NCBI RefSeq assembly: GCF_028613635.1
Contig: NZ_JAQRMY010000001.1
Location: 972,331-1,036,330, forward strand
Origin: Devosia sp. ZB163
GTDB taxonomy: Bacteria > Pseudomonadota > Alphaproteobacteria > Rhizobiales > Devosiaceae
DNA length: 64,000 bases
Direction: 5' to 3'
Shown here: positions 1 to 64,000 of the stretch, piece after piece
How positions within the stretch are numbered: position 1 is the first letter of the stretch
How the letters are laid out: every line of letters starts with the position of its first letter
The notes under the pieces: generated by a model
Databases searched by the model: none
Told to the model about the DNA's origin: nothing
The model's input: the letters and a program-made list of their open reading frames with translations, nothing else
Position numbers and translations under genes: made by a program

Positions 1-1
1 C

Positions 2-730
2 GAGCGCCGCGTCGCCGAGGCTGCCCGCATCCTGCAGATCGGCGAACTGATGGAGCGCAAGCCCAGGCAACTGAGCGGCGGCCAGAAGCAGCGCGTCGCC
101 ATCGGCCGCGCGATCGTGCGCGAGCCGCAGCTCTTTCTCTTCGACGAACCGCTCTCCAACCTCGATGCCGAGCTCCGCGTCCAGATGCGCGTCGAGCTCG
201 CCAACCTCTACAACCGGCTGGGAACGACGATGATCTACGTCACCCACGACCAGGTCGAAGCCATGACCATGGCGACCCGTATCGCAGTGCTGTCCAAGGG
301 CAATGTCGAGCAGGTCGGCACGCCCTACGAGCTCTACAACTTCCCGCGCAACCGCTTCGTCGCCACCTTCATCGGCTCGCCGAAGATGAACATGATCGAC
401 GCCGTCGCCACTTCCGGCACGGCCGCGTTCGATGATCTCGGCGCGCTCCCGATCGCCGCCGCGGATGGGCCGGTCAGCATCGGCGTCCGCCCCGAGCAGG
501 TCGCCATCGGCGGCGAGGGTGAACTCACGGCCGAAGGCACCGTCTCGCTGGTCGAATACCTGGGCAGCGAGATTTTCGTCCATGTCCGTCTCGCCTCGGG
601 CCGCACGCTCCTCGCCAAGGCCGACGGCAAGGCCCCGCACAAGCTGGGCGACCGGCTACCCGTCGCCATAAGGCGCGAAAACCTCCACCTCTTCGACGCC
701 GCCGGCCTCGCCCTGCCGCGCGCCGCCTAG
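2..730 (+). CDS. Sugar ABC transporter ATP-binding protein, 5'-truncated by window edge
   Basis: C-terminal 242 residues of a MalK/UgpC-type ATPase that energises a sugar importer at the inner membrane. The frame is open to the window edge, so the start and Walker A lie outside. Visible are the signature [16 protein letters not shown], Walker [17 protein letters not shown], the H-loop [13 protein letters not shown], and a C-terminal TOBE-like regulatory domain from about residue 125 onward. It closely resembles the complete ATPase at 8790-9875, so it belongs to the carbohydrate (CUT1) class. Its partner permeases and binding protein must lie upstream. It is convergent with the hydroxypyruvate isomerase gene, and an inverted repeat lies between them. 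Confidence 0.95.
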
Positions 731-756
731 ACCCCACCACAACTGCCTCGGCAACG

Positions 757-789
757 CCCTCATGGCCGGGACAAGCCCGGTGATGAGGG
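757..789. terminator. Inverted repeat between convergent genes, probable bidirectional terminator
   Basis: CCCTCAT at 757-763 pairs with ATGAGGG at 783-789, and the inner bases (CCGGG ... CCCGG) extend the stem. There is no long T-tract. It lies between two convergent stops, so a terminator or a member of the dispersed GC-rich palindromes is the simplest reading. Confidence 0.5.
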
Positions 790-805
790 GGCGATCAGGG
801 GACGG

Positions 806-1606
806 TCAGGCTGCCGGCACCGCTTGCAGGTACGGCTTCATCCACCCGAGCCCCTCGCTCGTGCCACCAAGCGGTCGGTACTCGCAGCCGATCCAGCCGT
901 CATAGCCGAGCCGGTCGAGCTCGCTCAGCACGAACGCATAGTTGATCTCGCCGGTCCCCGGCTCGTGCCGGCCGGGCGTATCGGCGATCTGGATGTGGCC
1001 GATCTGCTCGCGCAACCGCTCGTAGGTCGGCACCAGGTCCCCGCGCATCACCTGCGCATGGTAGATGTCGTACTGGATCTTGAACGCCCCCGGTCCCGCC
1101 GCCGCGAGCAGCCGCTCCGCATGGTCGGTGGTCGATACGAAAAAGCCCGGCATGTCGCGCAGGTTGATCGGTTCGACGAGCAGCTGCACGCCGGCCTCGC
1201 GAAACCGCGGCGCCGCATATTGAAGGTTCGCCACCAGCGTCGCTTCCAGCACCTCGGACGCAACACCGGCCGGCACAATCCCGGCAAGGCAGTTCACCTT
1301 CGGGCATCCCAGCACGCGCGCATAGTCGAGCGCCACCTCCACCCCGGCGCGGAATTCCTCGATCCGGTCCGGATGGCACGCAATGCCGCGCTCGCCCGCG
1401 CCCCAGTTTCCCGCCGGCATGTTGAACAGCGCCTGCTCGAGCCCGTTCGTCTTCAGCAGCCCGGCGATCTCGCCAGCCGGCGCGACATAGGGCGACACAT
1501 ACTCGACCGCCTTGAAGCCATCGCGGGCCGCCGCCGCGAAGCGCTCGAAGAACGGCAACTCGGGATAGAGGAACGAGAGGTTCGCAGAGAATTTCAGCAT
1601 GTGCAT
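806..1606 (-). CDS. hyi: Hydroxypyruvate isomerase family protein (TIM barrel)
   Basis: The 266-residue protein has the usual length and layout of Hyi/OtnI: an AP-endonuclease-2-like TIM barrel that interconverts hydroxypyruvate and tartronate semialdehyde in the cytoplasm. Recognisable segments are FSANLSFLYPELPFFERF at the N-terminus, the metal-site strands VEPINLRDMPGFF and QYDIYHAQVM, and HIQIADTPGRHEPGTGEINY with GCEYRPLG at the C-terminus. The start is ATG at 1606; a second ATG two codons in (MHMLKFSAN) is equally possible. It stands alone on the minus strand, convergent with a sugar ABC ATPase. Related sugar-acid isomerases such as OtnI cannot be excluded from sequence alone. Confidence 0.85.
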   Translation of the reverse strand: MHMLKFSANLSFLYPELPFFERFAAAARDGFKAVEYVSPYVAPAGEIAGLLKTNGLEQALFNMPAGNWGAGERGIACHPDRIEEFRAGVEVALDYARVLGCPKVNCLAGIVPAGVASEVLEATLVANLQYAAPRFREAGVQLLVEPINLRDMPGFFVSTTDHAERLLAAAGPGAFKIQYDIYHAQVMRGDLVPTYERLREQIGHIQIADTPGRHEPGTGEINYAFVLSELDRLGYDGWIGCEYRPLGGTSEGLGWMKPYLQAVPAA

Positions 1607-1869
1607 TCGTACCCGTCGTGCCGATTACCCGACACCTGCATGTCGACGGTTCTGGCCCTGTGCTTCCGACTGCCGACAACCCAAGCGACCGGCCGCGCAT
1701 ACAGATCACCTCCCGCTGTGGAACGCCATCGTGGCAGCCGTGATACCTCGCCCAAATCGGTCGCCGGCTCCGCGCTGCTCATCCTGATCGGGGCCTGACC
1801 GCGCCGTTCACAGCGGGTTCACTTGCCCGCGCATATTTGCCCGCCCCACAACGAGCCATCAGCGAGTTT
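1607..1869. promoter_or_regulatory. Divergent intergenic region, hyi / FAD oxidase
   Basis: About 260 bases separate two divergent genes and should hold both promoters. I see no convincing -35/-10 pair, operator palindrome or small gene here. Confidence 0.4.
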
Positions 1870-3258
1870 ATGGGAATGGACAAACGCTTTCCGCTTGAAG
1901 ATCAGATCGACATGCTGGCCTCGGCCCTGCGCGGCCGGGTGATCGCACCGGGCAATGCCGATTACGACACCGTGCGCCTGACGGCGGCGGGCAACTTCGA
2001 CGGCCGTCGCCCGGCCGCCGTCATCCGCGTCGCCACCGCCGCCGATGTCGCCGCCGTGCTCAACTTCGCCCAGGCCACCGACCTCGAAGTCGCCGTACGC
2101 AGCGGCGGCCACAGCATCGGCGGCCACAGCGCCAGCAATGGCGGCCTCGTCATCGATCTTCGCGACCTCGACAGCCTCGAGATCGATGCCAAGGCTGCCA
2201 CCGCCTGGTGCGGAGCCGGCCTCACCGCCGGTGAGGTCACCGAGGCCGTGCAGCAGCACGGCATGATCATCGGCTTCGGCGACGCCGCCACCGTCGGCAT
2301 CGGCGGCCTCACCCTGGGCGGCGGCGTTGGCTTCCTCGCCCGCAAGCATGGCCTCACCATCGACCATCTGCTTGCCGCCGAGATCGTCACCGCCAATGGC
2401 GACATCCTCGTCGTCGATGCCGATCACCACGCCGACCTGTTCTGGGCCATCCGCGGCGGCGGCGGCAATTTCGGCGTCGTCACCCGCCTCAAGTACCGCA
2501 TCCATCCGCTGCCGTCCTTCATCGGCGGCCCGCTGATCCTGCCCGCCACCGCCGAGGTGCTGGCGGGGTTCGTGGCCGCCGCCGAGGCAGCGCCCGACGA
2601 GCTCACCGTCATCGCCAACGTCATGCCGGCCCCGCCGCTGCCCTTCCTGCCGCCTGCCCTCCACGGCCAGACCATCCTGATGGGCATGATGGCCTATGCC
2701 GGCGGAGCCGAAGCCGCAGAGCGCGCCCTCGCGCCGTTCCGCGCCCTCGCCACCCCGCTGGCCGACCTCGTCGGCCCGGCGCCGCTCTCGAGCATGTACA
2801 TCCCCGAGGACCCGACCCTGCGCCTGTCGGTCACCTGCCGCAGCCTCTTCACGGCGGGTATCGACACCGCGCAGGCGAGCGAAATACTCGCCCATCTCGA
2901 CAGGACCGACGCCCCCATGAAGGTCGCCCAGGTCCGCGTGCTCGGCGGCGCCACGGCGCGCGTTCCCGCCGAGGCCACCGCCTATGCCCACCGCAAGAGC
3001 CGCGTCCTCGTGGGCTATCTCGCCATGTATCCCGATCCGGCCGAGACGCTGGCGCAGGACTACTGGGCCGAGCAGGGCATCACTGCCCTCCGCAATGGCG
3101 AGGACAGCGTCTACGTGAACTTCCTCGGCACCGAAGGCCACGATCGCATCCGCGCCGCCTACCCGGACATGACCTGGAACCGCCTGCGCGCCGTCAAGCG
3201 CCAGTACGATCCGGAAAACCTGTTCCGCCTCAACCAGAACATCCCGCCCGCGGCCTGA
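1870..3258 (+). CDS. FAD-binding oxidoreductase, berberine-bridge/6-HDNO type
   Basis: PCMH-type FAD domain followed by a BBE C-terminal segment, about 462 residues. The motif VRSGGHSIGGHS carries the histidine expected to bind FAD covalently. The second attachment site, a cysteine in bicovalent members, is replaced in GFGDAATVGIGG, so single covalent attachment is expected. LTLGGGVGFLARKHGLTIDHL and AIRGGGGNFGVVT complete the FAD-binding core, and YDPENLFRLNQNI is the usual BBE C-terminus. Substrates of this class are alcohols, sugars or alkaloid-like amines; nothing here identifies one. I chose ATG at 1870; ATG at 1876 and TTG at 1837 are alternatives, and no strong Shine-Dalgarno decides. 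It appears monocistronic. Confidence 0.88.
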   Translation: MGMDKRFPLEDQIDMLASALRGRVIAPGNADYDTVRLTAAGNFDGRRPAAVIRVATAADVAAVLNFAQATDLEVAVRSGGHSIGGHSASNGGLVIDLRDLDSLEIDAKAATAWCGAGLTAGEVTEAVQQHGMIIGFGDAATVGIGGLTLGGGVGFLARKHGLTIDHLLAAEIVTANGDILVVDADHHADLFWAIRGGGGNFGVVTRLKYRIHPLPSFIGGPLILPATAEVLAGFVAAAEAAPDELTVIANVMPAPPLPFLPPALHGQTILMGMMAYAGGAEAAERALAPFRALATPLADLVGPAPLSSMYIPEDPTLRLSVTCRSLFTAGIDTAQASEILAHLDRTDAPMKVAQVRVLGGATARVPAEATAYAHRKSRVLVGYLAMYPDPAETLAQDYWAEQGITALRNGEDSVYVNFLGTEGHDRIRAAYPDMTWNRLRAVKRQYDPENLFRLNQNIPPAA

Positions 3259-3264
3259 ATCTGG

Positions 3265-3369
3265 CTCCCCTCCCCCTTGAGGGGAGGGGCTGGGGGTGGG
3301 GGTGGCGAGGCGAGTCCGGGTGCCGACTTCACCCCCCACCCTCGTTCCCTCCCCTCAAGTGGGTGGGAG
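3265..3369. repeat. GC-rich two-arm intergenic palindrome
   Basis: Left arm around 3265-3302 (CTCCCCTCCCCCTTGAGGGG followed by GGGGCTGGGGGTGG) and an inverted right arm at about 3330-3369 (CACCCCCCACCC ... CCCTCCCCTCAAGTGGG). The arms are separated by 27 bases. Each arm is itself a hairpin. It belongs to the REPIN-like family described at 50143-50685 but to a different subfamily. It lies between two convergent genes. Confidence 0.75.
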
Positions 3370-3405
3370 GCGCCAATCGCGAGGCCGGCGGCACGCCCGC
3401 CGGCG

Positions 3406-4047
3406 CTACAGCATCCCGTCGAGCTTGGCCTCGATCAGCTGGGCCACCGTCACCGCCTCGACCTGCATGCCGAAGCGACCGTTGTAGACCTCGAGCGCGG
3501 CGTCATGCGTCTGGTCCGCCGACGAGCACACCGCGTCCGTCGCGATGATGACGCGATAGCCGAGATCGATAGCGCCGATCACCGCTGCCAGCACGCACAC
3601 TTCCGTCTCCGCCCCCGAAATGATCACCGTGTCGACCCCGAGGCCGCGCAGCGTCGCGTGCAGCGTGCCGTCCGCCCACGGGCTGTAGACCCGCTTGTCC
3701 AGCACGCGGGCCGGCGGCACGAAGCCGTCGAGCTCCGGCATCAGGTTCACCAGTTCCGGCGGCAGCCGATCGAGCGTCATCCCGGGCCAGCGCTGGTAAT
3801 AGCGCTGCCACGTGCCATGCGCGTCCGCTGCCGAAAGTGCGGGCACGAACCGGGTGAACACCGTCCGCTCCGGCGCAAGCTCCACCAGCCGCACCACCTG
3901 CGGCAACACCATCGGCATCCACTGCGTCTGCCAGTCCGTCGCCTCCGCGAACATGCGCTGCATGTCGATGCAGAGGTGCACCCAGGTTTCACCCAGGGGG
4001 CCGAAGGCGATGCCCTGCTTGTCGACGGGACCGGATGGCGCTGACAT
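3406..4047 (-). CDS. Cysteine hydrolase, isochorismatase family
   Basis: 213-residue single-domain isochorismatase-like hydrolase. The catalytic triad of the family is visible: Asp in HLCIDMQRMF, Lys in LDKRVYSPW, and the nucleophilic Cys in ISGAETEVCVLAAV, followed by the typical DLGYRVIIATDAVCSS segment. Family members hydrolyse amides such as nicotinamide, N-carbamoylsarcosine or ureidoacrylate, or isochorismate; the substrate is not evident here. The neighbours (FAD oxidase, MlrC peptidase) do not settle it. The start ATG at 4047 is followed by a short hydrophilic lead. Confidence 0.9.
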   Translation of the reverse strand: MSAPSGPVDKQGIAFGPLGETWVHLCIDMQRMFAEATDWQTQWMPMVLPQVVRLVELAPERTVFTRFVPALSAADAHGTWQRYYQRWPGMTLDRLPPELVNLMPELDGFVPPARVLDKRVYSPWADGTLHATLRGLGVDTVIISGAETEVCVLAAVIGAIDLGYRVIIATDAVCSSADQTHDAALEVYNGRFGMQVEAVTVAQLIEAKLDGML

Positions 4048-4106
4048 GGAAAGCCCTGGGAGTTGACGCTACCTCGCGTCAATGGCCAGGGCCCGTTCCG
4101 GTTCCG

Positions 4107-5576
4107 TCAGGCCTTCGCGAACACATCCACGCGGGGCCACACCGGCCGGGTGAGCTTGCGGTAGTTGGTGACCCGGGGATCGTCGGGGTAGGGGCCCGAG
4201 ACGCGGGCATAGAGCACCTCGCGCGCGACCGGCTTGAACCCGGCATAGAAGTGGTTGGTCGATTTCACCAGCAGCAGCTCCTTGTCGGAGTGCGCGATGC
4301 CGAGGTTGGTGAAGATGTCCGGCTCGAATGTCTGCGTGCGGTTGGTGTTGAGGATGATGTCGATCTCCGTGCCGACGATCCGCACCACGGCGGCGACCCC
4401 GAGCGGCACCTGGCTCTTGCCGAACGATTGCCAGCCGGCCTCGGTCGTCCGCAGCACCTCGACCCGCGCGTCGATCGGGTCGCCCGAGACGTTCCCGGCC
4501 TTGCCGCCGAACCTCAGGTCGATCACCGCGCCTTCGCCGGCCGCAAGGCAGAACGCGGCAGCCTGCGGATCCCAGATCGTCGCGACGCCCACCTTCTTGA
4601 AGCCGGCCGCGATGATCGCGCGCAGCGCCACCGTGTTGTCGCCCGCGACGCCACCACCGGGATTGTCCCAGATGTCGGCGACGACGAACGGCTTGTCGCC
4701 CGCTCCGGCGTCACGGATGTAGCGCAGCGTCTCGTCGACTTCCTTCATCGGCATCGCCGTCTTGCCGCGCACCGCCTGCATCTCGCGGCCCAGCGCCTCG
4801 GCCAGCGCCGCGCCCTTCTCGGGCGCGCCGTCGCTCACCACCATCATGCGCGAGCCCATCTCGGGCACGTCGCCGGCCATGAAGCCGTGGATGAACGAGA
4901 CTGAGAGGATCCCGTCCTTGCCCTGCAGCCCCGTCATCTTGTCGACGAACGAGCGCGTCGGCTCCTGGCTCGTCGGATAGACGCCGATCATCTGGCAGTC
5001 GAAGGTCGAGATCACCGGCCGGATTTCGCCGCGCACCGCGCGCAGCGCAAGGTCGACCACATGCTGGCCGCGCTCGTAGAAATCGGTGTGCGGAAACTCG
5101 AGGAAACTGGCGAGGATGTTGGACGCCGCGACGCGCTTGGGCGTCAGGTGGCTGTGCGGATCGAGTTCGGCCGCGATGATCACATCCGGCCCCACGATCT
5201 CGCGCACCCGCGTCAGGAGGTCCCCCTCCGGGTCGTCATAGCCGTTGGCGACCATCGCGCCATGCAGCCCCAGCACCACCCCGTCCACCGGCATCGCCTG
5301 CTTGAGCTGACCGAGGATCTCGTCGCGCAGCGCCTCGAAGACGTCCTTGCGGATCAGCCCGCCCGGCTCGGCCCAGGTCGAGGTGCCCTCGATCACCGTG
5401 AAGCCTTCCGCCTTGCCCCGCTCACGCAGGATCACCACCGGCGACGAGCAGAGCGTCGGCGTCGGCGGATGCTCGCCGGGACCGGCATAGAACGTGCCCT
5501 TGAACGAGGCCATGTCCGTCGGCACGGGGGAGAACGTGTTGGTCTCGGTGGCGAGCGAGGCAGTGAAGATACGCAT
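4107..5576 (-). CDS. M81 family metallopeptidase (MlrC-like)
   Basis: 489 residues with the DUF1485 N-terminal and MlrC C-terminal domains of the M81 family, whose founding member cleaves linearised microcystin. Landmarks are ASLATETNTFSP at the N-terminus, VDGVVLGLHGAM, ELDPHSHLT and FLEFPHTDF (probable zinc site), VADIWDNPGGGVAGDNT, and KSTNHFYAGFKP near the end. The length matches the family. Only 19 bases separate it from the upstream permease, so it is the last gene of the operon that encodes a sugar-type importer. Genomic M81 proteins are usually of unknown substrate; here the context suggests an imported amide- or peptide-bearing small molecule. That is an inference. Confidence 0.9.
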   Translation of the reverse strand: MRIFTASLATETNTFSPVPTDMASFKGTFYAGPGEHPPTPTLCSSPVVILRERGKAEGFTVIEGTSTWAEPGGLIRKDVFEALRDEILGQLKQAMPVDGVVLGLHGAMVANGYDDPEGDLLTRVREIVGPDVIIAAELDPHSHLTPKRVAASNILASFLEFPHTDFYERGQHVVDLALRAVRGEIRPVISTFDCQMIGVYPTSQEPTRSFVDKMTGLQGKDGILSVSFIHGFMAGDVPEMGSRMMVVSDGAPEKGAALAEALGREMQAVRGKTAMPMKEVDETLRYIRDAGAGDKPFVVADIWDNPGGGVAGDNTVALRAIIAAGFKKVGVATIWDPQAAAFCLAAGEGAVIDLRFGGKAGNVSGDPIDARVEVLRTTEAGWQSFGKSQVPLGVAAVVRIVGTEIDIILNTNRTQTFEPDIFTNLGIAHSDKELLLVKSTNHFYAGFKPVAREVLYARVSGPYPDDPRVTNYRKLTRPVWPRVDVFAKA

Positions 5577-5595
5577 GGGAACCCGTTGGGTTGGT

Positions 5596-6426
5596 TTACT
5601 TGACGGCGCCGAGAGCCAGCCCGCGCACGAGGTAGCGCTGCAGCCAGGCGAAGATCACGGCGACGGGAATGGTGGCGACGAACGCGGCCGCCATCACATG
5701 GTGCCACTCGACCGTGTAGCGTCCCGCGACCAGCGAGAACACCTGGATCGGCAGCGTGTAGCTCGCCTGGTTGCGCAGCATGGTGAGCGCGATGACGAAC
5801 TCGTTCCACGCATTGATGAACGAGAAGATGGCGGTCACCGTCATCGCCGGCAGCGCCAGCGGCAGGAACACCTTGCGCAGCGCCTGCCAGGGCGTCGCGC
5901 CTTCCATCCAGGCCGCTTCCTCGAGGTCCTTGGGGATGGTCGAGAAATAGCTCTGCAGCATCCACACCGAGAAGGCGATGTTGAAGGTGGCGTAGACGAA
6001 GACCACCGCATTGAGGTTGTCGAGCAGCTTCAGCGCCACCAGCAGGCGGAACAGGCCAATCACCAGCACTATCGGCGACAGCATCTGGCTCACCAGCAGG
6101 AACTGCTGCACGAACCCCTTGCCGGCGAAGCGGAAGCGGCTCAGCGCATAGGCGGCCGGGATCGAGACGAACACCGAAATGAGCGTCGAGAGCACCGCGA
6201 CATAGACCGAGTTCCACAGCGCCGCGCCGAAGTTGGTCGCGTTCCACATGGTGATGAAGTTCTGCCATTGCGGCGTGCTCGGCCACCATGTCGGCTTCAG
6301 CACTTCGGTCGCCGGCTTGATGGCGGTGATGAACATCACCGCGAACGGGAACAGTACCGCCACGATGAGCGGCGACAGCACTACCCAGGAGAGGATCGAG
6401 CGCTTCAGTTTGCGGCTGATTTTCAT
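5596..6426 (-). CDS. Carbohydrate ABC transporter permease (MalG/CUT1 type)
   Basis: 276-residue inner-membrane permease with six predicted segments (first: [20 protein letters not shown]). The ATPase-contacting EAA loop reads [21 protein letters not shown] start at ATG 6426, which overlaps the stop of the preceding permease by four bases (ATGA); this gives a normal MalG length. The open frame continues upstream out of register with the partner gene and should be ignored. It pairs with the permease at 6423-7298, binding protein at 7367-8608 and probably the divergently encoded ATPase at 8790. Confidence 0.95.
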
Positions 6427-7298
6427 GCCCGTTCTCCCCGCATGGCCAGTCGCACATAGATGATGGTGAACACCAGCAGCAGCGCGAACATCATCAGCGA
6501 CAGGGCCGAGGCCTCGCCCAGCTTTCCGAACGAGAAGCCGAGCTTGTACAGATAGGTGACGAGGATGTCGGTGGAGTTCGCCGGGCCGCCCTGCGTCGTC
6601 GCCCAGATGATGGGGAAGGAGTTGAACACGCTGATCGTGTTCATCACCACCGCGATGTTGATGAAGGGCCTGAGCAGCGGCAGCGTGATCGAAAAGAAGA
6701 TCTGCCAGCCGCTCGCGCCCTCGAGCTTGGCCGCCTCGTAGAGATCGTCCGGAATGGACGAGAGGCCGCCGAGGAAGATCGTCGTCGTGAATGGAATGGA
6801 GACCAGGATGCCGATGGTGATCTGCACCGGGAAGGCCGTCGCGGCTTGCGCCAGCCACTGGATGTTCTGGTCGATGAGCCCAAGTCCCTTGAGCGCGGAG
6901 TTGAGCATGCCGCTCTCCCCGCTCAGCGCCCAGCGCCAGACGATGGCCGTCATGGTCAGCGATACGGCCCAGGGCAGCATCACGATGATGCGCGCCAGCC
7001 CGCGACCGTAGAAGTCCTCGTTGAGGATCAGCGCGACCGGAATGGAGACGAGGATCGTGCCGGCGACGATGCCGACGGTCCAGATCACGGTGCGCCAGCC
7101 CGCTGCGAGAAACTGCGGGTCCGAGACGACCGCCGCGAAGTTCTCGAGCCCGGCGAAGCCCTTGAGCTGGCCGAAGCGGTTGACGTTGCTGAGCGAGATT
7201 TCGCCGATCTGGAACAGCGGCCACAGGATGATGAAGGCGGCCAGCAGGAACGCGGGAGCGATCAGCACATACGGGTTGGTGAAGATCGATCGGTTCAT
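6423..7298 (-). CDS. Carbohydrate ABC transporter permease (MalF/UgpA type)
   Basis: 291-residue permease with six membrane segments, beginning [20 protein letters not shown]. The EAA loop is [20 protein letters not shown]. The start at 7298 is preferred over the upstream ATG at 7358 because MNRSI directly precedes the first helix and the longer lead would run into the hairpin at 7333-7356. It is the middle gene of the binding-protein, permease, permease, MlrC operon and forms the heterodimeric channel with the next gene. Confidence 0.95.
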
Positions 7299-7332
7299 GC
7301 GGGGGGAGACCTCTGTTGAGCCGGAAAGGAGC

Positions 7333-7356
7333 GGCCGGGCTCCGAGGAGCCCGGCC
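7333..7356 (-). terminator. Intra-operon hairpin after binding-protein gene
   Basis: A perfect 11-base stem (GGCCGGGCTCC / GGAGCCCGGCC) with almost no loop lies ten bases past the binding-protein stop and before the first permease. There is no T-run. Such hairpins after binding-protein genes commonly stabilise the upstream mRNA or attenuate read-through, giving more binding protein than permease. Confidence 0.65.
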
Positions 7357-7366
7357 ATGGCTTGTC

Positions 7367-8608
7367 TTACTTGTTGGCGGCGATGATGCCGTCGATCTCA
7401 GCGGCAGCGGCGTCGAGCGTCGCCTTGATCTCACCTTCGCCCAGGTAGATCTTCTGCAGTGCGTTGGACGTCACGGCAGCGATCTCTTCCCAGCCGGCGA
7501 TGACGGGCGCGAAGCGGGCGTCCGGCAGCAGCGCCGCGAACTCCTTGAGGTCCGCGTTGTCAGCGAACATCGGCATCTTGGCTTCCTCGGCATTGACCGG
7601 CAGGAAGCCTTCGTTGGCGTCGAACTCGGCGCGCTTGTCGGTGGTGAAGATGAAGTCGAGGAACTTCCAGGCGGTGTCCTTGTTCTGGCTGTTCTCGAAC
7701 ATGATGATCGAGTCCGTCACGCCATAGGTGCCGCGGTCGCCGTTGGCGCCGGCCGGAATGGCGGCCACGCCGTACTTCAGGTCAGGAGCTTCTTCCTTGA
7801 TCTGGTTGGACAGGAACGGGGCGGTGATCATCATGCCGACGCGACCCTGCTTGAACAGGTTCTGCACGTCCTCGCGGTTGAGCGAGGTCACGCCCGGCTC
7901 GGTGAGGCCGGAGTCGATCAGGTCCTTGTAGATCTCGGCCGCCTTGTAGGCCGCCTCGCTGTCGAGACCCGAGGTGCCGTCGGCATCGATCAGGTTCCCG
8001 CCCTGCGACCAGAACGCATAGTAGAAATAGACGTCGGTCTCGATTTCCTTGCCCTGCAGACCATAGCCGTAGACGTCGCCGCCCAGGGCCTTGATCTTCT
8101 CGGCCGCGGCCTTGAGCTCGTCCCAGTTCGCGGGCGGCGCGCCGACGCCGGCTTTCTCGAACAGGTCCTTGTTGTAGTACATGGCGCGGGCCGAAGCCGC
8201 GATCGGCAGGCCGTAGGTCTTGCCGTCCATCACCGAGGGGCTGAGGAAGGTGTCGATGAAGCGACCCTTGAACTCATCGGTGATGTAGCCGTCGAGCGGG
8301 GCGGCAATGCCCTGCGAGACGTAGTCGATCAGCCAGCGGGTACCGATGATGGCGAGATCCGCATTGGCGCCGCCCGAGATGTCGGTCGTCAGCTTCTGCT
8401 GCAGCACGTCCCACGGCACGACTTCGATCTGGATGTCGGTGCCGGGGTTGGCGGCTTCGAACTCGGCGGCGGCCTTCTCGAAATACGCCCCGGTCTTGGA
8501 GCTGTACTCGGCGACGGTGACACGCACCGTCTGGGCATAAGCAGCGCTGGCCAGCGCGATGGCGGCGACGCTACCAGCGGCCGCAACTTTCAACCAGTGC
8601 AAGGACAT
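7367..8608 (-). CDS. Extracellular sugar-binding protein of ABC transporter
   Basis: 413-residue family 1 solute-binding protein. The N-terminus [20 protein letters not shown] followed by SAAYAQ is a clear Sec signal peptide with likely cleavage after [21 protein letters not shown], the [10 protein letters not shown] segment and [20 protein letters not shown] are typical of this class. The protein captures the substrate in the periplasm and delivers it to the two permeases downstream. A good Shine-Dalgarno (GGGAAGGGAAA) precedes the ATG. It is the first gene of the operon and is transcribed divergently from the ATPase and RpiR regulator. The ligand is not identifiable by reading. Confidence 0.95.
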
Positions 8609-8682
8609 GATGTTTCCCTTCCTCTACTCAGGCTTCGAAGGGGCGGAGCAGACGTGCTTCCCCCTTTCGCCTGTGTGATAGA

Positions 8683-8707
8683 TTTTTTCATATCCGCGAC
8701 TTTTTCA
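8683..8707. promoter_or_regulatory. Candidate operator in divergent promoter region (direct repeat TTTTTCA)
   Basis: The 181-base gap between the binding-protein gene and the ATPase gene is noticeably AT-rich. It contains TTTTTCA twice (8684-8690 and 8701-8707) with a ten-base gap. A regulator of the RpiR family is encoded at 9872, so these repeats are a candidate site for it. Assignment is by position only. Confidence 0.35.
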
Positions 8708-8789
8708 AGCGAAATGTGACAAACGTGTTGCTTTATTACATGATGACGTTAGCTTGCAGGGGCGATACCGGACGAGGAGAAAGCGGGAA

Positions 8790-9875
8790 ATGGCCGAGCT
8801 CAGCCTGCGCAATATCCAGAAGCGCTACGGGGCGACGACCGTCCTCGAGAGCATTTCACTCGACGTGGCCGATGGCGAGTTCATCGTGCTCGTGGGCCCC
8901 TCCGGCTGCGGCAAGTCGACACTGCTCAGGATGATCGCGGGCCTCGAGGAGATCTCGGGTGGCGACCTCGACATCGGCGGCGTGCGCACCAATGAAGTGC
9001 CGCCGCAGAAGCGCGACATCTCCATGGTGTTCCAGTCCTACGCGCTGTTTCCGCACATGAACGTGCGCGACAACATCACTTTCGGCCCGCGCATGCGCCG
9101 TGAGCCCGCCGAGGCGACCGACAAGGCGCTCGGCCGCGCCGCGTCGATCCTCAACCTCACCGATTACCTCGGCCGCACGCCGGGCCAGCTCTCCGGCGGT
9201 CAGCGCCAGCGCGTCGCCATGGGCCGCTCGATCGTTCGCAACCCCAAGGTCTTCCTGTTCGACGAGCCGCTCAGCAACCTCGACGCCAAGCTGCGCGTCC
9301 AGATGCGCACCGAGATCAAGGCGCTGCACCAGAAGCTGGGCACCACCATCGTCTACGTCACCCACGACCAGATCGAGGCCATGACCATGGCCGACCGCAT
9401 CGTGGTGATGAACGCCGGCCATATCGAGCAGATCGGCACCCCGCTCGAGCTCTACGACCACCCGGCCAACAAGTTCGTCGCGAGCTTCATCGGCTCGCCG
9501 GCCATGAGCTTCATCTCCGGTACCTATCGCCGTCGCGACGGCGGCGCGGTGGTCGAACTCAAGGACGGCGGCGTCCTGCCGGTCCGCCCGGTCGAGGCCG
9601 CCGACGGCACGCATGTCGATGTCGGCATCCGGCCCGAGAACTACCTGCTTGCCGACAACGGGCCGATCGCGCTCGAGGTCGAGGTGGTCGAGCCGACCGG
9701 ACCCGAGACCCATGTCATCGGCAGGGTGGCCGGCGAAGAGGTGCGCTGCGTGTTCCGCGTCCGGCTCGATCCTGCCCCCGGCAGCGTCCTCCGGCTCGGT
9801 TCGGAACTGCAGGACATCCACCTGTTTGACGGCGCCACCGGCAAGCGCATCGCCGAGACTGCCACGGTGCAGTGA
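8790..9875 (+). CDS. Sugar ABC transporter ATP-binding protein (UgpC/MsmK type)
   Basis: Complete 361-residue ATPase: Walker A GPSGCGKSTLL, Q-loop FQSYALFPHM, signature LSGGQRQRVAMGRSIV, Walker [18 protein letters not shown]-loop YVTHDQIEAMTMA, then a TOBE/MalK regulatory domain. I start at ATG 8790 (MAELSLRN), which has GAGGAGAAAG upstream; the in-frame ATG at 8754 adds an unsupported basic lead. It is divergent from the binding protein and permeases it probably serves and overlaps the RpiR gene by four bases. Because the LacI-linked importer at 25562-29023 has no ATPase of its own, this protein could also serve that one. Confidence 0.95.
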   Translation: MAELSLRNIQKRYGATTVLESISLDVADGEFIVLVGPSGCGKSTLLRMIAGLEEISGGDLDIGGVRTNEVPPQKRDISMVFQSYALFPHMNVRDNITFGPRMRREPAEATDKALGRAASILNLTDYLGRTPGQLSGGQRQRVAMGRSIVRNPKVFLFDEPLSNLDAKLRVQMRTEIKALHQKLGTTIVYVTHDQIEAMTMADRIVVMNAGHIEQIGTPLELYDHPANKFVASFIGSPAMSFISGTYRRRDGGAVVELKDGGVLPVRPVEAADGTHVDVGIRPENYLLADNGPIALEVEVVEPTGPETHVIGRVAGEEVRCVFRVRLDPAPGSVLRLGSELQDIHLFDGATGKRIAETATVQ

Positions 9876-10789
9876 TGGCCAGGCGACCTGGGGAAGGGCA
9901 GGGGTCTCCGCGCATCGACATCATCGCGCGGCTGAAGGCGCGGCTCGAAGAGGGCCACCGGGCCGAGATCCAGGTCATCGAAGCGATACTTGGCGACCTC
10001 CATTTCGCCACCACGGCGCCGATCGCCGAGATTGCCGCCCGGGCCGGCGTCAGCGAGCCGACGGTGACGCGCCTCGCCCGCTCGCTGGGCTTTGCTTCCA
10101 CCCGCGAGATGAAGGTGCACCTCGCCCAGGCCCTCGCCATCGGCGGCGCCTACCTGCGGGCCCCTGAGTCCGTTTCGGACGGCCAGCACACGTCCAACCA
10201 GGTCGTCGCCACCATCTGCAGCCGGGCCCATGCCGCGCTCGACCTCATCAGCGTCGCGCTGGCCCAGGCCGACGTCACGGTCCTGGGCGAACTCCTCGCC
10301 GGCGCCAGCCGCGTCATCGTCTACGGCACCGGCGGCAACTCCTCGATGGCGGCAGTCGAGCTGCAGAACCGCCTCTTCCGGCTTGGTCTCAACAGCAACG
10401 CCTATGCCGATCCGCAACTGCAATCGATGAGCGCCTCGGTCGCCGACAAGCGCACCGTCATCGTCGCCTTCTCGACGTCCGGCCGGGTCCGCTCGGTGAT
10501 CGATGCCGTGGTCATCGGCCGCCAGTATGGCGCCACCTGCATCGCCATCACCAAGCCGGGCTCGCCCCTCGCCGATGCGGCGCAGCACGTGCTGCCCTTC
10601 GTCTTCGAGGAAGACCAGAACCTCTACAAGCCCTCGTCGTCCCGCTTCGCCATGCTCGCCGTGGTCGACATCCTCGCCATGGCAGCCGCCGAGGCGGTCG
10701 GGCCGCAGGTCCTCGAGCTTCTCCGCCGCGTCCGCCAGAGCCTCAACACCCTCGAAGCCGGCGGCCCCATGCAGCCGATCGGCGACTAG
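9872..10789 (+). CDS. MurR/RpiR family transcriptional regulator
   Basis: 305 residues: an N-terminal RpiR helix-turn-helix (ATTAPIAEIAARAGVSEPTV at about residues 46-65) and a C-terminal SIS phosphosugar-binding domain (VIVYGTGGNSSMAAVELQNR ... VIVAFSTSGRVRSVIDAV ... ITKPGSPLADAA). It overlaps the ATPase stop by four bases (ATGA), so the two are cotranscribed. It probably controls the divergent binding-protein/permease/MlrC operon in response to a phosphorylated sugar derivative. Whether it represses or activates cannot be read. Confidence 0.93.
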   Translation: MMARRPGEGQGSPRIDIIARLKARLEEGHRAEIQVIEAILGDLHFATTAPIAEIAARAGVSEPTVTRLARSLGFASTREMKVHLAQALAIGGAYLRAPESVSDGQHTSNQVVATICSRAHAALDLISVALAQADVTVLGELLAGASRVIVYGTGGNSSMAAVELQNRLFRLGLNSNAYADPQLQSMSASVADKRTVIVAFSTSGRVRSVIDAVVIGRQYGATCIAITKPGSPLADAAQHVLPFVFEEDQNLYKPSSSRFAMLAVVDILAMAAAEAVGPQVLELLRRVRQSLNTLEAGGPMQPIGD

Positions 10790-10923
10790 CGCCGGCGTTT
10801 CCAAGTATAATCAAGTTACGTCCTGTAAAGCACGCCGCCTCAATCTACGTGCGCGGCTTTTGATATTATTAACTTGGCGCTGATTGGATGGCAGCGTGAT
10901 GTAACGACCGCTCGGGGGCGTCG

Positions 10924-11970
10924 GTGCGTGTATTGATTGTCGATGACTCGAAGTCGAGCCTGGCCTTCCTTGGCCACGTGCTCGGGAGCCTCGACGGCAT
11001 AGAGATCCAGACCTGCCTCAGACCGTCCCTCGGACTTGCCGCGGCTGCTGCCGCCCAGTTCGACCTGGTGCTGGTCGACAACGTCATGCCCGAGATGGAC
11101 GGGGTCGAGCTCACCCGGCGCCTGCGCGCCGAGCCGGCCTATCGCTCGGTCCCCATCGTCATGGTGACCTCCGACATTTCCCCAGCGCTGCGCCTCAAGG
11201 CCGTCGCGGCCGGCGCCACCGATTTCGTCAACAAGCCGTTCGATTCCACCGAGCTGCAGGCCCGCGTGAAGAACCTGCTCGCCCTGCGCCAGGCCCAGAT
11301 CGAGCTCGCCGATCGCGCTGCCTGGCTGGCGCGCGAGGTCGAGAGCGCCACCCGCCACCTCGTCGACCGCGAGGAAGAGATCATCTGGCGACTGGCCCGC
11401 GCCATCGAGTACCGCGATGGCGACACAGGCGGCCACGTCTCGCGCGTCGCGCTGATCTCGTCGCTCATTGCCGGGGCCCTCGGCCTCAGCCCCGAGCGCT
11501 GCCGGCTGATCTATCTCGCCGCGCCCCTGCACGACATCGGCAAGATCGGCATCCCCGACGCCGTCCTCGGCAAGCCCGGCAAGCTCACCGCCGAAGAGCT
11601 GACCGTCATGCGCCAGCACGTGACCATCGGCGCCCGCATCCTCGAGAAGGGCTCGTCCGAACTCGTCCGTACCGCCGAGCTTATTGCCCAGAGCCATCAC
11701 GAGCGCTGGGACGGCACCGGCTATCCCGGCCGCATCGCCGGCACCGATATCCCCATCGAGGCGCGCATCGTCGCTATCGCCGACGTGTTCGACGCCCTCT
11801 GCTCCGAGCGCCCCTACAAGAAGGCCTGGCCCGTCGAGGCCGCCTATCGCGAGGTCGCCTCGCTCTCCGGCACCCACTTCGATCCCGCCTGTGTCGCCGC
11901 GTTCGAGCGCATGTGGCCCGAGATCGAAGCCCAGCTGGTCACCTCGGACCCCGTCCGCCTCGTCAGCTGA
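10924..11970 (+). CDS. Response regulator with HD-GYP c-di-GMP phosphodiesterase domain
   Basis: 348 residues. A receiver domain (acidic pair Asp7/Asp8, phosphoacceptor Asp52 in LVDNVMPEMDG, and Lys in VNKPFD) is followed by a short helix and an HD-GYP domain. The HD-GYP signature is intact: YRDGDTGGHVSRV, APLHDIGKIGIPD, and HHERWDGTGYPGRIAG. It should hydrolyse cyclic di-GMP in the cytoplasm under control of an unseen kinase. The start is GTG at 10924 (MRVLIVDDS). It precedes the chemotaxis cluster by about 460 bases, so is probably a separate unit with a functional link. Confidence 0.95.
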   Translation: MRVLIVDDSKSSLAFLGHVLGSLDGIEIQTCLRPSLGLAAAAAAQFDLVLVDNVMPEMDGVELTRRLRAEPAYRSVPIVMVTSDISPALRLKAVAAGATDFVNKPFDSTELQARVKNLLALRQAQIELADRAAWLAREVESATRHLVDREEEIIWRLARAIEYRDGDTGGHVSRVALISSLIAGALGLSPERCRLIYLAAPLHDIGKIGIPDAVLGKPGKLTAEELTVMRQHVTIGARILEKGSSELVRTAELIAQSHHERWDGTGYPGRIAGTDIPIEARIVAIADVFDALCSERPYKKAWPVEAAYREVASLSGTHFDPACVAAFERMWPEIEAQLVTSDPVRLVS

Positions 11971-12431
11971 CGCTTCCCCCGTTTCCCGCACCTAGGCATC
12001 CGTGGCCCGCCACTGCGGCAGCGTCGGCGCGCGGCCTGTCGTTCGTCGTGATCCGCCCGTCCTGTGTGGAACTCAGCAGTAATACTTCAGCAGCCGCAGT
12101 CATCGACGACTCGCTGCCGGCCTCGGTTGACTCGCTCAGAGTCACGCGACGACTCGTGCCGACTCCTTGTGAGTCAAAAGTTCATCGATATTAACCAGAC
12201 TATACATATAGAGACTGAAAATATCCGGATGTGACAAATAGTGCGTAACGGTAATCCTAGTTTAACTGATCCCGTTGAATGATCGGGGTGCTTAAAGGGG
12301 CAACAGAATTTCCGAGTGGACGCGGGGAGACTGTTACTCGTCCGGGACATCGTTCCGGCGACGACGGTCGCTTGCGCTCTAAGGCACACTGTATCGCAGA
12401 AGCCATACTCACTCGGGGCCAGAACGAACCC
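11971..12431. promoter_or_regulatory. Long leader of chemotaxis cluster, with AT-rich segment
   Basis: 460 bases without a convincing gene. It holds the six-site GANTC cluster (12108-12175) and then an AT-rich stretch, about 12176-12280, containing TATACATATAG, the likely promoter area of the che operon. A frame open from 12279 into the STAS gene lacks protein-like composition and is treated as leader. Confidence 0.5.
12108..12175. promoter_or_regulatory. Phased cluster of six GANTC (CcrM) methylation sites
   Basis: GACTC at 12108, 12129, 12151 and 12161 and GAGTC at 12139 and 12171: six GANTC sites in 68 bases. The last five starts are 10, 12, 10 and 10 bases apart, about one helical turn. 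GANTC is the target of the alphaproteobacterial cell-cycle methyltransferase CcrM and is normally sparse in GC-rich DNA. It lies just upstream of the probable promoter of the chemotaxis operon. Confidence 0.6.
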
Positions 12432-12761
12432 ATGTCGAGATCCAGTCCGCACCCGCTCCACTTGAGCGGCGATCTCTCCTTGCGCACAATTTCAGAACTG
12501 AAGGCCGAACTCAGCGCAGCCGTGGCCGGCTACGACGCGATCGTCGTCGTCACCGATGCCGTCGAAAGCGTCGATGTCGCCGTCCTGCAGTTGCTCGCCT
12601 CCGCGGCGCGCACCGCCGCCGAACGGGGCCGCACGCTGAGCCTCACGGCCAGCCCCGGCAGCCCCATGGCGCGGGCGCTGGTAGCGGCCGGCTTCGTTGC
12701 CGGTGACGGCAGCTCGAAGGTGCCCACCCTTTCCTGGACCATCGCACGCGAGGCGGCATGA
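12432..12761 (+). CDS. STAS domain protein, first gene of chemotaxis cluster
   Basis: 109-residue STAS (SpoIIAA/MlaB-like) domain: HLSGDLSLRTISELKAEL, then the conserved loop VVVTDAVESVDVAVLQLL, where a Ser/Asp at the anti-sigma-antagonist phosphosite would fall. I start at ATG 12432 (MSRSSPHPL); upstream in-frame codons are non-protein-like. It overlaps cheY by four bases. Small STAS proteins head several alphaproteobacterial che operons; their role in the array is not established. A scaffold or switch function is inference. Confidence 0.85.
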   Translation: MSRSSPHPLHLSGDLSLRTISELKAELSAAVAGYDAIVVVTDAVESVDVAVLQLLASAARTAAERGRTLSLTASPGSPMARALVAAGFVAGDGSSKVPTLSWTIAREAA

Positions 12762-13126
12762 CCAAGACCATCCTCACCATCGACGACTCTGCCTCCATCC
12801 GGCAGATGGTCGCCATGACCCTCAAGGGGGCCGGGCTCAACGTGCTCGAGGCCGGCAACGGGCTCGAAGGCTACAACACGGCCACCACCCAGACGGTCCA
12901 CGCCGTCGTCACCGATCTCAACATGCCCGTCATGAACGGGCTCGAGTTCCTGAAGAAGTTCCGCCAGCACCCCGCCGGCAAGGGCATCCCGGTGATCCTG
13001 CTCACCACCGAGTCCGACGAGGAGCTCAAGCGTCAGGCCCGCGAGTCCGGTGCCACCGGCTGGATCGTAAAACCCTTCAAGCAGGACCAGTTGCTGGCCG
13101 TCATCAAGAAGGTGACCGGCGCATGA
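12758..13126 (+). CDS. cheY: Chemotaxis response regulator CheY
   Basis: 122-residue single receiver domain: Asp9/Asp10, phosphoacceptor Asp53 in VVTDLNMPVMNG, the conserved Thr in LLTTES, and Lys in IVKPFK. It should be phosphorylated by the CheA encoded next and signal to the flagellar motor, or act as a phosphate sink. It overlaps the STAS gene and cheA by four bases each, indicating translational coupling. No second CheY is seen in the cluster. Confidence 0.95.
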   Translation: MTKTILTIDDSASIRQMVAMTLKGAGLNVLEAGNGLEGYNTATTQTVHAVVTDLNMPVMNGLEFLKKFRQHPAGKGIPVILLTTESDEELKRQARESGATGWIVKPFKQDQLLAVIKKVTGA

Positions 13127-15177
13127 GCAACGATCCCGCCGAGACTTTCCGCCAGGAGGCGCGCGAGCTGCTCGAGCAGCTCGAGCAGGGCCTGCTCGAC
13201 CTCGAGCACAACCCCGCCGACGACGACCTGGTCAACGCCGTCTTCCGAGCCCTGCACACCATCAAGGGCTCCGGCGCGATGTTCGGTTTCACCGATGTCG
13301 CGAGCTTCGTGCATGAGTTCGAGACCGCCTTCGACAAGGTCCGCAAGGGCCTGTCGCCGATCACGCCCGAACTCATCGCCGTTGCGCTCGACGCCAAGGA
13401 CCACGTGCACGCCCTGATCGAGGCGCCCGACAGTGCCGACGGCGCCGGCGAGCCGATCCTTGCCGCCCTCCGTGGCATCGTCGAAGGCGACAGCTTCCCG
13501 GACGCGCCCATGATCGACCCCGCGCCGGCTGCCGGCGTGCCGCTCGAGCCCACCGGCCGCTGGCGTATCCGCTTCCGGCTGCCTGCCGATGCCCTGGTGC
13601 ACGGCACCAACCCGATGCTGCTGCTCGGCGAGATCGCCGATCTCGGCCCCTGCGAGGTCACCGCGCTTGTCGATGCCGTACCGGGCCTCGAGGTCATCGA
13701 CCCCGAGTCCTGCCTCATCGGCTGGCAGGTCGACCTGACGCACGCGGATCCGGTTGCCGCGCTCGACGATGTCTTCCTCTTCCTCAAGGACGGCATGGAG
13801 CTCTCGATCGAGCCCCTCGCCATCGCCGCCATGACCGAGCCCGAGCTGCCGCCGGCAGCCGAGGCCATCCTCGATATCCTCGCCGAGGAAGTCGAGGCCC
13901 TGGCCGTCGTCGCGGATGTGCCGGCGCCCAAGGCGGCAAAGCCGTCGAAGGAGGCCAGGGAAGCCACGGCCGCCAAGTCCGAGACCGCCTCGACCTCCAT
14001 GCGCGTCCCCGCGGAGCGCCTCGACGAGCTCATGGACAAGGTCGGCGAACTGGTTATCGCCCAGGCCCGGCTGAGTCAGCTGGCCGCACTCAGCGCCGAC
14101 GGCAACCTCAAGACCGTCGCCGAGGAACTGGAGCGCCTGAGCTCGGGCCTGCGCGACACCACCATGGGCATCCGCATGGTGCCCATCGGCACGATCTTCT
14201 CGCGCTTCCGCCGCCTGGTCCACGACCTCAGCCGCGAGCTCGACAAGGAAATCGAGTTCATCACCACGGGTGAGGAAACCGAACTCGACAAGACCATGAT
14301 CGAGCGGCTCGCCGATCCGCTCGTCCACCTGATCCGCAACTCGGTCGACCACGGTCTCGAGAGCGCCGAACAGCGCATCAAGGCCGGCAAGTCCGCCAAG
14401 GGCACAGTGCGCATCTCGGCCGTCTATGCCGGCGCCGAGGTCGCGATCTCGGTGACCGACGACGGCGCCGGGCTGAACGCGGCCCGCATCCGCGCCAAGG
14501 CCGAAGAGCAGGGGCTGATCACGCCCGAGACCCGGATCGCCGATCAGGATCTCTACTACATGATCTTCGCCCCCGGCTTCTCGACCGCCAAGGAAGTGAC
14601 CTCGCTCTCCGGTCGCGGCGTCGGCATGGATGTGGTCAAGCGCACCATCGATGGCCTGCGCGGCAAGATCGAGCTCACGACCCGTCCGGGCGAGGGGACC
14701 ACCTTCACCCTGCGCCTGCCGCTCACGCTTGCCATCGTCGAGGGCATGCTCATTCGCGTCGGCAACGGCCGCTACTCGATCCCGCTCTCGGCGGTCGAGG
14801 AATGCGTCGAGCTGCCGGCCAGCGTCGCCACGCACTCGCGCGGCCGCAACTTCCTCGATATCCGCGGCAGCCTCGTGCCGTTCCTGCGCCTGCGCGACCT
14901 GTTCAGCACGCCCGGCGAGCCCGATGCCCACCAGAAGGTGGTCATCATCTCCTCGGGCGAGGGCCGCGCCGGTCTCGTCGTCGATCAGATCATCGGTAAC
15001 AACCAGACCGTCATCAAGCAGCTGTCGCATCTCCATGCCGGCATCGAGACCTTCTCGGGCGCGACGATCCTGGGCGATGGCGCCGTGGCGCTCATCCTCG
15101 ATACCTCGCGCCTCGTCTCCTACGGGCAGGCCTACGAGGAGAAGTTCCGGAACGAGAACGGCAGGGCCGCCGCATGA
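13123..15177 (+). CDS. cheA: Chemotaxis histidine kinase CheA
   Basis: 684 residues. P1 HPt domain with phosphoaccepting His45 (RALHTIKGSGAMFG); a middle region of about 200 residues; P3 dimerisation helix (MRVPAERLDELMDKVGELVIAQ); P4 ATPase with N-box LIRNSVDHGLESAEQR, G1 VTDDGAGLN and G2 LSGRGVGMDVVK; P5 CheW-like domain (GMLIRVGNGRYSIPLSAVEE) at the C-terminus. The start at 13123 (MSNDPAETF) forms an ATGA overlap with cheY; the open frame upstream is out-of-frame cheY sequence. It is the core kinase of the array and overlaps cheW by four bases. Confidence 0.97.
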   Translation: MSNDPAETFRQEARELLEQLEQGLLDLEHNPADDDLVNAVFRALHTIKGSGAMFGFTDVASFVHEFETAFDKVRKGLSPITPELIAVALDAKDHVHALIEAPDSADGAGEPILAALRGIVEGDSFPDAPMIDPAPAAGVPLEPTGRWRIRFRLPADALVHGTNPMLLLGEIADLGPCEVTALVDAVPGLEVIDPESCLIGWQVDLTHADPVAALDDVFLFLKDGMELSIEPLAIAAMTEPELPPAAEAILDILAEEVEALAVVADVPAPKAAKPSKEAREATAAKSETASTSMRVPAERLDELMDKVGELVIAQARLSQLAALSADGNLKTVAEELERLSSGLRDTTMGIRMVPIGTIFSRFRRLVHDLSRELDKEIEFITTGEETELDKTMIERLADPLVHLIRNSVDHGLESAEQRIKAGKSAKGTVRISAVYAGAEVAISVTDDGAGLNAARIRAKAEEQGLITPETRIADQDLYYMIFAPGFSTAKEVTSLSGRGVGMDVVKRTIDGLRGKIELTTRPGEGTTFTLRLPLTLAIVEGMLIRVGNGRYSIPLSAVEECVELPASVATHSRGRNFLDIRGSLVPFLRLRDLFSTPGEPDAHQKVVIISSGEGRAGLVVDQIIGNNQTVIKQLSHLHAGIETFSGATILGDGAVALILDTSRLVSYGQAYEEKFRNENGRAAA

Positions 15178-15668
15178 CCACCTTCACCGAACCCATGCGG
15201 GCGCTGACGCTGCGCCTCGATGACGAGCTCTTCGCCATCAGGGCCGAGAGCGTGCGCGAGATCCTCGATCTCGTCCCCGTCACCGAAGTGCCGAACTCCA
15301 CGGCCTTCGCCTTCGGGCTCATCAACGTGCGGGGGCGCGTCGTGCCCCTCGCCAACCTCAAGGTCGCCTTCGGCATGGCCGAGGTCGAGCCCGACCAGGA
15401 CACCCGCATCGTCGTCATCGAGACCGAGATCGACCAGGAGCCGACCGTCGTCGGCATCGTCGCCGACAAGGTCTACGACGTCACCGACATCGAGCCGGCC
15501 GCCATCGAGGAGGCCCCGCGCGTCGGCATGCGCTGGCGCCCCGACTACGTGCGCGGCATCGGCAAGCGCCGGGGGGACTTCATCATCATCCCCGACATGC
15601 AACGTATTTTCGAGATCGAAGGCCGCAGAAGCGGCACGTCTACGGCAGAGGAAAGGTCCGCATCGTGA
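15174..15668 (+). CDS. cheW: Chemotaxis coupling protein CheW (first copy)
   Basis: 164-residue CheW domain: [41 protein letters not shown], and [15 protein letters not shown]. It couples receptors to CheA. ATG at 15174 overlaps the cheA stop, and its own stop overlaps the GTG of the first receptor gene. The sequence differs clearly from the second CheW at 19677, so the two may serve different receptor contacts. Confidence 0.95.
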
Positions 15669-17761
15669 GACTGACTATCAAGGCAAAACTGGCGGCCGTC
15701 TTCGGTGCCATCACGGTCATGTCGGGGGTGAGCATGTTCATTGCTCTGCAGAACCTCGACAAGATCAACCAGTCGCTCGACATCATCGTCAACGTGCAGT
15801 CGGCCAACACGATCGCCGTCGGCGATATCCAGACCGGCCTCGAGAGCATCGGTTCGCGCCTGCGTGCCATGATCATCAGCGACGATCTGGCCGAGATCGA
15901 GGACTACCGTTCCAAGATCGCCGAGAACAGCGCCGAGATCGACCAGCTGCAGGCCTACCTCGAGGGCAACGTCCACGACGAGACGGTCCGCGCCGACCTC
16001 ACCCAGTTCAACGCCCACATGCTCGAGCTCAAGGCGCAGACCCTCAAGGTCGAGGAGCTGGCCAAGCTCAACACCGATACCGCCGCGCTCGAGATCACCT
16101 CGACCGAAGGCAGCGCCGCGCTCGGCCAGGTCGAGGAAGCGATGACCGCGCTGACCAAGGCGCTGGGTGCCCGCGTTGCCGCCGGCGACGTCTCGGCCTT
16201 CCCGGCCTACCAGTCCGCCTCCCAGGCGTTCATGAACATCACCGACGTCTTCCGCCAGCAGCGCAACGTCCTCCTGGCCGCCAGCAATCCCGAGCTTCAG
16301 GACAAGTGGTTCGCCGACTACAAGGCCGGGCTCGCTAGCCTTGCCGAGCTGTTCCCGGCTCTGCAGCGCCAGGCGCCCGCCAGCGAGGCGGGCCTGGTCG
16401 CGGACGCTGCCAGGGCCCTCGAGGGGCTCGGCGCGGCCATGGACAAGGCTGTCAACGTCAGCATGCAGCGCGGGGACTTCAATGCCGAGGCAGCTTCCGA
16501 TGTCGCCAACGAGTTGCGTCGCTCCGCCAACGCCTCGCTTGAAAGCATGGTCGTCCGTCTGCGTGAACTGCTGACGCAGGCCGATGCCGACGCCGAGCAG
16601 CTCTACAACAGCTCGATGATACTGCTCCTGTCGCTGCTGATCGGCTCTGTCGTCATCGCCGCTCTTGCCGCCATCTGGATGATCATCTCGATCTCGAAGT
16701 CGCTGGGCGCCGCCCTGGGCCTCGCCAATGCCGTCGCCGGTGGCGATCTCAGCGCTGAGGCCAAGGTCAAGTCCGACGACGAGATCAAGGACGTGATCGA
16801 TGCCCTCAACCTGATGACCCGCAAGCTTCGCGAAGTGGTGTCGGAAGTCACGACCGCTGCCCGCAACGTCGCCTCCGGCAGCCAGGAACTCTCGGCCACC
16901 GCCGAGCAGCTGAGCCAGGGTGCCACCGAGCAGGCGTCCTCGACCGAAGAGGCCTCGGCCTCGATGGAAGAGATGGCTGCGACCATCAAGCAGTCGGCCG
17001 ACAACGCCACCCAGACCGAGAAGATCGCCCGCCAGTCGGCTGCCGACGCCAACACCTCCGGCGAAGCCGTGGGCAATGCGGTGAACGCCATGCAGACCAT
17101 CGCCGAAAAGATCATGGTCGTGCAGGAGATCGCCCGGCAGACCGACCTGCTCGCCCTCAACGCCGCGGTGGAAGCCGCCCGTGCCGGCGAACATGGTCGT
17201 GGCTTCGCGGTCGTCGCCTCCGAAGTGCGCAAGCTCGCCGAACGCAGCCAGGCTGCCGCCGCCGAGATCTCCACCCTCTCGGTCGACACCGTGAAGGCCG
17301 CCCGTTCGGCTGGCGATATGCTGAGCAAGCTCGTGCCGGACATCCGCCGCACGGCCGAACTGGTGGACGAGATCTCCGCCGGCTCGCGTGAGCAGAATGC
17401 CGGTGCCGCGCAGATCAACACCGCCATCCAGCAGCTCGACAAGGTGACCCAGCAGAACACTTCGGCCGCCGAGGAAATGTCGGCGACGTCCGAGGAGCTG
17501 GCCAGCCAGGCCGAGCAGCTGCAGAGCGCCATCAGCTACTTCCGCATCGACCAGAGCCAGCAGGCGCGCGTCGCGACGGCTGCCGATCGCGCCCCGCAGC
17601 GGGCCATCAAGAGCGCACAGCTGCGCGACGAGATCATGCAGAAGGCCCCGCACCTCAAGCGCACCAAGGCTCCGGCCCGCGCTTCCGGCGGCGGCTTCGA
17701 TCTCGAACTCGACGATATGGGCGACGACCTCGACGCCGAGTTCTCGCGCCGCAGCGCCTGA
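15665..17761 (+). CDS. Methyl-accepting chemotaxis protein (first)
   Basis: 698 residues. Cytoplasmic start and first membrane helix ([20 protein letters not shown]); a long periplasmic helical sensor domain (about residues 35-315, four-helix-bundle type, possibly two modules); second membrane helix ([20 protein letters not shown]); HAMP; then the signalling domain with hairpin tip [20 protein letters not shown]. The C-terminus is an acidic tail ([11 protein letters not shown] ... FSRRSA) shared in form with the next receptor. GTG start at 15665 overlaps cheW. The ligand is unknown. Confidence 0.95.
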
Positions 17762-17854
17762 CCTGACCAGGACCGACCGGATCGCGGGATGAGCCCGCGG
17801 TCCGGCACTACCCATCAGGCCGGTTGGGACCGGTGCGATAGTTTGGGGGATATT

Positions 17855-19666
17855 TTGAGAATTACGATCAAGCTGAAGCTCGCCGCCACCTTCGTGGGCA
17901 TTATCGCCCTCTCGGCCGTGAGCATGTTCATTGCGCTCCAGAGCCTCAACAGCATGGATGCTGCGTTCACTGCCGCCATGGAAAACAACGTCAAGCGCAT
18001 CGAGATCGCCTGGGCGCTTGAGCGCGACCTGCTCGAATTCTCGCGCGACGAGCACGACCTGATGCTCGCCACGACCACGGCGCAGACCACAGAGCTCACC
18101 GCCACGCTCGATCGCCTCATCGGCGAGATCCGCCAAGGCGCTGCCGACCTGAGCCAGCGCTCCAGCGAGGCCGGCCGCCCTGCGGTCGAAAAGTTCACCG
18201 CCAGGTTCGACGAGTACCTGATCGAGCACGCCGAAATCCGCCGCCTCGCGACTGCCAACCTCGATGTCGAGGCCTACGCGCTCGCGACCGACAAGGGCGC
18301 CACGGTGCTACATGAAGCGGAAGCCGCGCTCGAGGAAGTCGTCGCGCTCAACAACAGCCAGCTCGACGAGGCGGTCCATCACGCCCACGAGCTCTCGGCC
18401 GGCTCCACCATGCTGGTCATCGGCCTCCTGATCGGCACCGTGCTGATCGCCGCCGGTGCCGCCACCTGGATCATCCTCGGCATTTCGAAGGGCCTGAGCC
18501 GCGTCACCCAGGCGGTGAACGCCGTCGCCATCGGCGACCTCGACAACACCGTCACCGTCAAGACCAATGACGAAATCAAGGATCTCGTCGCCAAGGTCAA
18601 CGAGATGACCGCCAACCTCCGCACCACTGCCGGCCTCGCCGACCGAATCGCCGACGGCGACCTCACCGTCGAGCCCAGGCCGCTCTCGGACAAGGATACG
18701 CTCGGCCTGGCGCTTCAGCGCATGGTCGAAAAGCTGCGCGACGTGATCGCCGAGGCGATCAGCTCGGCCAACAATGTCTCGGCCGGCAGCCAGGAACTCT
18801 CGGCCACCGCCGAGCAGCTGAGCCAGGGTGCCACCGAGCAGGCCTCCTCGACCGAAGAGGCCTCGGCCTCGATGGAAGAGATGGCCGCGACCATCAAGCA
18901 GTCGGCTAACAACGCCACCCAGACCGAGAAGATCGCCCGCCAGTCGGCCGCCGACGCCATCGCCTCCGGCGAGGCCGTCAACAACGCGGTCGCCGCCATG
19001 CAGACCATCGCGGCCAAGATCATGGTGGTGCAGGAGATCGCCCGCCAGACCGACCTGCTCGCCCTCAACGCCGCGGTGGAAGCCGCTCGTGCCGGCGAGC
19101 ACGGTCGTGGCTTCGCGGTCGTCGCCTCCGAAGTGCGCAAGCTCGCCGAGCGCAGCCAGGCTGCCGCCGCCGAGATCTCCACCCTCTCCGACTCCACGGT
19201 GAAGACCGCGCAGTCCGCCGGCGACATGCTCGGCCGCCTCGTGCCGGACATCCAGCGTACCGCCGAGCTGGTCGAGGAGATCAGCGCCGGTGCCCGCGAG
19301 CAGAATGCCGGGGCGGCGCAGGTCAACGTCGCCATCCAGCAGCTCGACAAGGTGACCCAGCAGAACACCTCGGCCGCCGAAGAGATGTCGGCGACCTCCG
19401 AGGAGCTGGCCAGCCAGGCCGAGCAGTTGCAGAACGCCATCAGCTACTTCCGCATCGAGGCGGCACGCAACCAGGCCGCCGTCGAAACCCCGCGCAAGCC
19501 GTCCTACCGCCGGCCCGCTGCCCGCAGCGAAGCCGCCCGGCCCGCCGAGCAGTCGTCCCGCAAGCCGGTCCGGCAGGCCAGCGGCAACGGCGGCTTCGAT
19601 CTCGATATCGACGACAGCAGCGAGGACGAGCTCGACCGCGAGTTCACCCGTCGCGGCGCAGCCTGA
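17855..19666 (+). CDS. Methyl-accepting chemotaxis protein (second)
   Basis: About 603 residues: first membrane helix ([20 protein letters not shown]), shorter periplasmic four-helix sensor, second helix ([20 protein letters not shown]), HAMP, and a signalling domain almost identical to that of the preceding receptor. I choose TTG at 17855 because GGGGGAT lies just upstream and the N-terminus then aligns with the first receptor ([10 protein letters not shown] versus [10 protein letters not shown]). An ATG at 17789 gives an extra lead that does not align. It ends in an acidic tail ([16 protein letters not shown]). Tandem duplication with divergence of the sensor is the likely origin. Confidence 0.93.
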
Positions 19667-19676
19667 GGAGAATGAG

Positions 19677-20132
19677 ATGGCCGACAAGGCGCAGTACGTG
19701 ACTCTGGGGGTGAACGGCGAGCTCTTCGCCGCCCCGGTGGAGAAGGTGCAGGAGATCCTCGAGATGCGGCCGGTGGCACGCCTGCCGCAGGCTCCGCCGA
19801 ACCTTCTCGGCATGACCGATGTCCGCGGCGAAGGCATTCCTGTGCTCGACCTGCGGCTGACCCTCGGCCTGCCGGAGGCCGACGACACCGAGAACACCCG
19901 CATCGTCGTGCTCAACGTCAACGGCGCCACGGCGCCGATGACGGTGGGCCTGCGCACCGACCGCGTCTACGAGGTCACCGTGCTCGACAGCGACGCGCTC
20001 GACCAGCCGCCGGCCGTCTCCGGCGAGTGGCGCGCCCATGCCGTCGCCGGCATCGGCCGCCGCAACGGCAACTTCGTCACCGTGCTCGATCTCGATCGGC
20101 TGCTCGGCGGCGGCGTCGCCCAGGCCGCCTGA
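19677..20132 (+). CDS. cheW: Chemotaxis coupling protein CheW (second copy)
   Basis: 151-residue CheW domain: YVTLGVNGELFAAPVEKVQE, PPNLLGMTDVRGEGIPVLDL, LRTDRVYEVTVLD. It lies ten bases after the second receptor, with AGGAG before ATG 19677. Having two CheW proteins in one operon, each following or preceding a receptor, suggests mixed arrays. Confidence 0.94.
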   Translation: MADKAQYVTLGVNGELFAAPVEKVQEILEMRPVARLPQAPPNLLGMTDVRGEGIPVLDLRLTLGLPEADDTENTRIVVLNVNGATAPMTVGLRTDRVYEVTVLDSDALDQPPAVSGEWRAHAVAGIGRRNGNFVTVLDLDRLLGGGVAQAA

Positions 20133-20164
20133 TCCTTCCGCATTCCCTTCCGCGAGATCCCCCG

Positions 20165-21043
20165 TTGCGCAACCTCGCCCTCAAGGCCCGCCCCATCGAA
20201 GACGATGGCGAAGATCACCTCAGCGCCCTCGATTTCGGGCGCATCGCCACGCTCATCGAGGGCGAGGCCGGCATCAAGCTGCCGCCCGGCAAGCGGCTGA
20301 TGGTGGAGGGACGCCTGCGCAAGCGCATGCGCGCCCTCGGCCAGGCCGATTTCGCCTCCTATTGCGACTTCCTGTTCAAGCAGGGCGGGCTCGAACGCGA
20401 GCTCACCCACCTCATCAACGCGGTGACCACCAACAAGACGGACTTCTTCCGCGAGGCCGAGCACTTCGACTACCTCGTCGACCACATGGTGCCCAACCTC
20501 GTGGCGTCACGGGGCGAGCGCAACTGCCTGCTCAAGGTGTGGAGCGCCGCCAGCTCCACCGGCGCCGAGGCCTATACGCTCGCCATGGTGCTCAACGACC
20601 TGCAGGCCCAGCGCAACGATTTCCGCTTCGCCATCCTCGGTACCGACATCTCCACCGCCGTGCTCGCCCAGGGCCGGCGCGCCGTCTACCCGGCCGAGAT
20701 GATTGCGCCCGTGCCCCCCGAGATGCAAGGCCGCTACGTCATGCACCCCCGCCGCGCTGGGGCCCGCCGCGAGGTCCGTATCGTGCCCGAGCTGCGCCGG
20801 CTCGTGCGCTTCAACCATCTCAACCTGATGGACGGCAGCTACCCCTTCGATCGCGACGTCGACATCGTCTTCCTGCGCAACGTCCTGATCTATTTCGAGA
20901 AGGCCGACCAGGAAGCCGTGGTGACGCGTCTCGTCGGTCACCTCCGCCCCGGCGGCTACCTCGTCCTCGGCCACTCCGAATCCATGATCGGCACGTCGCT
21001 CGCCGTGCGGCAGGTCGCTCCCGCCGTCTTCCAGAAGCTCTAG
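20165..21043 (+). CDS. cheR: Chemotaxis protein methyltransferase CheR
   Basis: 292 residues with the small N-terminal CheR helical domain (FGRIATLIEGEAGIKLPPGK) and the SAM-dependent methyltransferase domain: VWSAASSTGAEAYTLAMVLN (SAM motif I), AILGTDISTAVLAQGRRAVY, and FLRNVLIYFEKADQEAVV. It methylates glutamates of the receptors. The likely start is TTG at 20165, since no ATG occurs before the conserved core and the frame farther upstream overlaps cheW. A short 32-base gap separates it from cheW. Confidence 0.93.
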   Translation: MRNLALKARPIEDDGEDHLSALDFGRIATLIEGEAGIKLPPGKRLMVEGRLRKRMRALGQADFASYCDFLFKQGGLERELTHLINAVTTNKTDFFREAEHFDYLVDHMVPNLVASRGERNCLLKVWSAASSTGAEAYTLAMVLNDLQAQRNDFRFAILGTDISTAVLAQGRRAVYPAEMIAPVPPEMQGRYVMHPRRAGARREVRIVPELRRLVRFNHLNLMDGSYPFDRDVDIVFLRNVLIYFEKADQEAVVTRLVGHLRPGGYLVLGHSESMIGTSLAVRQVAPAVFQKL

Positions 21044-21051
21044 GTCTCGCC

Positions 21052-22179
21052 ATGTCCGCCGCCGAACCCGACCGCAAGATCCGCGTCCTGATCGTCGACG
21101 ATTCCGCCGCTGTCCGCACCACGCTCAGCGACATCATTGCGTCCGACCCCGAGCTCGAGGTCATGGCCACCGCCGCCGATCCCTACATCGCGGTCGAGCG
21201 CATCCGGCACGAGGTGCCCGATGTCATCTTCCTCGATATCGAGCTGCCGCGCATGGATGGCCTCACCTTCCTCCGCAAGCTGATGTCGCAGCGGCCAATT
21301 CCCGTGGTCATCTGCTCCTCGCACGCGAGCGAGGGCAGCGACACGCTGATCGAGGCGCTCGAGGCCGGCGCGGTCGATGTCGTCGCCAAGCCCCGCGTCG
21401 ACACGGCCCAGTTCCTCAGCGACTCGCGCGAGCGCATCTGCGCTGCCGCGAGGAGTGCCGCGCATGCCCGCCTCAAGGGCGGGGGGCGCCCGCCGGCGCC
21501 CAAGCTCAATGTCGAGGCCAAGCTCACCGCCGATGCGGTGATCCCGCCCCGCTCGGCCGCCCGCGCCGCATCGTCCGCCGCCACCATGCCGACCACCGAG
21601 CCGATCATCTGCATCGGCGCTTCGACCGGCGGCACCGAGGCGCTGCGCGACATCCTCGTCGAGCTGCCGGCCACCACGCCCGGCATCATCATTGTCCAAC
21701 ACATGCCCGAACGCTTCACCGCCGCCTTCGCGCGCCGGCTCGACACTCTCTGTCAGGTCCGCGTCAAGGAAGCAGAGGATGGCGACGTGGTCGAACCGGG
21801 GCGCGTCCTCATCGCGCCCGGCGGTCACCACATGACGCTCCAGCGCTCGGGCACGCGTTACACCGTGCAGGTCGTCGATGGCCCGCACGTCTCCCGCCAC
21901 AAGCCTTCGGTCGACGTGATGTTCCGCTCGGCCGCCTATGGCGCCGGTCGCAATGCGCTCGGCATCATCCTGACCGGCATGGGCGACGATGGCGCCAAGG
22001 GGCTGCTCGAAATGAAGCAGGCCGGCGCCGCCACCCTGGCGCAGGACGAGGAGAGCTCCGTGGTCTTCGGCATGCCAAAGGAAGCCATCGCGCTCGGCGC
22101 CGCCCAGAAGGTCGTGTCGCTCCGCCGCGTCGCTTCCGAAATCACCACCTACGCCGCCCTCAGGAAGGGAGCCGCCTGA
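21052..22179 (+). CDS. cheB: Protein-glutamate methylesterase/deamidase CheB
   Basis: 375 residues. An N-terminal receiver (VLIVDDSAAVR, phosphoacceptor Asp62 in FLDIELPRMDG, Lys in VVAKPRVD) joins through a linker to the CheB catalytic domain with its Ser-His-Asp triad: IGASTGGTEALRD, QHMPERFTAAFA and LTGMGDDGAKG. It demethylates and deamidates the receptors after phosphorylation by CheA. It starts eight bases after cheR and its last base begins the ATG of the next gene. No cheD or cheZ is seen in the cluster. Confidence 0.97.
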   Translation: MSAAEPDRKIRVLIVDDSAAVRTTLSDIIASDPELEVMATAADPYIAVERIRHEVPDVIFLDIELPRMDGLTFLRKLMSQRPIPVVICSSHASEGSDTLIEALEAGAVDVVAKPRVDTAQFLSDSRERICAAARSAAHARLKGGGRPPAPKLNVEAKLTADAVIPPRSAARAASSAATMPTTEPIICIGASTGGTEALRDILVELPATTPGIIIVQHMPERFTAAFARRLDTLCQVRVKEAEDGDVVEPGRVLIAPGGHHMTLQRSGTRYTVQVVDGPHVSRHKPSVDVMFRSAAYGAGRNALGIILTGMGDDGAKGLLEMKQAGAATLAQDEESSVVFGMPKEAIALGAAQKVVSLRRVASEITTYAALRKGAA

Positions 22180-24017
22180 TGCAGGACGCCGAAGCCCTGA
22201 TCCTCCCCGGCGTCGCCGGGGAAGAGAGACAGCACGAGGTCGCCGGGGCCGTTGCCCCCGACCAGCAGGCGGCCCGGCTGCTGGCGCTCGCCGCCGATCT
22301 TGCCGCCCCGCGCGAGGCGATCGACGGCGCCTTCGTCGCCGTCGGCAACCACCTGTCCGAATGCGCCTCGGTCCTGTTGCGCGTCACCGATACCTTCGAG
22401 GCGCTGCCCAACGACCTCGGCGGCGAGGACCTGGCCGAAGCGACGAGCCGCTTGTCCATTGTCGGCAGCCGCGCCGGCGAGATCTCCGTCGCCCTTGGAA
22501 GCGAGCGCGACGACCTGCAGGGCCTCGTCTCGGCCCTCCGCCGCGCCGCCCACCCCATTGCCGAGCTGCGCAAGACCGTGAAGATGATGGGCATCGTCGC
22601 CATCAACGCCCGCGTCGTTGCCGCCAGCGTCGTCACCGAGCTCGAGGATTTCGGCGTCTTCACCACCGATATCGCCGAGCTGTCCGGCGGGGCCGCCACC
22701 ACCATCCAGCGCTTCTCGCGCACCTACGAGGCGCTGACCACGGTCGTGGGCGAGGCCGCCGAGGCCCGCGGCAATTTCGAGGCCGCGCACCGCGACACCC
22801 TCGCCGCGCTCGCCACCGAACTCGAGCGCAATCTCGCCGAGGTCACCGAGCAGCGGCTCGAATCCGTGCGCTCCAGCGCCGCCACCGGCCAGATGTCGCG
22901 CGCCATCACCGACAAGGTGGCAACCACCGTCATGGCCCTCCAGGTCGGCGACGCCACGCGCCAGCGCGTCGAGCACGTCGAAGCGGCCCTCCAGGATGTC
23001 TCCGCCCTGATCCTCCCCCGCGTGGCGGGGGAGGGGGACCATGCGGAGCATGGTGGAGGGGGCGTCGATCCCGCCGTTCAGGCACCCGACCTCACCGCCC
23101 CCGTCGTCGAACTCCAGCGCCGCCAGCTCGCCGCCGCGCGTGAGTCCCTCGTCGACGAGATGGCCTCGGGCGCCGACGCCCTGACCCGGCTGTCGCACGA
23201 CGTGCAGGCCGTGCTCGATCACGCCCGCGCCGTCTATGGCTCGGCCGAGAACCGTTCCGCCCTCTCCGAGCTCCACAGCGCGGTCCGCCGTGCCGTCGTT
23301 GTCCTCCGCGATTGCGAACGCGAGCGCGAGAAACTCGACAGGGTTGCCGCCGCCGTCTCCGAGACCGTCGGCGTGCTGCTCAACCACGTCGAGGCGGTGC
23401 AGGAGATCGAGTACAAGATGCGGCTCGTGTCGCTGAACGCGGCCGTCAAATGCGCCCAGCTCGGCCCGCGCGGCCGTGCCCTCGATGTCATCGCGCAGCA
23501 GCTCCGTACCCTCACCGGTGAGACGGTGGTGTCCGCCCAGGCGGCCGTCCAGTGCCTCAACGATGCCGCCCGCTTCTCGGCCGCCTTCACCCAGTCGGCC
23601 GGCAGTGGCGCCACCAGCGTCGGCGACCTCGAGCGCGAGGCCACCGCGGCCCTCGAACAGCTCGAGACCGTAGGCTTCCGCATGAAGAAGGCCCTGGTCG
23701 AACTCTACGACGACGGCCCCACCGTCGCCGCCCACCTCGAGGACGCCGTGGGCGCCCTCGCCAACCATGCCGCCATTTCCGAGGCCCTCAGCGACATCGA
23801 GTTCAGCCTCGCCGGACTCGGGGAACAGGGCGGGGGCGCCGCCGCCGACTTCTCCGCAGAGCCGGCTGCGAGCTTCTTTGCCACCCTGCGCCGCCGCTAC
23901 ACCATGGACGCCGAGCGCCGCCTCCTCGACACCTTCACCGGCATACCCGTCGAACCAGAGCCAGAGCCGGAGCCGGCCAGCGACTCCGCCGACGCTCTCG
24001 ACGACCTGTTCTTCTAG
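22179..24017 (+). CDS. MCP-like soluble coiled-coil protein of chemotaxis operon, unknown function
   Basis: 612 residues, no signal peptide or membrane helix, almost wholly helical, rich in Ala and charged residues. Around residues 408-440 the sequence EYKMRLVSLNAAVKCAQLGP strongly recalls the hairpin tip of chemoreceptors ([20 protein letters not shown]). A second weaker echo, KTVKMMGIVAINARVVAASV, lies near residues 131-150. It may be a divergent receptor, a phosphatase-like or an array scaffold protein; I do not recognise a named family. It ends with FF after an acidic Glu-Pro run. ATG shares its first base with the cheB stop. Residues about 277-295 are encoded by an in-frame palindromic repeat, and the N-terminal ILPGVAGEE may be the trace of another. 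Confidence 0.8.
   Translation: MQDAEALILPGVAGEERQHEVAGAVAPDQQAARLLALAADLAAPREAIDGAFVAVGNHLSECASVLLRVTDTFEALPNDLGGEDLAEATSRLSIVGSRAGEISVALGSERDDLQGLVSALRRAAHPIAELRKTVKMMGIVAINARVVAASVVTELEDFGVFTTDIAELSGGAATTIQRFSRTYEALTTVVGEAAEARGNFEAAHRDTLAALATELERNLAEVTEQRLESVRSSAATGQMSRAITDKVATTVMALQVGDATRQRVEHVEAALQDVSALILPRVAGEGDHAEHGGGGVDPAVQAPDLTAPVVELQRRQLAAARESLVDEMASGADALTRLSHDVQAVLDHARAVYGSAENRSALSELHSAVRRAVVVLRDCEREREKLDRVAAAVSETVGVLLNHVEAVQEIEYKMRLVSLNAAVKCAQLGPRGRALDVIAQQLRTLTGETVVSAQAAVQCLNDAARFSAAFTQSAGSGATSVGDLEREATAALEQLETVGFRMKKALVELYDDGPTVAAHLEDAVGALANHAAISEALSDIEFSLAGLGEQGGGAAADFSAEPAASFFATLRRRYTMDAERRLLDTFTGIPVEPEPEPEPASDSADALDDLFF
23011..23062. repeat. GC-rich palindromic repeat inserted in frame in a coding gene
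   Basis: TCCTCCCCCGCGTGGCGGGG followed by GAGGGGGACC, ATGCGGAGCATGG and TGGAGGGGG: two nested palindromes of the kind normally found between genes. Here they lie within the 22179-24017 gene without breaking its frame and encode LILPRVAGEGDHAEHGGGG. The low-complexity segment is unlike the helical protein on either side. Confidence 0.75.
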
Positions 24018-24044
24018 CTCGCCGCACATCCTCCCGCCCCTCTT

Positions 24045-24082
24045 CACCTCCCCCTTGACGGGGGAGGCCGGGAGGGGGTGAG
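24045..24082. repeat. Single arm of GC-rich palindromic repeat
   Basis: CACCTCCCCCTTGACGGGGG followed by AGGCCGGGAGGGGGTGAG. It matches the right arm of the REPIN-like elements and could also terminate che transcription. Confidence 0.7.
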
Positions 24083-24141
24083 CCCCAGGCTCATACGGGA
24101 TCGATTTGCCCGGACAGTTATCAAAGCAGGCCATTCCCCCC

Positions 24142-24172
24142 GTCATCCCCGGGCTTGACCCGGGGACCCATG
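24142..24172. repeat. Dispersed repeat GTCATCCC...GGGACCCATG, copy 1
   Basis: 31-base unit, a hairpin around CCCCGGGCTTGACCCGGGG. It recurs at 44731-44761 with a single mismatch; a variant pair forms the inverted repeat at 27463-27542. Confidence 0.8.
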
Positions 24173-24467
24173 CGATGGCGCGGCCCTACCTCGCAAACCC
24201 CCACCGGTCGTCATGCCGCTCTGGGGCAGCCCATGCCGCCGAACAGGATCTGCCGGTGCGTGGCCACGGCAGAGTCCGGTCCACGCCACCGTCGGTGAGG
24301 CGTTGCAGCGATAGGCGCCCCCGACTTGCACCGCGACTACCCGCGGGCGGTAAACTGCTGAAAGTTCATGCCAAAAGCCCCACAAGTGCCGCCCGATACC
24401 CGCGAGTTCCACCCCGCACCGGTGCGTCAATCTGGTGAAACCGCCGCCGCTGGACTCATCCCGGCAC

Positions 24468-24487
24468 TTCCGGTAACGTTCCCGGAA
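24468..24487. promoter_or_regulatory. Candidate LacI-family operator upstream of regulator gene
   Basis: TTCCGGTAACGTTCCCGGAA: outer arms TTCCGG/CCGGAA with a central AACGTT, the CG-centred symmetry typical of LacI-family sites. It lies 28 bases before the regulator start and so predicts autoregulation. The core GTAACGTTCCC is shared with the site at 25607. Confidence 0.55.
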
Positions 24488-24514
24488 ATCGCCGGACAAC
24501 GGCGGGGAGGCCGG

Positions 24515-25558
24515 ATGGGCAAGCGCCCGACAATCATCGATGTGGCAAGGCTTGCCGGCGTGTCGAAGAGCACCGCCGCCCGCGCCCTCACCGATTCCTC
24601 CGACGTCAACGAGGCCACCCGCGACAAGGTCCGCGAGGCCGCCCGTCAGGCCGGCTACGAGCGCAACCACCTCGCCGTCGGCATGCGCTCCGGCCGCTCG
24701 GGCCTGTTCGGCCTCGTCATCCCCGACATCACCAACCCCTTTTGGGCCGAAGTCGCCCGTGGCGCGCAGGACATCGTCGGCGAGAACGGCGCCTCGCTCC
24801 TCGTCTTCTCCTCCGATTGGGATCACGACCGCGAGGCCAGTCACCTGCGCGCCCTGCGCCAGGCCCGCGTCGAGGGCGCCATTGTCAATCCGGTCTCCGA
24901 CAATGTCGATGATTTCGGCCGCTTCGGCCTGCCCTTCGTCCTGATCGGCTCGAGCGCCGAGCGCTTCCCCGACACCCCCTCGATCGGCTCCGACATCGCC
25001 CAGGCCGTGCGCCTCGGCCTCGACCACCTCAATTCCCTCGGGCACGGCGCGCCGGCACTGATCCTCGGCCCCAGGTCCCGCCTGGCTCGTGCCCGGTTCC
25101 TCCGCACCGTGCACGAGCACTGCCTCGAGCGCGACGTGGATCCGGCCGTCCTTCTCACCGAGGACAGCGACTACACCTTCGAGGGCGGCCATGCCGCCAT
25201 GCAGCGCCTGATGGCGCGCCGCCCGGTCGGCCATCTCGCGGTCTTCTGCGCCAACGACCTGATTGCGCTGGGCGCGCTCCTTGCCGCCCGCGAGGCTGGC
25301 CGCGAGTGCCCGCGCGATGTTTCCATCCTGGGCTTCGATGGCGTGCCGGCAGGGGCCTTCTCCTGGCCGGCGCTCACCACCATCGAAAAACCCGCCCGCG
25401 AGCTCGGCCGCCGTGCCGCGCTGGCCCTGTTCGACGAAATCGCCGGCCGCCCGCAGGCTGGCCGAACCTATTTGCCGTGCCGCCTGATAGAGCGAGGCTC
25501 ACTCGCCGATCTGGGCGCACAAACGCCCCTGCGCGTCGCAGGTGCGGTGAGGAGCTAG
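24515..25558 (+). CDS. LacI family transcriptional regulator
   Basis: 347 residues. The N-terminal helix-turn-helix reads TIIDVARLAGVSKSTAARAL; position TAAR replaces the more common TVSR. The hinge is followed by a periplasmic-binding-protein-like effector domain (GLVIPDITNPFWAEVARGAQ ... VFCANDLIALGAL ... VSILGFDG). I start at ATG 24515, preceded by GGCGGGGAGG; the open frame upstream is not protein-like. It begins the importer and ADP-ribosylglycohydrolase gene set and ends three bases before the first permease gene, so it is probably cotranscribed and controls that set. Confidence 0.94.
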   Translation: MGKRPTIIDVARLAGVSKSTAARALTDSSDVNEATRDKVREAARQAGYERNHLAVGMRSGRSGLFGLVIPDITNPFWAEVARGAQDIVGENGASLLVFSSDWDHDREASHLRALRQARVEGAIVNPVSDNVDDFGRFGLPFVLIGSSAERFPDTPSIGSDIAQAVRLGLDHLNSLGHGAPALILGPRSRLARARFLRTVHEHCLERDVDPAVLLTEDSDYTFEGGHAAMQRLMARRPVGHLAVFCANDLIALGALLAAREAGRECPRDVSILGFDGVPAGAFSWPALTTIEKPARELGRRAALALFDEIAGRPQAGRTYLPCRLIERGSLADLGAQTPLRVAGAVRS

Positions 25559-25561
25559 ACC

Positions 25562-26518
25562 ATGTCCAGCCTGGATCACAGCGCTACGGCAATTCCGGCA
25601 TCATCCGGGAACGTTCCCAAGTTTCGCCGCATTGCCGTCGGATTCCGCCGCTGGTGGCCTTACTACGTCATGCTCGCCCCGGGCCTCGTCTTCTTCCTCA
25701 TCTGGCACTACCTGCCGATCTGGGAAGCCAAGATGGCGTTCGAGCAGGTGCGCATCATACCACCCAATATCTGGGTGGGACTAAAGCACTTCCAGACGCT
25801 GTTTTCCTCGCCTGTCTTCTACCAGGTGCTGGCGAACACGCTGATCATCTCGACGCTGAAGATCATCTTCGTCTTCCCCGTTCCGATCATCGTCGCGCTC
25901 CTGCTCAACGAGGTGCGGAGCGGCAAGCTGCGCAAGTTCGTGCAGTCGGCGATCTACCTGCCGCACTTCCTGAGCTGGGTCGTGATCGCCGGCATCTTCA
26001 TCGCCATCCTCTCGCCCTCCGACGGTGCCGTGAACCAGATCACCGGCTTCTTCGGGGCTCAGCCGACCGCCTTCATGACCGATGGCAACTCGAGCCGCTG
26101 GGTGCTGGTCTTCTCCGAGATCTGGCGCTCCGCCGGCTGGGACAGCCTGCTCTATCTCGCCGCCATCATCGGCATCGACCAGTCGCTCTACGAGGCGGCC
26201 GAGCTCGATGGCGCCAACCGCTGGCAGAAGGTCCTGCACGTCACCATCCCGGGGATCGTGCCGACCATCGCGACGCTCTTCATCCTCAACATGGGCATGT
26301 TCCTCAGCGCTGATCTCAACCAGGTCATCAACTTCCTCAACGACGTGAACCGCGGCCAGATCGATATCCTCGACACCTATGTCTACCGCATCGGGTTGAA
26401 GACCGGCGAATACTCGCTGGCCACCGCGGCCGGCCTGTTCAAGGCCGTGTTCGGCATGATCCTGATCCTCTCGGCGCATTTCGTTAGTAAGCGCCTGACC
26501 GGCAAGGGGGTCTGGTAA
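25562..26518 (+). CDS. Carbohydrate ABC transporter permease (LplB type)
   Basis: 318-residue permease with six membrane segments, opening with a 40-residue cytoplasmic tail and YYVMLAPGLVFFLIWHYLPI. The EAA loop is EAAELDGANRWQKVLHVTIP. The LplB/YtcP class imports oligosaccharides or modified sugars. It starts three bases after the LacI-family gene and its TAA shares its last base with the next ATG. The first 60 bases of the gene contain a perfect palindrome that may be an operator. Confidence 0.95.
   Translation: MSSLDHSATAIPASSGNVPKFRRIAVGFRRWWPYYVMLAPGLVFFLIWHYLPIWEAKMAFEQVRIIPPNIWVGLKHFQTLFSSPVFYQVLANTLIISTLKIIFVFPVPIIVALLLNEVRSGKLRKFVQSAIYLPHFLSWVVIAGIFIAILSPSDGAVNQITGFFGAQPTAFMTDGNSSRWVLVFSEIWRSAGWDSLLYLAAIIGIDQSLYEAAELDGANRWQKVLHVTIPGIVPTIATLFILNMGMFLSADLNQVINFLNDVNRGQIDILDTYVYRIGLKTGEYSLATAAGLFKAVFGMILILSAHFVSKRLTGKGVW
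25607..25618. promoter_or_regulatory. Perfect palindrome GGGAACGTTCCC inside 5' end of permease gene
   Basis: A 12-base perfect palindrome with a CG centre, 45 bases into the permease coding sequence. It shares AACGTTCCC with the candidate operator at 24468-24487. It is a possible second LacI-family operator allowing looping or roadblock control. Confidence 0.45.
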
Positions 26519-27432
26519 TGGCCTCCGCACCGCGTGGAACCGCAATCCGCCGCACCCCGCTCGAGCGCATCGAGTACGCCATCATCGTCACCACGCTTCT
26601 CGCGCTGGTCGTGGTGACGCTGCAGCCGATCCTCAACCTCGTCGCCGTGTCCTTCTCCGATCCGGCCAAGGTCGCCGGCAAGAGCGGGCTCGACATCTGG
26701 CCCTCGGGCTTCTCGCTCGATGTCTGGCTGCTGCTCCTCCAGCACCCCAACGTGCAGCGCGGCATTCTCAATTCGATCTTAATCACCGGCGTGGCGACAG
26801 CCATCGGCGTCATCGGCACGGCGTTGATGGCCTGGGGCCTCAGCCGGCCGAAGCTGCCGTTCCGCCGCGCCATCTTCATCCTGGTGCTGATCACCATCGT
26901 CTTCGAGCCGGGCATCATCCCCGACTACTTCCTGATGAAGCGCATGGGCCTGCTCGACAGCTACTGGAGCGTCATCCTCTACAAGGCGGTGAACGCCTGG
27001 TACCTGATCATCCTCGTTCGCTTCTTCGAGGAGGTTCCGGAGGAGCTCATCGAGGCGGCCGAGCTCGACGGCGCCAATGCCTTCCAGACCTTCTTCCAGG
27101 TCGTGCTGCCGCTGGCGAAGCCCGCGCTGGCGACCATTGCCCTGTTCTACCTCGTCTTCCACTGGAACGAGTTCTTCCGGGCGATGATCTACCTGACCGA
27201 CCAGACCAAGTACCCGCTGCAGGTCGTGCTGCGGCAGTTCGTGGTCGAGGGTGACAAGCTCGCCATCGTCGGCGCCGAGAACGCCGCCAACAACATCGGC
27301 GTCGCCCAGATCAACCTGAAGGCGCTCAAGGCCGGGATGATCATCATCACGATCCTCCCCATCCTCGCCATCTACCCGCTGATCCTCAAGTTCTTCACCA
27401 AGGGCACCATGAGCGGAGCACTGAAGGGATGA
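26518..27432 (+). CDS. Carbohydrate ABC transporter permease (LplC type)
   Basis: 304-residue permease; first membrane segment IIVTTLLALVVVTLQPILNL. The EAA loop is EAAELDGANAFQTFFQVVLP. It pairs with the preceding LplB-type permease. ATG at 26518 overlaps the upstream stop by one base. No ATPase gene is present in this locus, so an ATPase encoded elsewhere must be shared. Confidence 0.95.
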   Translation: MASAPRGTAIRRTPLERIEYAIIVTTLLALVVVTLQPILNLVAVSFSDPAKVAGKSGLDIWPSGFSLDVWLLLLQHPNVQRGILNSILITGVATAIGVIGTALMAWGLSRPKLPFRRAIFILVLITIVFEPGIIPDYFLMKRMGLLDSYWSVILYKAVNAWYLIILVRFFEEVPEELIEAAELDGANAFQTFFQVVLPLAKPALATIALFYLVFHWNEFFRAMIYLTDQTKYPLQVVLRQFVVEGDKLAIVGAENAANNIGVAQINLKALKAGMIIITILPILAIYPLILKFFTKGTMSGALKG

Positions 27433-27462
27433 GGATCGGCGCCACACTTCCCAACCACCGGC

Positions 27463-27542
27463 TGTCATCCCTGCGAAAGCAGGGACCCAACTCGCAGCCG
27501 GCGCAAGCGGTGAAATGGGTCCCTGCTTTCGCAGGGATGACA
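27463..27542. repeat. Large inverted repeat, perfect 27-base arms
   Basis: Arm 27463-27489 starts TGTCATCCCTGCGAAAGCAG and its exact reverse complement occupies 27516-27542. Each arm carries the GTCATCCC...GGGACCCA frame of the repeats at 24142 and 44731. It sits between the permease and binding-protein genes, just before the binding-protein ribosome-binding site, and will form a strong hairpin in the mRNA. Confidence 0.9.
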
Positions 27543-27598
27543 CCGTGGATGGGCACCGCAATCCAACCAAAAAACGAAGCATAACGGAGGAGAATTCC

Positions 27599-29023
27599 AT
27601 GCTTAAGCGACTGCTCATGACCACCACGGCGCTGGCCCTCGGCCTGTCGATGGCTGCGCCCGCCTTCGCCGATCCGACCGTGATCCGGGTCGTGTCCAAG
27701 GACCTGCTCACCACCAACCCGCCCGACGTCGCGCATATCGAGCGCATCGAAGCGGCGCTGAAGGCCCAGGGCACCGATCTCGACATCCAGATCGTCGACC
27801 TGCCGTCCTCGGGCTATGCCGACGCGCTCGGCGTCATGCTGCTCTCGGGCGATATCCCCGACCTGATCTACTTCCAGGGCGGCGACGCCAAGATGGCCGA
27901 CCAGGGCATCCTCGAGGACCTGCGTCCCTGGATCGAGAAGTCGCCGAACCTCTCGGCAGCGCTCTGGCCGCACAATCTCGACCGGCTCGAGAACTACCCC
28001 TACCTGCTCTATGTCTATCCGCCCCGCGCCCCGCAGCCGGTGATCCGCAAGGACTGGCTGGACAAGCTCGGCATCCCGGCCCCCAAGACCGTCGATGAAT
28101 ACGAGGCCTTCTTCAAGGCCATCCACGAGGCCGATCTCGATGGCGACGGCACCCCCGGCAACACCTTCGGTGTCACCACCGCCGACAACACCAACGAGCT
28201 CGACTCGATCTTCAACCAGGCCTTCGGCATCACCGGCACCTGGATGAAGGACGCCGCCGGCGAGTGGGTCCACGCGCGCATCACCGAGCAGGAAAAGGCG
28301 AAGATCGCCTGGTACGCCAAGCTCGCGGCCGAGGGCCTCTACGACAAGGAATACGTCACGTCCAAGTTCGACGTGAAGGAAGACAAGTTCTACACCGGTA
28401 AGGCCGGCGTGATCTTCGGCTCCTCGGCGGAAGTCATCGACATCTATGGCGGCAAGATGCGCCAGGCGCATCCCGATGCCAATGTCGAGCTTGCCCTGCT
28501 GCCGATCCCGGAAGGCCCGGGCGGCCAGGGGCTGCAGGCGACGGACGTCAGCAAGGAAGCCCGCGGCTTCGCCATCGCGACCACCTCGCAGCACAAGGAA
28601 GAAGTGGCCAAGCTCCTCGACTTCATGGCTTCGACCGAGGGCCAGATGCTCGACCGCATGGGCTTTGAGGGCGAGGAATACACCAAGGACGGCGACACCT
28701 ACACGGTCACCGACAAGATCTCGACCTGGTACGCCCGCTTCTTCGCCGCCTCCAACTTCGTCCCGCCGGTGGAGTGGAAGTCGGCTGCCGCCCAGGAGTC
28801 GCTGAAGAACGTCTCGGCCTGGTTCAAGCCCGACAATGCCTTCGTCTGGCCGGCTGACTTCGCCGCCGATCTCGATGCGACCGAGAACGTCTACCGCGCC
28901 TGGGTCTACAAGTTCATCTCGGGCGAAGCCTCGATGGACCAGTGGGATGCCTTCGTAGCCGAGTGGAAGGCCGCCGGTGGCGACCGTCTCAACGAGTACG
29001 CCCGGACCAAGCTGAACGGCTGA
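27599..29023 (+). CDS. Extracellular solute-binding protein (LplA-like)
   Basis: 474 residues. Signal peptide MLKRLLMTTTALALGLSMAA with likely cleavage after PAFA. This is a family 1 binding protein of the larger LplA type: DIPDLIYFQGGDAKMADQGI, YPPRAPQPVIRKDWLDKLG, GVTTADNTNELDSIFNQAFG. Start at ATG 27599 is preceded by GGAGGAG at a good distance. It supplies the two LplB/LplC permeases upstream. Genes for two ADP-ribosylglycohydrolase-family enzymes follow, hinting at a ribosylated or similar glycoside as ligand; that is inference. Confidence 0.94.
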   Translation: MLKRLLMTTTALALGLSMAAPAFADPTVIRVVSKDLLTTNPPDVAHIERIEAALKAQGTDLDIQIVDLPSSGYADALGVMLLSGDIPDLIYFQGGDAKMADQGILEDLRPWIEKSPNLSAALWPHNLDRLENYPYLLYVYPPRAPQPVIRKDWLDKLGIPAPKTVDEYEAFFKAIHEADLDGDGTPGNTFGVTTADNTNELDSIFNQAFGITGTWMKDAAGEWVHARITEQEKAKIAWYAKLAAEGLYDKEYVTSKFDVKEDKFYTGKAGVIFGSSAEVIDIYGGKMRQAHPDANVELALLPIPEGPGGQGLQATDVSKEARGFAIATTSQHKEEVAKLLDFMASTEGQMLDRMGFEGEEYTKDGDTYTVTDKISTWYARFFAASNFVPPVEWKSAAAQESLKNVSAWFKPDNAFVWPADFAADLDATENVYRAWVYKFISGEASMDQWDAFVAEWKAAGGDRLNEYARTKLNG

Positions 29024-29058
29024 GGCCCGGCGTTTGCCCGAAGGCCGGTGAGGAACCT

Positions 29059-29175
29059 CCCCCTCATCCGGCCTTCGGCCACCTTCTCCCACGAGGGAGG
29101 AGGTCTGACTGAAAGGTCTCGGCCCCTTCACCTCTCCCCTTGTGGGAGAGGGTGCCCGACAGGGCGGGTGAGGGG
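29059..29175. repeat. REPIN-like two-arm palindrome
   Basis: Left arm about 29059-29105 (CCCCCTCATCCGGCCTTCGG, then a CTTCTCCCACGAGGGAGGAG hairpin), a spacer of about 23 bases, and right arm 29129-29175 (CACCTCTCCCCTTGTGGGAG ... GGCGGGTGAGGGG). It lies between the binding-protein and first ADP-ribosylglycohydrolase genes. Confidence 0.8.
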
Positions 29176-29199
29176 TAGCCAAGTACACAGGACGTAAGA

Positions 29200-30438
29200 G
29201 TGACCGATCCTAGAACTTCCCTTCGCGGCCGCGTCCGCGCCATGTTGCACGGCATCGCTCTCGGCGATGCGCTCGGCGCCCCGGTCGAAAAGCTCTCGGC
29301 CGCCGATATCCGCGCCCGCTATGGCCGTGTGACCTCCCTCGAGGCGCGCTGGCACAAGATGGACCTGCCGCCCGAGCAGCGGAACCACCGCATTCGCGGC
29401 AACGGCATCGTCACCGACGATACGCTGATGACGCTGGCGCTGATGGATATCTACGCCGATACCAACCGCCATCTCGACGCCTGGGACATGGCCGACGGCA
29501 TGGTGCGTCAGATCGCCTGGAAGCCGCGCTGGATCCCCGAGATGCAGCGCGAGGCCAACCTGATCGATCGCCTGTTCTATCCCGAGAAGTGGATCTTCCA
29601 GCGCCACCAGCTGGCCAACTGCGACCCCCGCCAGGGCGGTATCGGCAACATGGTCAACTGCGGCGCGGCCATGTACATCGCACCCGTCGGTGTGGTGAAT
29701 GCCTGCGACCCCCGCGCCGCCTATGATGAAGCCATCGCCTTCGCCTCCGGCCACCAGGAGAGCTTCGGCCTCGAGGCTGCCGGCGTATTCGCCGCCGCCG
29801 TCGCCGCTGCCTTCGTGCCAGGCACCACGATCGAGGCGATCGTCGAGACGGTGATTGCTCTCGCCAAAGACGGCACCAGGGCCGCCATCTCCGAGATTGC
29901 CCAGCAGGCCGTCACGCTCAAGGGCGTCGACCACGCCATCGTCGTCGAGCGGTTCCACGGCATCATCGGCCGCTATTCGCCGATGGGCGACGAAGTGAAC
30001 CACACCGCTGCTCGCGCCGGCCGCCTCTCTGCCGCCTATCAGCCCTCGCGGCTCGGCGCCATCGAGGAACTGCCGCTGGCGCTCGGCTTCGCTCTCGCTA
30101 ACGGCGGCGACTTCCGCAAGTCCATCGAGGACGGCATCAACTCCGGCCGCGACACGGACTCCATCGGCGTCATGGCCGGCGCGATCCTCGGCGTCCTGCA
30201 CGGCGAGAGCGTCATCGACGCGGCCGACCGCGCGACACTCGACAGCGCCAACCGCTTCGACCTCGCCGCGGCCGCCGACCGCTTCACCGCCACCGCCACC
30301 GACATCCTCCTCGCCGACCGTCGGCAGCGCGAGGCCGCCGAGCGCAGCCGCGACACGCTGTTCGGGGAAGGCCTCCTCAACCGGCCCGCGGCCGACCTCC
30401 CCCCACGGGGCGCTACCCCCAAGGGAGAGGTGGTGTAG
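29200..30438 (+). CDS. ADP-ribosylglycohydrolase family protein (first)
   Basis: 412 residues of the DraG/ARH fold. Metal-binding acidic motifs are present: GNGIVTDDTLMTLAL near residue 70 and NSGRDTDSIGVMAGA near the C-terminus, with the N-terminal MLHGIALGDALGAPVE. DraG-type enzymes remove ADP-ribose from proteins; members next to sugar importers probably cleave small N- or O-glycosides instead. GTG start at 29200 follows a weak GGACGTAAGA. The last 20 or so residues (NRPAADLPPRGATPKGEVV) are encoded by the left arm of a REPIN-like repeat, so the original stop was probably overrun by the element. Confidence 0.88.
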   Translation: MTDPRTSLRGRVRAMLHGIALGDALGAPVEKLSAADIRARYGRVTSLEARWHKMDLPPEQRNHRIRGNGIVTDDTLMTLALMDIYADTNRHLDAWDMADGMVRQIAWKPRWIPEMQREANLIDRLFYPEKWIFQRHQLANCDPRQGGIGNMVNCGAAMYIAPVGVVNACDPRAAYDEAIAFASGHQESFGLEAAGVFAAAVAAAFVPGTTIEAIVETVIALAKDGTRAAISEIAQQAVTLKGVDHAIVVERFHGIIGRYSPMGDEVNHTAARAGRLSAAYQPSRLGAIEELPLALGFALANGGDFRKSIEDGINSGRDTDSIGVMAGAILGVLHGESVIDAADRATLDSANRFDLAAAADRFTATATDILLADRRQREAAERSRDTLFGEGLLNRPAADLPPRGATPKGEVV

Positions 30439-30510
30439 CGGCACGACATCGCCCATGCCCCACCTCTCCCTTGGGGGAGAGGTCGCTGCGAAGCAGCGGG
30501 TGAGGGGGCC
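30370..30510. repeat. REPIN-like element overlapping a gene 3' end
   Basis: Degenerate left arm 30370-30432 (GGCCTCCTCAACCGG ... AAGGGAGAGGTG), a spacer of exactly 28 bases containing GCGGCACGA, and right arm 30461-30510 (CACCTCTCCCTTGGGGGAGA ... GCGGGTGAGGGGGCC). Same subfamily as the element flanking the DUF559 gene at 50104-50550. The left arm supplies the C-terminal codons and stop of the ADP-ribosylglycohydrolase gene. Confidence 0.85.
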
Positions 30511-30540
30511 TTTTGCCTACTCAGACGCCAAGGACCGTTC

Positions 30541-32670
30541 ATGCCCCTGACCACCCAAGCCCTTTCGACCCAAGCCCTTTCGACCCAAGCAATCTTCGAT
30601 CGCATCTATGCCGGCTTCATCGGCAAGGCCATCGGCGTCCGCCTCGGCGCGCCGGTCGAGCCGACCATCTGGAGCTATGAGCGCATCCGCAACACCTACG
30701 GTGAGGTCACCCAGTACCTCCGCGATTTCAAGAATTTCGCCGCCGACGACGACACCAACGGCCCGGTCTATTTCATCCGCGCCCTGCGCGATTACGGCCT
30801 CAAGGCGACCGCCGCCGATGTCGGCCGCACCTGGCTCAACTACGCCGCCGAAGAGCACGGCATGTACTGGTGGGGCGGCTTCGGCAACTCCACCGAGCAC
30901 ACCGCCTACAAGAACCTCAAGTCCGGCATGGAAGCGCCGGAGTCCGGCTCCATCGCCACCAACGGCACCACCGTCGCCGAGCAGATCGGCGGCCAGATCT
31001 TCATCGACAGCTGGGGCTGGGTGAACCCGGGCAACCCGAAGCGCGCCGCCGAAATGTCGGCCATGGCCGCCTCGGTCGCCCATGACGGCGACGGCCTCAA
31101 CGGCGCCCGCTTCTGCGCCGCCGCCATCGCCCAGGCGTTCGTCGCCAAGTCCATCGACGAGATCGTCGAGACCGGCCTGTCGACGATCGACGCCAACTCG
31201 ACCTACGCCAAGGTCGCCCGCGCCGTCATCGACTTCCACAAGGCCAACCCCAAGGACTGGCGCGCCTGCCGCGACATGCTCACCGCCGACTGGGGTTACG
31301 ACCGTTACCCCGGCGTCTGCCACATCATCCCCAATGCCGGCGTCACCGTCATGGCCATTCTCTACGGCGAGGGCGAGCTGACCCGCACCGCCGAGATCGC
31401 CACCATGGCCGGCTGGGACACCGACTGTAACGCCGGCAACGCCTGCGCCATCGTCGGCACCTTCCAGGGCGTACAGCCGAGCTGGGACAAGTATCGCAAG
31501 CCCATCAACGACTTCGTCATCGCCTCCGGCGTCATCGGTACGCTCAACGTCGTCGATATCCCGAGCTTTGCCCGCGAGCTCACCGTGCTCGCCCTCCGCC
31601 TCGACGGCAACGAGCCGCCGGCGCTCTGGGTCGAGGATTTCGAACGCCGCGGCGTCCGCTTCGACTTCGATGCGCCGGGCGCCACCCACGCGTTCCGCAC
31701 CGAGCCGTTCAACCAGATCGAGGTGAAGGCCGCGAAAGACAAGCAGGGCCCGAACTCGCGCGGCGCGCTCGAAGTGCTGCTCGACCGGCTTGAGCGCGGG
31801 CAGGGTGGCCGCATCTTCTGGAAGCCCTTCTATCGCCGCGAAGACTTCGACGACGAGCGCTACCGCCCGATGTTCACTCCGCTCGCCGACGCCGGCCAGA
31901 CGGTGAAGTTCAAGCTGCAGCTCGACCCCTGGAACGGCGACGGGAACCTCCGCGTTGCTCCCTATGTCCGCCGCGCCATCTCCCGCGAGATCGTCGAAAC
32001 CGGCGCCTGGCACGTCCCCAGCTCCGAGGGCTGGCAGGACTATGAGTTCACCATCCCCGAGGGCGACGAGGCCATCGACGAGATCGGCGTGCTGGTCGAG
32101 TATTTCGGCCGCCTGAAGTTCCTCGGCCGCCTGTTCCTCACCGAGTTCTCGGTGTCGGGCAAGGGCAAGCTCGCCATCGATCCCAAGGTCGAAAAGCAGG
32201 AGTGGGGCGGCATCACCCGCTTCACCTGGAACCGCGGCCACTGGTCCCTCCAGAACGGCGCCATCCACGCCCACACCGCCGAAGACGCCGACGCCTGGAC
32301 CGGCAACGGCTACCTCCGCGACGTAACCGTCACCGCCGACCTCACCCCCCTCGCCGGCAAGTCGCACCTGGTTACTGCCCGTGTCCAGGGCACGAGCCGG
32401 TTCTACGCCGCCGGCTTCGAGAACGGCGAAGCGGTGATCCTGAAGCAGGACCACGGCACCACCGTGCTGGCCCGCGCACCGTTCGCGATCAAGCCGGGCG
32501 AGGCGCACAAGGTCGCCCTGACGGTCAAGGGCGACAAGCTCACCCTAACCGTCGACGGCAAGGACCTCGTCACCGCGAGCGACAGCCAGTTCCGCTACGG
32601 CCAAGCCGGCTTGCGTATGGCCTCAGCTGGCCGCATGACGGTGGCTCGGCTGGAAGTGGTGGAACTCTAG
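30541..32670 (+). CDS. ADP-ribosylglycohydrolase family protein (second), with C-terminal beta-sandwich-like region
   Basis: 709 residues. The N-terminal 350 or so residues are an ARH-like helical domain: GFIGKAIGVRLGAPVE, KNFAADDDTNGPVYF (first metal motif, Asp-rich), and TMAGWDTDCNAGNACAIVG (second motif). The C-terminal half is beta-rich and resembles LamG/DUF1080-like carbohydrate-binding sandwiches (RFTWNRGHWSLQNGAIHAHT; VTVKGDKLTLTVDGKDLV). No signal peptide is evident, so it should act on an imported glycoside. The start codon is followed by an in-frame 15-base tandem repeat (QALSTQALSTQA), making the exact N-terminus uncertain. It belongs to the LacI-controlled import locus. Confidence 0.85.
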   Translation: MPLTTQALSTQALSTQAIFDRIYAGFIGKAIGVRLGAPVEPTIWSYERIRNTYGEVTQYLRDFKNFAADDDTNGPVYFIRALRDYGLKATAADVGRTWLNYAAEEHGMYWWGGFGNSTEHTAYKNLKSGMEAPESGSIATNGTTVAEQIGGQIFIDSWGWVNPGNPKRAAEMSAMAASVAHDGDGLNGARFCAAAIAQAFVAKSIDEIVETGLSTIDANSTYAKVARAVIDFHKANPKDWRACRDMLTADWGYDRYPGVCHIIPNAGVTVMAILYGEGELTRTAEIATMAGWDTDCNAGNACAIVGTFQGVQPSWDKYRKPINDFVIASGVIGTLNVVDIPSFARELTVLALRLDGNEPPALWVEDFERRGVRFDFDAPGATHAFRTEPFNQIEVKAAKDKQGPNSRGALEVLLDRLERGQGGRIFWKPFYRREDFDDERYRPMFTPLADAGQTVKFKLQLDPWNGDGNLRVAPYVRRAISREIVETGAWHVPSSEGWQDYEFTIPEGDEAIDEIGVLVEYFGRLKFLGRLFLTEFSVSGKGKLAIDPKVEKQEWGGITRFTWNRGHWSLQNGAIHAHTAEDADAWTGNGYLRDVTVTADLTPLAGKSHLVTARVQGTSRFYAAGFENGEAVILKQDHGTTVLARAPFAIKPGEAHKVALTVKGDKLTLTVDGKDLVTASDSQFRYGQAGLRMASAGRMTVARLEVVEL

Positions 32671-32686
32671 TGTTCGAGCGCTTGGC

Positions 32687-32801
32687 ACCCCCCTCCCCAA
32701 CCCTCCCCGCAAGGGGGAGGGTGCCCGCCTGTGCCAGTGGCACCACGTCGCCACAAACTCGATCGGCACCTCCCCCCTTGCGGGGGAGGTTGGGAGGGGG
32801 G
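32687..32801. repeat. GC-rich two-arm palindrome
   Basis: Left arm about 32687-32732 (CACCCCCCTCCCC ... CCCCGCAAGGGGGAGGGTG) and right arm about 32767-32801 (CACCTCCCCCCTTGCGGGGG ... TTGGGAGGGGGG). The spacer contains an AGTGGCACCACG palindrome. It separates the ADP-ribosylglycohydrolase gene from the CoA-transferase gene. Confidence 0.8.
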
Positions 32802-32833
32802 GCGACCTACGCTGGATCTATGGGCATTGCACC

Positions 32834-34024
32834 ATGACCCAGCCCATCCCCTTCAACCCCGCCCTCACCGGCCCTCTCGACGGCATCCGCGTCATCGACC
32901 TCTCCCGCCTCGTCGCCGGCAACATGTTGTCCCTCCAGCTCGCCGACTTCGGCGCCGACGTCATCAAGATCGAACCCCCGCAGGGCGATCCCTTGCGCGA
33001 GTGGCGCGATGACGGGCACTCGCTCTACTGGAAGACCTACGGCCGCAACAAACGCTCGGTGCAGCTCAACCTCAGGCAAGCCCCGCACATGGCCGCGCTG
33101 AAGGCCCTGATCGCCACCGCCGACGTGTTCATCGAGAACTTCCGGCCCGGCACGCTCGAGGAGATGGGCCTGGCGCCCGACACCCTCCTCGCCGCCAACC
33201 CCAACCTGATCGTCGTCCGCATCTCCGGCTTCGGCCAGACCGGCCCCTACGCCCAGTTCCCCGGTTTCGGCACCATCGTCGAGGGCATGTCGGGCTTCGC
33301 CTACCGCACCGGTTTCCCGGATCGCGAGCCGGTGCTGCCGCCGCTGGCGCTGGCCGATATGATCGCCGGCGTCTACGGCGCCAACGCCACCGTCACCGCA
33401 CTGCTCGCCCGCTTCCGTGGGCGTGCCAAGGGCCAGGTCATCGACCTCAGCCTGCTCGAACCCATGTACTCCGTCCTCGGCCCCGAAGCCGCGATCTATC
33501 AAGTCACCGGCAAGGTCAAGGAGAGATCCGGCTCCGCCTCCAACACCGCCTCGCCGCGCAACGTCTACCGCTGCGCCGATGGCCAGTACGTGGCGCTGAG
33601 CGGTTCCACTCCGCAGGTCGCCCGCCGCATCTTCGAGGTGATCGGCAAGCCCGAGATGAACACCGACCCGCGCTTCGCCACCAACTCCGATCGGGTGAAA
33701 CACCGTGATCTAGTCGATGCTGCCGTAGGCGAATGGTTCGGCCGCCACACCCACGACGAGGCACTCGCCATCATGCGCGAGGCCGGCGCCACCGTCGGAC
33801 CGATCTACTCGATCGCCGATATCGCAAGGGATCAGCATTTCGTTGATCGAGGCATCATTATCGATGTCGAAGACAAGGATTTCGGCTCGCTGCCCATCCA
33901 CAACATCGTCCCGCGCCTCAGCGAAACCCCCGGCACCTTCCGCCGCCCGGCGCCGGACCTCGGCGAGCACACAGCCGAAGTGTTGATCGAAGCCGGCGTC
34001 GATCCTGCTACAGTGCTGGGATGA
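32834..34024 (+). CDS. CaiB/BaiF family (class III) CoA-transferase
   Basis: 396 residues: LDGIRVIDLSRLVAGNMLSL at the N-terminus, FGADVIKIEPPQGDPLREW, the interlocking-domain segment RISGFGQTGPYAQFPGFGTI, and the catalytic Asp region GQVIDLSLLEPMYSVLG. Class III enzymes move CoA between carboxylic acids without a ping-pong intermediate pool. It overlaps the CitE-like lyase gene by four bases, so the pair probably activates a hydroxy-dicarboxylic acid and then cleaves its CoA ester. The acid is not identifiable. Confidence 0.93.
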   Translation: MTQPIPFNPALTGPLDGIRVIDLSRLVAGNMLSLQLADFGADVIKIEPPQGDPLREWRDDGHSLYWKTYGRNKRSVQLNLRQAPHMAALKALIATADVFIENFRPGTLEEMGLAPDTLLAANPNLIVVRISGFGQTGPYAQFPGFGTIVEGMSGFAYRTGFPDREPVLPPLALADMIAGVYGANATVTALLARFRGRAKGQVIDLSLLEPMYSVLGPEAAIYQVTGKVKERSGSASNTASPRNVYRCADGQYVALSGSTPQVARRIFEVIGKPEMNTDPRFATNSDRVKHRDLVDAAVGEWFGRHTHDEALAIMREAGATVGPIYSIADIARDQHFVDRGIIIDVEDKDFGSLPIHNIVPRLSETPGTFRRPAPDLGEHTAEVLIEAGVDPATVLG

Positions 34025-34842
34025 AGCTCCGTTCCCTTCTCTACGTGCCGGCGCATTCCGAGCGCTTCATCGCCAAGGCGCATGAGCGCGGCGCCGACGC
34101 CATCATCCTCGACCTCGAAGACTCCGTCCCCGAGGCCGACAAGGATGCAGCGCGCGCCAACCTCGCCACCGCCGTCCCCAGCGTTGGCCAGGCTGGCGCC
34201 CAGGTCTTCGTCCGCGTGAACGCCGGTCCCCGCCAGCGCGAGGATGCGCTCGCCGCCTGTCGCGCCGGGGCAGGGGGATTGCTCATCCCCAAGGCCGCCT
34301 CCACTGGTGCCCTCGAATCCCTTGCCGGAACGCTGCGCGCCGAGGAGGCCTCGCTCGCCCGCCCCGCCATGAGCTTCATCGCGACCATCGAAGACCCGGC
34401 GGCCCTGCTCGATGCCCGCGCCATCGCCGGCGTGCACCGTGTCATCGGCCTCTGCCTCGGCAGCGAGGATTTCGCCCTCGCGATCGGCGCGACGCCCACC
34501 CCGGATGTGCTGCGCCACCCCAAGCTGATGCTGCACTATGCCGCCAAGGCCGCCGGCAAGCTCTCGCTCGGCCTCCTCCGCTCCATCGCCGACTACTCCG
34601 ATCTCACTGCCCTGACCGAAGCGGCCCGCGAGGCCCGCCTCCACGGCTTCGATGGGGCCACCTGCGTCCACCCGTCGGCCGTCCCCGTGCTCAATGCCGC
34701 CTTCCAGCCCAGCGACGAGGAGCGGACCTGGGCTGCTCGCGTGATCGCCGAGGCCGCCCACCACTCCGGCGCCTTCGAGTTCGATGGACGGATGATCGAT
34801 GCCCCCGTCCTCGCCCGGGCCCGCCGGATCGCCGAGGGCTAG
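34021..34842 (+). CDS. HpcH/HpaI aldolase / citrate lyase beta-like (CitE family) protein
   Basis: 273-residue TIM-barrel lyase. Motifs: RSLLYVPAHSERFIAKAHE, IILDLEDSVPEADK (metal-binding acidic loop), VFVRVNAGPRQREDALAAC, ATIEDPAALLDA, and CLGSEDFALAIGATPT. Stand-alone CitE-like proteins cleave malyl-, citramalyl- or related 3-hydroxyacyl-CoA esters. Together with the CoA-transferase it overlaps it forms a plausible two-step activation-cleavage module. It is convergent with the AraC gene and their 3' ends overlap by four bases. Confidence 0.9.
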   Translation: MKLRSLLYVPAHSERFIAKAHERGADAIILDLEDSVPEADKDAARANLATAVPSVGQAGAQVFVRVNAGPRQREDALAACRAGAGGLLIPKAASTGALESLAGTLRAEEASLARPAMSFIATIEDPAALLDARAIAGVHRVIGLCLGSEDFALAIGATPTPDVLRHPKLMLHYAAKAAGKLSLGLLRSIADYSDLTALTEAAREARLHGFDGATCVHPSAVPVLNAAFQPSDEERTWAARVIAEAAHHSGAFEFDGRMIDAPVLARARRIAEG

Positions 34843-35702
34843 TCGCCGCCGCGCGCCGCCGCCGCCCGGTACTCGCTGGGCGACACCCCGTTGAGCCGCC
34901 TGAAGGCCTTGGCGAAATAATTGCCATTGGCAAACCCGGTCGCTGCCGCGATGAGGCTTACCGGCTGGTCGGTCGCGATCAGCAGGCGCGTCGCCCGCTC
35001 CATCCGCGTCCGTGCCACGAAATCCGATGGACTCTGCCCGGTCTCGGCGCTGAACCGCCGCACGAAATGCGCCCGGCTTAGCCCCGCAACCCGCGCCAGC
35101 CGGTCGACCCCCAGCGGGTCCGCGAGATGGGCCTCGACATAGGCTCGCGCGCGGGTCACCGGAGCTGCCAGCTTGGGGGCATCCGGCGCCGCACCGAACA
35201 GCCCGTCATAGAGCGCCATCACCGCGTCATAAGTGGCGGCCGACACCGTGCCGCTGAGTTCCGGCCCCGCCATCAGCGCAAGGCACGCCCCCGCCATGCG
35301 ATCGACCGCCCCCGCCGACGGGGTTACCACCGGCCCCTTGAGATCGATCACCGCCCGGATAAGGCGCAGCGCCTCGCGCCCGTTGGCGCCGATCCAGAAA
35401 TACTCCCACGTCTGGCCCCGATCGAGCCAGTAGCGGTTGGCATGCGGAAAGCTCAGCACCATGGTCTGCCCGGGCAACAGCACATGCCGCGTGCCCTCGA
35501 AATCGAGCTCGCCCCGCCCCGCGATCGTATGCTGGATGATGACGAAAGGCGCGTCGCCGCGCTTCAGCCCCTCCCAGTTGTAGACCTCGTTCTGGCGCTT
35601 CTCGAAGCCCGCGCCCGTGGCCATCACGTGAAAGCCCAGCGGCCCTCGCGGCGCCTCGATGCCCTGCACCTTGTGTCCGTGCGCGATCAGATCCGACAGC
35701 AT
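34839..35702 (-). CDS. AraC family transcriptional regulator
   Basis: 287 residues: an N-terminal cupin-like sensor (FVIIQHTIAGRGELDFEGTR, LLPGQTMVLSFPHANRYWLD) and a C-terminal double helix-turn-helix (DRLARVAGLSRAHFVRRFSA; VSLIAAATGFANGNYFAKAF), ending in LNGVSPSEYRAA. It diverges from the GH4 glycosidase gene 87 bases away and probably activates it in response to a sugar. Confidence 0.93.
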   Translation of the reverse strand: MLSDLIAHGHKVQGIEAPRGPLGFHVMATGAGFEKRQNEVYNWEGLKRGDAPFVIIQHTIAGRGELDFEGTRHVLLPGQTMVLSFPHANRYWLDRGQTWEYFWIGANGREALRLIRAVIDLKGPVVTPSAGAVDRMAGACLALMAGPELSGTVSAATYDAVMALYDGLFGAAPDAPKLAAPVTRARAYVEAHLADPLGVDRLARVAGLSRAHFVRRFSAETGQSPSDFVARTRMERATRLLIATDQPVSLIAAATGFANGNYFAKAFRRLNGVSPSEYRAAAARGGD

Positions 35703-35789
35703 GAAATTACCCGCGAGCGCATGACTTTCCTCTACAAGCTTGCGGACGTCGCGGCTACAAAAATGCCAGTTTCGTTAGGGAGGAACGGC

Positions 35790-37244
35790 ATGTCGTTTAA
35801 GGTCGCCATCATCGGCGCGGGCTCGGTCGGGTTCACCAAGACCCTGGCCTCGGATCTGCTGAAAGTGCCGGAATTCGCCGATGTCGAGTTCGCGCTGACC
35901 GATATCAACGCCCACAACCTCGACATGATCCACCAGATCATCTCGTCGATCGTGGCGGTCAACAAGCTGCCGGCCAAGGTCACCGCGACCACCAACCGGC
36001 GCGAGGCGATATCAGGCGCCCGCTACATCATGAGCTGCGTCCGTGTCGGCGGGCTCGAGGCCTTCGCGACCGACGTGAACATCCCGCTCAAGTACGGCGT
36101 CGACCAGTGCGTCGGCGACACCATCTGCGCCGGCGGCATCCTCTACGGCCAGCGCAACATCCCGGTCATCCTCGATTTCTGCAAGGACATCCGCGAGGTC
36201 GCCGAGCCCGGCGCGCTGTTCCTCAACTATGCCAACCCGATGGCGATGAACACCTGGGCCGCCGATCTCTATGGCGGCGTCGACGTGGTCGGCCTTTGCC
36301 ACGGCGTCCAGCACGGCGCCCACCAGATCGCCCAGGTGCTCGGCGTCGACGACCGCGACCTCGATTACGTCTGCTCGGGCATCAACCACCAGACCTGGTA
36401 CATCGACATCCGCGCCAAGGGCCGCAAGATCGAGGCGGACGAGCTGATCGCCGGCTTCGAAAAGCACCCGGTCTATTCCAGGCAGGAAAAGGTCCGCATC
36501 GACGTCCTGAAGCGGTTTGGCGTCTACTCGACGGAGTCCAACGGCCACCTCTCCGAATACCTGCCCTGGTACCGCAAGCGCCCCGAGGAAATCTCGCGCT
36601 GGATCGACATGAGCGACTGGATCCACGGCGAGACCGGCGGCTACCTCCGCCACTCGACCGAACGCCGGAACTGGTTCGAAACCGATTTCCCCAAGTTCAA
36701 GGCTGAAGCCACCAAGCAGCTCTCGGAGCACAAGCGCACCACCGAGCACGCCAGCTACATCATCGAGGCGCGCGAGACCGGCCGCACGTATCGCGGCCAC
36801 TTCAACCGTCGCAACAACGGCATCATCAGGAACCTGCCGGCTGACGCCATCATCGAGAGCCCCGGCTTCGTCGACCGCTTCGGCATCAACATGGTCGAAG
36901 GCATCGAGCTGCCGATCGCCTGCGCCGCCACCTGCTCGGTCTCCGTCTCGGTGCAGCGCATGAGCGTCGAGGCCGCAATGACCGGCAACATCGACATGCT
37001 GAAGCTCGCCGTCCTGCACGATCCGCTGGTCGGCGCCATCTGCACCCCCGACGAGGTCTGGCAGATGGTCGACGAGATGGTCGTCGCCCAGGCCGAGTGG
37101 CTGCCGCAATACGCCGACGCCGTCCCGGCCGCCAAGGAGCGCCTCGCCAGGGCCACGGTAAAGACCAGTGACTGGGCCGGCGCCGCCCGCAAGGTCGTCC
37201 GCTCGGTCGAAGAACTGCGCGAGATGAAGGGCGCCCACCACTGA
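35790..37244 (+). CDS. melA: Glycoside hydrolase family 4, probable alpha-galactosidase
   Basis: 484 residues. GH4 enzymes use NAD+ and a divalent metal and work by a redox-elimination mechanism in the cytoplasm. Seen here: the Rossmann start KVAIIGAGSVGFTKTLASDL, FALTDINAHNLDMI, the CHGVQHG and GINHQTWY segments (metal Cys/His and catalytic region), and GFVDRFGINMVEGIELP. The CHGVQ arrangement and length favour the MelA/alpha-galactosidase-alpha-glucuronidase branch; galacturonidase or glucuronidase activity is possible. AGGGAGG precedes ATG 35790. It is divergent from the AraC regulator. Confidence 0.88.
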   Translation: MSFKVAIIGAGSVGFTKTLASDLLKVPEFADVEFALTDINAHNLDMIHQIISSIVAVNKLPAKVTATTNRREAISGARYIMSCVRVGGLEAFATDVNIPLKYGVDQCVGDTICAGGILYGQRNIPVILDFCKDIREVAEPGALFLNYANPMAMNTWAADLYGGVDVVGLCHGVQHGAHQIAQVLGVDDRDLDYVCSGINHQTWYIDIRAKGRKIEADELIAGFEKHPVYSRQEKVRIDVLKRFGVYSTESNGHLSEYLPWYRKRPEEISRWIDMSDWIHGETGGYLRHSTERRNWFETDFPKFKAEATKQLSEHKRTTEHASYIIEARETGRTYRGHFNRRNNGIIRNLPADAIIESPGFVDRFGINMVEGIELPIACAATCSVSVSVQRMSVEAAMTGNIDMLKLAVLHDPLVGAICTPDEVWQMVDEMVVAQAEWLPQYADAVPAAKERLARATVKTSDWAGAARKVVRSVEELREMKGAHH

Positions 37245-37262
37245 ACTGGGGGCGCAACCGAA

Positions 37263-37388
37263 GGCCCCCTCACCCGGCCTTGGCCGACCTCTCCCCCCGA
37301 GGGAGAGGTGCGGGGCGGCGCGATCGTGCCAACGCACCACGTCTCCCTTCGGGGGAGAGGTCGCCGCGCAGCGGCGGGTGAGGGGGCC
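37263..37388. repeat. REPIN-like two-arm palindrome, gene-free copy
   Basis: Left arm 37263-37310 (GGCCCCCTCACCCGG ... CCGACCTC ... AGGGAGAGGTG), spacer of 27 bases with GGCGCGATCGTGCC, right arm 37338-37388 (CACGTCTCCCTTCGGGGGAG ... GCGGGTGAGGGGGCC). Same subfamily as the elements at 30370 and 50553. Confidence 0.88.
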
Positions 37389-37445
37389 TTTCGCAGTCCT
37401 GCAACAGTTAACTCCCGTTAACCCGACTCCCTGCATGGTGGCGGC

Positions 37446-39401
37446 ATGTCCGATGTCGCCACCCTCCTGGCCCAGTTGAGCGGCCGCGCCGAGCCTGCCG
37501 CCGATCCGGCCATGGCGGCAGTGCGGCTTGCCCGCGCCAGCCTCGATGCGCTGGTGCTGAAACTCGGCCAGACCATTGCCGCCAAAGTGGTAGCCGAACT
37601 GCCGGGCGGCTTCACCCAGCTCTCCTCTGGCAGCGACAACTTCGTGCTGAAGCTCGCAACGCCCCTGCCGGCCGGCACCCCCGTGAAGCTCACCGTCACC
37701 CCGACGCCCTCGGGCCAGCCGCAGGTGACAGTGACCCCGCTGCCGGCGCCGACGAGCAACTCACCACCCCCGGTGTCTGCCCCTCCCGCAACGCGGCCGC
37801 CCGCGACAACCTCGGTTCCACCTCCTCCCGTCGCCCAAAACCCCGTCGCAGCACCCCCACTGCCTTCCTCGCCACCAACTGCTTCCCCGGCACCGACCGT
37901 ACCCCCGTCGCCCCCGGTACCCGCTCCAGTAGCCACCGCCGCTCCAGCTCCCGTGCCACCTTCCCAGCCTGCGGCATCTCCACTTCCCGTACCCACATCG
38001 ACCTCGGCAACCATCCCGCACCAACCGCAGCCGGTTCCACCGCCCACGACCGGCCCGCTGCCCCAGATGCAGCCGTCACCAGCCCCACCGGCGATCACCC
38101 CCACGCCGCCAACTCCCGCGCCGATTGTGCCGACGCCGACCGCCACAGCACCGGCGCCGGCTCCACCACCCCAGATCGCCGCGCCGCCATCGCCTCCCGT
38201 CCAGCCAGCACCAGCCGTCGTCGTGGCCACAACGCAGCCCGCCATCGCAGCGCCAGCCACCCAGACCGCTCCGTCGCCAGGCTCACCGCCGATTGCGGCA
38301 CCGGCGGTTCAGCCGCCACCGCTCGCCCAGGCACCATCCGCGCCGCCCTCCCAGCCGCTCCCGGCGACGCCGTCGCCCTATCCCGTGGCCGCGCGACCAA
38401 CGACCACGTCGACGCCGTCGCAGCCCGTCACGACGCAATCGCTCCCGGCACAGCCCGCGCTCCCGCCAGCCCGCCCCGCCGCAGTCACCGCTCCTCCACC
38501 CCTCGCCCAGGTCCTCGCCGATCCGGTGCAGGCAGCAGCGCGGCAGGATAGTCTCGCGCCTCTCCTCGCCAAGGCCGCCTCGGTTCTCGCGGCACCTGCC
38601 GCTGCCGCATCGTTCCCGCGACCGGTCATCGAGGCCGTGGTCCGCCTCCTCGCCGTCCGGGTGGATCTCAACCGCGCGCCGCTCGACGGCAAGGCGCTGA
38701 AAGAGGCCGTGCTCAAGGCCGGCGTCCTGAGCGCGCCTGCACCGAGCCAGGGCAATGCCCGCTCGGCGCTCCTTGCCTTGCGTTCCGCCGCGCTCGGTTT
38801 CCTCGGCGGCGAAGTCGAGCCCGTTGCGCCCGTCGGCTCCCGGCCGCCGCCACCGCTCAAGGGCGAGCCGCCGCGTGCCCCCGAGCCACGCCTGGCCCTG
38901 CCGCAACTGGGCGAGGAGCCGGCCGAGACCGTGCGCCAGCTGCTCGGCCATACCGACAGCGCGCTCTCCCGCCTGAAGCTGCTCCAGCACGCCTCGTCCC
39001 CGCCCGATGCCCGGCCGGGCGCCGCTGCCCTCGCGAGCCCCGAGCTCCGCGTCGAAATCCCCCTGCAGCTCGGCGCCGAGACCGGCATCCTGCAACTGCT
39101 GGTCGAGCGCGACGGCCGCCGCAAGGCGACGCCGCGCGAACGCGGCTGGCGCATGCGCTTCGCCCTCAACTTCAGCGCCACCGGCGAGGTCGGCGCCGAG
39201 ATCGCCCTGTTCGGCCGCGCCGCAAACATCGGCCTCTGGGCAGCTGAGCCCGCGACGGCCGCTGCCCTCGAAGCCATGCTGCCCGAGCTGGCGCCGGCCC
39301 TTGCCCGTCGCGGCCTCGAGGTCACCGGCCTCCACGTTCGTCGTGGCGCCCCCCGGCGCCAGTCCGCCGCCCCCGGCCAGCTCCTGGATAGCGCCCGATG
39401 A
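37446..39401 (+). CDS. FliK-like hook-length control / type III secretion ruler protein
   Basis: 651 residues. A short N-terminal domain (MSDVATLLAQLSGRAE; KLTVTPTPSGQPQVTV) is followed by a very Pro/Ala/Thr-rich unstructured stretch (about residues 95-360), then an Ala-rich helical part. The C-terminal Flg_hook-like domain (VEIPLQLGAETGILQLLVER ... MRFALNFSATGEVGAEIALF ... ALARRGLEVTGLHVRRG) is the part that contacts FlhB in FliK proteins. The adjacent gene encodes an FlhB C-terminal homologue with a four-base overlap, supporting the assignment. No other flagellar structural gene is nearby. Confidence 0.8.
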   Translation: MSDVATLLAQLSGRAEPAADPAMAAVRLARASLDALVLKLGQTIAAKVVAELPGGFTQLSSGSDNFVLKLATPLPAGTPVKLTVTPTPSGQPQVTVTPLPAPTSNSPPPVSAPPATRPPATTSVPPPPVAQNPVAAPPLPSSPPTASPAPTVPPSPPVPAPVATAAPAPVPPSQPAASPLPVPTSTSATIPHQPQPVPPPTTGPLPQMQPSPAPPAITPTPPTPAPIVPTPTATAPAPAPPPQIAAPPSPPVQPAPAVVVATTQPAIAAPATQTAPSPGSPPIAAPAVQPPPLAQAPSAPPSQPLPATPSPYPVAARPTTTSTPSQPVTTQSLPAQPALPPARPAAVTAPPPLAQVLADPVQAAARQDSLAPLLAKAASVLAAPAAAASFPRPVIEAVVRLLAVRVDLNRAPLDGKALKEAVLKAGVLSAPAPSQGNARSALLALRSAALGFLGGEVEPVAPVGSRPPPPLKGEPPRAPEPRLALPQLGEEPAETVRQLLGHTDSALSRLKLLQHASSPPDARPGAAALASPELRVEIPLQLGAETGILQLLVERDGRRKATPRERGWRMRFALNFSATGEVGAEIALFGRAANIGLWAAEPATAAALEAMLPELAPALARRGLEVTGLHVRRGAPRRQSAAPGQLLDSAR

Positions 39402-39676
39402 GCGACACGCCCGATCCGACCGTCAACCTCGCCGTCGCCCTCGACTACGAGCGCGGCACACGCGACGCCCCGCGTGTCATCGCCAAGGGACGGGGCGAGC
39501 TTGCCCGCCGCATCGTCGCTGTCGCCGGGGAGAGCGGTGTCGTCATCGACGCCAACGGCCCGCTGGCTGAAGCCCTGTCCGGTGTCGAACTCGACGAGGA
39601 GATTCCCATCGAGCTTTACGAAGCCGTGGCCGAGATCATCGGCTTCGTGCTGCGGGCTGCACACTCGCGCCAATAG
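39398..39676 (+). CDS. FlhB-like export switch protein (stand-alone C-terminal domain)
   Basis: 92 residues corresponding to the cytoplasmic domain of FlhB/YscU: NLAVALDYERGTRDAPRVIA ... GELARRIVAVAGESGV and EEIPIELYEAVAEIIGFVL. The membrane part and the autocleavage NPTH motif are absent, as in the FlhX/YlqH paralogues. It overlaps the FliK-like gene by four bases, so the two likely act together in substrate switching of flagellar export. Confidence 0.88.
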   Translation: MSDTPDPTVNLAVALDYERGTRDAPRVIAKGRGELARRIVAVAGESGVVIDANGPLAEALSGVELDEEIPIELYEAVAEIIGFVLRAAHSRQ

Positions 39677-39733
39677 CTTGCATTCTTGCCGGCTCCGGCG
39701 CCAATTGTCGGCCGCCAGTTCGGAGCCTTTGCC

Positions 39734-40786
39734 ATGACCAAAATCGCAGATCTCGATACGCCCGTCGTCCTCATCGACATTGATCGGGTCGAAGCCAACC
39801 TGAAGCGCGCCCAGGAGCATGCCGACAAGGAAGGCTATGCGCTTCGCCCGCATATCAAGACGCACAAGCTGCCGCGCTTCGCCAAGCGCCAGATCGAGCT
39901 CGGCGCCGTCGGCATCACCGTGCAGAAGCTGGGCGAAGCCGAGGTCATGGCCGACGCCGGCATCACCGACCTCTTCCTGCCCTACAACATTCTCGGCGCG
40001 AAGAAGCTGGCCCGTCTCAAGGCCCTCAACGACCGCCTGACCATCGCCGTCACCGCCGACAGCCCCGACACCGTCGCCGGCTATGCCGCGACCTTCGCTT
40101 CCGGCAAGCCGCTCACCGTCCTCGTCGAATGCGACTCCGGCGGCGGCCGCTGCGGTGTGCAGACCCCCGCACAGGCGCTGGCCCTCGCGCGGCAGATCGA
40201 GCTTGCGCCCGGCCTCCGCTTCGGCGGGCTGATGACCTATCCGCCGCTCCACGGCGTCGACAAGTCCAACGCCTGGATCAACGACACTCTCGCGGTGTTC
40301 AAGGAGGCAGGCATTGCCGTGCCCAAGGTCACCTCCGGCAACAGCCCCGACATGTGGGCGCCGGGCGGCGGTCCGGTCACCGAACGCCGTCCCGGCACCT
40401 ACATCTACTACGACCGCTTCCAGGTGCACGAGAAGGTGGCCAACCTCGACGATTGTGCCCTCACCGTCATGGCCACCGTCGTCAGCCGTCCCACCCCGAC
40501 CCGCATCGTCATCGATGCCGGCTCCAAGTCGCTGACCTCGGATCTCCTCAACATGAATGGCTACGGCCTCGTCATGGGCACCGACCTCACCGTCAAGGGC
40601 CTGTCCGAGGAGCACGGCGTGATCGAGCTGCCGGTCGCCTCCGACTGGCCGCGCATCGGCGAGCGCCTGCGCATCATCCCCAACCACGCCTGCGTCGTCT
40701 CCAACCTGTTCGACACCGTCACGCTGATTTCGGGCGACGAAGTGCAGGAAACCGTGCCGGTTGCCGCTCGCGGACGAGTCGACTAG
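39734..40786 (+). CDS. D-threonine aldolase family / alanine racemase N-domain PLP enzyme
   Basis: 350 residues of fold type III PLP enzyme. DLDTPVVLIDIDRVEANLKR and RPHIKTHKLP (the Lys around residue 42 should hold PLP) begin the barrel, and VECDSGGGRCGVQT and VTSGNSPDMW complete the site. The C-terminal beta domain has IIPNHACVVSNLFD, whose His and Cys bind the divalent metal in D-threonine aldolases. Likely substrates are D-threonine or related beta-hydroxy-D-amino acids. Start ATG 39734 gives the conserved N-terminus. It sits directly before the hexosaminidase gene with a 32-base gap. Confidence 0.88.
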   Translation: MTKIADLDTPVVLIDIDRVEANLKRAQEHADKEGYALRPHIKTHKLPRFAKRQIELGAVGITVQKLGEAEVMADAGITDLFLPYNILGAKKLARLKALNDRLTIAVTADSPDTVAGYAATFASGKPLTVLVECDSGGGRCGVQTPAQALALARQIELAPGLRFGGLMTYPPLHGVDKSNAWINDTLAVFKEAGIAVPKVTSGNSPDMWAPGGGPVTERRPGTYIYYDRFQVHEKVANLDDCALTVMATVVSRPTPTRIVIDAGSKSLTSDLLNMNGYGLVMGTDLTVKGLSEEHGVIELPVASDWPRIGERLRIIPNHACVVSNLFDTVTLISGDEVQETVPVAARGRVD

Positions 40787-40818
40787 AACTTCCACCCGCA
40801 AGGGGGAGTGGTATCAAA

Positions 40819-42759
40819 ATGGTCGCCGATTGGTATGATGGCCTGACGCTGTCCAGTGAGTGGCGACCAGCGGGCGAGGGGACAGCACCCCGCTATCGCC
40901 TGGTCCTGCGCAACGATGGCGCCCAGGCCCTGCGCGATTTCCGGCTCGGCATCTCGGGTCCGATGCGCATCAGCGACGATGCCGAGCTCATCGGCGGCAA
41001 GGTGATCTCGCAGTTGTCGAACTTCTGCGAGATCGCCCCGACCAGGGGCTTCGAGCTGAACCCCGGCGAAAGCTGGATCGTCGATATCCTCAAGCTCGAC
41101 TTCCCCCTCCGCCACTGGACCGACGGCGTCACCACCGGGTTCCTCATTCTCGCCGATGGCAGCATCCGCTCACTGCGCACCATCCCGACGGCCCGCGAGG
41201 GCAGCGATGCGCCGCGCCTCAAGGGTACGGCGATCTTCGAGGTGCCAGAGGTTCCTCCCGTACCGGTCTCGATCGTGCCGTGGCCGAAGACGGTGGCCGT
41301 CTCCGGCCGCCGCACCGTGCCGTCGGGCCTCGCGCTCGTCGCCAACGGTGATTTCGGCAAGGCCGCAATCACCGCCTTCAGCAAGCTCACCGACCGTCTC
41401 TTTGCCGGCGAAGGCCTCGTCCGCCCCGCCCATGAGGGCGGTCTGCCGGTCGAACTAGTCGCCGGCCCCGGCGGCAAGGAAGGCTACGCCATCGAGTTTT
41501 CCGCCGAGCGCGTGCGCATCGCCGCGGAAACCGAGACGGGCGCACTCTACGGCCTGATCACCCTCGGGCAGGTCCTTCGCGGCGCCCGCCTCCACCTGCG
41601 CCAGTTCGACTTCCCGGTCGCCGGCCGCATCGAGGATGCACCGGCCATGCTCTGGCGCGGCTCGCATCTCGATGTGGCGCGCCGCGTCTACGCGCGCGAC
41701 GAGGTCGAGCAGTTCCTCGCCGTCCTCGCCTGGAACAAGCTCAACGTCTTCCACTGGCATCTCAGCGACGACGAGGCCTGGCGCGTCGAGATCGAGGCCT
41801 ATCCGCAGCTGACCGGCAAGGGCGCCTGGCGCGGCTACGGCATGACCGTGCCACCGCTGCTCGGCTCGGGTCCCGAGCGGACCGGCGGCTACTACACCAA
41901 GGCCGATATCCGCGCGATCGTCTCGCTCGCCGGCGAGTGGGGCATCGACGTGGTGCCCGAAATCGACGTGCCCGGCCATTGCTTTGCCATGCTGCAGGCC
42001 ATTCCGGCCCTGCGCGATCCGGGCGAGAACGCGCCCTACCACTCGATCCAGAGCTTCCCCAACAACTGCCTCAACCCGGCAGTCGAGGCGACCTACGGCA
42101 TCATCGAAACCATCTTCTCGGAGATGATCGAGCTCTTCCCCTCGCGCTATTTCCATGTCGGCGCCGACGAGGTGCCCGAGAATGCCTGGCACGCCTCGCC
42201 TGCCGCCAAGCGCATGCGCGCCGATCTCGGCGTGAGCGGCGCTGCGCCGCTCCAGGCCCGGTTCCTGCAGCGGCTGCAGGCCTACCTCACGGCGAGGGGC
42301 AAGATCACCGGCGCCTGGGAGGAAGCTTCCCATGGCGGTGGCATCGACAAGGCCAACTGCTATCTCGTCGGCTGGCGCACCACCGAAGGCAGCCAGCAAC
42401 TCGCCGCCGAAGGCTACGATGTCGTCGTCGCGCCCGGCCAGGCCTACTATCTCGACATGGCCAACTCCGAGGATTGGCACGAGTGCGGCGCTGCCTGGGC
42501 CGGCTGGTCCTCGCCGGAAAAGACCTACCGCTATGAGCCTGCCGCGGGCTGGAGCGAGGCCGAGCGCAAGCGGCTCCTTGGCGTCCAGGCCTGCATCTGG
42601 TCCGAGCCGATGACCGACCGCGCCGTCTTCGACCGGCTGGTCTTTCCCCGCCTGTCGGCCATCGCCGAAACCGGCTGGAGCCATGATCGCGACTACGATC
42701 GTTTCAAGTCGCTGGTCGGCCTGATGCCCAATCTCTACGGGGGCTACGAGGGGTTCTGA
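40819..42759 (+). CDS. Beta-N-acetylhexosaminidase, glycoside hydrolase family 20
   Basis: 646 residues. An N-terminal beta-rich domain (about 1-165), a GH20b-like alpha/beta domain (about 165-280), then the catalytic barrel: RGSHLDVARRVYARDEVEQF, NVFHWHLSDDEAWR, VVPEIDVPGHCFAMLQAIP and the catalytic Asp-Glu pair in FHVGADEVPENAW near residues 449-450. No signal peptide is visible, so a cytoplasmic role on imported amino-sugar glycosides is likely. Start ATG 40819 follows AAGGGGGAG. Substrate-assisted catalysis on GlcNAc or GalNAc ends is the family mechanism. Confidence 0.92.
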   Translation: MVADWYDGLTLSSEWRPAGEGTAPRYRLVLRNDGAQALRDFRLGISGPMRISDDAELIGGKVISQLSNFCEIAPTRGFELNPGESWIVDILKLDFPLRHWTDGVTTGFLILADGSIRSLRTIPTAREGSDAPRLKGTAIFEVPEVPPVPVSIVPWPKTVAVSGRRTVPSGLALVANGDFGKAAITAFSKLTDRLFAGEGLVRPAHEGGLPVELVAGPGGKEGYAIEFSAERVRIAAETETGALYGLITLGQVLRGARLHLRQFDFPVAGRIEDAPAMLWRGSHLDVARRVYARDEVEQFLAVLAWNKLNVFHWHLSDDEAWRVEIEAYPQLTGKGAWRGYGMTVPPLLGSGPERTGGYYTKADIRAIVSLAGEWGIDVVPEIDVPGHCFAMLQAIPALRDPGENAPYHSIQSFPNNCLNPAVEATYGIIETIFSEMIELFPSRYFHVGADEVPENAWHASPAAKRMRADLGVSGAAPLQARFLQRLQAYLTARGKITGAWEEASHGGGIDKANCYLVGWRTTEGSQQLAAEGYDVVVAPGQAYYLDMANSEDWHECGAAWAGWSSPEKTYRYEPAAGWSEAERKRLLGVQACIWSEPMTDRAVFDRLVFPRLSAIAETGWSHDRDYDRFKSLVGLMPNLYGGYEGF

Positions 42760-42861
42760 GGGCTCGCGGCGTATCGCGCGGATACGGCGCGCATAACCGA
42801 GTCTTTACTGCCGCGACGATAGCGTGGGAAACGCCTTCCCAAGCCATCGGGGCCTCATCTC

Positions 42862-44670
42862 TTGCCCAAGACCGGCGCTACGACCGGACTGCCGCCCGAG
42901 GATCCACCGTCTCCGCCATCCGGCGCCGAGACGGCAGTGGTCCGCCTCGAGGGCAACGAGGCGCATCTGCGCGGCTCGCTCGAAACGCTCGAGCTCAGGG
43001 TCCGCGCCATCCTCGACAATCTCGCGCACGGGCTGTCGCTCTACGACAGCCAGGGCCGGCTCGTGCTCTGCAACCAGCAGTTCCTCGATATCTACCGGCT
43101 GGGCCCCCAGTTCGGCCGGCCGGGAACGACCTTTCGCGAAATCCTCGAGGCGCGCATCGCCGGCAACACCCATGTGGGCGACGACCCCGGCGGCTATCTC
43201 GCCGACCGTCTCTCGGCCGTCAGCGAAAGCCGGACGCTTGGCGGCATCCACCGGCTCAATTCCGGCCAGGTGATCTCGATGACCCACACACCGCTGGCGG
43301 ACGGCGGCTGGGTCTCGACCCACAAGGACGTGACCGAACTGCACAACATGCAGGCCGAGCTCACCCATCTCGCCTACCACGACGCGCTGACCGGCCTGCC
43401 CAACCGCACCCTGTTCTATCGCCGGCTTGGGAACGCCGTCGGCAACGTCACTCCTCGGTCGGGCTGTGCCGTCCTCTGCCTCGATCTCGATGGCTTCAAG
43501 CCGATCAACGATTCCCTCGGCCACGCGGCGGGTGACACGCTCCTCCGCCAGTTTGCCGAACGCCTCAGCAGCTCTCTCGGTCCCGAGGATTCGGCCGCCC
43601 GCATGGGCGGCGACGAGTTCGCCGTCCTGCATCACGGCTCGGTTGCATCGGCCACCGCCGTCGCCACGCGGATCACCGACGCCATGCAGCATCCCTTCGA
43701 TCTCGATGGCGATGTGGTCAGCATGGCCGTGAGCGTCGGCCTCGCCGCGACCGAAGACAACGGGACCGATACCGACACCCTGCTGCACCAGGCCGACCTC
43801 GCCCTCTACGCGGCCAAGCGCGAGCGCCACGGCGGCATCCGGTGCTTCGAGCCCGATCTCGACCAGGCCATGGCCGACCGGCGTCGGCTCGAGGTCGATC
43901 TCAAGCGCGCGCTCGAACATCGGGAGTTCGAACTCCACTTCCAGCCCATGCTGGATCTGTCCCTGCAGGAATTCACCGGCTTCGAAGCCCTGCTGCGCTG
44001 GCGCCATCCCGAGCGCGGGCTCGTGTCGCCGGCCGAGTTCATTCCGGTGGCCGAGGAAACGGGGCTCATCGTCCCCATCGGCGATTGGGTTCTCCGGCAG
44101 GCCCTCGCCGAGGCGTCGCGCTGGCCGGCCGGGTTGCGCATCGCCGTGAACGTCTCGTCGGCCCAGTTGATCCGCGGCAGCCTCGTCACCACGCTCATGC
44201 AGGCGCTCGCCAGTTCGGGCATCGCCCACGACCGCGTCGAGCTCGAGATCACCGAGTCGGTCTTTCTCGCCAACTCCGAGCAGAGCCTCGATACCCTGCG
44301 CCAGCTGCGCAGCCTCGGCGTGCGCATCGCCCTCGACGATTTCGGCACCGGCTATTCCGCGCTCGGCTACCTGCTCGCCTTCCCCTTCGACCGCATCAAG
44401 ATCGACGGCGCCTTCGTTCGCGCCCTCTCGAGCACCGACGATGCCAAGACCATCGTCGCCGCCGTCGCCGATATCGGCGCCCGCCTCGGCATGCAGACCA
44501 CCGCCGAAGGCATCGAAACCGCCGACCAGCTCCGCGCCGTCCACGCCGCGGGCTACTCCGAAGCACAAGGCTTCCTGCTCTCCCGCCCCATGACGCGCGA
44601 AGCCGTCCACCGCATGCTCGCCGCCGCCTATGACGTCGTGTCCGCGACCCCCGAGCTGCTGGCCGGTTAG
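42862..44670 (+). CDS. PAS-GGDEF-EAL cyclic di-GMP signalling protein
   Basis: 602 residues. A PAS_7-type sensor (RAILDNLAHGLSLYDSQGRL, then HKDVTELHNMQ), a GGDEF domain with intact active site (ARMGGDEFAVLH), and an EAL domain with FEALLRWRHPERG, LEITESVF, ALDDFGTGYSALGYL and TTAEGIET. Both catalytic sets look complete, so it could make or degrade c-di-GMP. No membrane segment. TTG at 42862 is the only start giving the full PAS domain; a GTG about 27 codons in is possible. Together with the HD-GYP protein and the diguanylate cyclase at 58736, three c-di-GMP enzymes occur in this window. Confidence 0.92.
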   Translation: MPKTGATTGLPPEDPPSPPSGAETAVVRLEGNEAHLRGSLETLELRVRAILDNLAHGLSLYDSQGRLVLCNQQFLDIYRLGPQFGRPGTTFREILEARIAGNTHVGDDPGGYLADRLSAVSESRTLGGIHRLNSGQVISMTHTPLADGGWVSTHKDVTELHNMQAELTHLAYHDALTGLPNRTLFYRRLGNAVGNVTPRSGCAVLCLDLDGFKPINDSLGHAAGDTLLRQFAERLSSSLGPEDSAARMGGDEFAVLHHGSVASATAVATRITDAMQHPFDLDGDVVSMAVSVGLAATEDNGTDTDTLLHQADLALYAAKRERHGGIRCFEPDLDQAMADRRRLEVDLKRALEHREFELHFQPMLDLSLQEFTGFEALLRWRHPERGLVSPAEFIPVAEETGLIVPIGDWVLRQALAEASRWPAGLRIAVNVSSAQLIRGSLVTTLMQALASSGIAHDRVELEITESVFLANSEQSLDTLRQLRSLGVRIALDDFGTGYSALGYLLAFPFDRIKIDGAFVRALSSTDDAKTIVAAVADIGARLGMQTTAEGIETADQLRAVHAAGYSEAQGFLLSRPMTREAVHRMLAAAYDVVSATPELLAG

Positions 44671-44730
44671 GCGTCCCGCACCATCCCGGCGCAGGTGCAG
44701 CAACAAGCACCGCCCACGCTGAAAACCTCC

Positions 44731-44761
44731 GTCATCCCCGGGCTCGACCCGGGGACCCATG
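44731..44761. repeat. Dispersed repeat GTCATCCC...GGGACCCATG, copy 2
   Basis: Differs from 24142-24172 by a single base (CTCG in place of CTTG at the loop). Located between convergent genes. Confidence 0.8.
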
Positions 44762-44810
44762 TCACCCGCACCAGACATGCGAACGGCAGCTGGCACCCGC
44801 AAAAGCAAAA

Positions 44811-44830
44811 GGCGGGGATCGCTCCCCGCC
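44811..44830 (-). terminator. Rho-independent terminator of pyrimidine/ABC operon
   Basis: GGCGGGGATCGCTCCCCGCC: perfect 8-base stem with a 4-base loop. In the minus-strand sense it is followed by TTTTGCTTTT. It lies 24 bases beyond the stop of the binding-protein gene, the last gene of the operon. Confidence 0.85.
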
Positions 44831-44853
44831 CTCTCAAATCATGACCAGTCAGC

Positions 44854-45828
44854 TCAGAGCTTGTCGGTGATCTCGCTCGTGTAGGCGCCCGACGGCTGGT
44901 TCTTGATGATCTTCTGGTCGAGCAGCGCCTTCTCGGTGCGGTTGTACGCGTCCATGTTGAGCTTGAAGTCGCTGGCGTCGACCAGCTTGGCCACTTCGCC
45001 CATCATGTACTTCTGGTGCGCGAGCGTCTGGGCGCCCGACTCGTCGTTGTCGATGACGATCTGGGCCGCCTCATCGGGATGCTCGATCGCATACTGCCAG
45101 CCCTTCTGCGAGGCGCGGACGAAGCGCACCATCTTGTCGGCGAATGCCGGGTCGGCGAGCTTGTCCTCCATCGCATAGAGGCCGTCCTCGAGCAGGTCGT
45201 TGCCGAGCTCGGTGTAGTTGAAGACGACCAGCTTATCGAGCGTGAAGCCGGCGTCGATCGCCTGGCCGAGCTCGTTATAGGTCATCACCGAGATACAGTC
45301 GGCCTGCTTCTGGACCAGCGGCGACACGTCGAAGCTCTGCTTGAGGACGTTCACGCCATCGGGGCCGCCCTCGGTCGGAATGCCGAGCTTGTTCATCCAG
45401 GCGTAGAACGGATACTCGTTGCCGAAGAACCAGACGCCGAGCGTGCGGCCCTTGAAGTCGGCTTCGGTCTGTACCGGGCCGTCCTTGGGGCAGATCATGA
45501 GGAGGCCGGATTTCTTGTACGGCTGCGCGATGTTGACGAGGCCGACGCCCTGTTCGCGTGCTGCCAGCGCGCCGCCCATCCAGTCGACGATCACATCGGC
45601 GCCGCCGCCGGCGATCACCTGCTCGGGCGCGACGTCCGGGCCACCCGGCTTGATCGTGATGTCGATGCCTTCATCGGTGTAGAAGCCCTTGTCCTTGGCG
45701 ACGTAATAGCCGGCGAACTGCGCCTGCGTTACCCACTTGAGCTGCAGCGTGACCGGGTCAGCCGCGAAGGTCGCCGAAGCGCCGAGCGCCATGGCGCCGG
45801 CCAGCAACCCAACCAGAAGCTTGTTCAT
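44854..45828 (-). CDS. NMT1/THI5-like ABC substrate-binding protein, predicted pyrimidine importer
   Basis: 324 residues with signal peptide MNKLLVGLLAGAMALGASAT, cleavage likely after TFA. NMT1/SsuA-like fold: VTLQLKWVTQAQFAGYYVAK, YTDEGIDITIKPGGPDVAPE, GADVIVDWMGGALAAREQG. Relatives bind thiamine-precursor pyrimidines, and rhizobial homologues occur with pyrimidine catabolic genes. It is the last gene of the operon after two permeases, an ATPase, the dihydropyrimidinase and the amidohydrolase, so uptake of a pyrimidine, dihydropyrimidine or hydantoin is the likely function. Ligand is inferred from context. Confidence 0.9.
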   Translation of the reverse strand: MNKLLVGLLAGAMALGASATFAADPVTLQLKWVTQAQFAGYYVAKDKGFYTDEGIDITIKPGGPDVAPEQVIAGGGADVIVDWMGGALAAREQGVGLVNIAQPYKKSGLLMICPKDGPVQTEADFKGRTLGVWFFGNEYPFYAWMNKLGIPTEGGPDGVNVLKQSFDVSPLVQKQADCISVMTYNELGQAIDAGFTLDKLVVFNYTELGNDLLEDGLYAMEDKLADPAFADKMVRFVRASQKGWQYAIEHPDEAAQIVIDNDESGAQTLAHQKYMMGEVAKLVDASDFKLNMDAYNRTEKALLDQKIIKNQPSGAYTSEITDKL

Positions 45829-45848
45829 TCTCGTTCCCTCATTCCCTG

Positions 45849-46964
45849 TTACGCCCGACCACCACGGACGGACGGATGCCAGAAGGTGACTGCCCTCTCG
45901 ATGAGCGCCACCACCCAGTAGAAGACAGAGCCCGCTAACGCCGCCACGGCGATCTCTGCCCAGACCATCTCGACATTGAGCTTGCCGATCTCACTCGAGA
46001 TGCGAAAGCCCATGCCGACGATGGGTGTCCCAAAAAACTCGGCCACGATTGCGCCGATCAGCGCCAGTGTCGAGTTGATCTTCAACGCGTTGAAGATGAA
46101 CGGCGCCGCAGCCGGCAGCCTGAGCTTGAACAGCGTCGACCAATACCCGGATGCGTACGTGCGCATCAGGTCGCGCTCCATGTGGCCGGCGACGTTCAGG
46201 CCCGCCACCGTGTTCACCAGCATGGGGAAGAACGTCATGATGACGACGACGGCCGCCTTGCTCGGCCAGTCGAAACCGAACCACATGACCATGATCGGCG
46301 CGATGCCGATGAGCGGCAGCGCCGAGATGAAGTTGCCCAGCGGCAGCAGCCCGCGCTTCAGGAACGGCGAGCGGTCGATCGCGATGGCAACGAGGAAGCC
46401 CGCCCCGCAGCCCAGCACATAGCCGGCCAGCACCGCCTTGAGGAAGGTCTGCTGGAAGTCCGCCGCGATCTTGGGAATGTTGTCGATGAGGCTCGTCCAG
46501 ATGCCGGAAGGCGAGGGGAGCAGCACCTTGGGCACGTTCCCGCCCCGCGTGATCGCCTCCCAGGCCACGACGATGGTGAGCCCGAAGACGACGGGAATGA
46601 GCACGCCCGCCACCTCCCGCACCTTGTCGGCGCTGATCGCGCTGGAGAGCCGCTCGGCAAACAGCCAGGCGAACAGCCAGGCCGAAACCAGCGCGAACCA
46701 GTAGCCCGGCTCGCCCTGCTGCAGCGTGTCGAGCGCCATTATCAACCCGATCGCGCCGAGCGCCGCGAGCCCGCCATCGATCCAGTAGGAGAGCGCCAGG
46801 CGGAAGCGCGCGAGGCTGAGGAGTGCGAGGACGAGGAACACGCCGACAACCGGGAACTCCCACACCGGCAGCGGCGCCCCCTCGGTCGAGGCGAAATCGA
46901 AGATCAGCGCCAACAGCGCAAAGCCCGACGCAAAAGCCGCGAGGAGGCGCTGGAACATGCTCAT
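45849..46964 (-). CDS. ABC transporter permease with extra N-terminal membrane domain
   Basis: 371 residues, about 110 more than the usual SsuC/TauC-type permease. The canonical part (from about residue 120: VLIPVVFGLTIVVAWEAITR ... LMRTYASGYWSTLFKLRLPA ... VEMVWAEIAVAALAGSVFYW) has the EAA-like loop. The extra N-terminal region holds roughly four hydrophobic segments (LLAAFASGFALLALIFDF; FPVVGVFLVLALLSL; GGLAALGAIGLIMAL; WFALVSAWLFAWLF). ATG 46964 overlaps the upstream permease stop by four bases; the frame continuing beyond is antiparallel noise. It forms the channel with the permease at 46961-47845. Confidence 0.9.
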   Translation of the reverse strand: MSMFQRLLAAFASGFALLALIFDFASTEGAPLPVWEFPVVGVFLVLALLSLARFRLALSYWIDGGLAALGAIGLIMALDTLQQGEPGYWFALVSAWLFAWLFAERLSSAISADKVREVAGVLIPVVFGLTIVVAWEAITRGGNVPKVLLPSPSGIWTSLIDNIPKIAADFQQTFLKAVLAGYVLGCGAGFLVAIAIDRSPFLKRGLLPLGNFISALPLIGIAPIMVMWFGFDWPSKAAVVVIMTFFPMLVNTVAGLNVAGHMERDLMRTYASGYWSTLFKLRLPAAAPFIFNALKINSTLALIGAIVAEFFGTPIVGMGFRISSEIGKLNVEMVWAEIAVAALAGSVFYWVVALIERAVTFWHPSVRGGRA

Positions 46965-47845
46965 GCCCGCGCCCCCAGTGCCGTATTGGTCACCCGCTCC
47001 GCAAGGCTCACCAGCGCAATCAGTGCACCAGCCAGCAGCGCCGCAGCCAGCAGGGCCGACCAGATCTGGATCGTCTGCCCATAGTACGAGCCGGCCAGGA
47101 GCCGCGCGCCGATCCCGTTGCTCGTGCCCGCCGGCAATTCGCCCACGATGGCCCCGACAAGGCTCGCCGCCACGCCCACCTTCATCGAGGTGAACAGGTA
47201 GGGCAGGGCAATCGGCCAGCGCAGCTTGGTGAACACCTCGAAGCGCGAGGCATTGTAGGTCCGCATCAGGTCGAGCTGGATCTGCTCGGGGCTGCGGAAG
47301 CCCTTCACCATGCCCACGACGACCGGGAAGAAGCTCAGATAGGTCGAGATCAGCGCCTTGGGGATCAACCCCGAAATGCCCACTGCGTTCAGCACCACGA
47401 TCACCATCGGCGCGATGGCGAGGATCGGGATGGTCTGGCTGGCGATGATCCACGGCATCAGCGAGCGATCCATCGCCTGGTTGTGGACGATGAACACCGC
47501 CAGCCCGATGCCGAACACCGTGCCCATGATGAACCCGAGCAGCGTCGCCGAGAGCGTCTGCCAGCCATGGTAGACGAGGCTGCGCTTCGATGTGACGGCC
47601 TGCTCGACCGTGGTCTTCCAGAACTCGCCGACGATCTGATGCGGGGCCGGCAGCAGCGGCTTCTCCGCGTTCAGCACATCATTGAGCTGCTGGCCGAAGC
47701 TGACATTGCTCACGTCGGTGCGCTGGTAGAAATCCGACATCCCCTGCCAGTTCATCAGCACCGCCGCCACGTACCAGACGACGATCAGCCCCGCGAGCAC
47801 GATCAGGATCGGAACGAGACTGCCCTCCCTCAAGGATCTGCCCAT
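46961..47845 (-). CDS. ABC transporter permease (SsuC/TauC type)
   Basis: 294 residues, membrane segments from PILIVLAGLIVVWYVAAVLM onward. The EAA-type loop LDLMRTYNASRFEVFTKLRW contacts the ATPase. A periplasmic insert of about 70 residues follows the first helix. It starts three bases after the ATPase stop and overlaps the next permease by four bases. It is part of the predicted pyrimidine importer. Confidence 0.93.
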   Translation of the reverse strand: MGRSLREGSLVPILIVLAGLIVVWYVAAVLMNWQGMSDFYQRTDVSNVSFGQQLNDVLNAEKPLLPAPHQIVGEFWKTTVEQAVTSKRSLVYHGWQTLSATLLGFIMGTVFGIGLAVFIVHNQAMDRSLMPWIIASQTIPILAIAPMVIVVLNAVGISGLIPKALISTYLSFFPVVVGMVKGFRSPEQIQLDLMRTYNASRFEVFTKLRWPIALPYLFTSMKVGVAASLVGAIVGELPAGTSNGIGARLLAGSYYGQTIQIWSALLAAALLAGALIALVSLAERVTNTALGARA

Positions 47846-47848
47846 CCC

Positions 47849-48649
47849 CTACACCTCGTAGGAATGGCCGGCCCGCAATCCCTCGCGGACCCGGTGCGCG
47901 ATCTCGAGGAACTCGGGCGTCTCGCGGATTTCGAGCGGGCGCTCGGCTGGCAACGTGCTCTCGATGATGTCGGTGACGCGACCCGGGCGGGGCGACATCA
48001 CCACGATCTTGGTCGAGAGGTACACGGCCTCGGGGATGGAGTGCGTCACGAACGCGATGGTCTTCCGCGTCGAGGCCCAGAGCTTCAACAGCTCCGAGTT
48101 GAGGTGGTCGCGCACGATCTCGTCGAGCGCGCCGAACGGCTCATCCATCAGCAACAGGTCGGCATCGAATGCGAGCGCCCGCGCGATCGAAGCGCGCTGC
48201 TGCATGCCGCCCGAGAGCTGCCAGGGGAACTTCTTCTCGAACCCATCGAGGTTGACGAGCTTCATCGTGCGCGCAATGCGCTCGCGGCGCTCGGCCTCGC
48301 TATAGCCCATGATTTCCAGCGGCAGCGCCACGTTCTTTTCGATCGTCCGCCATGGGAACAGGGCCGGCGCCTGGAACACGTAGCCATACGAGCGGTTGAC
48401 CCGCGCATCAGCCGGCGACGTGCCATTGACCGTGATCGAACCCGATGTCGGCTGTTCGAGGTCGGCGATGACGCGCAGGAACGTCGTCTTGCCGCAGCCC
48501 GATGGGCCGATGAACGAGACGAATTCCCCGCGCTTGATGTCCAGGTTGACATCCGACAGCGCCACCACGTCGCCGTCCGCTGTCTTGAAGGTCAGGCCGA
48601 GACCCTTGGCCTCGACCACGCTTTGCGATTTGCCCCCGTCAGTCGTCAA
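47849..48649 (-). CDS. ABC transporter ATP-binding protein (SsuB/TauB type)
   Basis: 266-residue ATPase: Walker A GPSGCGKTTFLR, Q-loop FQAPALFPWRTI, signature LSGGMQQRASIARAL, Walker B LLLMDEPFGALDEI, H-loop AFVTHSIPEAVYL. It lacks the TOBE domain of sugar ATPases, consistent with the nitrate/sulfonate/taurine class. It starts three bases after the dihydropyrimidinase stop, tying the importer to pyrimidine breakdown. Confidence 0.95.
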   Translation of the reverse strand: MTTDGGKSQSVVEAKGLGLTFKTADGDVVALSDVNLDIKRGEFVSFIGPSGCGKTTFLRVIADLEQPTSGSITVNGTSPADARVNRSYGYVFQAPALFPWRTIEKNVALPLEIMGYSEAERRERIARTMKLVNLDGFEKKFPWQLSGGMQQRASIARALAFDADLLLMDEPFGALDEIVRDHLNSELLKLWASTRKTIAFVTHSIPEAVYLSTKIVVMSPRPGRVTDIIESTLPAERPLEIRETPEFLEIAHRVREGLRAGHSYEV

Positions 48650-48652
48650 ACT

Positions 48653-50107
48653 TCAAACCCCGCTCTGCGGAATGCCAGTGCGCTCGATCTTGCGCGGAGC
48701 CGTGATTTCCTTCCACTGGCTCAGTGCCCGGTTCACAGGGTTCTTGGCCTCGCGCGCGACGAATTCGCCATGCCCGGGCTCATTCGACACCGTCCCCTCG
48801 GTCACCGCAACCTTGCCGCGGGTCAGCGTGAAGCGCGGCAGGCCCGTCACCTCGATTCCCTCGAACACGTTGTAGTCGATGATCGATTGCTGCGTCTTGG
48901 CCGCGATGGTCTTCTTCCGCTTGGGATCCCAGACCACGATGTCCGCATCGGCCCCGACGAGGATCGCGCCCTTCCTGGGGTACATGTTGAGGATCTTGGC
49001 GATGTTGGTCGAGGTCACCGCCACGAATTCGTTCGGCGTGAGCCGGCCGGTATTGACGCCCTTCGTCCACAGCACCGGCATCCGGTCCTCGAGCCCGCCC
49101 GTGCCGTTCGGGATCTTGGCGAAGTTGCCGATGCCCGTGCGCTTCTGCTCGGTGGTGAAGGCGCAATGGTCGGTCGCCACCACCTGCAGCGAGCCCGAAG
49201 CGAGCCCGGCCCATAGCGAATCCTGATGCTGCTTGTTGCGGAATGGCGGGCTCATCACCCGGCGCGCCGCATAGTCCCAGTCCTTGTTGAAATACTCGGT
49301 CTCGTCGAGCACGAGATGCTGGATCAGCGGCTCGCCATAGACGCGCATCCCCTTGCTCCGCGCCCGGCGGATCGCCTCATGCGCCTGCTCGCACGAGGTG
49401 TGCACGATATAGACAGGCACCCCCGCCATGTCGGCGATCATGATCGCCCGGTTGGTCGCCTCGCCCTCCACCTCGGGCGGCCGCGAATAGGCATGCGCCT
49501 CCGGCCCGTTGTTGCCGGCGTCGAGCAGCTTCTGCGTCATAGTCGCGACCACGTCGCCATTCTCGGCATGCACGAGGGGCAGGGCGCCGAGGTCCGCGCA
49601 GCGCTGGAACGAGGCGAACATCTCGTCGTCGTTCACCATCAGCGCGCCCTTGTAGGCCATGAAGTGCTTGAACGAGGTGATGCCGCGATCGACGACCTCG
49701 GCCATCTCGTTGAACACCTGCTCGCCCCACCATGTGATCGCCATGTGGAACGAGTAGTCGCACGATGCCTTGGAGGTCTTGTTGTCCCACATCTGCAGCG
49801 CTTCGAGCAGCGACTGGTTGGGGTTCGGCAGGCAGAAATCCACCACCATCGTGGTGCCCCCGCTCAGCGCCGCCCGCGTCCCGCTCTCGAAATCGTCGGT
49901 CGAGTAGGTCCCCATGAACGGCATCTCGAGATGCGTATGCGGATCGATCCCGCCCGGCATCACATAGCAGCCCGAGGCATCGAGGATTTCTCCCCCCGTC
50001 AGGTTCTGCCCGATCTCGGTGATCTTCCCGTCCTCGATACGGACATCGGCCGCATAGGTGAGATCGGCGGTAACGACGGTGCCGTTCTTGATGATTTTGC
50101 TGGTCAT
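48653..50107 (-). CDS. hydA: Dihydropyrimidinase (D-hydantoinase)
   Basis: 484-residue amidohydrolase that opens dihydrouracil or dihydrothymine to the N-carbamoyl-beta-amino acid. Binuclear metal ligands: His57 and His59 in GGIDPHTHLEM, the carboxylated Lys in SFKHFMAYKG, His in LPLVHAENGD and VYIVHTSCEQAH, and Asp in VATDHCAFT. C-terminal TRGKVAVTEG is usual for the family. ATG 50107 overlaps the stop of the DUF559 gene by four bases. An 11-base direct repeat (GTCATTCGAGT) at 50103 and 50120 overlaps the start codon. It lies between the M20 hydrolase and the importer in one operon. Confidence 0.95.
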   Translation of the reverse strand: MTSKIIKNGTVVTADLTYAADVRIEDGKITEIGQNLTGGEILDASGCYVMPGGIDPHTHLEMPFMGTYSTDDFESGTRAALSGGTTMVVDFCLPNPNQSLLEALQMWDNKTSKASCDYSFHMAITWWGEQVFNEMAEVVDRGITSFKHFMAYKGALMVNDDEMFASFQRCADLGALPLVHAENGDVVATMTQKLLDAGNNGPEAHAYSRPPEVEGEATNRAIMIADMAGVPVYIVHTSCEQAHEAIRRARSKGMRVYGEPLIQHLVLDETEYFNKDWDYAARRVMSPPFRNKQHQDSLWAGLASGSLQVVATDHCAFTTEQKRTGIGNFAKIPNGTGGLEDRMPVLWTKGVNTGRLTPNEFVAVTSTNIAKILNMYPRKGAILVGADADIVVWDPKRKKTIAAKTQQSIIDYNVFEGIEVTGLPRFTLTRGKVAVTEGTVSNEPGHGEFVAREAKNPVNRALSQWKEITAPRKIERTGIPQSGV

Positions 50108-50550
50108 TCGAGTTCCCCTGTCATTCGAGTGTGCCCCCGGGCCACCTCTCCCTTGGGGGAGAGGTCGGATTTCGCGAAGCGAAGTCCGGGTGAGGGGGCC
50201 TTCTCCAGCCTGTCGGCGATAACCTGCAGCACGCCGTCGATGTTCGTCAGAACGTCTGAGTTCCAGAAGCGCACGACTCGATAGCCATGCTGGCTCAGCA
50301 CTTCGGTCCGCCCCGCGTCTGCTAGGACACCGTCAGCGGTGCCATGCTGCCCGCCATCGAGTTCCACGATCAAGTCGCGTTCGCGGCAGGCGAAGTCGAC
50401 GACGTACGAACCCACCGGCTGCTGGCGCACGAACTTGCAGCCCAGCAGCTGTCTATCCCGCAGTCGGTACCAGAGCTTGCGCTCGGCATCCGTCGAGTTT
50501 TCCCTGAGGGAACGGGCACGCGCGACGAACCTGCTCTTGAGCGTCCCCAT
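50104..50550 (-). CDS. DUF559 (Vsr/restriction-endonuclease-like) protein 1, inside repeat element
   Basis: 148 residues of DUF559, a small PD-(D/E)XK/Vsr-like nuclease fold. Conserved positions: TDAERKLWYRLRDRQL, VGSYVVDFACRERDLIVELD with Asp and Glu as likely metal ligands, GGQH, and VVRFWNSDVLTNIDGVL. The C-terminal 25 residues (PSPGLRFAKSDLSPKGEVAR) are the translation of a repeat arm. ATG 50550 lies two bases from the other repeat arm. The gene splits hydA from the M20 hydrolase gene and runs in operon direction. No partner methylase or helicase is nearby. Function is unknown; a role in the spread or maintenance of the repeats is my inference. Confidence 0.85.
   Translation of the reverse strand: MGTLKSRFVARARSLRENSTDAERKLWYRLRDRQLLGCKFVRQQPVGSYVVDFACRERDLIVELDGGQHGTADGVLADAGRTEVLSQHGYRVVRFWNSDVLTNIDGVLQVIADRLEKAPSPGLRFAKSDLSPKGEVARGHTRMTGELE
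50143..50200. repeat. Right arm of REPIN-like repeat, 3' side of DUF559 gene 1
   Basis: 58 bases: CACCTCTCCCTTGGGGGAGA, GGTCGG, a GCGAAGC-type stem, then CCGGGTGAGGGGGCC. The outer parts are nearly identical to 50631-50685. It encodes the DUF559 C-terminus on the minus strand. Confidence 0.9.
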
Positions 50551-50552
50551 AA

Positions 50553-50685
50553 GGCCCCCTCACCCGGCGCTACGCGCCGACCTCTCCCCCAAGGGAGAGG
50601 TGGAGCCGCGGCACGATCTGGCCCTCCCGTCACCTCTCCCTTGGGGGAGAGGTCGGATCGCGTGAGCGATCCGGGTGAGGGGGCC
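50553..50685. repeat. Complete REPIN-like element, 5' side of DUF559 gene 1
   Basis: Left arm 50553-50602 (GGCCCCCTCACCCGG ... CCGACCTCTCCCCCAAGGGA, GAGGTG), spacer of exactly 28 bases containing GCGGCACGA, and right arm 50631-50685 (inverted copy). Outer ends are GGCCCCCTCACC and GGTGAGGGGGCC. Confidence 0.9.
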
Positions 50686-50711
50686 TTTCGTTGATTGGGT
50701 GGAAACTAACC

Positions 50712-51962
50712 TCACCCCACGATCTCCGCCGTCTCCAGCACCGCGCGCAGCAGCACATCCGTCCCCGCCGCGGCCCATTCCTTCGAAATCTCTTCCGCCT
50801 CGTTGTGGCTCAGTCCATCCACGCACGGGCACATGATCATCGCCGACGGCGCCACGCGGTTGATCCAGCACGCGTCATGCCCCGCCCCCGAGACGATATC
50901 GCGATACGAGTACCCCAGCTCCTTCGCCGCGGCCCGAACATTTCCCACCAGCGTTTTGTCAAATGTCACCGGGTCGAAATGCCCGACCTGCTCGACCTCG
51001 AAGCCGATATCCAGCCCCTCGGCGATATTCTCGATGCCGTAGCGGATGCGCTCGTCCATCTCGTCGAGCACCTCCTTGTTCGGTGAGCGGATATCGATCG
51101 TGAACACCGCCTTGCCGGCGATGATGTTGCGCGAGTTCGGGTAGACCTGGATGTGCCCCACCGCGCCGACGGCATCGGGCTGGTAGTCCATCGCCACCTC
51201 GTGCACCAGCTCGATCACCCGTGCCATGCCGAGGCTGGCATTGCGCCGCTTCGGCATCGGAGTGGAGCCGGTATGGGCCTCCTTGCCGGTCAGCGTCACC
51301 TGCAGCCACTTGAGCCCCTGGCCGTGCGTCACCACGCCGATATCGATGCCCTCGTCCTCGAGGATCGGCCCCTGCTCGATATGGAGCTCGTAATACGCGT
51401 GAATCTTCCGCGCCCCGACCACCTCGTCGCCGCGCCAGCCGATCCGCTCCAGCTCCTCGCCGAACGTCTTCCCGTCCTTGTCCTTGTGCGTATAGACGTC
51501 GGCCTGATCCAGCACCCCGGCGAATACGCCGGATGCCATCATCGCCGGCGCAAACCGCGCCCCTTCCTCATTGGTCCAGTTCACCACCACGATCGGGCGC
51601 TTGGTCCGGATGTCGAGGTCGTTGAGCGTCCGGATCACCTCGAGCCCGCCCAGCACCCCGAGCACCCCGTCATAGCGTCCGCCGGTCGGCTGCGTGTCGA
51701 GATGGCTGCCGACATAAACCGGATCGAGCCCCGGCTCGGTGCCCTCGCGCCGCGCGAACATGGTGCCCATCTGGTCGAGCCCCATCTCCATCCCGGCCGC
51801 CTCGCACCACCGCTTGAACAGCGCCCGGCCCTTGGCATCGTCATCCGTCACCGTCTGCCGATTGCTGCCGCCCGCAACCCCCGGACCGATCTCGGCCAGT
51901 TCGTGAATGGAGCTCCAAAGGCGCTCGGGGTCGATACGGAGGTTTTCGCCAGGAGCTGCCAT
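50712..51962 (-). CDS. hydC: M20-type Zn hydrolase, probable N-carbamoyl-beta-alanine amidohydrolase (beta-ureidopropionase)
   Basis: 416 residues of the allantoate/N-carbamoyl-amino-acid amidohydrolase subfamily. Metal-site motifs: VGSHLDTQPTGGRYDGVLG, WTNEEGARFAPAMMASGVF, LELHIEQGP-like ELHIEQGPILEDEG, and GAGHDACWINRVAP. The subfamily includes HydC/AmaB and bacterial beta-ureidopropionase, which hydrolyse N-carbamoyl-beta-alanine to beta-alanine, CO2 and ammonia. Position between dihydropyrimidinase and MmsA genes supports that role over allantoate. It is flanked on both sides by repeat-packaged DUF559 genes. The symbol hydC is used in the rhizobial sense; amaB is an alternative. Confidence 0.9.
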   Translation of the reverse strand: MAAPGENLRIDPERLWSSIHELAEIGPGVAGGSNRQTVTDDDAKGRALFKRWCEAAGMEMGLDQMGTMFARREGTEPGLDPVYVGSHLDTQPTGGRYDGVLGVLGGLEVIRTLNDLDIRTKRPIVVVNWTNEEGARFAPAMMASGVFAGVLDQADVYTHKDKDGKTFGEELERIGWRGDEVVGARKIHAYYELHIEQGPILEDEGIDIGVVTHGQGLKWLQVTLTGKEAHTGSTPMPKRRNASLGMARVIELVHEVAMDYQPDAVGAVGHIQVYPNSRNIIAGKAVFTIDIRSPNKEVLDEMDERIRYGIENIAEGLDIGFEVEQVGHFDPVTFDKTLVGNVRAAAKELGYSYRDIVSGAGHDACWINRVAPSAMIMCPCVDGLSHNEAEEISKEWAAAGTDVLLRAVLETAEIVG

Positions 51963-51965
51963 AGG

Positions 51966-52400
51966 TCAGTCTTTCTGTGAGGTCGCAGTCAGGTCCCCTC
52001 GCCCCTCTGGGGAGAGGGTGGCTGGCGCAAAGCGCCAGTCGGGTGAGGGGCAGTTGCGCAAGGTCAGGAGCAGCGCCTGCAGAACGCCGTCAGTATTGTC
52101 GAGGACTTCATTGTTCCAGAAGCGGAGTACCGAAAAGCCCTGTTCGTTCAGGTAGCGCGTTCGGCGCGCGTCGTTCGCCGATACCGAATGCTGGCCGCCA
52201 TCCACTTCCACAACAAGCATTGCATCGCGGCACACGAAGTCAGCAAAGTATGGGCCGATCGCGTACTGACGGACGAACTTGAACCCTTCCAGCCGACGGT
52301 CGCGCACACGGGACCACAGGCGCGACTCGGCATCAGTCGGTTGGGCCCTTAGCCCTCGCGCCCGCTTCCGAATCTCTGGGTCCCCGTGGCTGCCCCTCAC
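51966..52400 (-). CDS. DUF559 (Vsr/restriction-endonuclease-like) protein 2, inside repeat element
   Basis: About 144 residues from GTG 52400; the frame is open back to ATG 52526, but those extra residues (PLTPALSPEGRGG...) are translated repeat. The core matches DUF559 protein 1: PTDAESRLWSRVRDRRLEGF, GPYFADFVCRDAMLVVEVDG, GQH, LRFWNNEVLDNTDGVLQAL. The C-terminus PSPDWRFAPATLSPEGRGDL again reads through a repeat arm. The stop is three bases before the hydC ATG. The proposed GTG lies within the flanking repeat arm, so repeat and gene are physically interlocked. Function is unknown. Confidence 0.82.
   Translation of the reverse strand: MRGSHGDPEIRKRARGLRAQPTDAESRLWSRVRDRRLEGFKFVRQYAIGPYFADFVCRDAMLVVEVDGGQHSVSANDARRTRYLNEQGFSVLRFWNNEVLDNTDGVLQALLLTLRNCPSPDWRFAPATLSPEGRGDLTATSQKD
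51995..52051. repeat. Right arm of REPIN-like repeat (second subfamily), 3' side of DUF559 gene 2
   Basis: 57 bases: CCCCTCGCCCCTCTGGGGAG, AGGGTGGC, a TGGCGCAAAGCGCCA stem, then GTCGGGTGAGGGGC. Same position relative to its DUF559 gene as 50143-50200. Confidence 0.88.
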
Positions 52401-52497
52401 CCTGACCCTCTCCCCGGCGGGGAGAGGGGACGCGCCTTGCACTGCCGGTGCCCCATCGCCCCCTCTCCCCTCTGGGGAGAGGGCCGGGGTGAGGGGC
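52392..52497. repeat. Complete REPIN-like element (second subfamily), 5' side of DUF559 gene 2
   Basis: Left arm 52392-52430 (GCCCCTCACCCTGACCCTCT, CCCCGGCGGGGAGAGGGGA), spacer of exactly 28 bases, right arm 52459-52497 (CCCCCTCTCCCCTCTGGGGA, GAGGGCCGGGGTGAGGGGC). Confidence 0.88.
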
Positions 52498-52529
52498 AGA
52501 CCAGCAATGCCAGCGCTTATCCGCATCGC

Positions 52530-54029
52530 TTACTTCATGCTCGGGAAGGTAAACTCAGCCCCGCTCTTGATCCCCGCGGGCCAGCGCGTCGTCACGGTCT
52601 TGAGCCGCGTGTAGAAGTGCACACCCTCCGGCCCATAAATCCCGTGGTCGCCGAAAATGCTGCGCTTCCAGCCGCCGAACGAGTGGTAGGCCACCGGCAC
52701 CGGGATCGGCACGTTGATGCCGACCATGCCCACTTCGATCTTGTCGGCAAAATCGCGTGCGGCGTCGCCGTCGCGGGTGAAGATCGCGGTGCCGTTGGCA
52801 TATTCGTGCCCGTGGATCAGGTCGACCGCATCCTGGTAGCTCTGCGCCCGCACCACCGAGAGCACCGGCCCGAAGATCTCCTCGCGGTAGATCTTCATGT
52901 CCGGCTTCACATGGTCGAACAGCGTGCCGCCGACGAAAAAGCCGTTCTCATAACCCTGCAGCTTGAAGCCGCGGCCGTCCACCACCAGCTCTGCCCCGGC
53001 TTCGACGCCGGAGTCGATGTAGCCGACGATCTTGTCGCGCTGCGCCTTGGAAACGATCGGGCCCATCTGCGCGTCCTTGTCGGTCGCGGGGCCGATCTTC
53101 AGAGCCTCGACGCGCGGCTTCAGCCGGGCGATCAGCGCGTCCGCGGTCTTGTCGCCCACCGGCACCGCCACCGAGATCGCCATGCAGCGCTCGCCGGCCG
53201 AGCCGTAGCCCGCGCCCATCAGCGCATCGGCCGCCTGGTCCATGTCGGCGTCGGGCAGGACGATCATGTGGTTCTTGGCGCCGCCCAGCGCCTGCACGCG
53301 CTTGCCGGCCTGCGTACCGCGTCGATAGACGTACTCGGCGATCGGCGTCGAGCCGACAAAGCTCACCGCCTTGATGTCGGGGTGGTCGAGAATGGTGTCG
53401 ACCGCTTCCTTGTCGCCATGGACGACGTTCAGCACGCCGTCCGGCAGGCCCGCATCCATCAAGAGCTGCCAGGCGAACATCGGCGCACTCGGATCACGCT
53501 CGCTCGGCTTCAGGACAAACGTGTTCCCGCAGGCGATCGCCAGCGGATACATCCACATCGGCACCATGGCGGGGAAGTTGAACGGCGTGATGCCGGCGAC
53601 GACGCCCAGCGGCTGCCGGTCGGAATAGCTGTCGATGTTCGGGCCGACATTGCGGCTGAACTCGCCCTTCAGGAGCTGCGGGATACCGCAGGCGAAGTCG
53701 ACGCAGTCGATGCCGCGCGCCAGCTCGCCCAGCGCATCGTCATGCACCTTGCCGTGCTCGCGGCTGATGTGCTCGGCCAGCTCGTCGGCATGCTTTTCGA
53801 GCAGCTCCTTGAACTTGAACATCACCCGCGCCCGCTTCATCGGCGTGGTGGCGGCCCAGGCGGGCAGGGCTTTCTTGGCCGCGGCGACCGCGGCGTTGAT
53901 CTCGTCGACGCTCGACAGCGGCAGCGTCGCGATGGCCTCGCCGGTGGCCGGGTTGAACACCGGCTGCGTGCGGCTGCTGGTCGAGGTGACGAGCTTGCCA
54001 CCGATGGCGTTCTGAATCGTCTGCATCAC
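52530..54029 (-). CDS. mmsA: CoA-acylating methylmalonate-semialdehyde dehydrogenase
   Basis: 499-residue aldehyde dehydrogenase superfamily member. NAD-binding [20 protein letters not shown], and the catalytic Cys in [19 protein letters not shown], the arrangement specific to the CoA-dependent MmsA branch; [15 protein letters not shown] and [20 protein letters not shown] follow. It oxidises malonate or methylmalonate semialdehyde to acetyl-CoA or propionyl-CoA. Here it completes uracil and thymine breakdown after the omega-aminotransferase. The gene follows the aminotransferase gene by 57 bases, which contain a strong inverted repeat, so it may have its own promoter and operator. Confidence 0.93.
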
Positions 54030-54040
54030 ATGTCTCCGCC

Positions 54041-54084
54041 TGGAACGTTCATTCTATTCGCGTCGATATAGAACATGCGTTCCA
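54041..54084. promoter_or_regulatory. Candidate operator upstream of mmsA
   Basis: Arm TGGAACGTTCATTCTAT at 54041-54057 and arm ATAGAACATGCGTTCCA at 54068-54084 match as an inverted repeat in 13 of 17 positions, with a ten-base spacer. GTTCATTCTA and GTTCCATTCTA also form a direct repeat. It fills the gap between the aminotransferase stop and the mmsA start. The binding protein is unknown; it does not resemble the RutR sites. Confidence 0.5.
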
Positions 54085-54086
54085 TT

Positions 54087-55418
54087 CTACTCAAGCGTCT
54101 TCAGGATGCCCCCGAGTGTGCCGATGAGTTCGTCGATCTGCGCCTTGGAGATGATCAGCGGCGGGCTCATGGCGATGATGTCGCCGGTGGTGCGGATCAG
54201 GATGCCGGTCTCGAACGCCTTCACGAACGCCGAGAAGGCGCGCTTGGTCGGCTGCCCGGCGATCGGCTCAAGCTCGATCGCACCGATCAGCCCCAGGTTG
54301 CGGATGTCGATGACGTGCGGCAGCCCCTTGAGGGAATGGAGCGCATCGGCCCAGTAGGGCGCCAGTTCCGCGCCGCGGGTCAGCAGCCCCTCGTCCTTGT
54401 AGGTCTCGAGTGTCGCAAGGCCCGCCGCCGAGGCGATCGGATTCCCCGAATAGGTGTAGCCGTGCATGAACTCGATGACGTGCTCGGGCCCCTGCATGAA
54501 GGCGTCGTGGATTTCCGAGCTGACCAGCACCGCGCCCATCGGGATCACGCCGTTGGTGAGCCCCTTGGCGGTGACCATGATATCCGGCGTCACGCCGAAA
54601 TAGTCCGCCGCAAACGGCGTGCCGAGGCGGCCGAAGCCGGTGATCACTTCGTCGAAGATCAAGAGGATGCCGTGCTTCTTGGTGATCTCGCGCAGCTTCT
54701 GCAGGTACCCCTTGGGCGGGATCAGCACGCCGGTCGACCCGGCCACCGGCTCGACGATGACGGCCGCGATGGTCGAGGCGTCATGCAGCGTCACGATGCG
54801 TTCCAGCTCCGACGCCAGGTCCTCGCCGCCCGTCTCGCGCTCGCCGCGGGTGAACTGGTTCTTGCCCGGCGTATGGGTGTGCGGCATGTGGTCGACGCCG
54901 GTGAGGAGCGTGCCGAACATCTTGCGGTTGGTGACGATGCCGCCCACCGAGATGCCGCCGAAATTCACCCCGTGATAGCCGCGCTCGCGGCCGATCAGCC
55001 GGAACCTGCCCGCGTCGCCTTTGACCTTGTGATAGGCCAGCGCCACCTTCAGCGCGGTCTCGACCGATTCCGAGCCCGAATTGGTGTAGAGCACATGGTT
55101 GAGCCCCTCGGGCGCGATCGATACCAGCGCATTGGCCAGTTCGAACGCCTTGGGATGGCCCATCTGGAATGCCGGCGCGTAGTCGAGTTCCGCTGCCTGC
55201 TCCTGGATCGCCTCGACGATCTTGGGCCGGCAGTGCCCCGCGTTCACGCACCACAGGCCCGCCGTGCCGTCGAGCACCTGGCGTCCGTCGGAAGTCGTAT
55301 AGTGCATGTCCTTGGCGCCGACGAACATGCGGGGCGCCTTCTTGAACTGCCGGTTGGCGGTGAAAGGCATCCAGAACGCGCTGAGGTCGTTCGGCGTGAC
55401 ATTGCGGCGGTCGGACAC
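54087..55418 (-). CDS. Omega-amino acid:pyruvate aminotransferase (beta-alanine transaminase), class III
   Basis: 443 residues, PLP fold type I class III. Landmarks: DLSAFWMPFTANRQFKKAPR at the N-terminus, YTNSGSESVETALKVALAYH, ARDD-like RERGYHGVNFGGISVGGI, the PLP-Asp region LLIFDEVITGFGRLG and the Schiff-base Lys in VTAKGLTNGVIPMG. This subgroup converts beta-alanine or 3-aminoisobutyrate plus pyruvate to the semialdehyde plus alanine. It is the first gene of the minus-strand pyrimidine operon and is divergent from rutR. GABA or putrescine transaminase activity is an alternative, less supported by context. Confidence 0.92.
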   Translation of the reverse strand: MSDRRNVTPNDLSAFWMPFTANRQFKKAPRMFVGAKDMHYTTSDGRQVLDGTAGLWCVNAGHCRPKIVEAIQEQAAELDYAPAFQMGHPKAFELANALVSIAPEGLNHVLYTNSGSESVETALKVALAYHKVKGDAGRFRLIGRERGYHGVNFGGISVGGIVTNRKMFGTLLTGVDHMPHTHTPGKNQFTRGERETGGEDLASELERIVTLHDASTIAAVIVEPVAGSTGVLIPPKGYLQKLREITKKHGILLIFDEVITGFGRLGTPFAADYFGVTPDIMVTAKGLTNGVIPMGAVLVSSEIHDAFMQGPEHVIEFMHGYTYSGNPIASAAGLATLETYKDEGLLTRGAELAPYWADALHSLKGLPHVIDIRNLGLIGAIELEPIAGQPTKRAFSAFVKAFETGILIRTTGDIIAMSPPLIISKAQIDELIGTLGGILKTLE

Positions 55419-55450
55419 CTGGGGCTCCCTGCAGTATTTGTTGATCTATC

Positions 55451-55514
55451 TGGTCAAGTTTATTTGGCGCTTGACCTTTGGATGTGTTATCCAGAAATTT
55501 GACCAGTTGGAAAA
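55451..55514. promoter_or_regulatory. RutR-box-like sites between aminotransferase and rutR genes
   Basis: The RutR consensus is TTGACCA-NN-TGGTCAA. TTGACCAGTTGGAAAA at 55499-55514 matches 12 of 14 specified bases. Half sites TGGTCAA at 55451-55457 and TTGACC at 55471-55476 lie upstream in inverted orientation. The 111-base divergent region is AT-rich. Placement predicts autoregulation and control of the catabolic operon. Confidence 0.65.
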
Positions 55515-55529
55515 AACGCTATCACTTCC

Positions 55530-56219
55530 ATGCCGCCGATCAAGGTGAAAATGCTGGAGACGGAAGGCGGCGCGGGGGCCACGAAAGCGGCCCGTACCAA
55601 GCGGCCGCGGCCGCAGACTCGCATCCAGCGCGAGAAGCAGGAAGTGATCCTGGAAGCGGCGCTCGACGTGTTCAGCCGCGAGGGCTTCCGCGGCGCGACG
55701 ATCGACCAGATCGCCGAGGCGGCGGGCATGAGCAAGCCCAACCTGCTCTACTATTTCCCGCGCAAGGAAGAGATCTACAAGCGGCTGATGACCGAGATGC
55801 TCGACATCTGGCTCGCCCCGCTGCGCGAAATCGATTCGGTCGGCGACCCGGTCTCCGAACTGCGCTCCTACATCCGTCGCAAGATCGAGATGAGCCGGGA
55901 CTATCCCCGCCAGAGCCGCCTCTTCGCCAACGAGATGCTGCAGGGCGGTCCGCGCGTCGTCGATGTGCTCGAAACCGACCTCAAGACGCTGGTCGACGAC
56001 AAGGCGCAGATCATGCTGGGCTGGATGGAGACGGGAAAGATCGTCCGCACCGACCCCTACCACCTGATCTTCTCGATCTGGGCCACTACCCAGCACTATG
56101 CCGATTTCGACGTGCAGGTCCGCGCCGTGCTCGGCAAGGATCGCGGCGGCGAGGGCCGCTTCGAGGACGCGGCGCGCTTCCTCGAGAACCTCTTCCTCTA
56201 CGGGCTGCTGCCCAAATAG
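55530..56219 (+). CDS. rutR: TetR family regulator, RutR type
   Basis: 229 residues. After a 30-residue basic lead, the TetR helix-turn-helix reads ATIDQIAEAAGMSKPNLLYY, and the C-terminal ligand domain has SRLFANEMLQGGPRVVDVLE and FSIWATTQHYADFDVQVRAV, characteristic of RutR/YcdC. RutR senses uracil or thymine and leaves its operator when bound. It is divergent from the aminotransferase-led operon; RutR-box-like sequences lie just upstream of its ATG and also before preT. Confidence 0.92.
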   Translation: MPPIKVKMLETEGGAGATKAARTKRPRPQTRIQREKQEVILEAALDVFSREGFRGATIDQIAEAAGMSKPNLLYYFPRKEEIYKRLMTEMLDIWLAPLREIDSVGDPVSELRSYIRRKIEMSRDYPRQSRLFANEMLQGGPRVVDVLETDLKTLVDDKAQIMLGWMETGKIVRTDPYHLIFSIWATTQHYADFDVQVRAVLGKDRGGEGRFEDAARFLENLFLYGLLPK

Positions 56220-56281
56220 CCGACCCAACTAGCCGAAAGTTCGAGCCCCTGGTCGCTTGACCTGCCGCACCGACGCAGGCC

Positions 56282-57289
56282 ATGTCCGCGCTCGCCCGCA
56301 TTGTTTCGCGGGAATCAGCAGCAGACGTGACCAGCATTATCGACGAACTGATCCTGCGCGCGGCCAACGCCTGGATCTTCATTACACGTGGACGTTTGCG
56401 GCGGCGTTGCATCCGGCATTTCGGACGCTTCCCCGACATCGCACGCCCATGCGGGCACGATGCACTGATGCAATGGCGCAAGGTGTTCGACCACAACCCC
56501 CTGTTCGTCACCTTCTGCGACAAGCTCGAGACACGCGAATGGGTGCGCCGACGCATGCCCGAGCTGAAATGCGCCGAGCTGGTCTGGGTTGGGACCAGCG
56601 TCGACGACCTCCCTCTCGATCTGCTGACGGCGGACGTGGTGCTCAAGGCCGCCAGCGGGTCAGGGTGGAACTACTTTCCTGGCCGCCAGCATTGGGATGT
56701 CGCAACCGTCCGCGACCGTTGCGCCCGCTGGCTGCAGCGTCCCCGCCGGCGGGACGAGTGGGCCTACGGCCAGTTGCCCGCGCGCATCCTCATCGAACGG
56801 CTCAACGGCACGGTAGACGAACTCGTCGATCTGAATCTGCGCTGCCACAACGGTCGGGTCGCGTCAGCCTTCATCGGCTACGCCTGGAAGACGGACGATG
56901 CCCGCGGGGCCTACGTCTCGGCAGATGGAACGCCCCTCTCCGATGCCGGCCAGGCGATTCTCGAGCAGGTTGGACGGCCCGTCCCGCCAGAGCTGTTTCA
57001 GCGGGCCTCGTCCATCGCGGCGCACCTGAGCGCAGGCATCGATCACGTCCGTGTCGATTTTCACCTGCGCGGCGACGAGATTTTCCTCGGAGAACTCACG
57101 GTCTACTCTTCCTCCGGCCTGGGCGAGGAGGAAAAGGAGGGCGTGGGCCCCATCATCGAGCGCCAGTGGATCGAGGAGCTTGACGAGTCGTGGTTCCTCT
57201 CTACGCCCCAGCCGTGGCCTGTCTCCCTCTACCAGGGGGCCTTCCGCCGCTGGCTCGAGCGCCGACGGGCCGAGCTAGGCGTCTCGTAG
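56282..57289 (+). CDS. TupA-like ATP-grasp protein
   Basis: 335 residues. The middle and C-terminal parts resemble the TupA-like ATP-grasp family found with teichuronopeptide and exopolysaccharide genes: MQWRKVFDHNPLFVTFCDKL, KAASGSGWNYFPG, PARILIERLNG, HVRVDFHLRGDEIFLGELTV and YSSSGLG. ATP-grasp enzymes form amide or ester bonds through acyl-phosphates. The N-terminal 60 residues are basic. No polysaccharide genes are near, and its composition is less G+C-rich in the first third, so horizontal acquisition is possible. Its 3' end overlaps the convergent exporter gene by 15 bases. Confidence 0.8.
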   Translation: MSALARIVSRESAADVTSIIDELILRAANAWIFITRGRLRRRCIRHFGRFPDIARPCGHDALMQWRKVFDHNPLFVTFCDKLETREWVRRRMPELKCAELVWVGTSVDDLPLDLLTADVVLKAASGSGWNYFPGRQHWDVATVRDRCARWLQRPRRRDEWAYGQLPARILIERLNGTVDELVDLNLRCHNGRVASAFIGYAWKTDDARGAYVSADGTPLSDAGQAILEQVGRPVPPELFQRASSIAAHLSAGIDHVRVDFHLRGDEIFLGELTVYSSSGLGEEEKEGVGPIIERQWIEELDESWFLSTPQPWPVSLYQGAFRRWLERRRAELGVS

Positions 57290-58201
57290 CGCCGCCAGCA
57301 CCACCAGCCCCAGCACGGTCACCAGCGCTCCCGCCGCGACGCTGAGGCTCGCCCAGCCGTGTCCGACGATCCCTTCGAACACGATCACGAAGGCAGGCAC
57401 GATGTAGCCATAGGCGATGACCTTGGCGGCGGGCAGGTGCGCCGAGGCGAACTGGATGAGGAAGAAGCAGATCGCCGTCGGCCCTATCGCCAGGTAGAGC
57501 ACCACCCCCCACACCACCGGCGGCAGGCTCAGCCAGTCGGTGGCGAGGATCTCGGGCAGGCCCCAGGCGGTGATCCACGCTGCGCAGGCCGCCATCGTCC
57601 AGAAGCTCAGCACCATCGCCGGCTCGCCGCGGTTGAAGCGACGGAGGAGCGGCGTGTAGATCGCATAGGCGATGCAGCCCACGAAATAGATGATCTCGCC
57701 CTGGCCGATATCGAAGCTGAGCAGGGCCTCGAGATCGCCGCGGAAAATCACCCAGATCGCCCCGGCGCCCGCGAGCAGCAGGCTCACCAGCACGGCCGGG
57801 CCCGAGCGCTGGCCGACGATGAACCACGCCGTCACCGCCGTCATCAGCGGCACCAGCGTGTAGACCGCGCTGGTCGCCACCGGCTGCGTCATGGTCAGCG
57901 CGATGAACATGGTGACGAAGTAGATCGCGGTCAGGAACCCATTGACGGCGAAGCGCCAGGGCGCCGCCGGCCAGGCCAGCCGCTGTCGCGCGATGCCGAA
58001 GGCGAAGACGCCCATGAACAGGGCCGCGAGGACGAAGCGCAGGGCGTTGAGCGGCGCCGCCTTGATATAGGGCACCGTCATTGCGCCGAAGGTGAAGGAA
58101 CCGGCGATCAGCGCCGCGAACAGCAGCATCGCCAGATGCGCCACCGTCCGCTGCCGGCCGGCGGCCGCGTCGCCTGCTCCGATCCCGATTTCCGTCATCA
58201 C
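57275..58201 (-). CDS. DMT superfamily (EamA) transporter
   Basis: 308 residues with ten hydrophobic segments in two EamA repeats, for example HLAMLLFAALIAGSFTFGAM, NGFLTAIYFVTMFIALTMTQ with PVATSAVYTLVPLMTAV after it, and VWGVVLYLAIGPTAICFFLI. Members export amino acids, metabolites or drugs through the inner membrane; the substrate is unknown. It overlaps the upstream DoxX gene by four bases, so the two form an operon. Confidence 0.92.
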   Translation of the reverse strand: MMTEIGIGAGDAAAGRQRTVAHLAMLLFAALIAGSFTFGAMTVPYIKAAPLNALRFVLAALFMGVFAFGIARQRLAWPAAPWRFAVNGFLTAIYFVTMFIALTMTQPVATSAVYTLVPLMTAVTAWFIVGQRSGPAVLVSLLLAGAGAIWVIFRGDLEALLSFDIGQGEIIYFVGCIAYAIYTPLLRRFNRGEPAMVLSFWTMAACAAWITAWGLPEILATDWLSLPPVVWGVVLYLAIGPTAICFFLIQFASAHLPAAKVIAYGYIVPAFVIVFEGIVGHGWASLSVAAGALVTVLGLVVLAALRDA

Positions 58202-58566
58202 AGTCCCGTCGCTACCACCATCAGGAACGCGCCCAACAGGCCCGTATTCATGATCGTCGCCTGCACATGCGGCTTACGTTCGTCGCCGGAATACAGCCAG
58301 AACGGATGAAAGAGGATCGTCGCGAACACGATGAACACAACCAGCATCAGCCCGCCGAGCCAGGCCCACGGCCCGACGGCGGTCAGCAGCCCGCCGACGA
58401 TCTGCAGCCCGACACCCATCGCGGCAGAGACCTGGGGCAGGGGCAGCCGCTTCGCCGCCAGCGCCCCGGCGAGCTTGGGAATCGCCTTGATGTTGCGCAG
58501 GCCGAAGACCAGGAAGGCGCCACCCAGCAGCAGCCGGGCGGCGAGATAGACAAGATCAGCAGACAC
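58198..58566 (-). CDS. DoxX family membrane protein
   Basis: 122 residues, four membrane helices: VYLAARLLLGGAFLVFGLRN with the conserved Arg-Asn end, AAMGVGLQIVGGLLTAVGPW, LGGLMLVVFIVFATILFH and ATIMNTGLLGAFLMVVAT. The DoxX family is associated with redox or stress functions but biochemically poorly defined. It is first in a two-gene operon with the DMT exporter. Confidence 0.9.
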   Translation of the reverse strand: MSADLVYLAARLLLGGAFLVFGLRNIKAIPKLAGALAAKRLPLPQVSAAMGVGLQIVGGLLTAVGPWAWLGGLMLVVFIVFATILFHPFWLYSGDERKPHVQATIMNTGLLGAFLMVVATGL

Positions 58567-58735
58567 GGAATAGCTCCTCGAGCATGGTGGGCCACACCCT
58601 CAAGACGGGCGAAGAGCCTCCGTTTCGACAACGGCGCACAAGATACCGGCAATGCCGCTGATGCCGCGAGTGGTACAATGCCTGCTGCCGAAGTCCAGCC
58701 CCCCGCGACGGTGGGGCGGACGGTTTCGGGCAGGG

Positions 58736-59719
58736 TCAGGCCGCTTCGGCGAAGACGAAGGTCTGGCCCGGGAGCGCCTTGGCGCGATAGAGCGCCGCAT
58801 CGGCCAGCGACACGAGCGTGGGATCGCCAGATTTGCCGATGGCCACACCAACGCTCGCCGCAGCCGAGAGCTCATGGCTCCCGATCTGGATCGGCTCGGC
58901 CAGCGTCGTGCCGATGTCGGCGGCCAGTTCGGCGAGGTCGGACCGGGAGACCGGGCCGGGGCGGATGATCGCGAACTCATCGCCGCCGATGCGCGCGACC
59001 AGGTCGTCGTCTTTCGACAGGCGCAGCAGGCGGCTCGCCACCACTTTCAGGAGTTCATCGCCGTTGACGTGCCCGAGCCGGTCGTTGACGCCTTTGAAGT
59101 CGTCGAGATCGAGGTAGAGCAGCCCGACCTCCCGGTCGGCATCGCCGCGGGTGAGCCAGTTGTTGAAGGCGAGGCGGTTGCCGAGCCCGGTCAGCGCGTC
59201 GCGCTCCGCCGCCTGCGCGGCTTCGCGCCGCCGCCGCTCGAGTTCGCGCGTCATGCCGTAGAGCCGGCGCAGCACGATGACGAGGCCGCCGAGAAAGGCA
59301 AAGGACACCGCGATCCGCAGGGGCGCGAGGTGCAGGAACATCTCGCTGCCGATGCGCACCGGCACCCAGGCCAGCACAGTGCCCGCCACACCGGGAACCG
59401 CCAGCGAAATCTCTTCGCCGCGCAGTTCCGCCGGATTGGTGAACCGCGCGCCCTGCAGCATGTATTCGTCAGCGAGCCGGGTCGCAGCGCCCGCGCCGCC
59501 GCCCGTATGCTCGAGCGCGACAGTCGCCCGCTCGATTTCCTCGCGGATGGCCGCGCGATCGATCGTGTTGACGGCATAGAACGCCGCGGCAATGACGGAG
59601 AGGGCGAGGAGCGCGATACCCACAATGCCGGTGGTCATCAGCCGCCGCGGATCGGGAAGCGGCCGATCGCCCTCCGTGAGGACCTTCCGAGCCTTTGCTG
59701 GATTGCCACGCGCCGCCAT
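58736..59719 (-). CDS. Membrane-anchored diguanylate cyclase (GGDEF)
   Basis: 327 residues from ATG 59719, which has GGGGGAA upstream; an ATG at 59767 would add 16 residues. First membrane helix GIVGIALLALSVIAAAFYAV, a periplasmic sensor of about 110 residues, a second helix (LRIAVSFAFLGGLVIVLRRL), a short coiled coil, then a GGDEF domain with active site ARIGGDEFAII and the RNRLAFNNWL-type lead LTGLGNRLAF. No RxxD inhibitory motif is evident five residues upstream of the GGDEF site. It should make c-di-GMP in response to a periplasmic cue. Confidence 0.92.
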   Translation of the reverse strand: MAARGNPAKARKVLTEGDRPLPDPRRLMTTGIVGIALLALSVIAAAFYAVNTIDRAAIREEIERATVALEHTGGGAGAATRLADEYMLQGARFTNPAELRGEEISLAVPGVAGTVLAWVPVRIGSEMFLHLAPLRIAVSFAFLGGLVIVLRRLYGMTRELERRRREAAQAAERDALTGLGNRLAFNNWLTRGDADREVGLLYLDLDDFKGVNDRLGHVNGDELLKVVASRLLRLSKDDDLVARIGGDEFAIIRPGPVSRSDLAELAADIGTTLAEPIQIGSHELSAAASVGVAIGKSGDPTLVSLADAALYRAKALPGQTFVFAEAA

Positions 59720-59857
59720 GAACTTCCCCCGAGTCTCGCCAACTCTATCGACCAGAATATTGGCCAATCCTTAGCGCGGGCCCATGGCTAGCGGGCGATG
59801 GTTGACGAGGGATTAAGGCTGCCGTCTGCTGACCCGGTCCGAACCGGAGGCCTGAAC

Positions 59858-60064
59858 ATGAAGCTCAGCGCGCGCAATCAGATTCGCGGCACCGTCATCG
59901 AGGTGATCAAGGGCGCGACCACCTCGCATGTCCGCATCGACATCGGCGCAGCCGTCATCACTGCTTCGATCACCAACGAGGCGGTCGACGATCTCGGCCT
60001 CGCTGCCGGCAAGCCGGCGATCGCCGTGATCAAGGCCTCGGACGTGATGGTCGGCGTGGACTAG
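59858..60064 (+). CDS. Molbindin-like TOBE (Mop) domain protein
   Basis: 68 residues, a single Mop/TOBE domain: MKLSARNQIRGTVIEVIKGA, VRIDIGAAVITASITNEAVD, and KPAIAVIKASDVMVGVD. Molbindins bind molybdate in oligomers and buffer it in the cytoplasm. ATG 59858 has GGAGG upstream; the open frame from 59798 is not needed. It is a single gene between a diguanylate cyclase and preA on the opposite strand. Confidence 0.93.
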   Translation: MKLSARNQIRGTVIEVIKGATTSHVRIDIGAAVITASITNEAVDDLGLAAGKPAIAVIKASDVMVGVD

Positions 60065-60077
60065 CCACGCCGCCCTC

Positions 60078-61403
60078 TCATTCCGCCGGCTCGACCGCCG
60101 GATCCTTGCGCATCGGGTTGTTCGGGTGCGTCGTCCAGTTGGCGTAGGTCGGCTCGACCACCTTCTTGGTGCGCTGGTCCAGCATGCCGGGCTCGAGCGC
60201 GATCATCTCGATGCAGTCCTCGACCGGGCAGACATTGACGCAGAGGTTGCAGCCCACGCACTCGTCTTCCAGCACCTCGAAGTGGCGCTTGCCGTCCTTC
60301 GTCTTGCTGATCGCCTGGTGCGACGTGTCCTCGCACGCGATGTGGCAGCGCCCGCACTTGATGCACAGGTCCTGGTTGATGCGCGCCTTGGTGATGTAGT
60401 TGAGGTTGAGGAACTGCCAGTCGGTGACGTTGCGCACGGCGCGGCCGGTAAAGTCGTCCAGGCTCGCGTGCCCCTTCTCGTCCATCCAGTTCGAGAGCCC
60501 CGAGATCATCTCCTCGACGATCTTGAAGCCATAGGTCATGGCCGCGGTGCAGACCTGCACGTTGCCCGCGCCCAGCGCCAGGAACTCGGCCGCATCGCGC
60601 CAGGTGGTCACCCCGCCGATACCGGAAATCGGCAGCCCCAGCGTCTCGGGGTCGCGCGCGATCTCGCTCACCATCGACAGCGCGATCGGCTTCACCGCCG
60701 GCCCGCAATAGCCGCCATGGCTGCCGCGCCCGTCGATCGAGGGCTCGGGCGAGAACGTGTCGAGGTTGACCGCGGTGATCGAGTTGATCGTGTTGATCAG
60801 GCTCACCGCGTCGGTGCCGCCGTTCTTGGCGGCGCGCGCCGGCTTCCGGATATCGCTGATGTTCGGCGTCAGCTTGGTGATGACAGGCATGCGCGAGTAC
60901 TGCTTGCACCAGCGCACGACCATTTCGACATACTCGGGCACCTGGCCCACCGCCGAGCCCATGCCGCGCTCGCTCATGCCGTGCGGGCAGCCGAAGTTGA
61001 GCTCGATCCCGTCGGCCTCGGTTTCCTCGACGAGCGGCAGGATGGCCTTCCAGCTCTCCTCGTCGCAGGGCACCATGATCGAGACGACCAGCGCCCGGTC
61101 CGGCCAGTTCTTCTTGACCTGCTTGATCTCCTGCAGGTTGAGCTGCAGCTGCCGGTCGGTGATCAGTTCGATATTGTTGAGCCCGAGCAGTCGCCGGTCA
61201 GCGCCCCAGATTGCGCCGTAGCGCGGGCCATTGACGTTGACGACCGGCGGGCCTTCCTCGCCCAGCGTCTTCCACACCACGCCGCCCCAGCCCGCCTTGA
61301 AGGCGCGCTCGACATTATAGGCCTTGTCGGTCGGCGGCGCCGAAGCCAGCCAGAACGGATTGGGAGACTTGATCCCGACGAAATTGTTGCGGATGTCGGC
61401 CAT
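60078..61403 (-). CDS. preA: NAD-dependent dihydropyrimidine dehydrogenase subunit PreA
   Basis: 441 residues. A dihydroorotate-dehydrogenase-like FMN barrel (MADIRNNFVGIKSPNPFWLA ... LNFGCPHGMSERGMG ... PVITKLTPNISDI ... ISGIGGVTTWRDAAEFLALG) carries a C-terminal pair of 4Fe-4S clusters: CIKCGRCHIACED and CVGCNLCVNVCPVEDC. With PreT it reduces uracil and thymine to the dihydro forms. It starts 13 bases after preT in the same operon. A RutR-box-like site precedes the operon. Confidence 0.96.
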   Translation of the reverse strand: MADIRNNFVGIKSPNPFWLASAPPTDKAYNVERAFKAGWGGVVWKTLGEEGPPVVNVNGPRYGAIWGADRRLLGLNNIELITDRQLQLNLQEIKQVKKNWPDRALVVSIMVPCDEESWKAILPLVEETEADGIELNFGCPHGMSERGMGSAVGQVPEYVEMVVRWCKQYSRMPVITKLTPNISDIRKPARAAKNGGTDAVSLINTINSITAVNLDTFSPEPSIDGRGSHGGYCGPAVKPIALSMVSEIARDPETLGLPISGIGGVTTWRDAAEFLALGAGNVQVCTAAMTYGFKIVEEMISGLSNWMDEKGHASLDDFTGRAVRNVTDWQFLNLNYITKARINQDLCIKCGRCHIACEDTSHQAISKTKDGKRHFEVLEDECVGCNLCVNVCPVEDCIEMIALEPGMLDQRTKKVVEPTYANWTTHPNNPMRKDPAVEPAE

Positions 61404-61416
61404 GGCGTGTCCCTCC

Positions 61417-62766
61417 TCAGTTCCCGCTCAGGTACCGGTGGATGCTCTCGGCCGCGTCGCGCCCCTGTGCGACGGCGGTCACGGTCAGGTCGTCGCCCTT
61501 GTCGATGCAGTCACCGCCGGCCCAGATGCCGGGTCGCGATGTCCGGCCCTCGTCGTCGACGGCGATGCGGCCGCCGCGAAGCTCGAGCCCGGCTGCCGTC
61601 TCGTCATCGAGCGTCTGGCCGATGGCCTTGAACACCTGGTCGGCCGGCAGCGTCAGCGTGTGGCCCATGCCGACGAGCCGCCCGTCCTTGAGCTGCGTGT
61701 ATTCGAGCTCGATGCCGGTGACCTTGCCGTTCTCGCTCAGCACCCGCTTGGGCTGGAGCCAGTGACGGATCGTAACGCCCTTGGCAGCCGCCAGTTCCTG
61801 CTCGAAGCCCGAGGCGTTCATGTTCTCCTGGCCGCGCCGGTAGCAGATGGTGACGTCCTCGGCGCCCAGCAGCTTGCTCTGCACCGCCGCGTCGATGGCC
61901 GTCATGCCGCCGCCGATCACCACGACGCGCCGACCCACGGGGAGCTTCGAGAGATCGTCGCTCTGGCGCAGCTCGGCGATGAAGTCGACCGCGTCGGTCA
62001 GCCCGTCGCCGGCCGTCTGTTCGCCCTCGGCCCGCAGCGCATTGACGCCGCCCAGTCCGATCCCGAGGAACACCGCGTCATGCGTACCCATCAGGCCGTC
62101 GAGCGTCAGGTCCCCGCCAAGCCGCTGGCCCAGTGAGATCTCGATGCCGCCGATGGCGGTGACATAGTCCACTTCCGCCTGCGCGAAGCCGTCGGGTGTC
62201 TTGTAGCTGGCGATGCCATATTCATTGAGCCCGCCTGCCTTGGGCCGCGCGTCATAGATGACGACGTCGTGCCCGTGCATGGAGAGCCGGTGCGCCGCGG
62301 CGAGGCCGGCCGGGCCGGCGCCGACGACGGCGACCGTCTTGCCGCTCGAGGGCGCGCGCGTGAAGAACTGCGCGTTCTCCTCCATGGCGATATCGGTGGC
62401 GTAGCGCTGGAGCTGGCCGATCTTGACCGGCTTGCCCTCCGCCTCCTCGCGCACGCAGGCCTCTTCGCACAGCTGCTCGGTGGGGCAGACGCGGGCGCAC
62501 ATGCCGCCCAGGATGTTCTGCTCGAAGATCGTCTCGGCCGCGCCCAGCGGATTGTCCGTCGAGATCTCCCGGATGAACAGCGGGATATCGATCGATGTCG
62601 GGCACGCGTTCATGCACGGCGCATCGAAACAGAAATAGCATCGGTCGGCTTCGACGAATGCTTCGTGCTTGTCGAGCGGTGGATGCAGGTCCGAAAAATT
62701 GCGTGCGTACTGCCCCGGCTCGAGCCGGCCCGCCGAAATGCCGTTCTTGAGCATACCCTCGCTCAT
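61417..62766 (-). CDS. preT: NAD-dependent dihydropyrimidine dehydrogenase subunit PreT
   Basis: 449 residues, related to glutamate synthase small subunit. N-terminal Fe-S cluster cysteines CYFCFDAPCMNACPTSIDIP and GGMCARVCPTEQLCEEACV; FAD-binding VAVVGAGPAGLAAAHRLSM; NAD-binding RVVVIGGGMTAIDAAVQSKL; C-terminal GIWAGGDCIDKGDDLTVTAV. It feeds electrons from NADH to PreA. It is the first gene of the preTA operon, with a RutR-box-like sequence 60 bases upstream of the ATG. Confidence 0.95.
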   Translation of the reverse strand: MSEGMLKNGISAGRLEPGQYARNFSDLHPPLDKHEAFVEADRCYFCFDAPCMNACPTSIDIPLFIREISTDNPLGAAETIFEQNILGGMCARVCPTEQLCEEACVREEAEGKPVKIGQLQRYATDIAMEENAQFFTRAPSSGKTVAVVGAGPAGLAAAHRLSMHGHDVVIYDARPKAGGLNEYGIASYKTPDGFAQAEVDYVTAIGGIEISLGQRLGGDLTLDGLMGTHDAVFLGIGLGGVNALRAEGEQTAGDGLTDAVDFIAELRQSDDLSKLPVGRRVVVIGGGMTAIDAAVQSKLLGAEDVTICYRRGQENMNASGFEQELAAAKGVTIRHWLQPKRVLSENGKVTGIELEYTQLKDGRLVGMGHTLTLPADQVFKAIGQTLDDETAAGLELRGGRIAVDDEGRTSRPGIWAGGDCIDKGDDLTVTAVAQGRDAAESIHRYLSGN

Positions 62767-63222
62767 CGACAGCTCCCTCTCTCCTTAGAGCCATTCCAGG
62801 TTGGACGCTAACGCAGCGCCGAAATTTTATCAATTGGTCAAAAATAGGAAAGTTGTGCCGGCCGGCGAGGTCCCGTTTCGGGGCCAAAAGGACCCGGAGG
62901 AGGCTGTTTTCGTCGCTCCGGATACGCCGGAAAGAGGGGATTTCACGCAATATCCGGCCCATTGTGGCCACATTTGCCCCGCGCGCCGGCGTCTGGCGCT
63001 GAGGCACGTACCCATCGGGTGAAAGAATGTCGCACCCGCCTATCCCTTATGGAGTCTTGGTTAACGCCGGACAAGTTTCTGGAATGTCGCGGAAAAATCT
63101 AACGATCTGGGTAAGGACTACTGATGCATTTACGCAACGGTTGCATTTGCAGGGGCCGTATTCAGATTCGGTTCATATTCTCGCCACACCACCAGAGCCT
63201 TCTCCCGCCGTGTTAAACAAGC
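62767..63222. promoter_or_regulatory. Intergenic region, preT / RlpA-like gene
   Basis: 455 bases separating divergent genes, less G+C-rich than the flanks, especially 63010-63222. It holds the RutR-box-like site at 62826-62841 near preT. I find no convincing small gene and no clear promoter motif for the RlpA-like gene. Confidence 0.5.
62826..62841. promoter_or_regulatory. RutR-box-like site upstream of preT
   Basis: TTTATCAATTGGTCAA matches 12 of 14 specified bases of TTGACCA-NN-TGGTCAA, with a perfect right half. It lies 60 bases before the preT start on the minus strand. It links preTA to the RutR protein encoded at 55530. Confidence 0.65.
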
Positions 63223-63591
63223 GTGAGTAGTCCAAGGTTGAATAAGAAGATTGTTGCGGTCGCCGCCCTGGTGGCAGGTCTTGCGTTCTCTGTCACCGGT
63301 GCGATGGCTCAATGCGGTGGTGCGTCCTGGTACGGTCCGGGATTCCACGGCAAGAAGACGGCTTCGGGCGAGCAGTTCAACCAGAATGCCATGACTGCGG
63401 CCCACAAGAGTCTTCCCCTCGGCAGCGTCGTGAAGGTCACGAACCAGCGTACGGGGAAGTCCATCCAGGTCACGATCAACGATCGTGGTCCCTTCGTTAA
63501 GGGCCGTATCATCGACCTCTCCAAGGCGGCCGCCGCCAAGCTCGGCACCGAGCAATCGGGTGTGGGCAGCGTGTGCATCGCCAAGCTCTGA
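63223..63591 (+). CDS. RlpA-like double-psi beta-barrel protein, secreted
   Basis: 122 residues: a signal peptide (KKIVAVAALVAGLAFSVTGA, cleavage after AMA), then a RlpA/DPBB domain GGASWYGPGFHGKKTASGEQ, TAAHKSLPLGSVVKVTNQRT, and VTINDRGPFVKGRIIDLSKA. RlpA proteins are septal lytic transglycosylases acting on denuded peptidoglycan; this short form lacks the SPOR domain. GTG 63223 is used; TTG at 63238 gives a cleaner signal peptide (LNKKIVAV) and is equally likely. A strong terminator follows. Confidence 0.88.
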   Translation: MSSPRLNKKIVAVAALVAGLAFSVTGAMAQCGGASWYGPGFHGKKTASGEQFNQNAMTAAHKSLPLGSVVKVTNQRTGKSIQVTINDRGPFVKGRIIDLSKAAAAKLGTEQSGVGSVCIAKL

Positions 63592-63635
63592 CCTTGTCGG
63601 AACACGTTCCGGCACAGCTGTCAGGCACAAAGATC

Positions 63636-63669
63636 AAGGGGCCGCTCCGGGGAAATGGGGCGGCCCCTT
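63636..63669 (+). terminator. Rho-independent terminator after RlpA-like gene
   Basis: AAGGGGCCGC at 63636-63645 pairs with GCGGCCCCTT at 63660-63669, followed by TCCGTTTCC. It lies 45 bases past the stop. Confidence 0.8.
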
Positions 63670-63772
63670 TCCGTTTCCGAAAGGTTAACGCCGGACGGCC
63701 TCAGAGGTCGTTGGCGGCGTTCAGTTCCTTGGGCGTCAGCCCGTCGCCCTCGGGATCGAGCGGGCTGAGGGG

Positions 63773-63916
63773 CTAGAGGCCGATCTGCGCCTCGATATCG
63801 ACCGCCAGCTTGGTGAGGTCGAGATCGGCGACCTTCTCGACCTTCTGGCGGGCAAGCGCATGTTTCAGCGCTTCCTCGATCTGCTGGGCCCGCAGGCTCT
63901 CGTCATCCGTTGCCAT
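63773..63916 (-). CDS. Small hypothetical protein (47 residues)
   Basis: MATDDESLRAQQIEEALKHA opens a charged, helical 47-residue protein ending in AVDIEAQIGL at a TAG. The ATG overlaps the end of the gene upstream by 14 bases, which supports translation. No family recognised. After the TAG the same frame continues for 23 codons (63701-63772) with an EF-hand-like motif, DPEGDGLTPKEL, and stops at TGA; read-through, a lost longer gene or chance are all possible. Confidence 0.5.
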   Translation of the reverse strand: MATDDESLRAQQIEEALKHALARQKVEKVADLDLTKLAVDIEAQIGL

Positions 63917-64000
63917 CGATCTTGATCCCCCCTTCGTCGACGCGGATCTCAAGCGCCGGTCGCTGCGACTCCTGGTAGGCGATGTAAACGCCGAAGCCGA
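63903..64000 (-). CDS. C-terminal fragment of a gene running off the window
   Basis: The visible 31 residues read GFGVYIAYQESQRPALEIRV then DEGGIKIDGNG and a TGA stop at 63903-63905. The hydrophobic opening followed by a polar tail suggests a membrane-anchored protein with a short C-terminal domain. The start is beyond the window, so no family call is made. Confidence 0.5.
   Translation of the reverse strand, partial: GFGVYIAYQESQRPALEIRVDEGGIKIDGNG

Follow-up and report, generated by a model that had tools for sequence, protein, structure and literature searches.

The window (the whole stretch analysed here, 64,000 nucleotides of Devosia sp. ZB163) carries two genes of the DUF559 family, each accompanied by hairpin repeat arms:

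50104..50550, minus strand: DUF559 (PF04480) gene, an ORF of 148 aa for a probable PD-(D/E)XK/Vsr-like nuclease, its C-terminal residues coming from the flanking arm
50143..50202, plus strand: arm on the 3' side of this ORF, with a hairpin (50144-50165), a small hairpin and the tail CCGGGTGAGGGGGCCTT (50186-50202) towards the gene
50551..50687, no strand assigned: complete two-arm element on the 5' side of this ORF (tail'-hairpin'-30 nt spacer-hairpin-tail)
50580..50601, no strand assigned: palindromic hairpin ACCTCTCCCCCAAGGGAGAGGT, first of the 50551-50687 element
50632..50653, no strand assigned: palindromic hairpin ACCTCTCCCTTGGGGGAGAGGT, second of the 50551-50687 element
51966..52526, minus strand: second DUF559 gene, whose domain spans about 52059-52373 and whose arms form another family, of canonical BoxC/TM type
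51993..52054, plus strand: 3'-side arm of the second DUF559 gene, with an imperfect hairpin, a small hairpin and the tail GGGTGAGGGG
52394..52495, no strand assigned: two-arm triplex-motif element flanking the second DUF559 gene on its 5' side, with arms at 52394-52428 (minus) and 52461-52495 (plus)

The first ORF matches PF04480/DUF559 over residues 9-115 (E 3.2e-38 in a profile search) and, at 130.4 bits against a curated cut-off of 20.6, belongs to that family; at E <= 0.001 the DUF559 proteins of the window match PF04480 and MTES_1575 only, with no PF03852 (Vsr) match. The gene is under purifying selection (dN/dS 0.07-0.21; 5 orthologues, 10 pairs). The original prediction placed it between repeat arms, one of which encodes the end of the protein, and both statements hold: hairpins and tails lie on either side, the start codon (50550) directly adjoins the arm at 50551, and the coordinates confirm that the 3'-side arm encodes the C-terminus 'APSPG...LSPKGEVARGH', the end of the ORF sharing 4 nt with the ATG of the next gene. 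The tails of the 5' element occupy 50551-50567 and 50671-50687, and its layout recurs at gene-less loci of the same genome. Because the palindrome CCTCTCCCNNNNGGGAGAGG has 14 sites in the 4.59 Mb genome, 3 of them here, and the reversed control pattern has 0, chance is excluded for these arms.

All six DUF559 genes of this genome are flanked on both sides by arms (scores 39-131), each with a separate arm sequence, and eight -/+ arm pairs occur at a spacing of 67-68 nt, one of them adjoining the second window gene. The genome holds no match to PF03852 and none to PF01797 (Y1_Tnp), and on the latter ground mobilisation by a RAYT was rejected. Matches of Rfam whalefall-1 to the window arms fell below the gathering score, with recurrence in 1 of 16 further sources, and were given no weight.

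Arm architecture and repeat class

The arms combine a pyrimidine-purine hairpin with a gene-side tail that mirrors the purine strand, and one strand could therefore fold into an intrastrand triplex. The canonical motif, CCCTCTCCC-loop-GGGAGAGGG-NNN-GGGTGAGGG, is that of the 5' arms beside the second window gene and of many others, and it also occurs in AT-rich hosts among the cross-phylum loci; in the arms of the first gene a small hairpin separates stem from tail, and one end of the mirror is mismatched. Among 395 hairpins, 319 are pyrimidine-first, 1 is purine-first and 75 are mixed, counts that say nothing on orientation towards the gene, since a perfect hairpin reads alike on both strands. 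Orientation is instead given by the third-strand match of 221 innermost hairpins, which is better on the gene side in 178, on the outer side in 31 and tied in 12; a mirror tail is favoured over a direct tail by 139 to 38, with 115 ties. Tail and stem covary, and a gene's own arm pair is the best in its genome for 24 of 28 (5.5 expected; Mantel r 0.19, p<=0.0005). Relatedness among loci and among arms makes the p-values of the tail-side, mirror and own-arm tests nominal.

The BoxC/PIT repeat family was noticed in the 1990s. Judged by motif, a Y-loop-R hairpin and then a mirror purine tail, the DUF559 arms are, or closely resemble, these "intrastrand triplex" repeats. The description of the window repeats as REPIN-like thus stands in part: the two-arm layout fits, but the arms belong with the BoxC/PIT/triplex class, and the window arm is nearer to that motif than to a RAYT-type REP because a small hairpin and a gene-facing GGGTGAGGG tail follow the hairpin. 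The E. coli motif forms a triplex in vitro, and the same study leaves an in vivo triplex unsupported (PMC4666352).

Association of arms with DUF559 genes

Most DUF559 genes elsewhere have arms too, as the original prediction led one to expect, in the genus, cross-phylum, profile-found and Pseudomonadota sets alike. In the genus, where 34 of 76 DUF559 profile matches were scored, the flank IR score reached at least 40 at 22/34 loci versus 0/64 control windows, although one of the 22 (L022) has an arm that lies in a contig-end fold-back and may be an assembly artefact. Across many phyla it reached at least 36 at 54/77 loci versus 2/541 controls in a set that was retrieved with two peptide patterns from one subfamily (the Pfam-profile sets are less biased) and has one locus in common with the genus set (L010 = L056). 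Profile-found loci had paired arms in 37/62 cases versus 1/122 controls. About 30 to 40 percent of loci lie below the paired-arm threshold, and 5/62 profile-found loci lack a hairpin of at least 8 bp on either side, two of which still score 89 and 113. Control windows in the genus, cross-phylum and profile-found sets were cut from the loci ignoring genes, and many are probably coding; this objection is answered by gene-flank controls, which are also negative: among profile-found Pseudomonadota loci, 36/60 DUF559 loci scored at least 36, compared with 0/30 cold-shock (CSD) and 0/29 PF03852 Vsr loci.

These comparisons bear on a first alternative, in which a small gene merely happens to be surrounded by ordinary transcription terminators or by GC-rich palindromes that arose by chance. 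Many of the hairpins are indeed intergenic, GC-rich stem-loops, and 14/30 cold-shock loci carry a hairpin on one side or both; however, hairpins on both sides occur at 2/30 cold-shock loci against 37/60 DUF559 loci, no cold-shock locus has paired inverted flanks, the motif extends to AT-rich hosts, the tail faces the gene, and PIT elements lack promoter or terminator activity according to work cited by PMC4666352. The explanation is contradicted by the cross-phylum, profile-found and gene-flank controls; we reject it as very improbable.

Repeat number, which might have been independent of DUF559, is not: the presence of repeats follows DUF559 at the genome level (OR 14.9) and after collapsing by family (OR 21, p 3.9e-5; within-family permutation p 0.0035), and arm number follows gene number within the genus (rho 0.73). 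Repeat presence shows no association with Y1_Tnp (OR 1.2 to 1.6, p 0.82 at OR 1.2). Strict-pattern repeats are missing from 11/29 DUF559 genomes, and three DUF559-bearing Devosia genomes have no window-type arms. Nor do gene and repeats appear to have arrived separately where this can be followed at an orthologous site: in the hyuC-hydA gap, hairpins of at least 8 bp are present in 6/6 genomes with the DUF559 gene (two of them with hairpins at the 3' side alone) and in 0/11 without it, one of these 11 having a 7-bp hairpin of like appearance. DUF559 presence is patchy among close relatives, and a homology unit of 0.4-0.6 kb, made up of the gene and its arms, recurs within unrelated flanks. Most homologous Devosia pairs have long flanks in common and therefore point to vertical persistence, and in a homologous pair from a single genome just one of the arms is shared. 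Inspection by eye revealed no target-site duplication, either at L031/L032 or at the hrpB-mrcB site of E. coli.

This evidence also weighs on a second alternative, in which another agent spreads the repeats and DUF559, a parasite of homing type, exploits them as places of insertion or as target sites. The nearest fold is a homing nuclease, I-Bth0305I, the ORF exactly adjoins an arm, and 9/27 repeat-bearing genomes lack a strong DUF559 match (two of these have a weak one). We nevertheless consider this reading unlikely: arms fit the gene they flank better than they fit the other genes of its genome, at least 8-bp hairpins are absent from the gene-less orthologous gaps, and Y1_Tnp, the obvious alternative mobiliser, is not associated.

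E. coli K-12 holds both partners, ycjD (DUF559) lying 168 bp from a BoxC copy (TMECO no. 9), and provides a test case, although ycjD has no upstream arm; all three DUF559 loci from E. coli and Klebsiella score 20 and so do not pass as paired-arm loci. The gene is present in 3365/5426 complete E. coli genomes. Four strains without ycjD yielded no clean empty junction because an efflux operon adjoins sapF or fabI instead (PMC12817139). Between hrpB and mrcB, a two-arm element lacking the gene does have a clean alternative allele, a presence/absence polymorphism.

A candidate nuclease-repeat system

To our knowledge, no function has been agreed on for DUF559, a widespread family. Its nearest folds are 3hrl and I-Bth0305I (3r3p); among solved folds whose function is known, the latter comes closest (Foldseek E 1e-4, TM 0.68-0.74), and solved-structure matches above E 0.02 were set aside as chance. 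Together with a profile match (3.8e-5) and an invariant E, ExDGxxH and D across 19 domains, the putative catalytic residues of the core, these folds suggest that DUF559 is probably an EDxHD/Vsr-fold nuclease with putative nicking activity. The predicted Vsr/PD-(D/E)XK-like enzyme in place of a Y1 protein is borne out by this fold match and by the lack of Y1_Tnp matches in the genome.

The fold invites a third alternative, that DUF559 is a host repair nuclease (for Vsr-like mismatch repair or resolution of folded DNA) whose arms are regulatory or incidental. Caulobacter VsrA, which has a DUF559 domain, is tied to methylation-dependent DNA damage, is proposed to be a mismatch-repair enzyme and is needed for the SOS response in cells without a cytosine methylase (PMC12907096); purifying selection is in keeping with such a role. 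This reading is rather improbable, however, given that PF03852 Vsr genes lack such arms, that one genome holds several DUF559 genes with separate arm families, that their presence in close relatives is patchy, and that gene and arms form a homology unit in unrelated flanks.

We hypothesize, with moderate confidence, that a DUF559 gene and its cognate triplex-forming arms constitute one selfish or semi-domesticated nuclease-repeat system, in which the enzyme would spread or maintain the repeats. The computed basis comprises association, orientation, gene-specific arms, tail-stem covariation, co-occurrence at one orthologous site, the gene-plus-arms homology unit in unrelated flanks and purifying selection on the window gene; recognition and cutting of the arms by DUF559 and the copying route are what we infer. 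An arm that becomes single-stranded at a replication fork would fold into an intrastrand triplex, DUF559 would recognise the folded arm and cut, probably nick, beside the fold, and repair would carry a copy of whatever lies between two folded arms to another location. Two-arm copies lacking the gene would be mobilised in trans, as are MITEs or REPINs, and gene-bearing units would move more rarely. We give about an even chance to the broader claim of a new class of mobile or semi-domesticated elements, spanning many bacterial phyla, each with a Vsr-fold nuclease whose targets are intrastrand triplexes at the ends of the element itself.

We know of no function or partner enzyme for BoxC/PIT/triplex repeats, and searches of the open-licence PMC literature, as far as its texts were accessible, found no paper tying them to DUF559. 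Connecting them assigns each a role that can be tested and points to a natural use of triplex-forming DNA; if the hypothesis is correct, this is a very small self-encoded element (0.4-0.6 kb), the origin of orphan BoxC/PIT repeats is explained and a cellular enzyme gains a natural triplex substrate.

Among known systems, MITEs and IS elements likewise comprise short gene-less and longer gene-bearing copies with inverted ends, but the DUF559 units have no known transposase or recognised target duplication. Vsr and Caulobacter VsrA share the fold class, whereas PF03852 genes lack arms; I-Bth0305I shares the fold, whereas no intron or intein was seen at the DUF559 locus and repeats bound the gene. 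The second window gene's 5' arms, and many others, equal the BoxC/PIT/TM motif of PMC4666352, from which the first gene's arms differ in that a small hairpin separates stem from tail; the present analysis ties an enzyme family to the repeats, whereas the text of that study reports no mobility genes, does not use the word "nuclease" and states that remnants of transposases or integrases were never found near the E. coli copies. As in RAYT/TnpA-REP systems, one nuclease gene lies amid cognate inverted hairpin repeats and, as with REP/REPIN sequences, gene-less two-arm copies at fixed spacing are dispersed in the genome. The enzyme is of PD-(D/E)XK/Vsr fold rather than HUH Y1, several diverse genes share a genome, and the arms carry a GGGTGAGGG-type mirror tail; a GTAG/CGTC-type end is described for the REP of RAYT/REPIN. 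The DUF559-arm system would parallel RAYT/REPIN on unrelated chemistry.

The window locus and the architecture of its arms

The window encodes two DUF559 genes, the first of which (herein the window gene) lies among arms, that is, palindromic hairpins with a tail that mirrors their purine strand.

Features of the locus
50104-50550, minus strand: DUF559 gene, the window gene (PF04480 match, 3.2e-38)
50551-50687: two-arm palindromic element, abutting the start codon of the window gene
50143-50202: further arm in inverted orientation, encoding the last residues of the window gene
50712-51962: neighbouring ORF between the two DUF559 genes, named hyuC
51966-52526, minus strand: second DUF559 gene, whose arm sequence family differs from that of the window gene

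We take the ORFs at 50712-51962 and 48653-50107 to be hyuC and hydA, both by resemblance. Purifying selection acts on the window gene (dN/dS 0.07-0.21 in 10 pairs among five orthologues, with dS partly saturated). The two DUF559 genes lie 1.4 kb apart and bracket one metabolic gene, the second having arms of the canonical BoxC-type family. All three arms of the window gene (50142-50197, 50556-50603 and 50630-50682) match the Rfam family whalefall-1 RNA at 20-27 bits, below its gathering threshold of 37; this RNA family might partly be a DNA repeat of the arm class.

DUF559 arms match, or closely resemble, the BoxC elements, PIT elements or intrastrand triplex motifs described in the available text of PMC4666352. 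Among 395 flanking hairpins, 319 have the order pyrimidine-loop-purine, one the reverse and 75 are mixed. The tail is a mirror of the purine strand, usually with T replacing A at one position (purine strand/tail pairs: GGGAGAGGG/GGGTGAGGG, GGGAGAAGG/GGATGAGGG, GGGGGAGGG/GGGTGGGGG and GGGGGAAGG/GGATGGGGG), and of 292 asymmetric stems, 139 fitted a mirror tail better and 38 a direct repeat, the remaining 115 being ties (nominal p = 1e-14). Because it mirrors the purine strand, the tail fits the requirement of a third strand. With A or T accepted on A, the third-strand match was better on the gene side in 178 of 221 innermost hairpins (outer side 31, ties 12); perfect matches numbered 111 on the gene side versus 24 on the outer side, and a stem-tail distance of 3 nt was the commonest among the former (59/111). 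In the arms of the window gene, a small hairpin stands between stem and tail, and the mirror is mismatched at one end. As far as the available text of PMC4666352 goes, the isolated strand of the E. coli motif forms a stable triplex in vitro, and its in vivo data give no support to a stable triplex.

Association of paired arms with DUF559 genes

Each locus was given the score of the best local alignment between two 250-nt flanks of the DUF559 domain, the upstream one as it stands and the downstream one in reverse complement. Inverted arms flank all six DUF559 genes of the Devosia sp. ZB163 genome on either side (scores 39-131), the arm sequence being specific to each gene. Across the genus (34 loci examined out of 76 profile matches), a score of at least 40 was reached at 22/34 DUF559 loci versus 0/64 control windows from the same loci. 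One of these 22 (L022) contains a 76-bp perfect fold-back (1786-1940) where the contig ends beside the gene, which may be a true palindrome or may have arisen in assembly. Beyond the genus, 80 loci were drawn from many phyla, of which 77 were scored and three at contig ends left out; 54/77 reached at least 36 versus 2/541 control windows, and these span Chloroflexi, Gastranaerophilales/Melainabacteria, Legionella, Rokubacteria and Nitrospira records as well as AT-rich hosts.

The Pseudomonadota set comprised 62 of 100 profile matches from 120 genomes, leaving out the six ZB163 genes as well as matches that were weak, truncated or at an edge. Scores of at least 36 occurred at 37/62 loci versus 1/122 controls, hairpins of at least 8 bp on one side or more at 57/62 versus 21/122, and such hairpins on both sides at 38/62 versus 1/122. 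Paired inverted flanks scoring at least 36 were found at 0/30 cold-shock genes and 0/29 Vsr genes (30 fetched, one dropped by the edge rule), versus 36/60 DUF559 loci (a pseudogene fragment and a weak match having been dropped); the corresponding counts for hairpins were 14/30, 5/29 and 56/60 on one side or more, and 2/30, 0/29 and 37/60 on both sides.

In genomes with at least three examined DUF559 loci, a gene's own upstream and downstream arms paired at 36 or above in 28/38 genes versus 25/160 cross pairs, and for 24 of these 28 the own pair was the best within the genome (5.5 expected). Protein similarity correlates weakly with arm similarity (108 loci; Mantel r = 0.19, p <= 0.0005). Of 120 Pseudomonadota genomes, 27 have the strict motif and 29 have a DUF559 match counted as strong (over 40 bits), while 18 have both and 82 neither (OR 14.9, p = 5e-8); collapsing to 44 families gave OR 21 (p = 3.9e-5), and within-family permutation p = 0.0035. 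Y1_Tnp and the strict motif are not associated in these genomes (OR 1.2, p = 0.82; family-collapsed 1.6, p = 0.55). Two groups count against the gene-repeat pairing: nine repeat-bearing genomes without a strong DUF559 match, of which two have a weak match, and 11 DUF559 genomes without the strict motif, several of which have variant arms. That DUF559 is a homing-type parasite of repeats that existed before it is, in our estimation, unlikely. Among 19 Devosia genomes, DUF559 gene number (two weak matches excluded) correlates with the number of window-type arms (rho = 0.73, p = 0.0004, uncorrected for phylogeny), these arms being absent from the two genomes without DUF559 and from three with it.

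Gene-plus-arm units, empty sites and gene-less copies

Eighteen Devosia genomes have the orthologous neighbour, and the hyuC-hydA gap is legible in 17 of them, a contig end cutting the other. DUF559 occupies it in 6/17, each time with arm hairpins of at least 8 bp (four genomes on both sides, two on the 3' side only); the 11 gaps without DUF559 have no hairpin of that length (0/11), though some contain other sequence. At a 7-bp cut-off, 2/11 DUF559-free gaps show a single pyrimidine-purine hairpin; the one at locus L217, which looks like an arm, may be what is left of one. One genome (G005) has no DUF559 in the gap, and its neighbour protein is 97% identical to that of the window. Six gaps (L214, L215, L219, L224, L226 and L227) of about 330-690 nt, without DUF559 or hairpins of at least 8 bp, seem to hold other small ORFs, and small genes may have inserted here repeatedly.

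Some pairs of loci are alike in gene and arms, without further significant match outside.

Locus pairs with similarity confined to gene and arms
Gene and both arms: L031/L032, L040/L078, L068/L114, L074/L087; 461-576 nt, 72-74% identity
Gene and upstream arm: L106/L114, L132/L159, L139/L159 (one genome); 390-424 nt, 80-84% identity

In the six of seven pairs profiled (L132/L159 excluded), similarity drops at about the outer edge of the hairpins. L031 and L032 have in common a short inverted repeat outside the hairpins (CAGTCGG...CCGACTG), which may mark the true element ends. Unlike these pairs, most homologous Devosia pairs have long flanks in common and are ordinary orthologues. Two-arm copies lacking the gene are scattered through the ZB163 genome; their spacing is constant, and by eye their spacers are similar. 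At E. coli hrpB-mrcB, a two-arm pair is missing from three fetched strains, which have about 12 other bases instead, and an allele about 103 nt shorter occurs in 13/39 evenly sampled chromosome rows. At the same site in E. coli O111:H8 (L208), a deletion with one end in each hairpin loop has shortened the element to a single hairpin.

In E. coli K-12, the annotated DUF559 gene is ycjD.

Features at K-12 ycjD
1351407-1351760: ycjD
1351205-1351239: triplex motif TMECO no. 9 of the E. coli copies in the available text of PMC4666352, 168 bp beyond the ycjD end

The final codons of ycjD look as though they extend into a decayed arm, and no BoxC-type arm was seen upstream of the K-12 gene. In the paired-arm test three DUF559 loci, two of E. 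coli and one of Klebsiella, reach a score of just 20, and one of the three has a long upstream palindrome of non-BoxC type; a similar palindrome follows sapF in an E. coli strain without ycjD. The gene is present in 3365/5426 complete E. coli genomes. Between sapF and fabI (L115/L116, L118-L121), a single site holds either ycjD with BoxC arms or an efflux operon, the latter also reported in the available text of PMC12817139.

The enzyme and comparison with RAYT/REPIN systems

A profile of 19 DUF559 domains matches 3hrl (a Neisseria endonuclease-like protein) and 3r3p (the homing endonuclease I-Bth0305I; 3.8e-5), and its putative active-site acidic and histidine residues are invariant across the 19. 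For the AlphaFold2 model (pLDDT 90), the structural matches begin with 3hrl and I-Bth0305I (E = 1e-4), continue with PvuRts1I and mitoribosomal proteins, and include E. coli Vsr at E = 0.02. E. coli YcjD had already been placed in the PD-(D/E)XK group, with a profile that picks up Vsr, according to the accessible part of PMC1189080. A role as a Vsr-like host repair nuclease draws on the genetic data for Caulobacter VsrA in the accessible part of PMC12907096, and we consider it quite improbable for DUF559. The most economical reading of the sequence comparisons makes DUF559 the putative recogniser of folded arms, the two together forming a nuclease-repeat system that may now be mobile or domesticated. 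Although this putative system is not a member of RAYT/REPIN (a Y1 (HUH) nuclease with cognate REP hairpins), because the Y1 enzyme test fails, its layout of gene and arms works alike.
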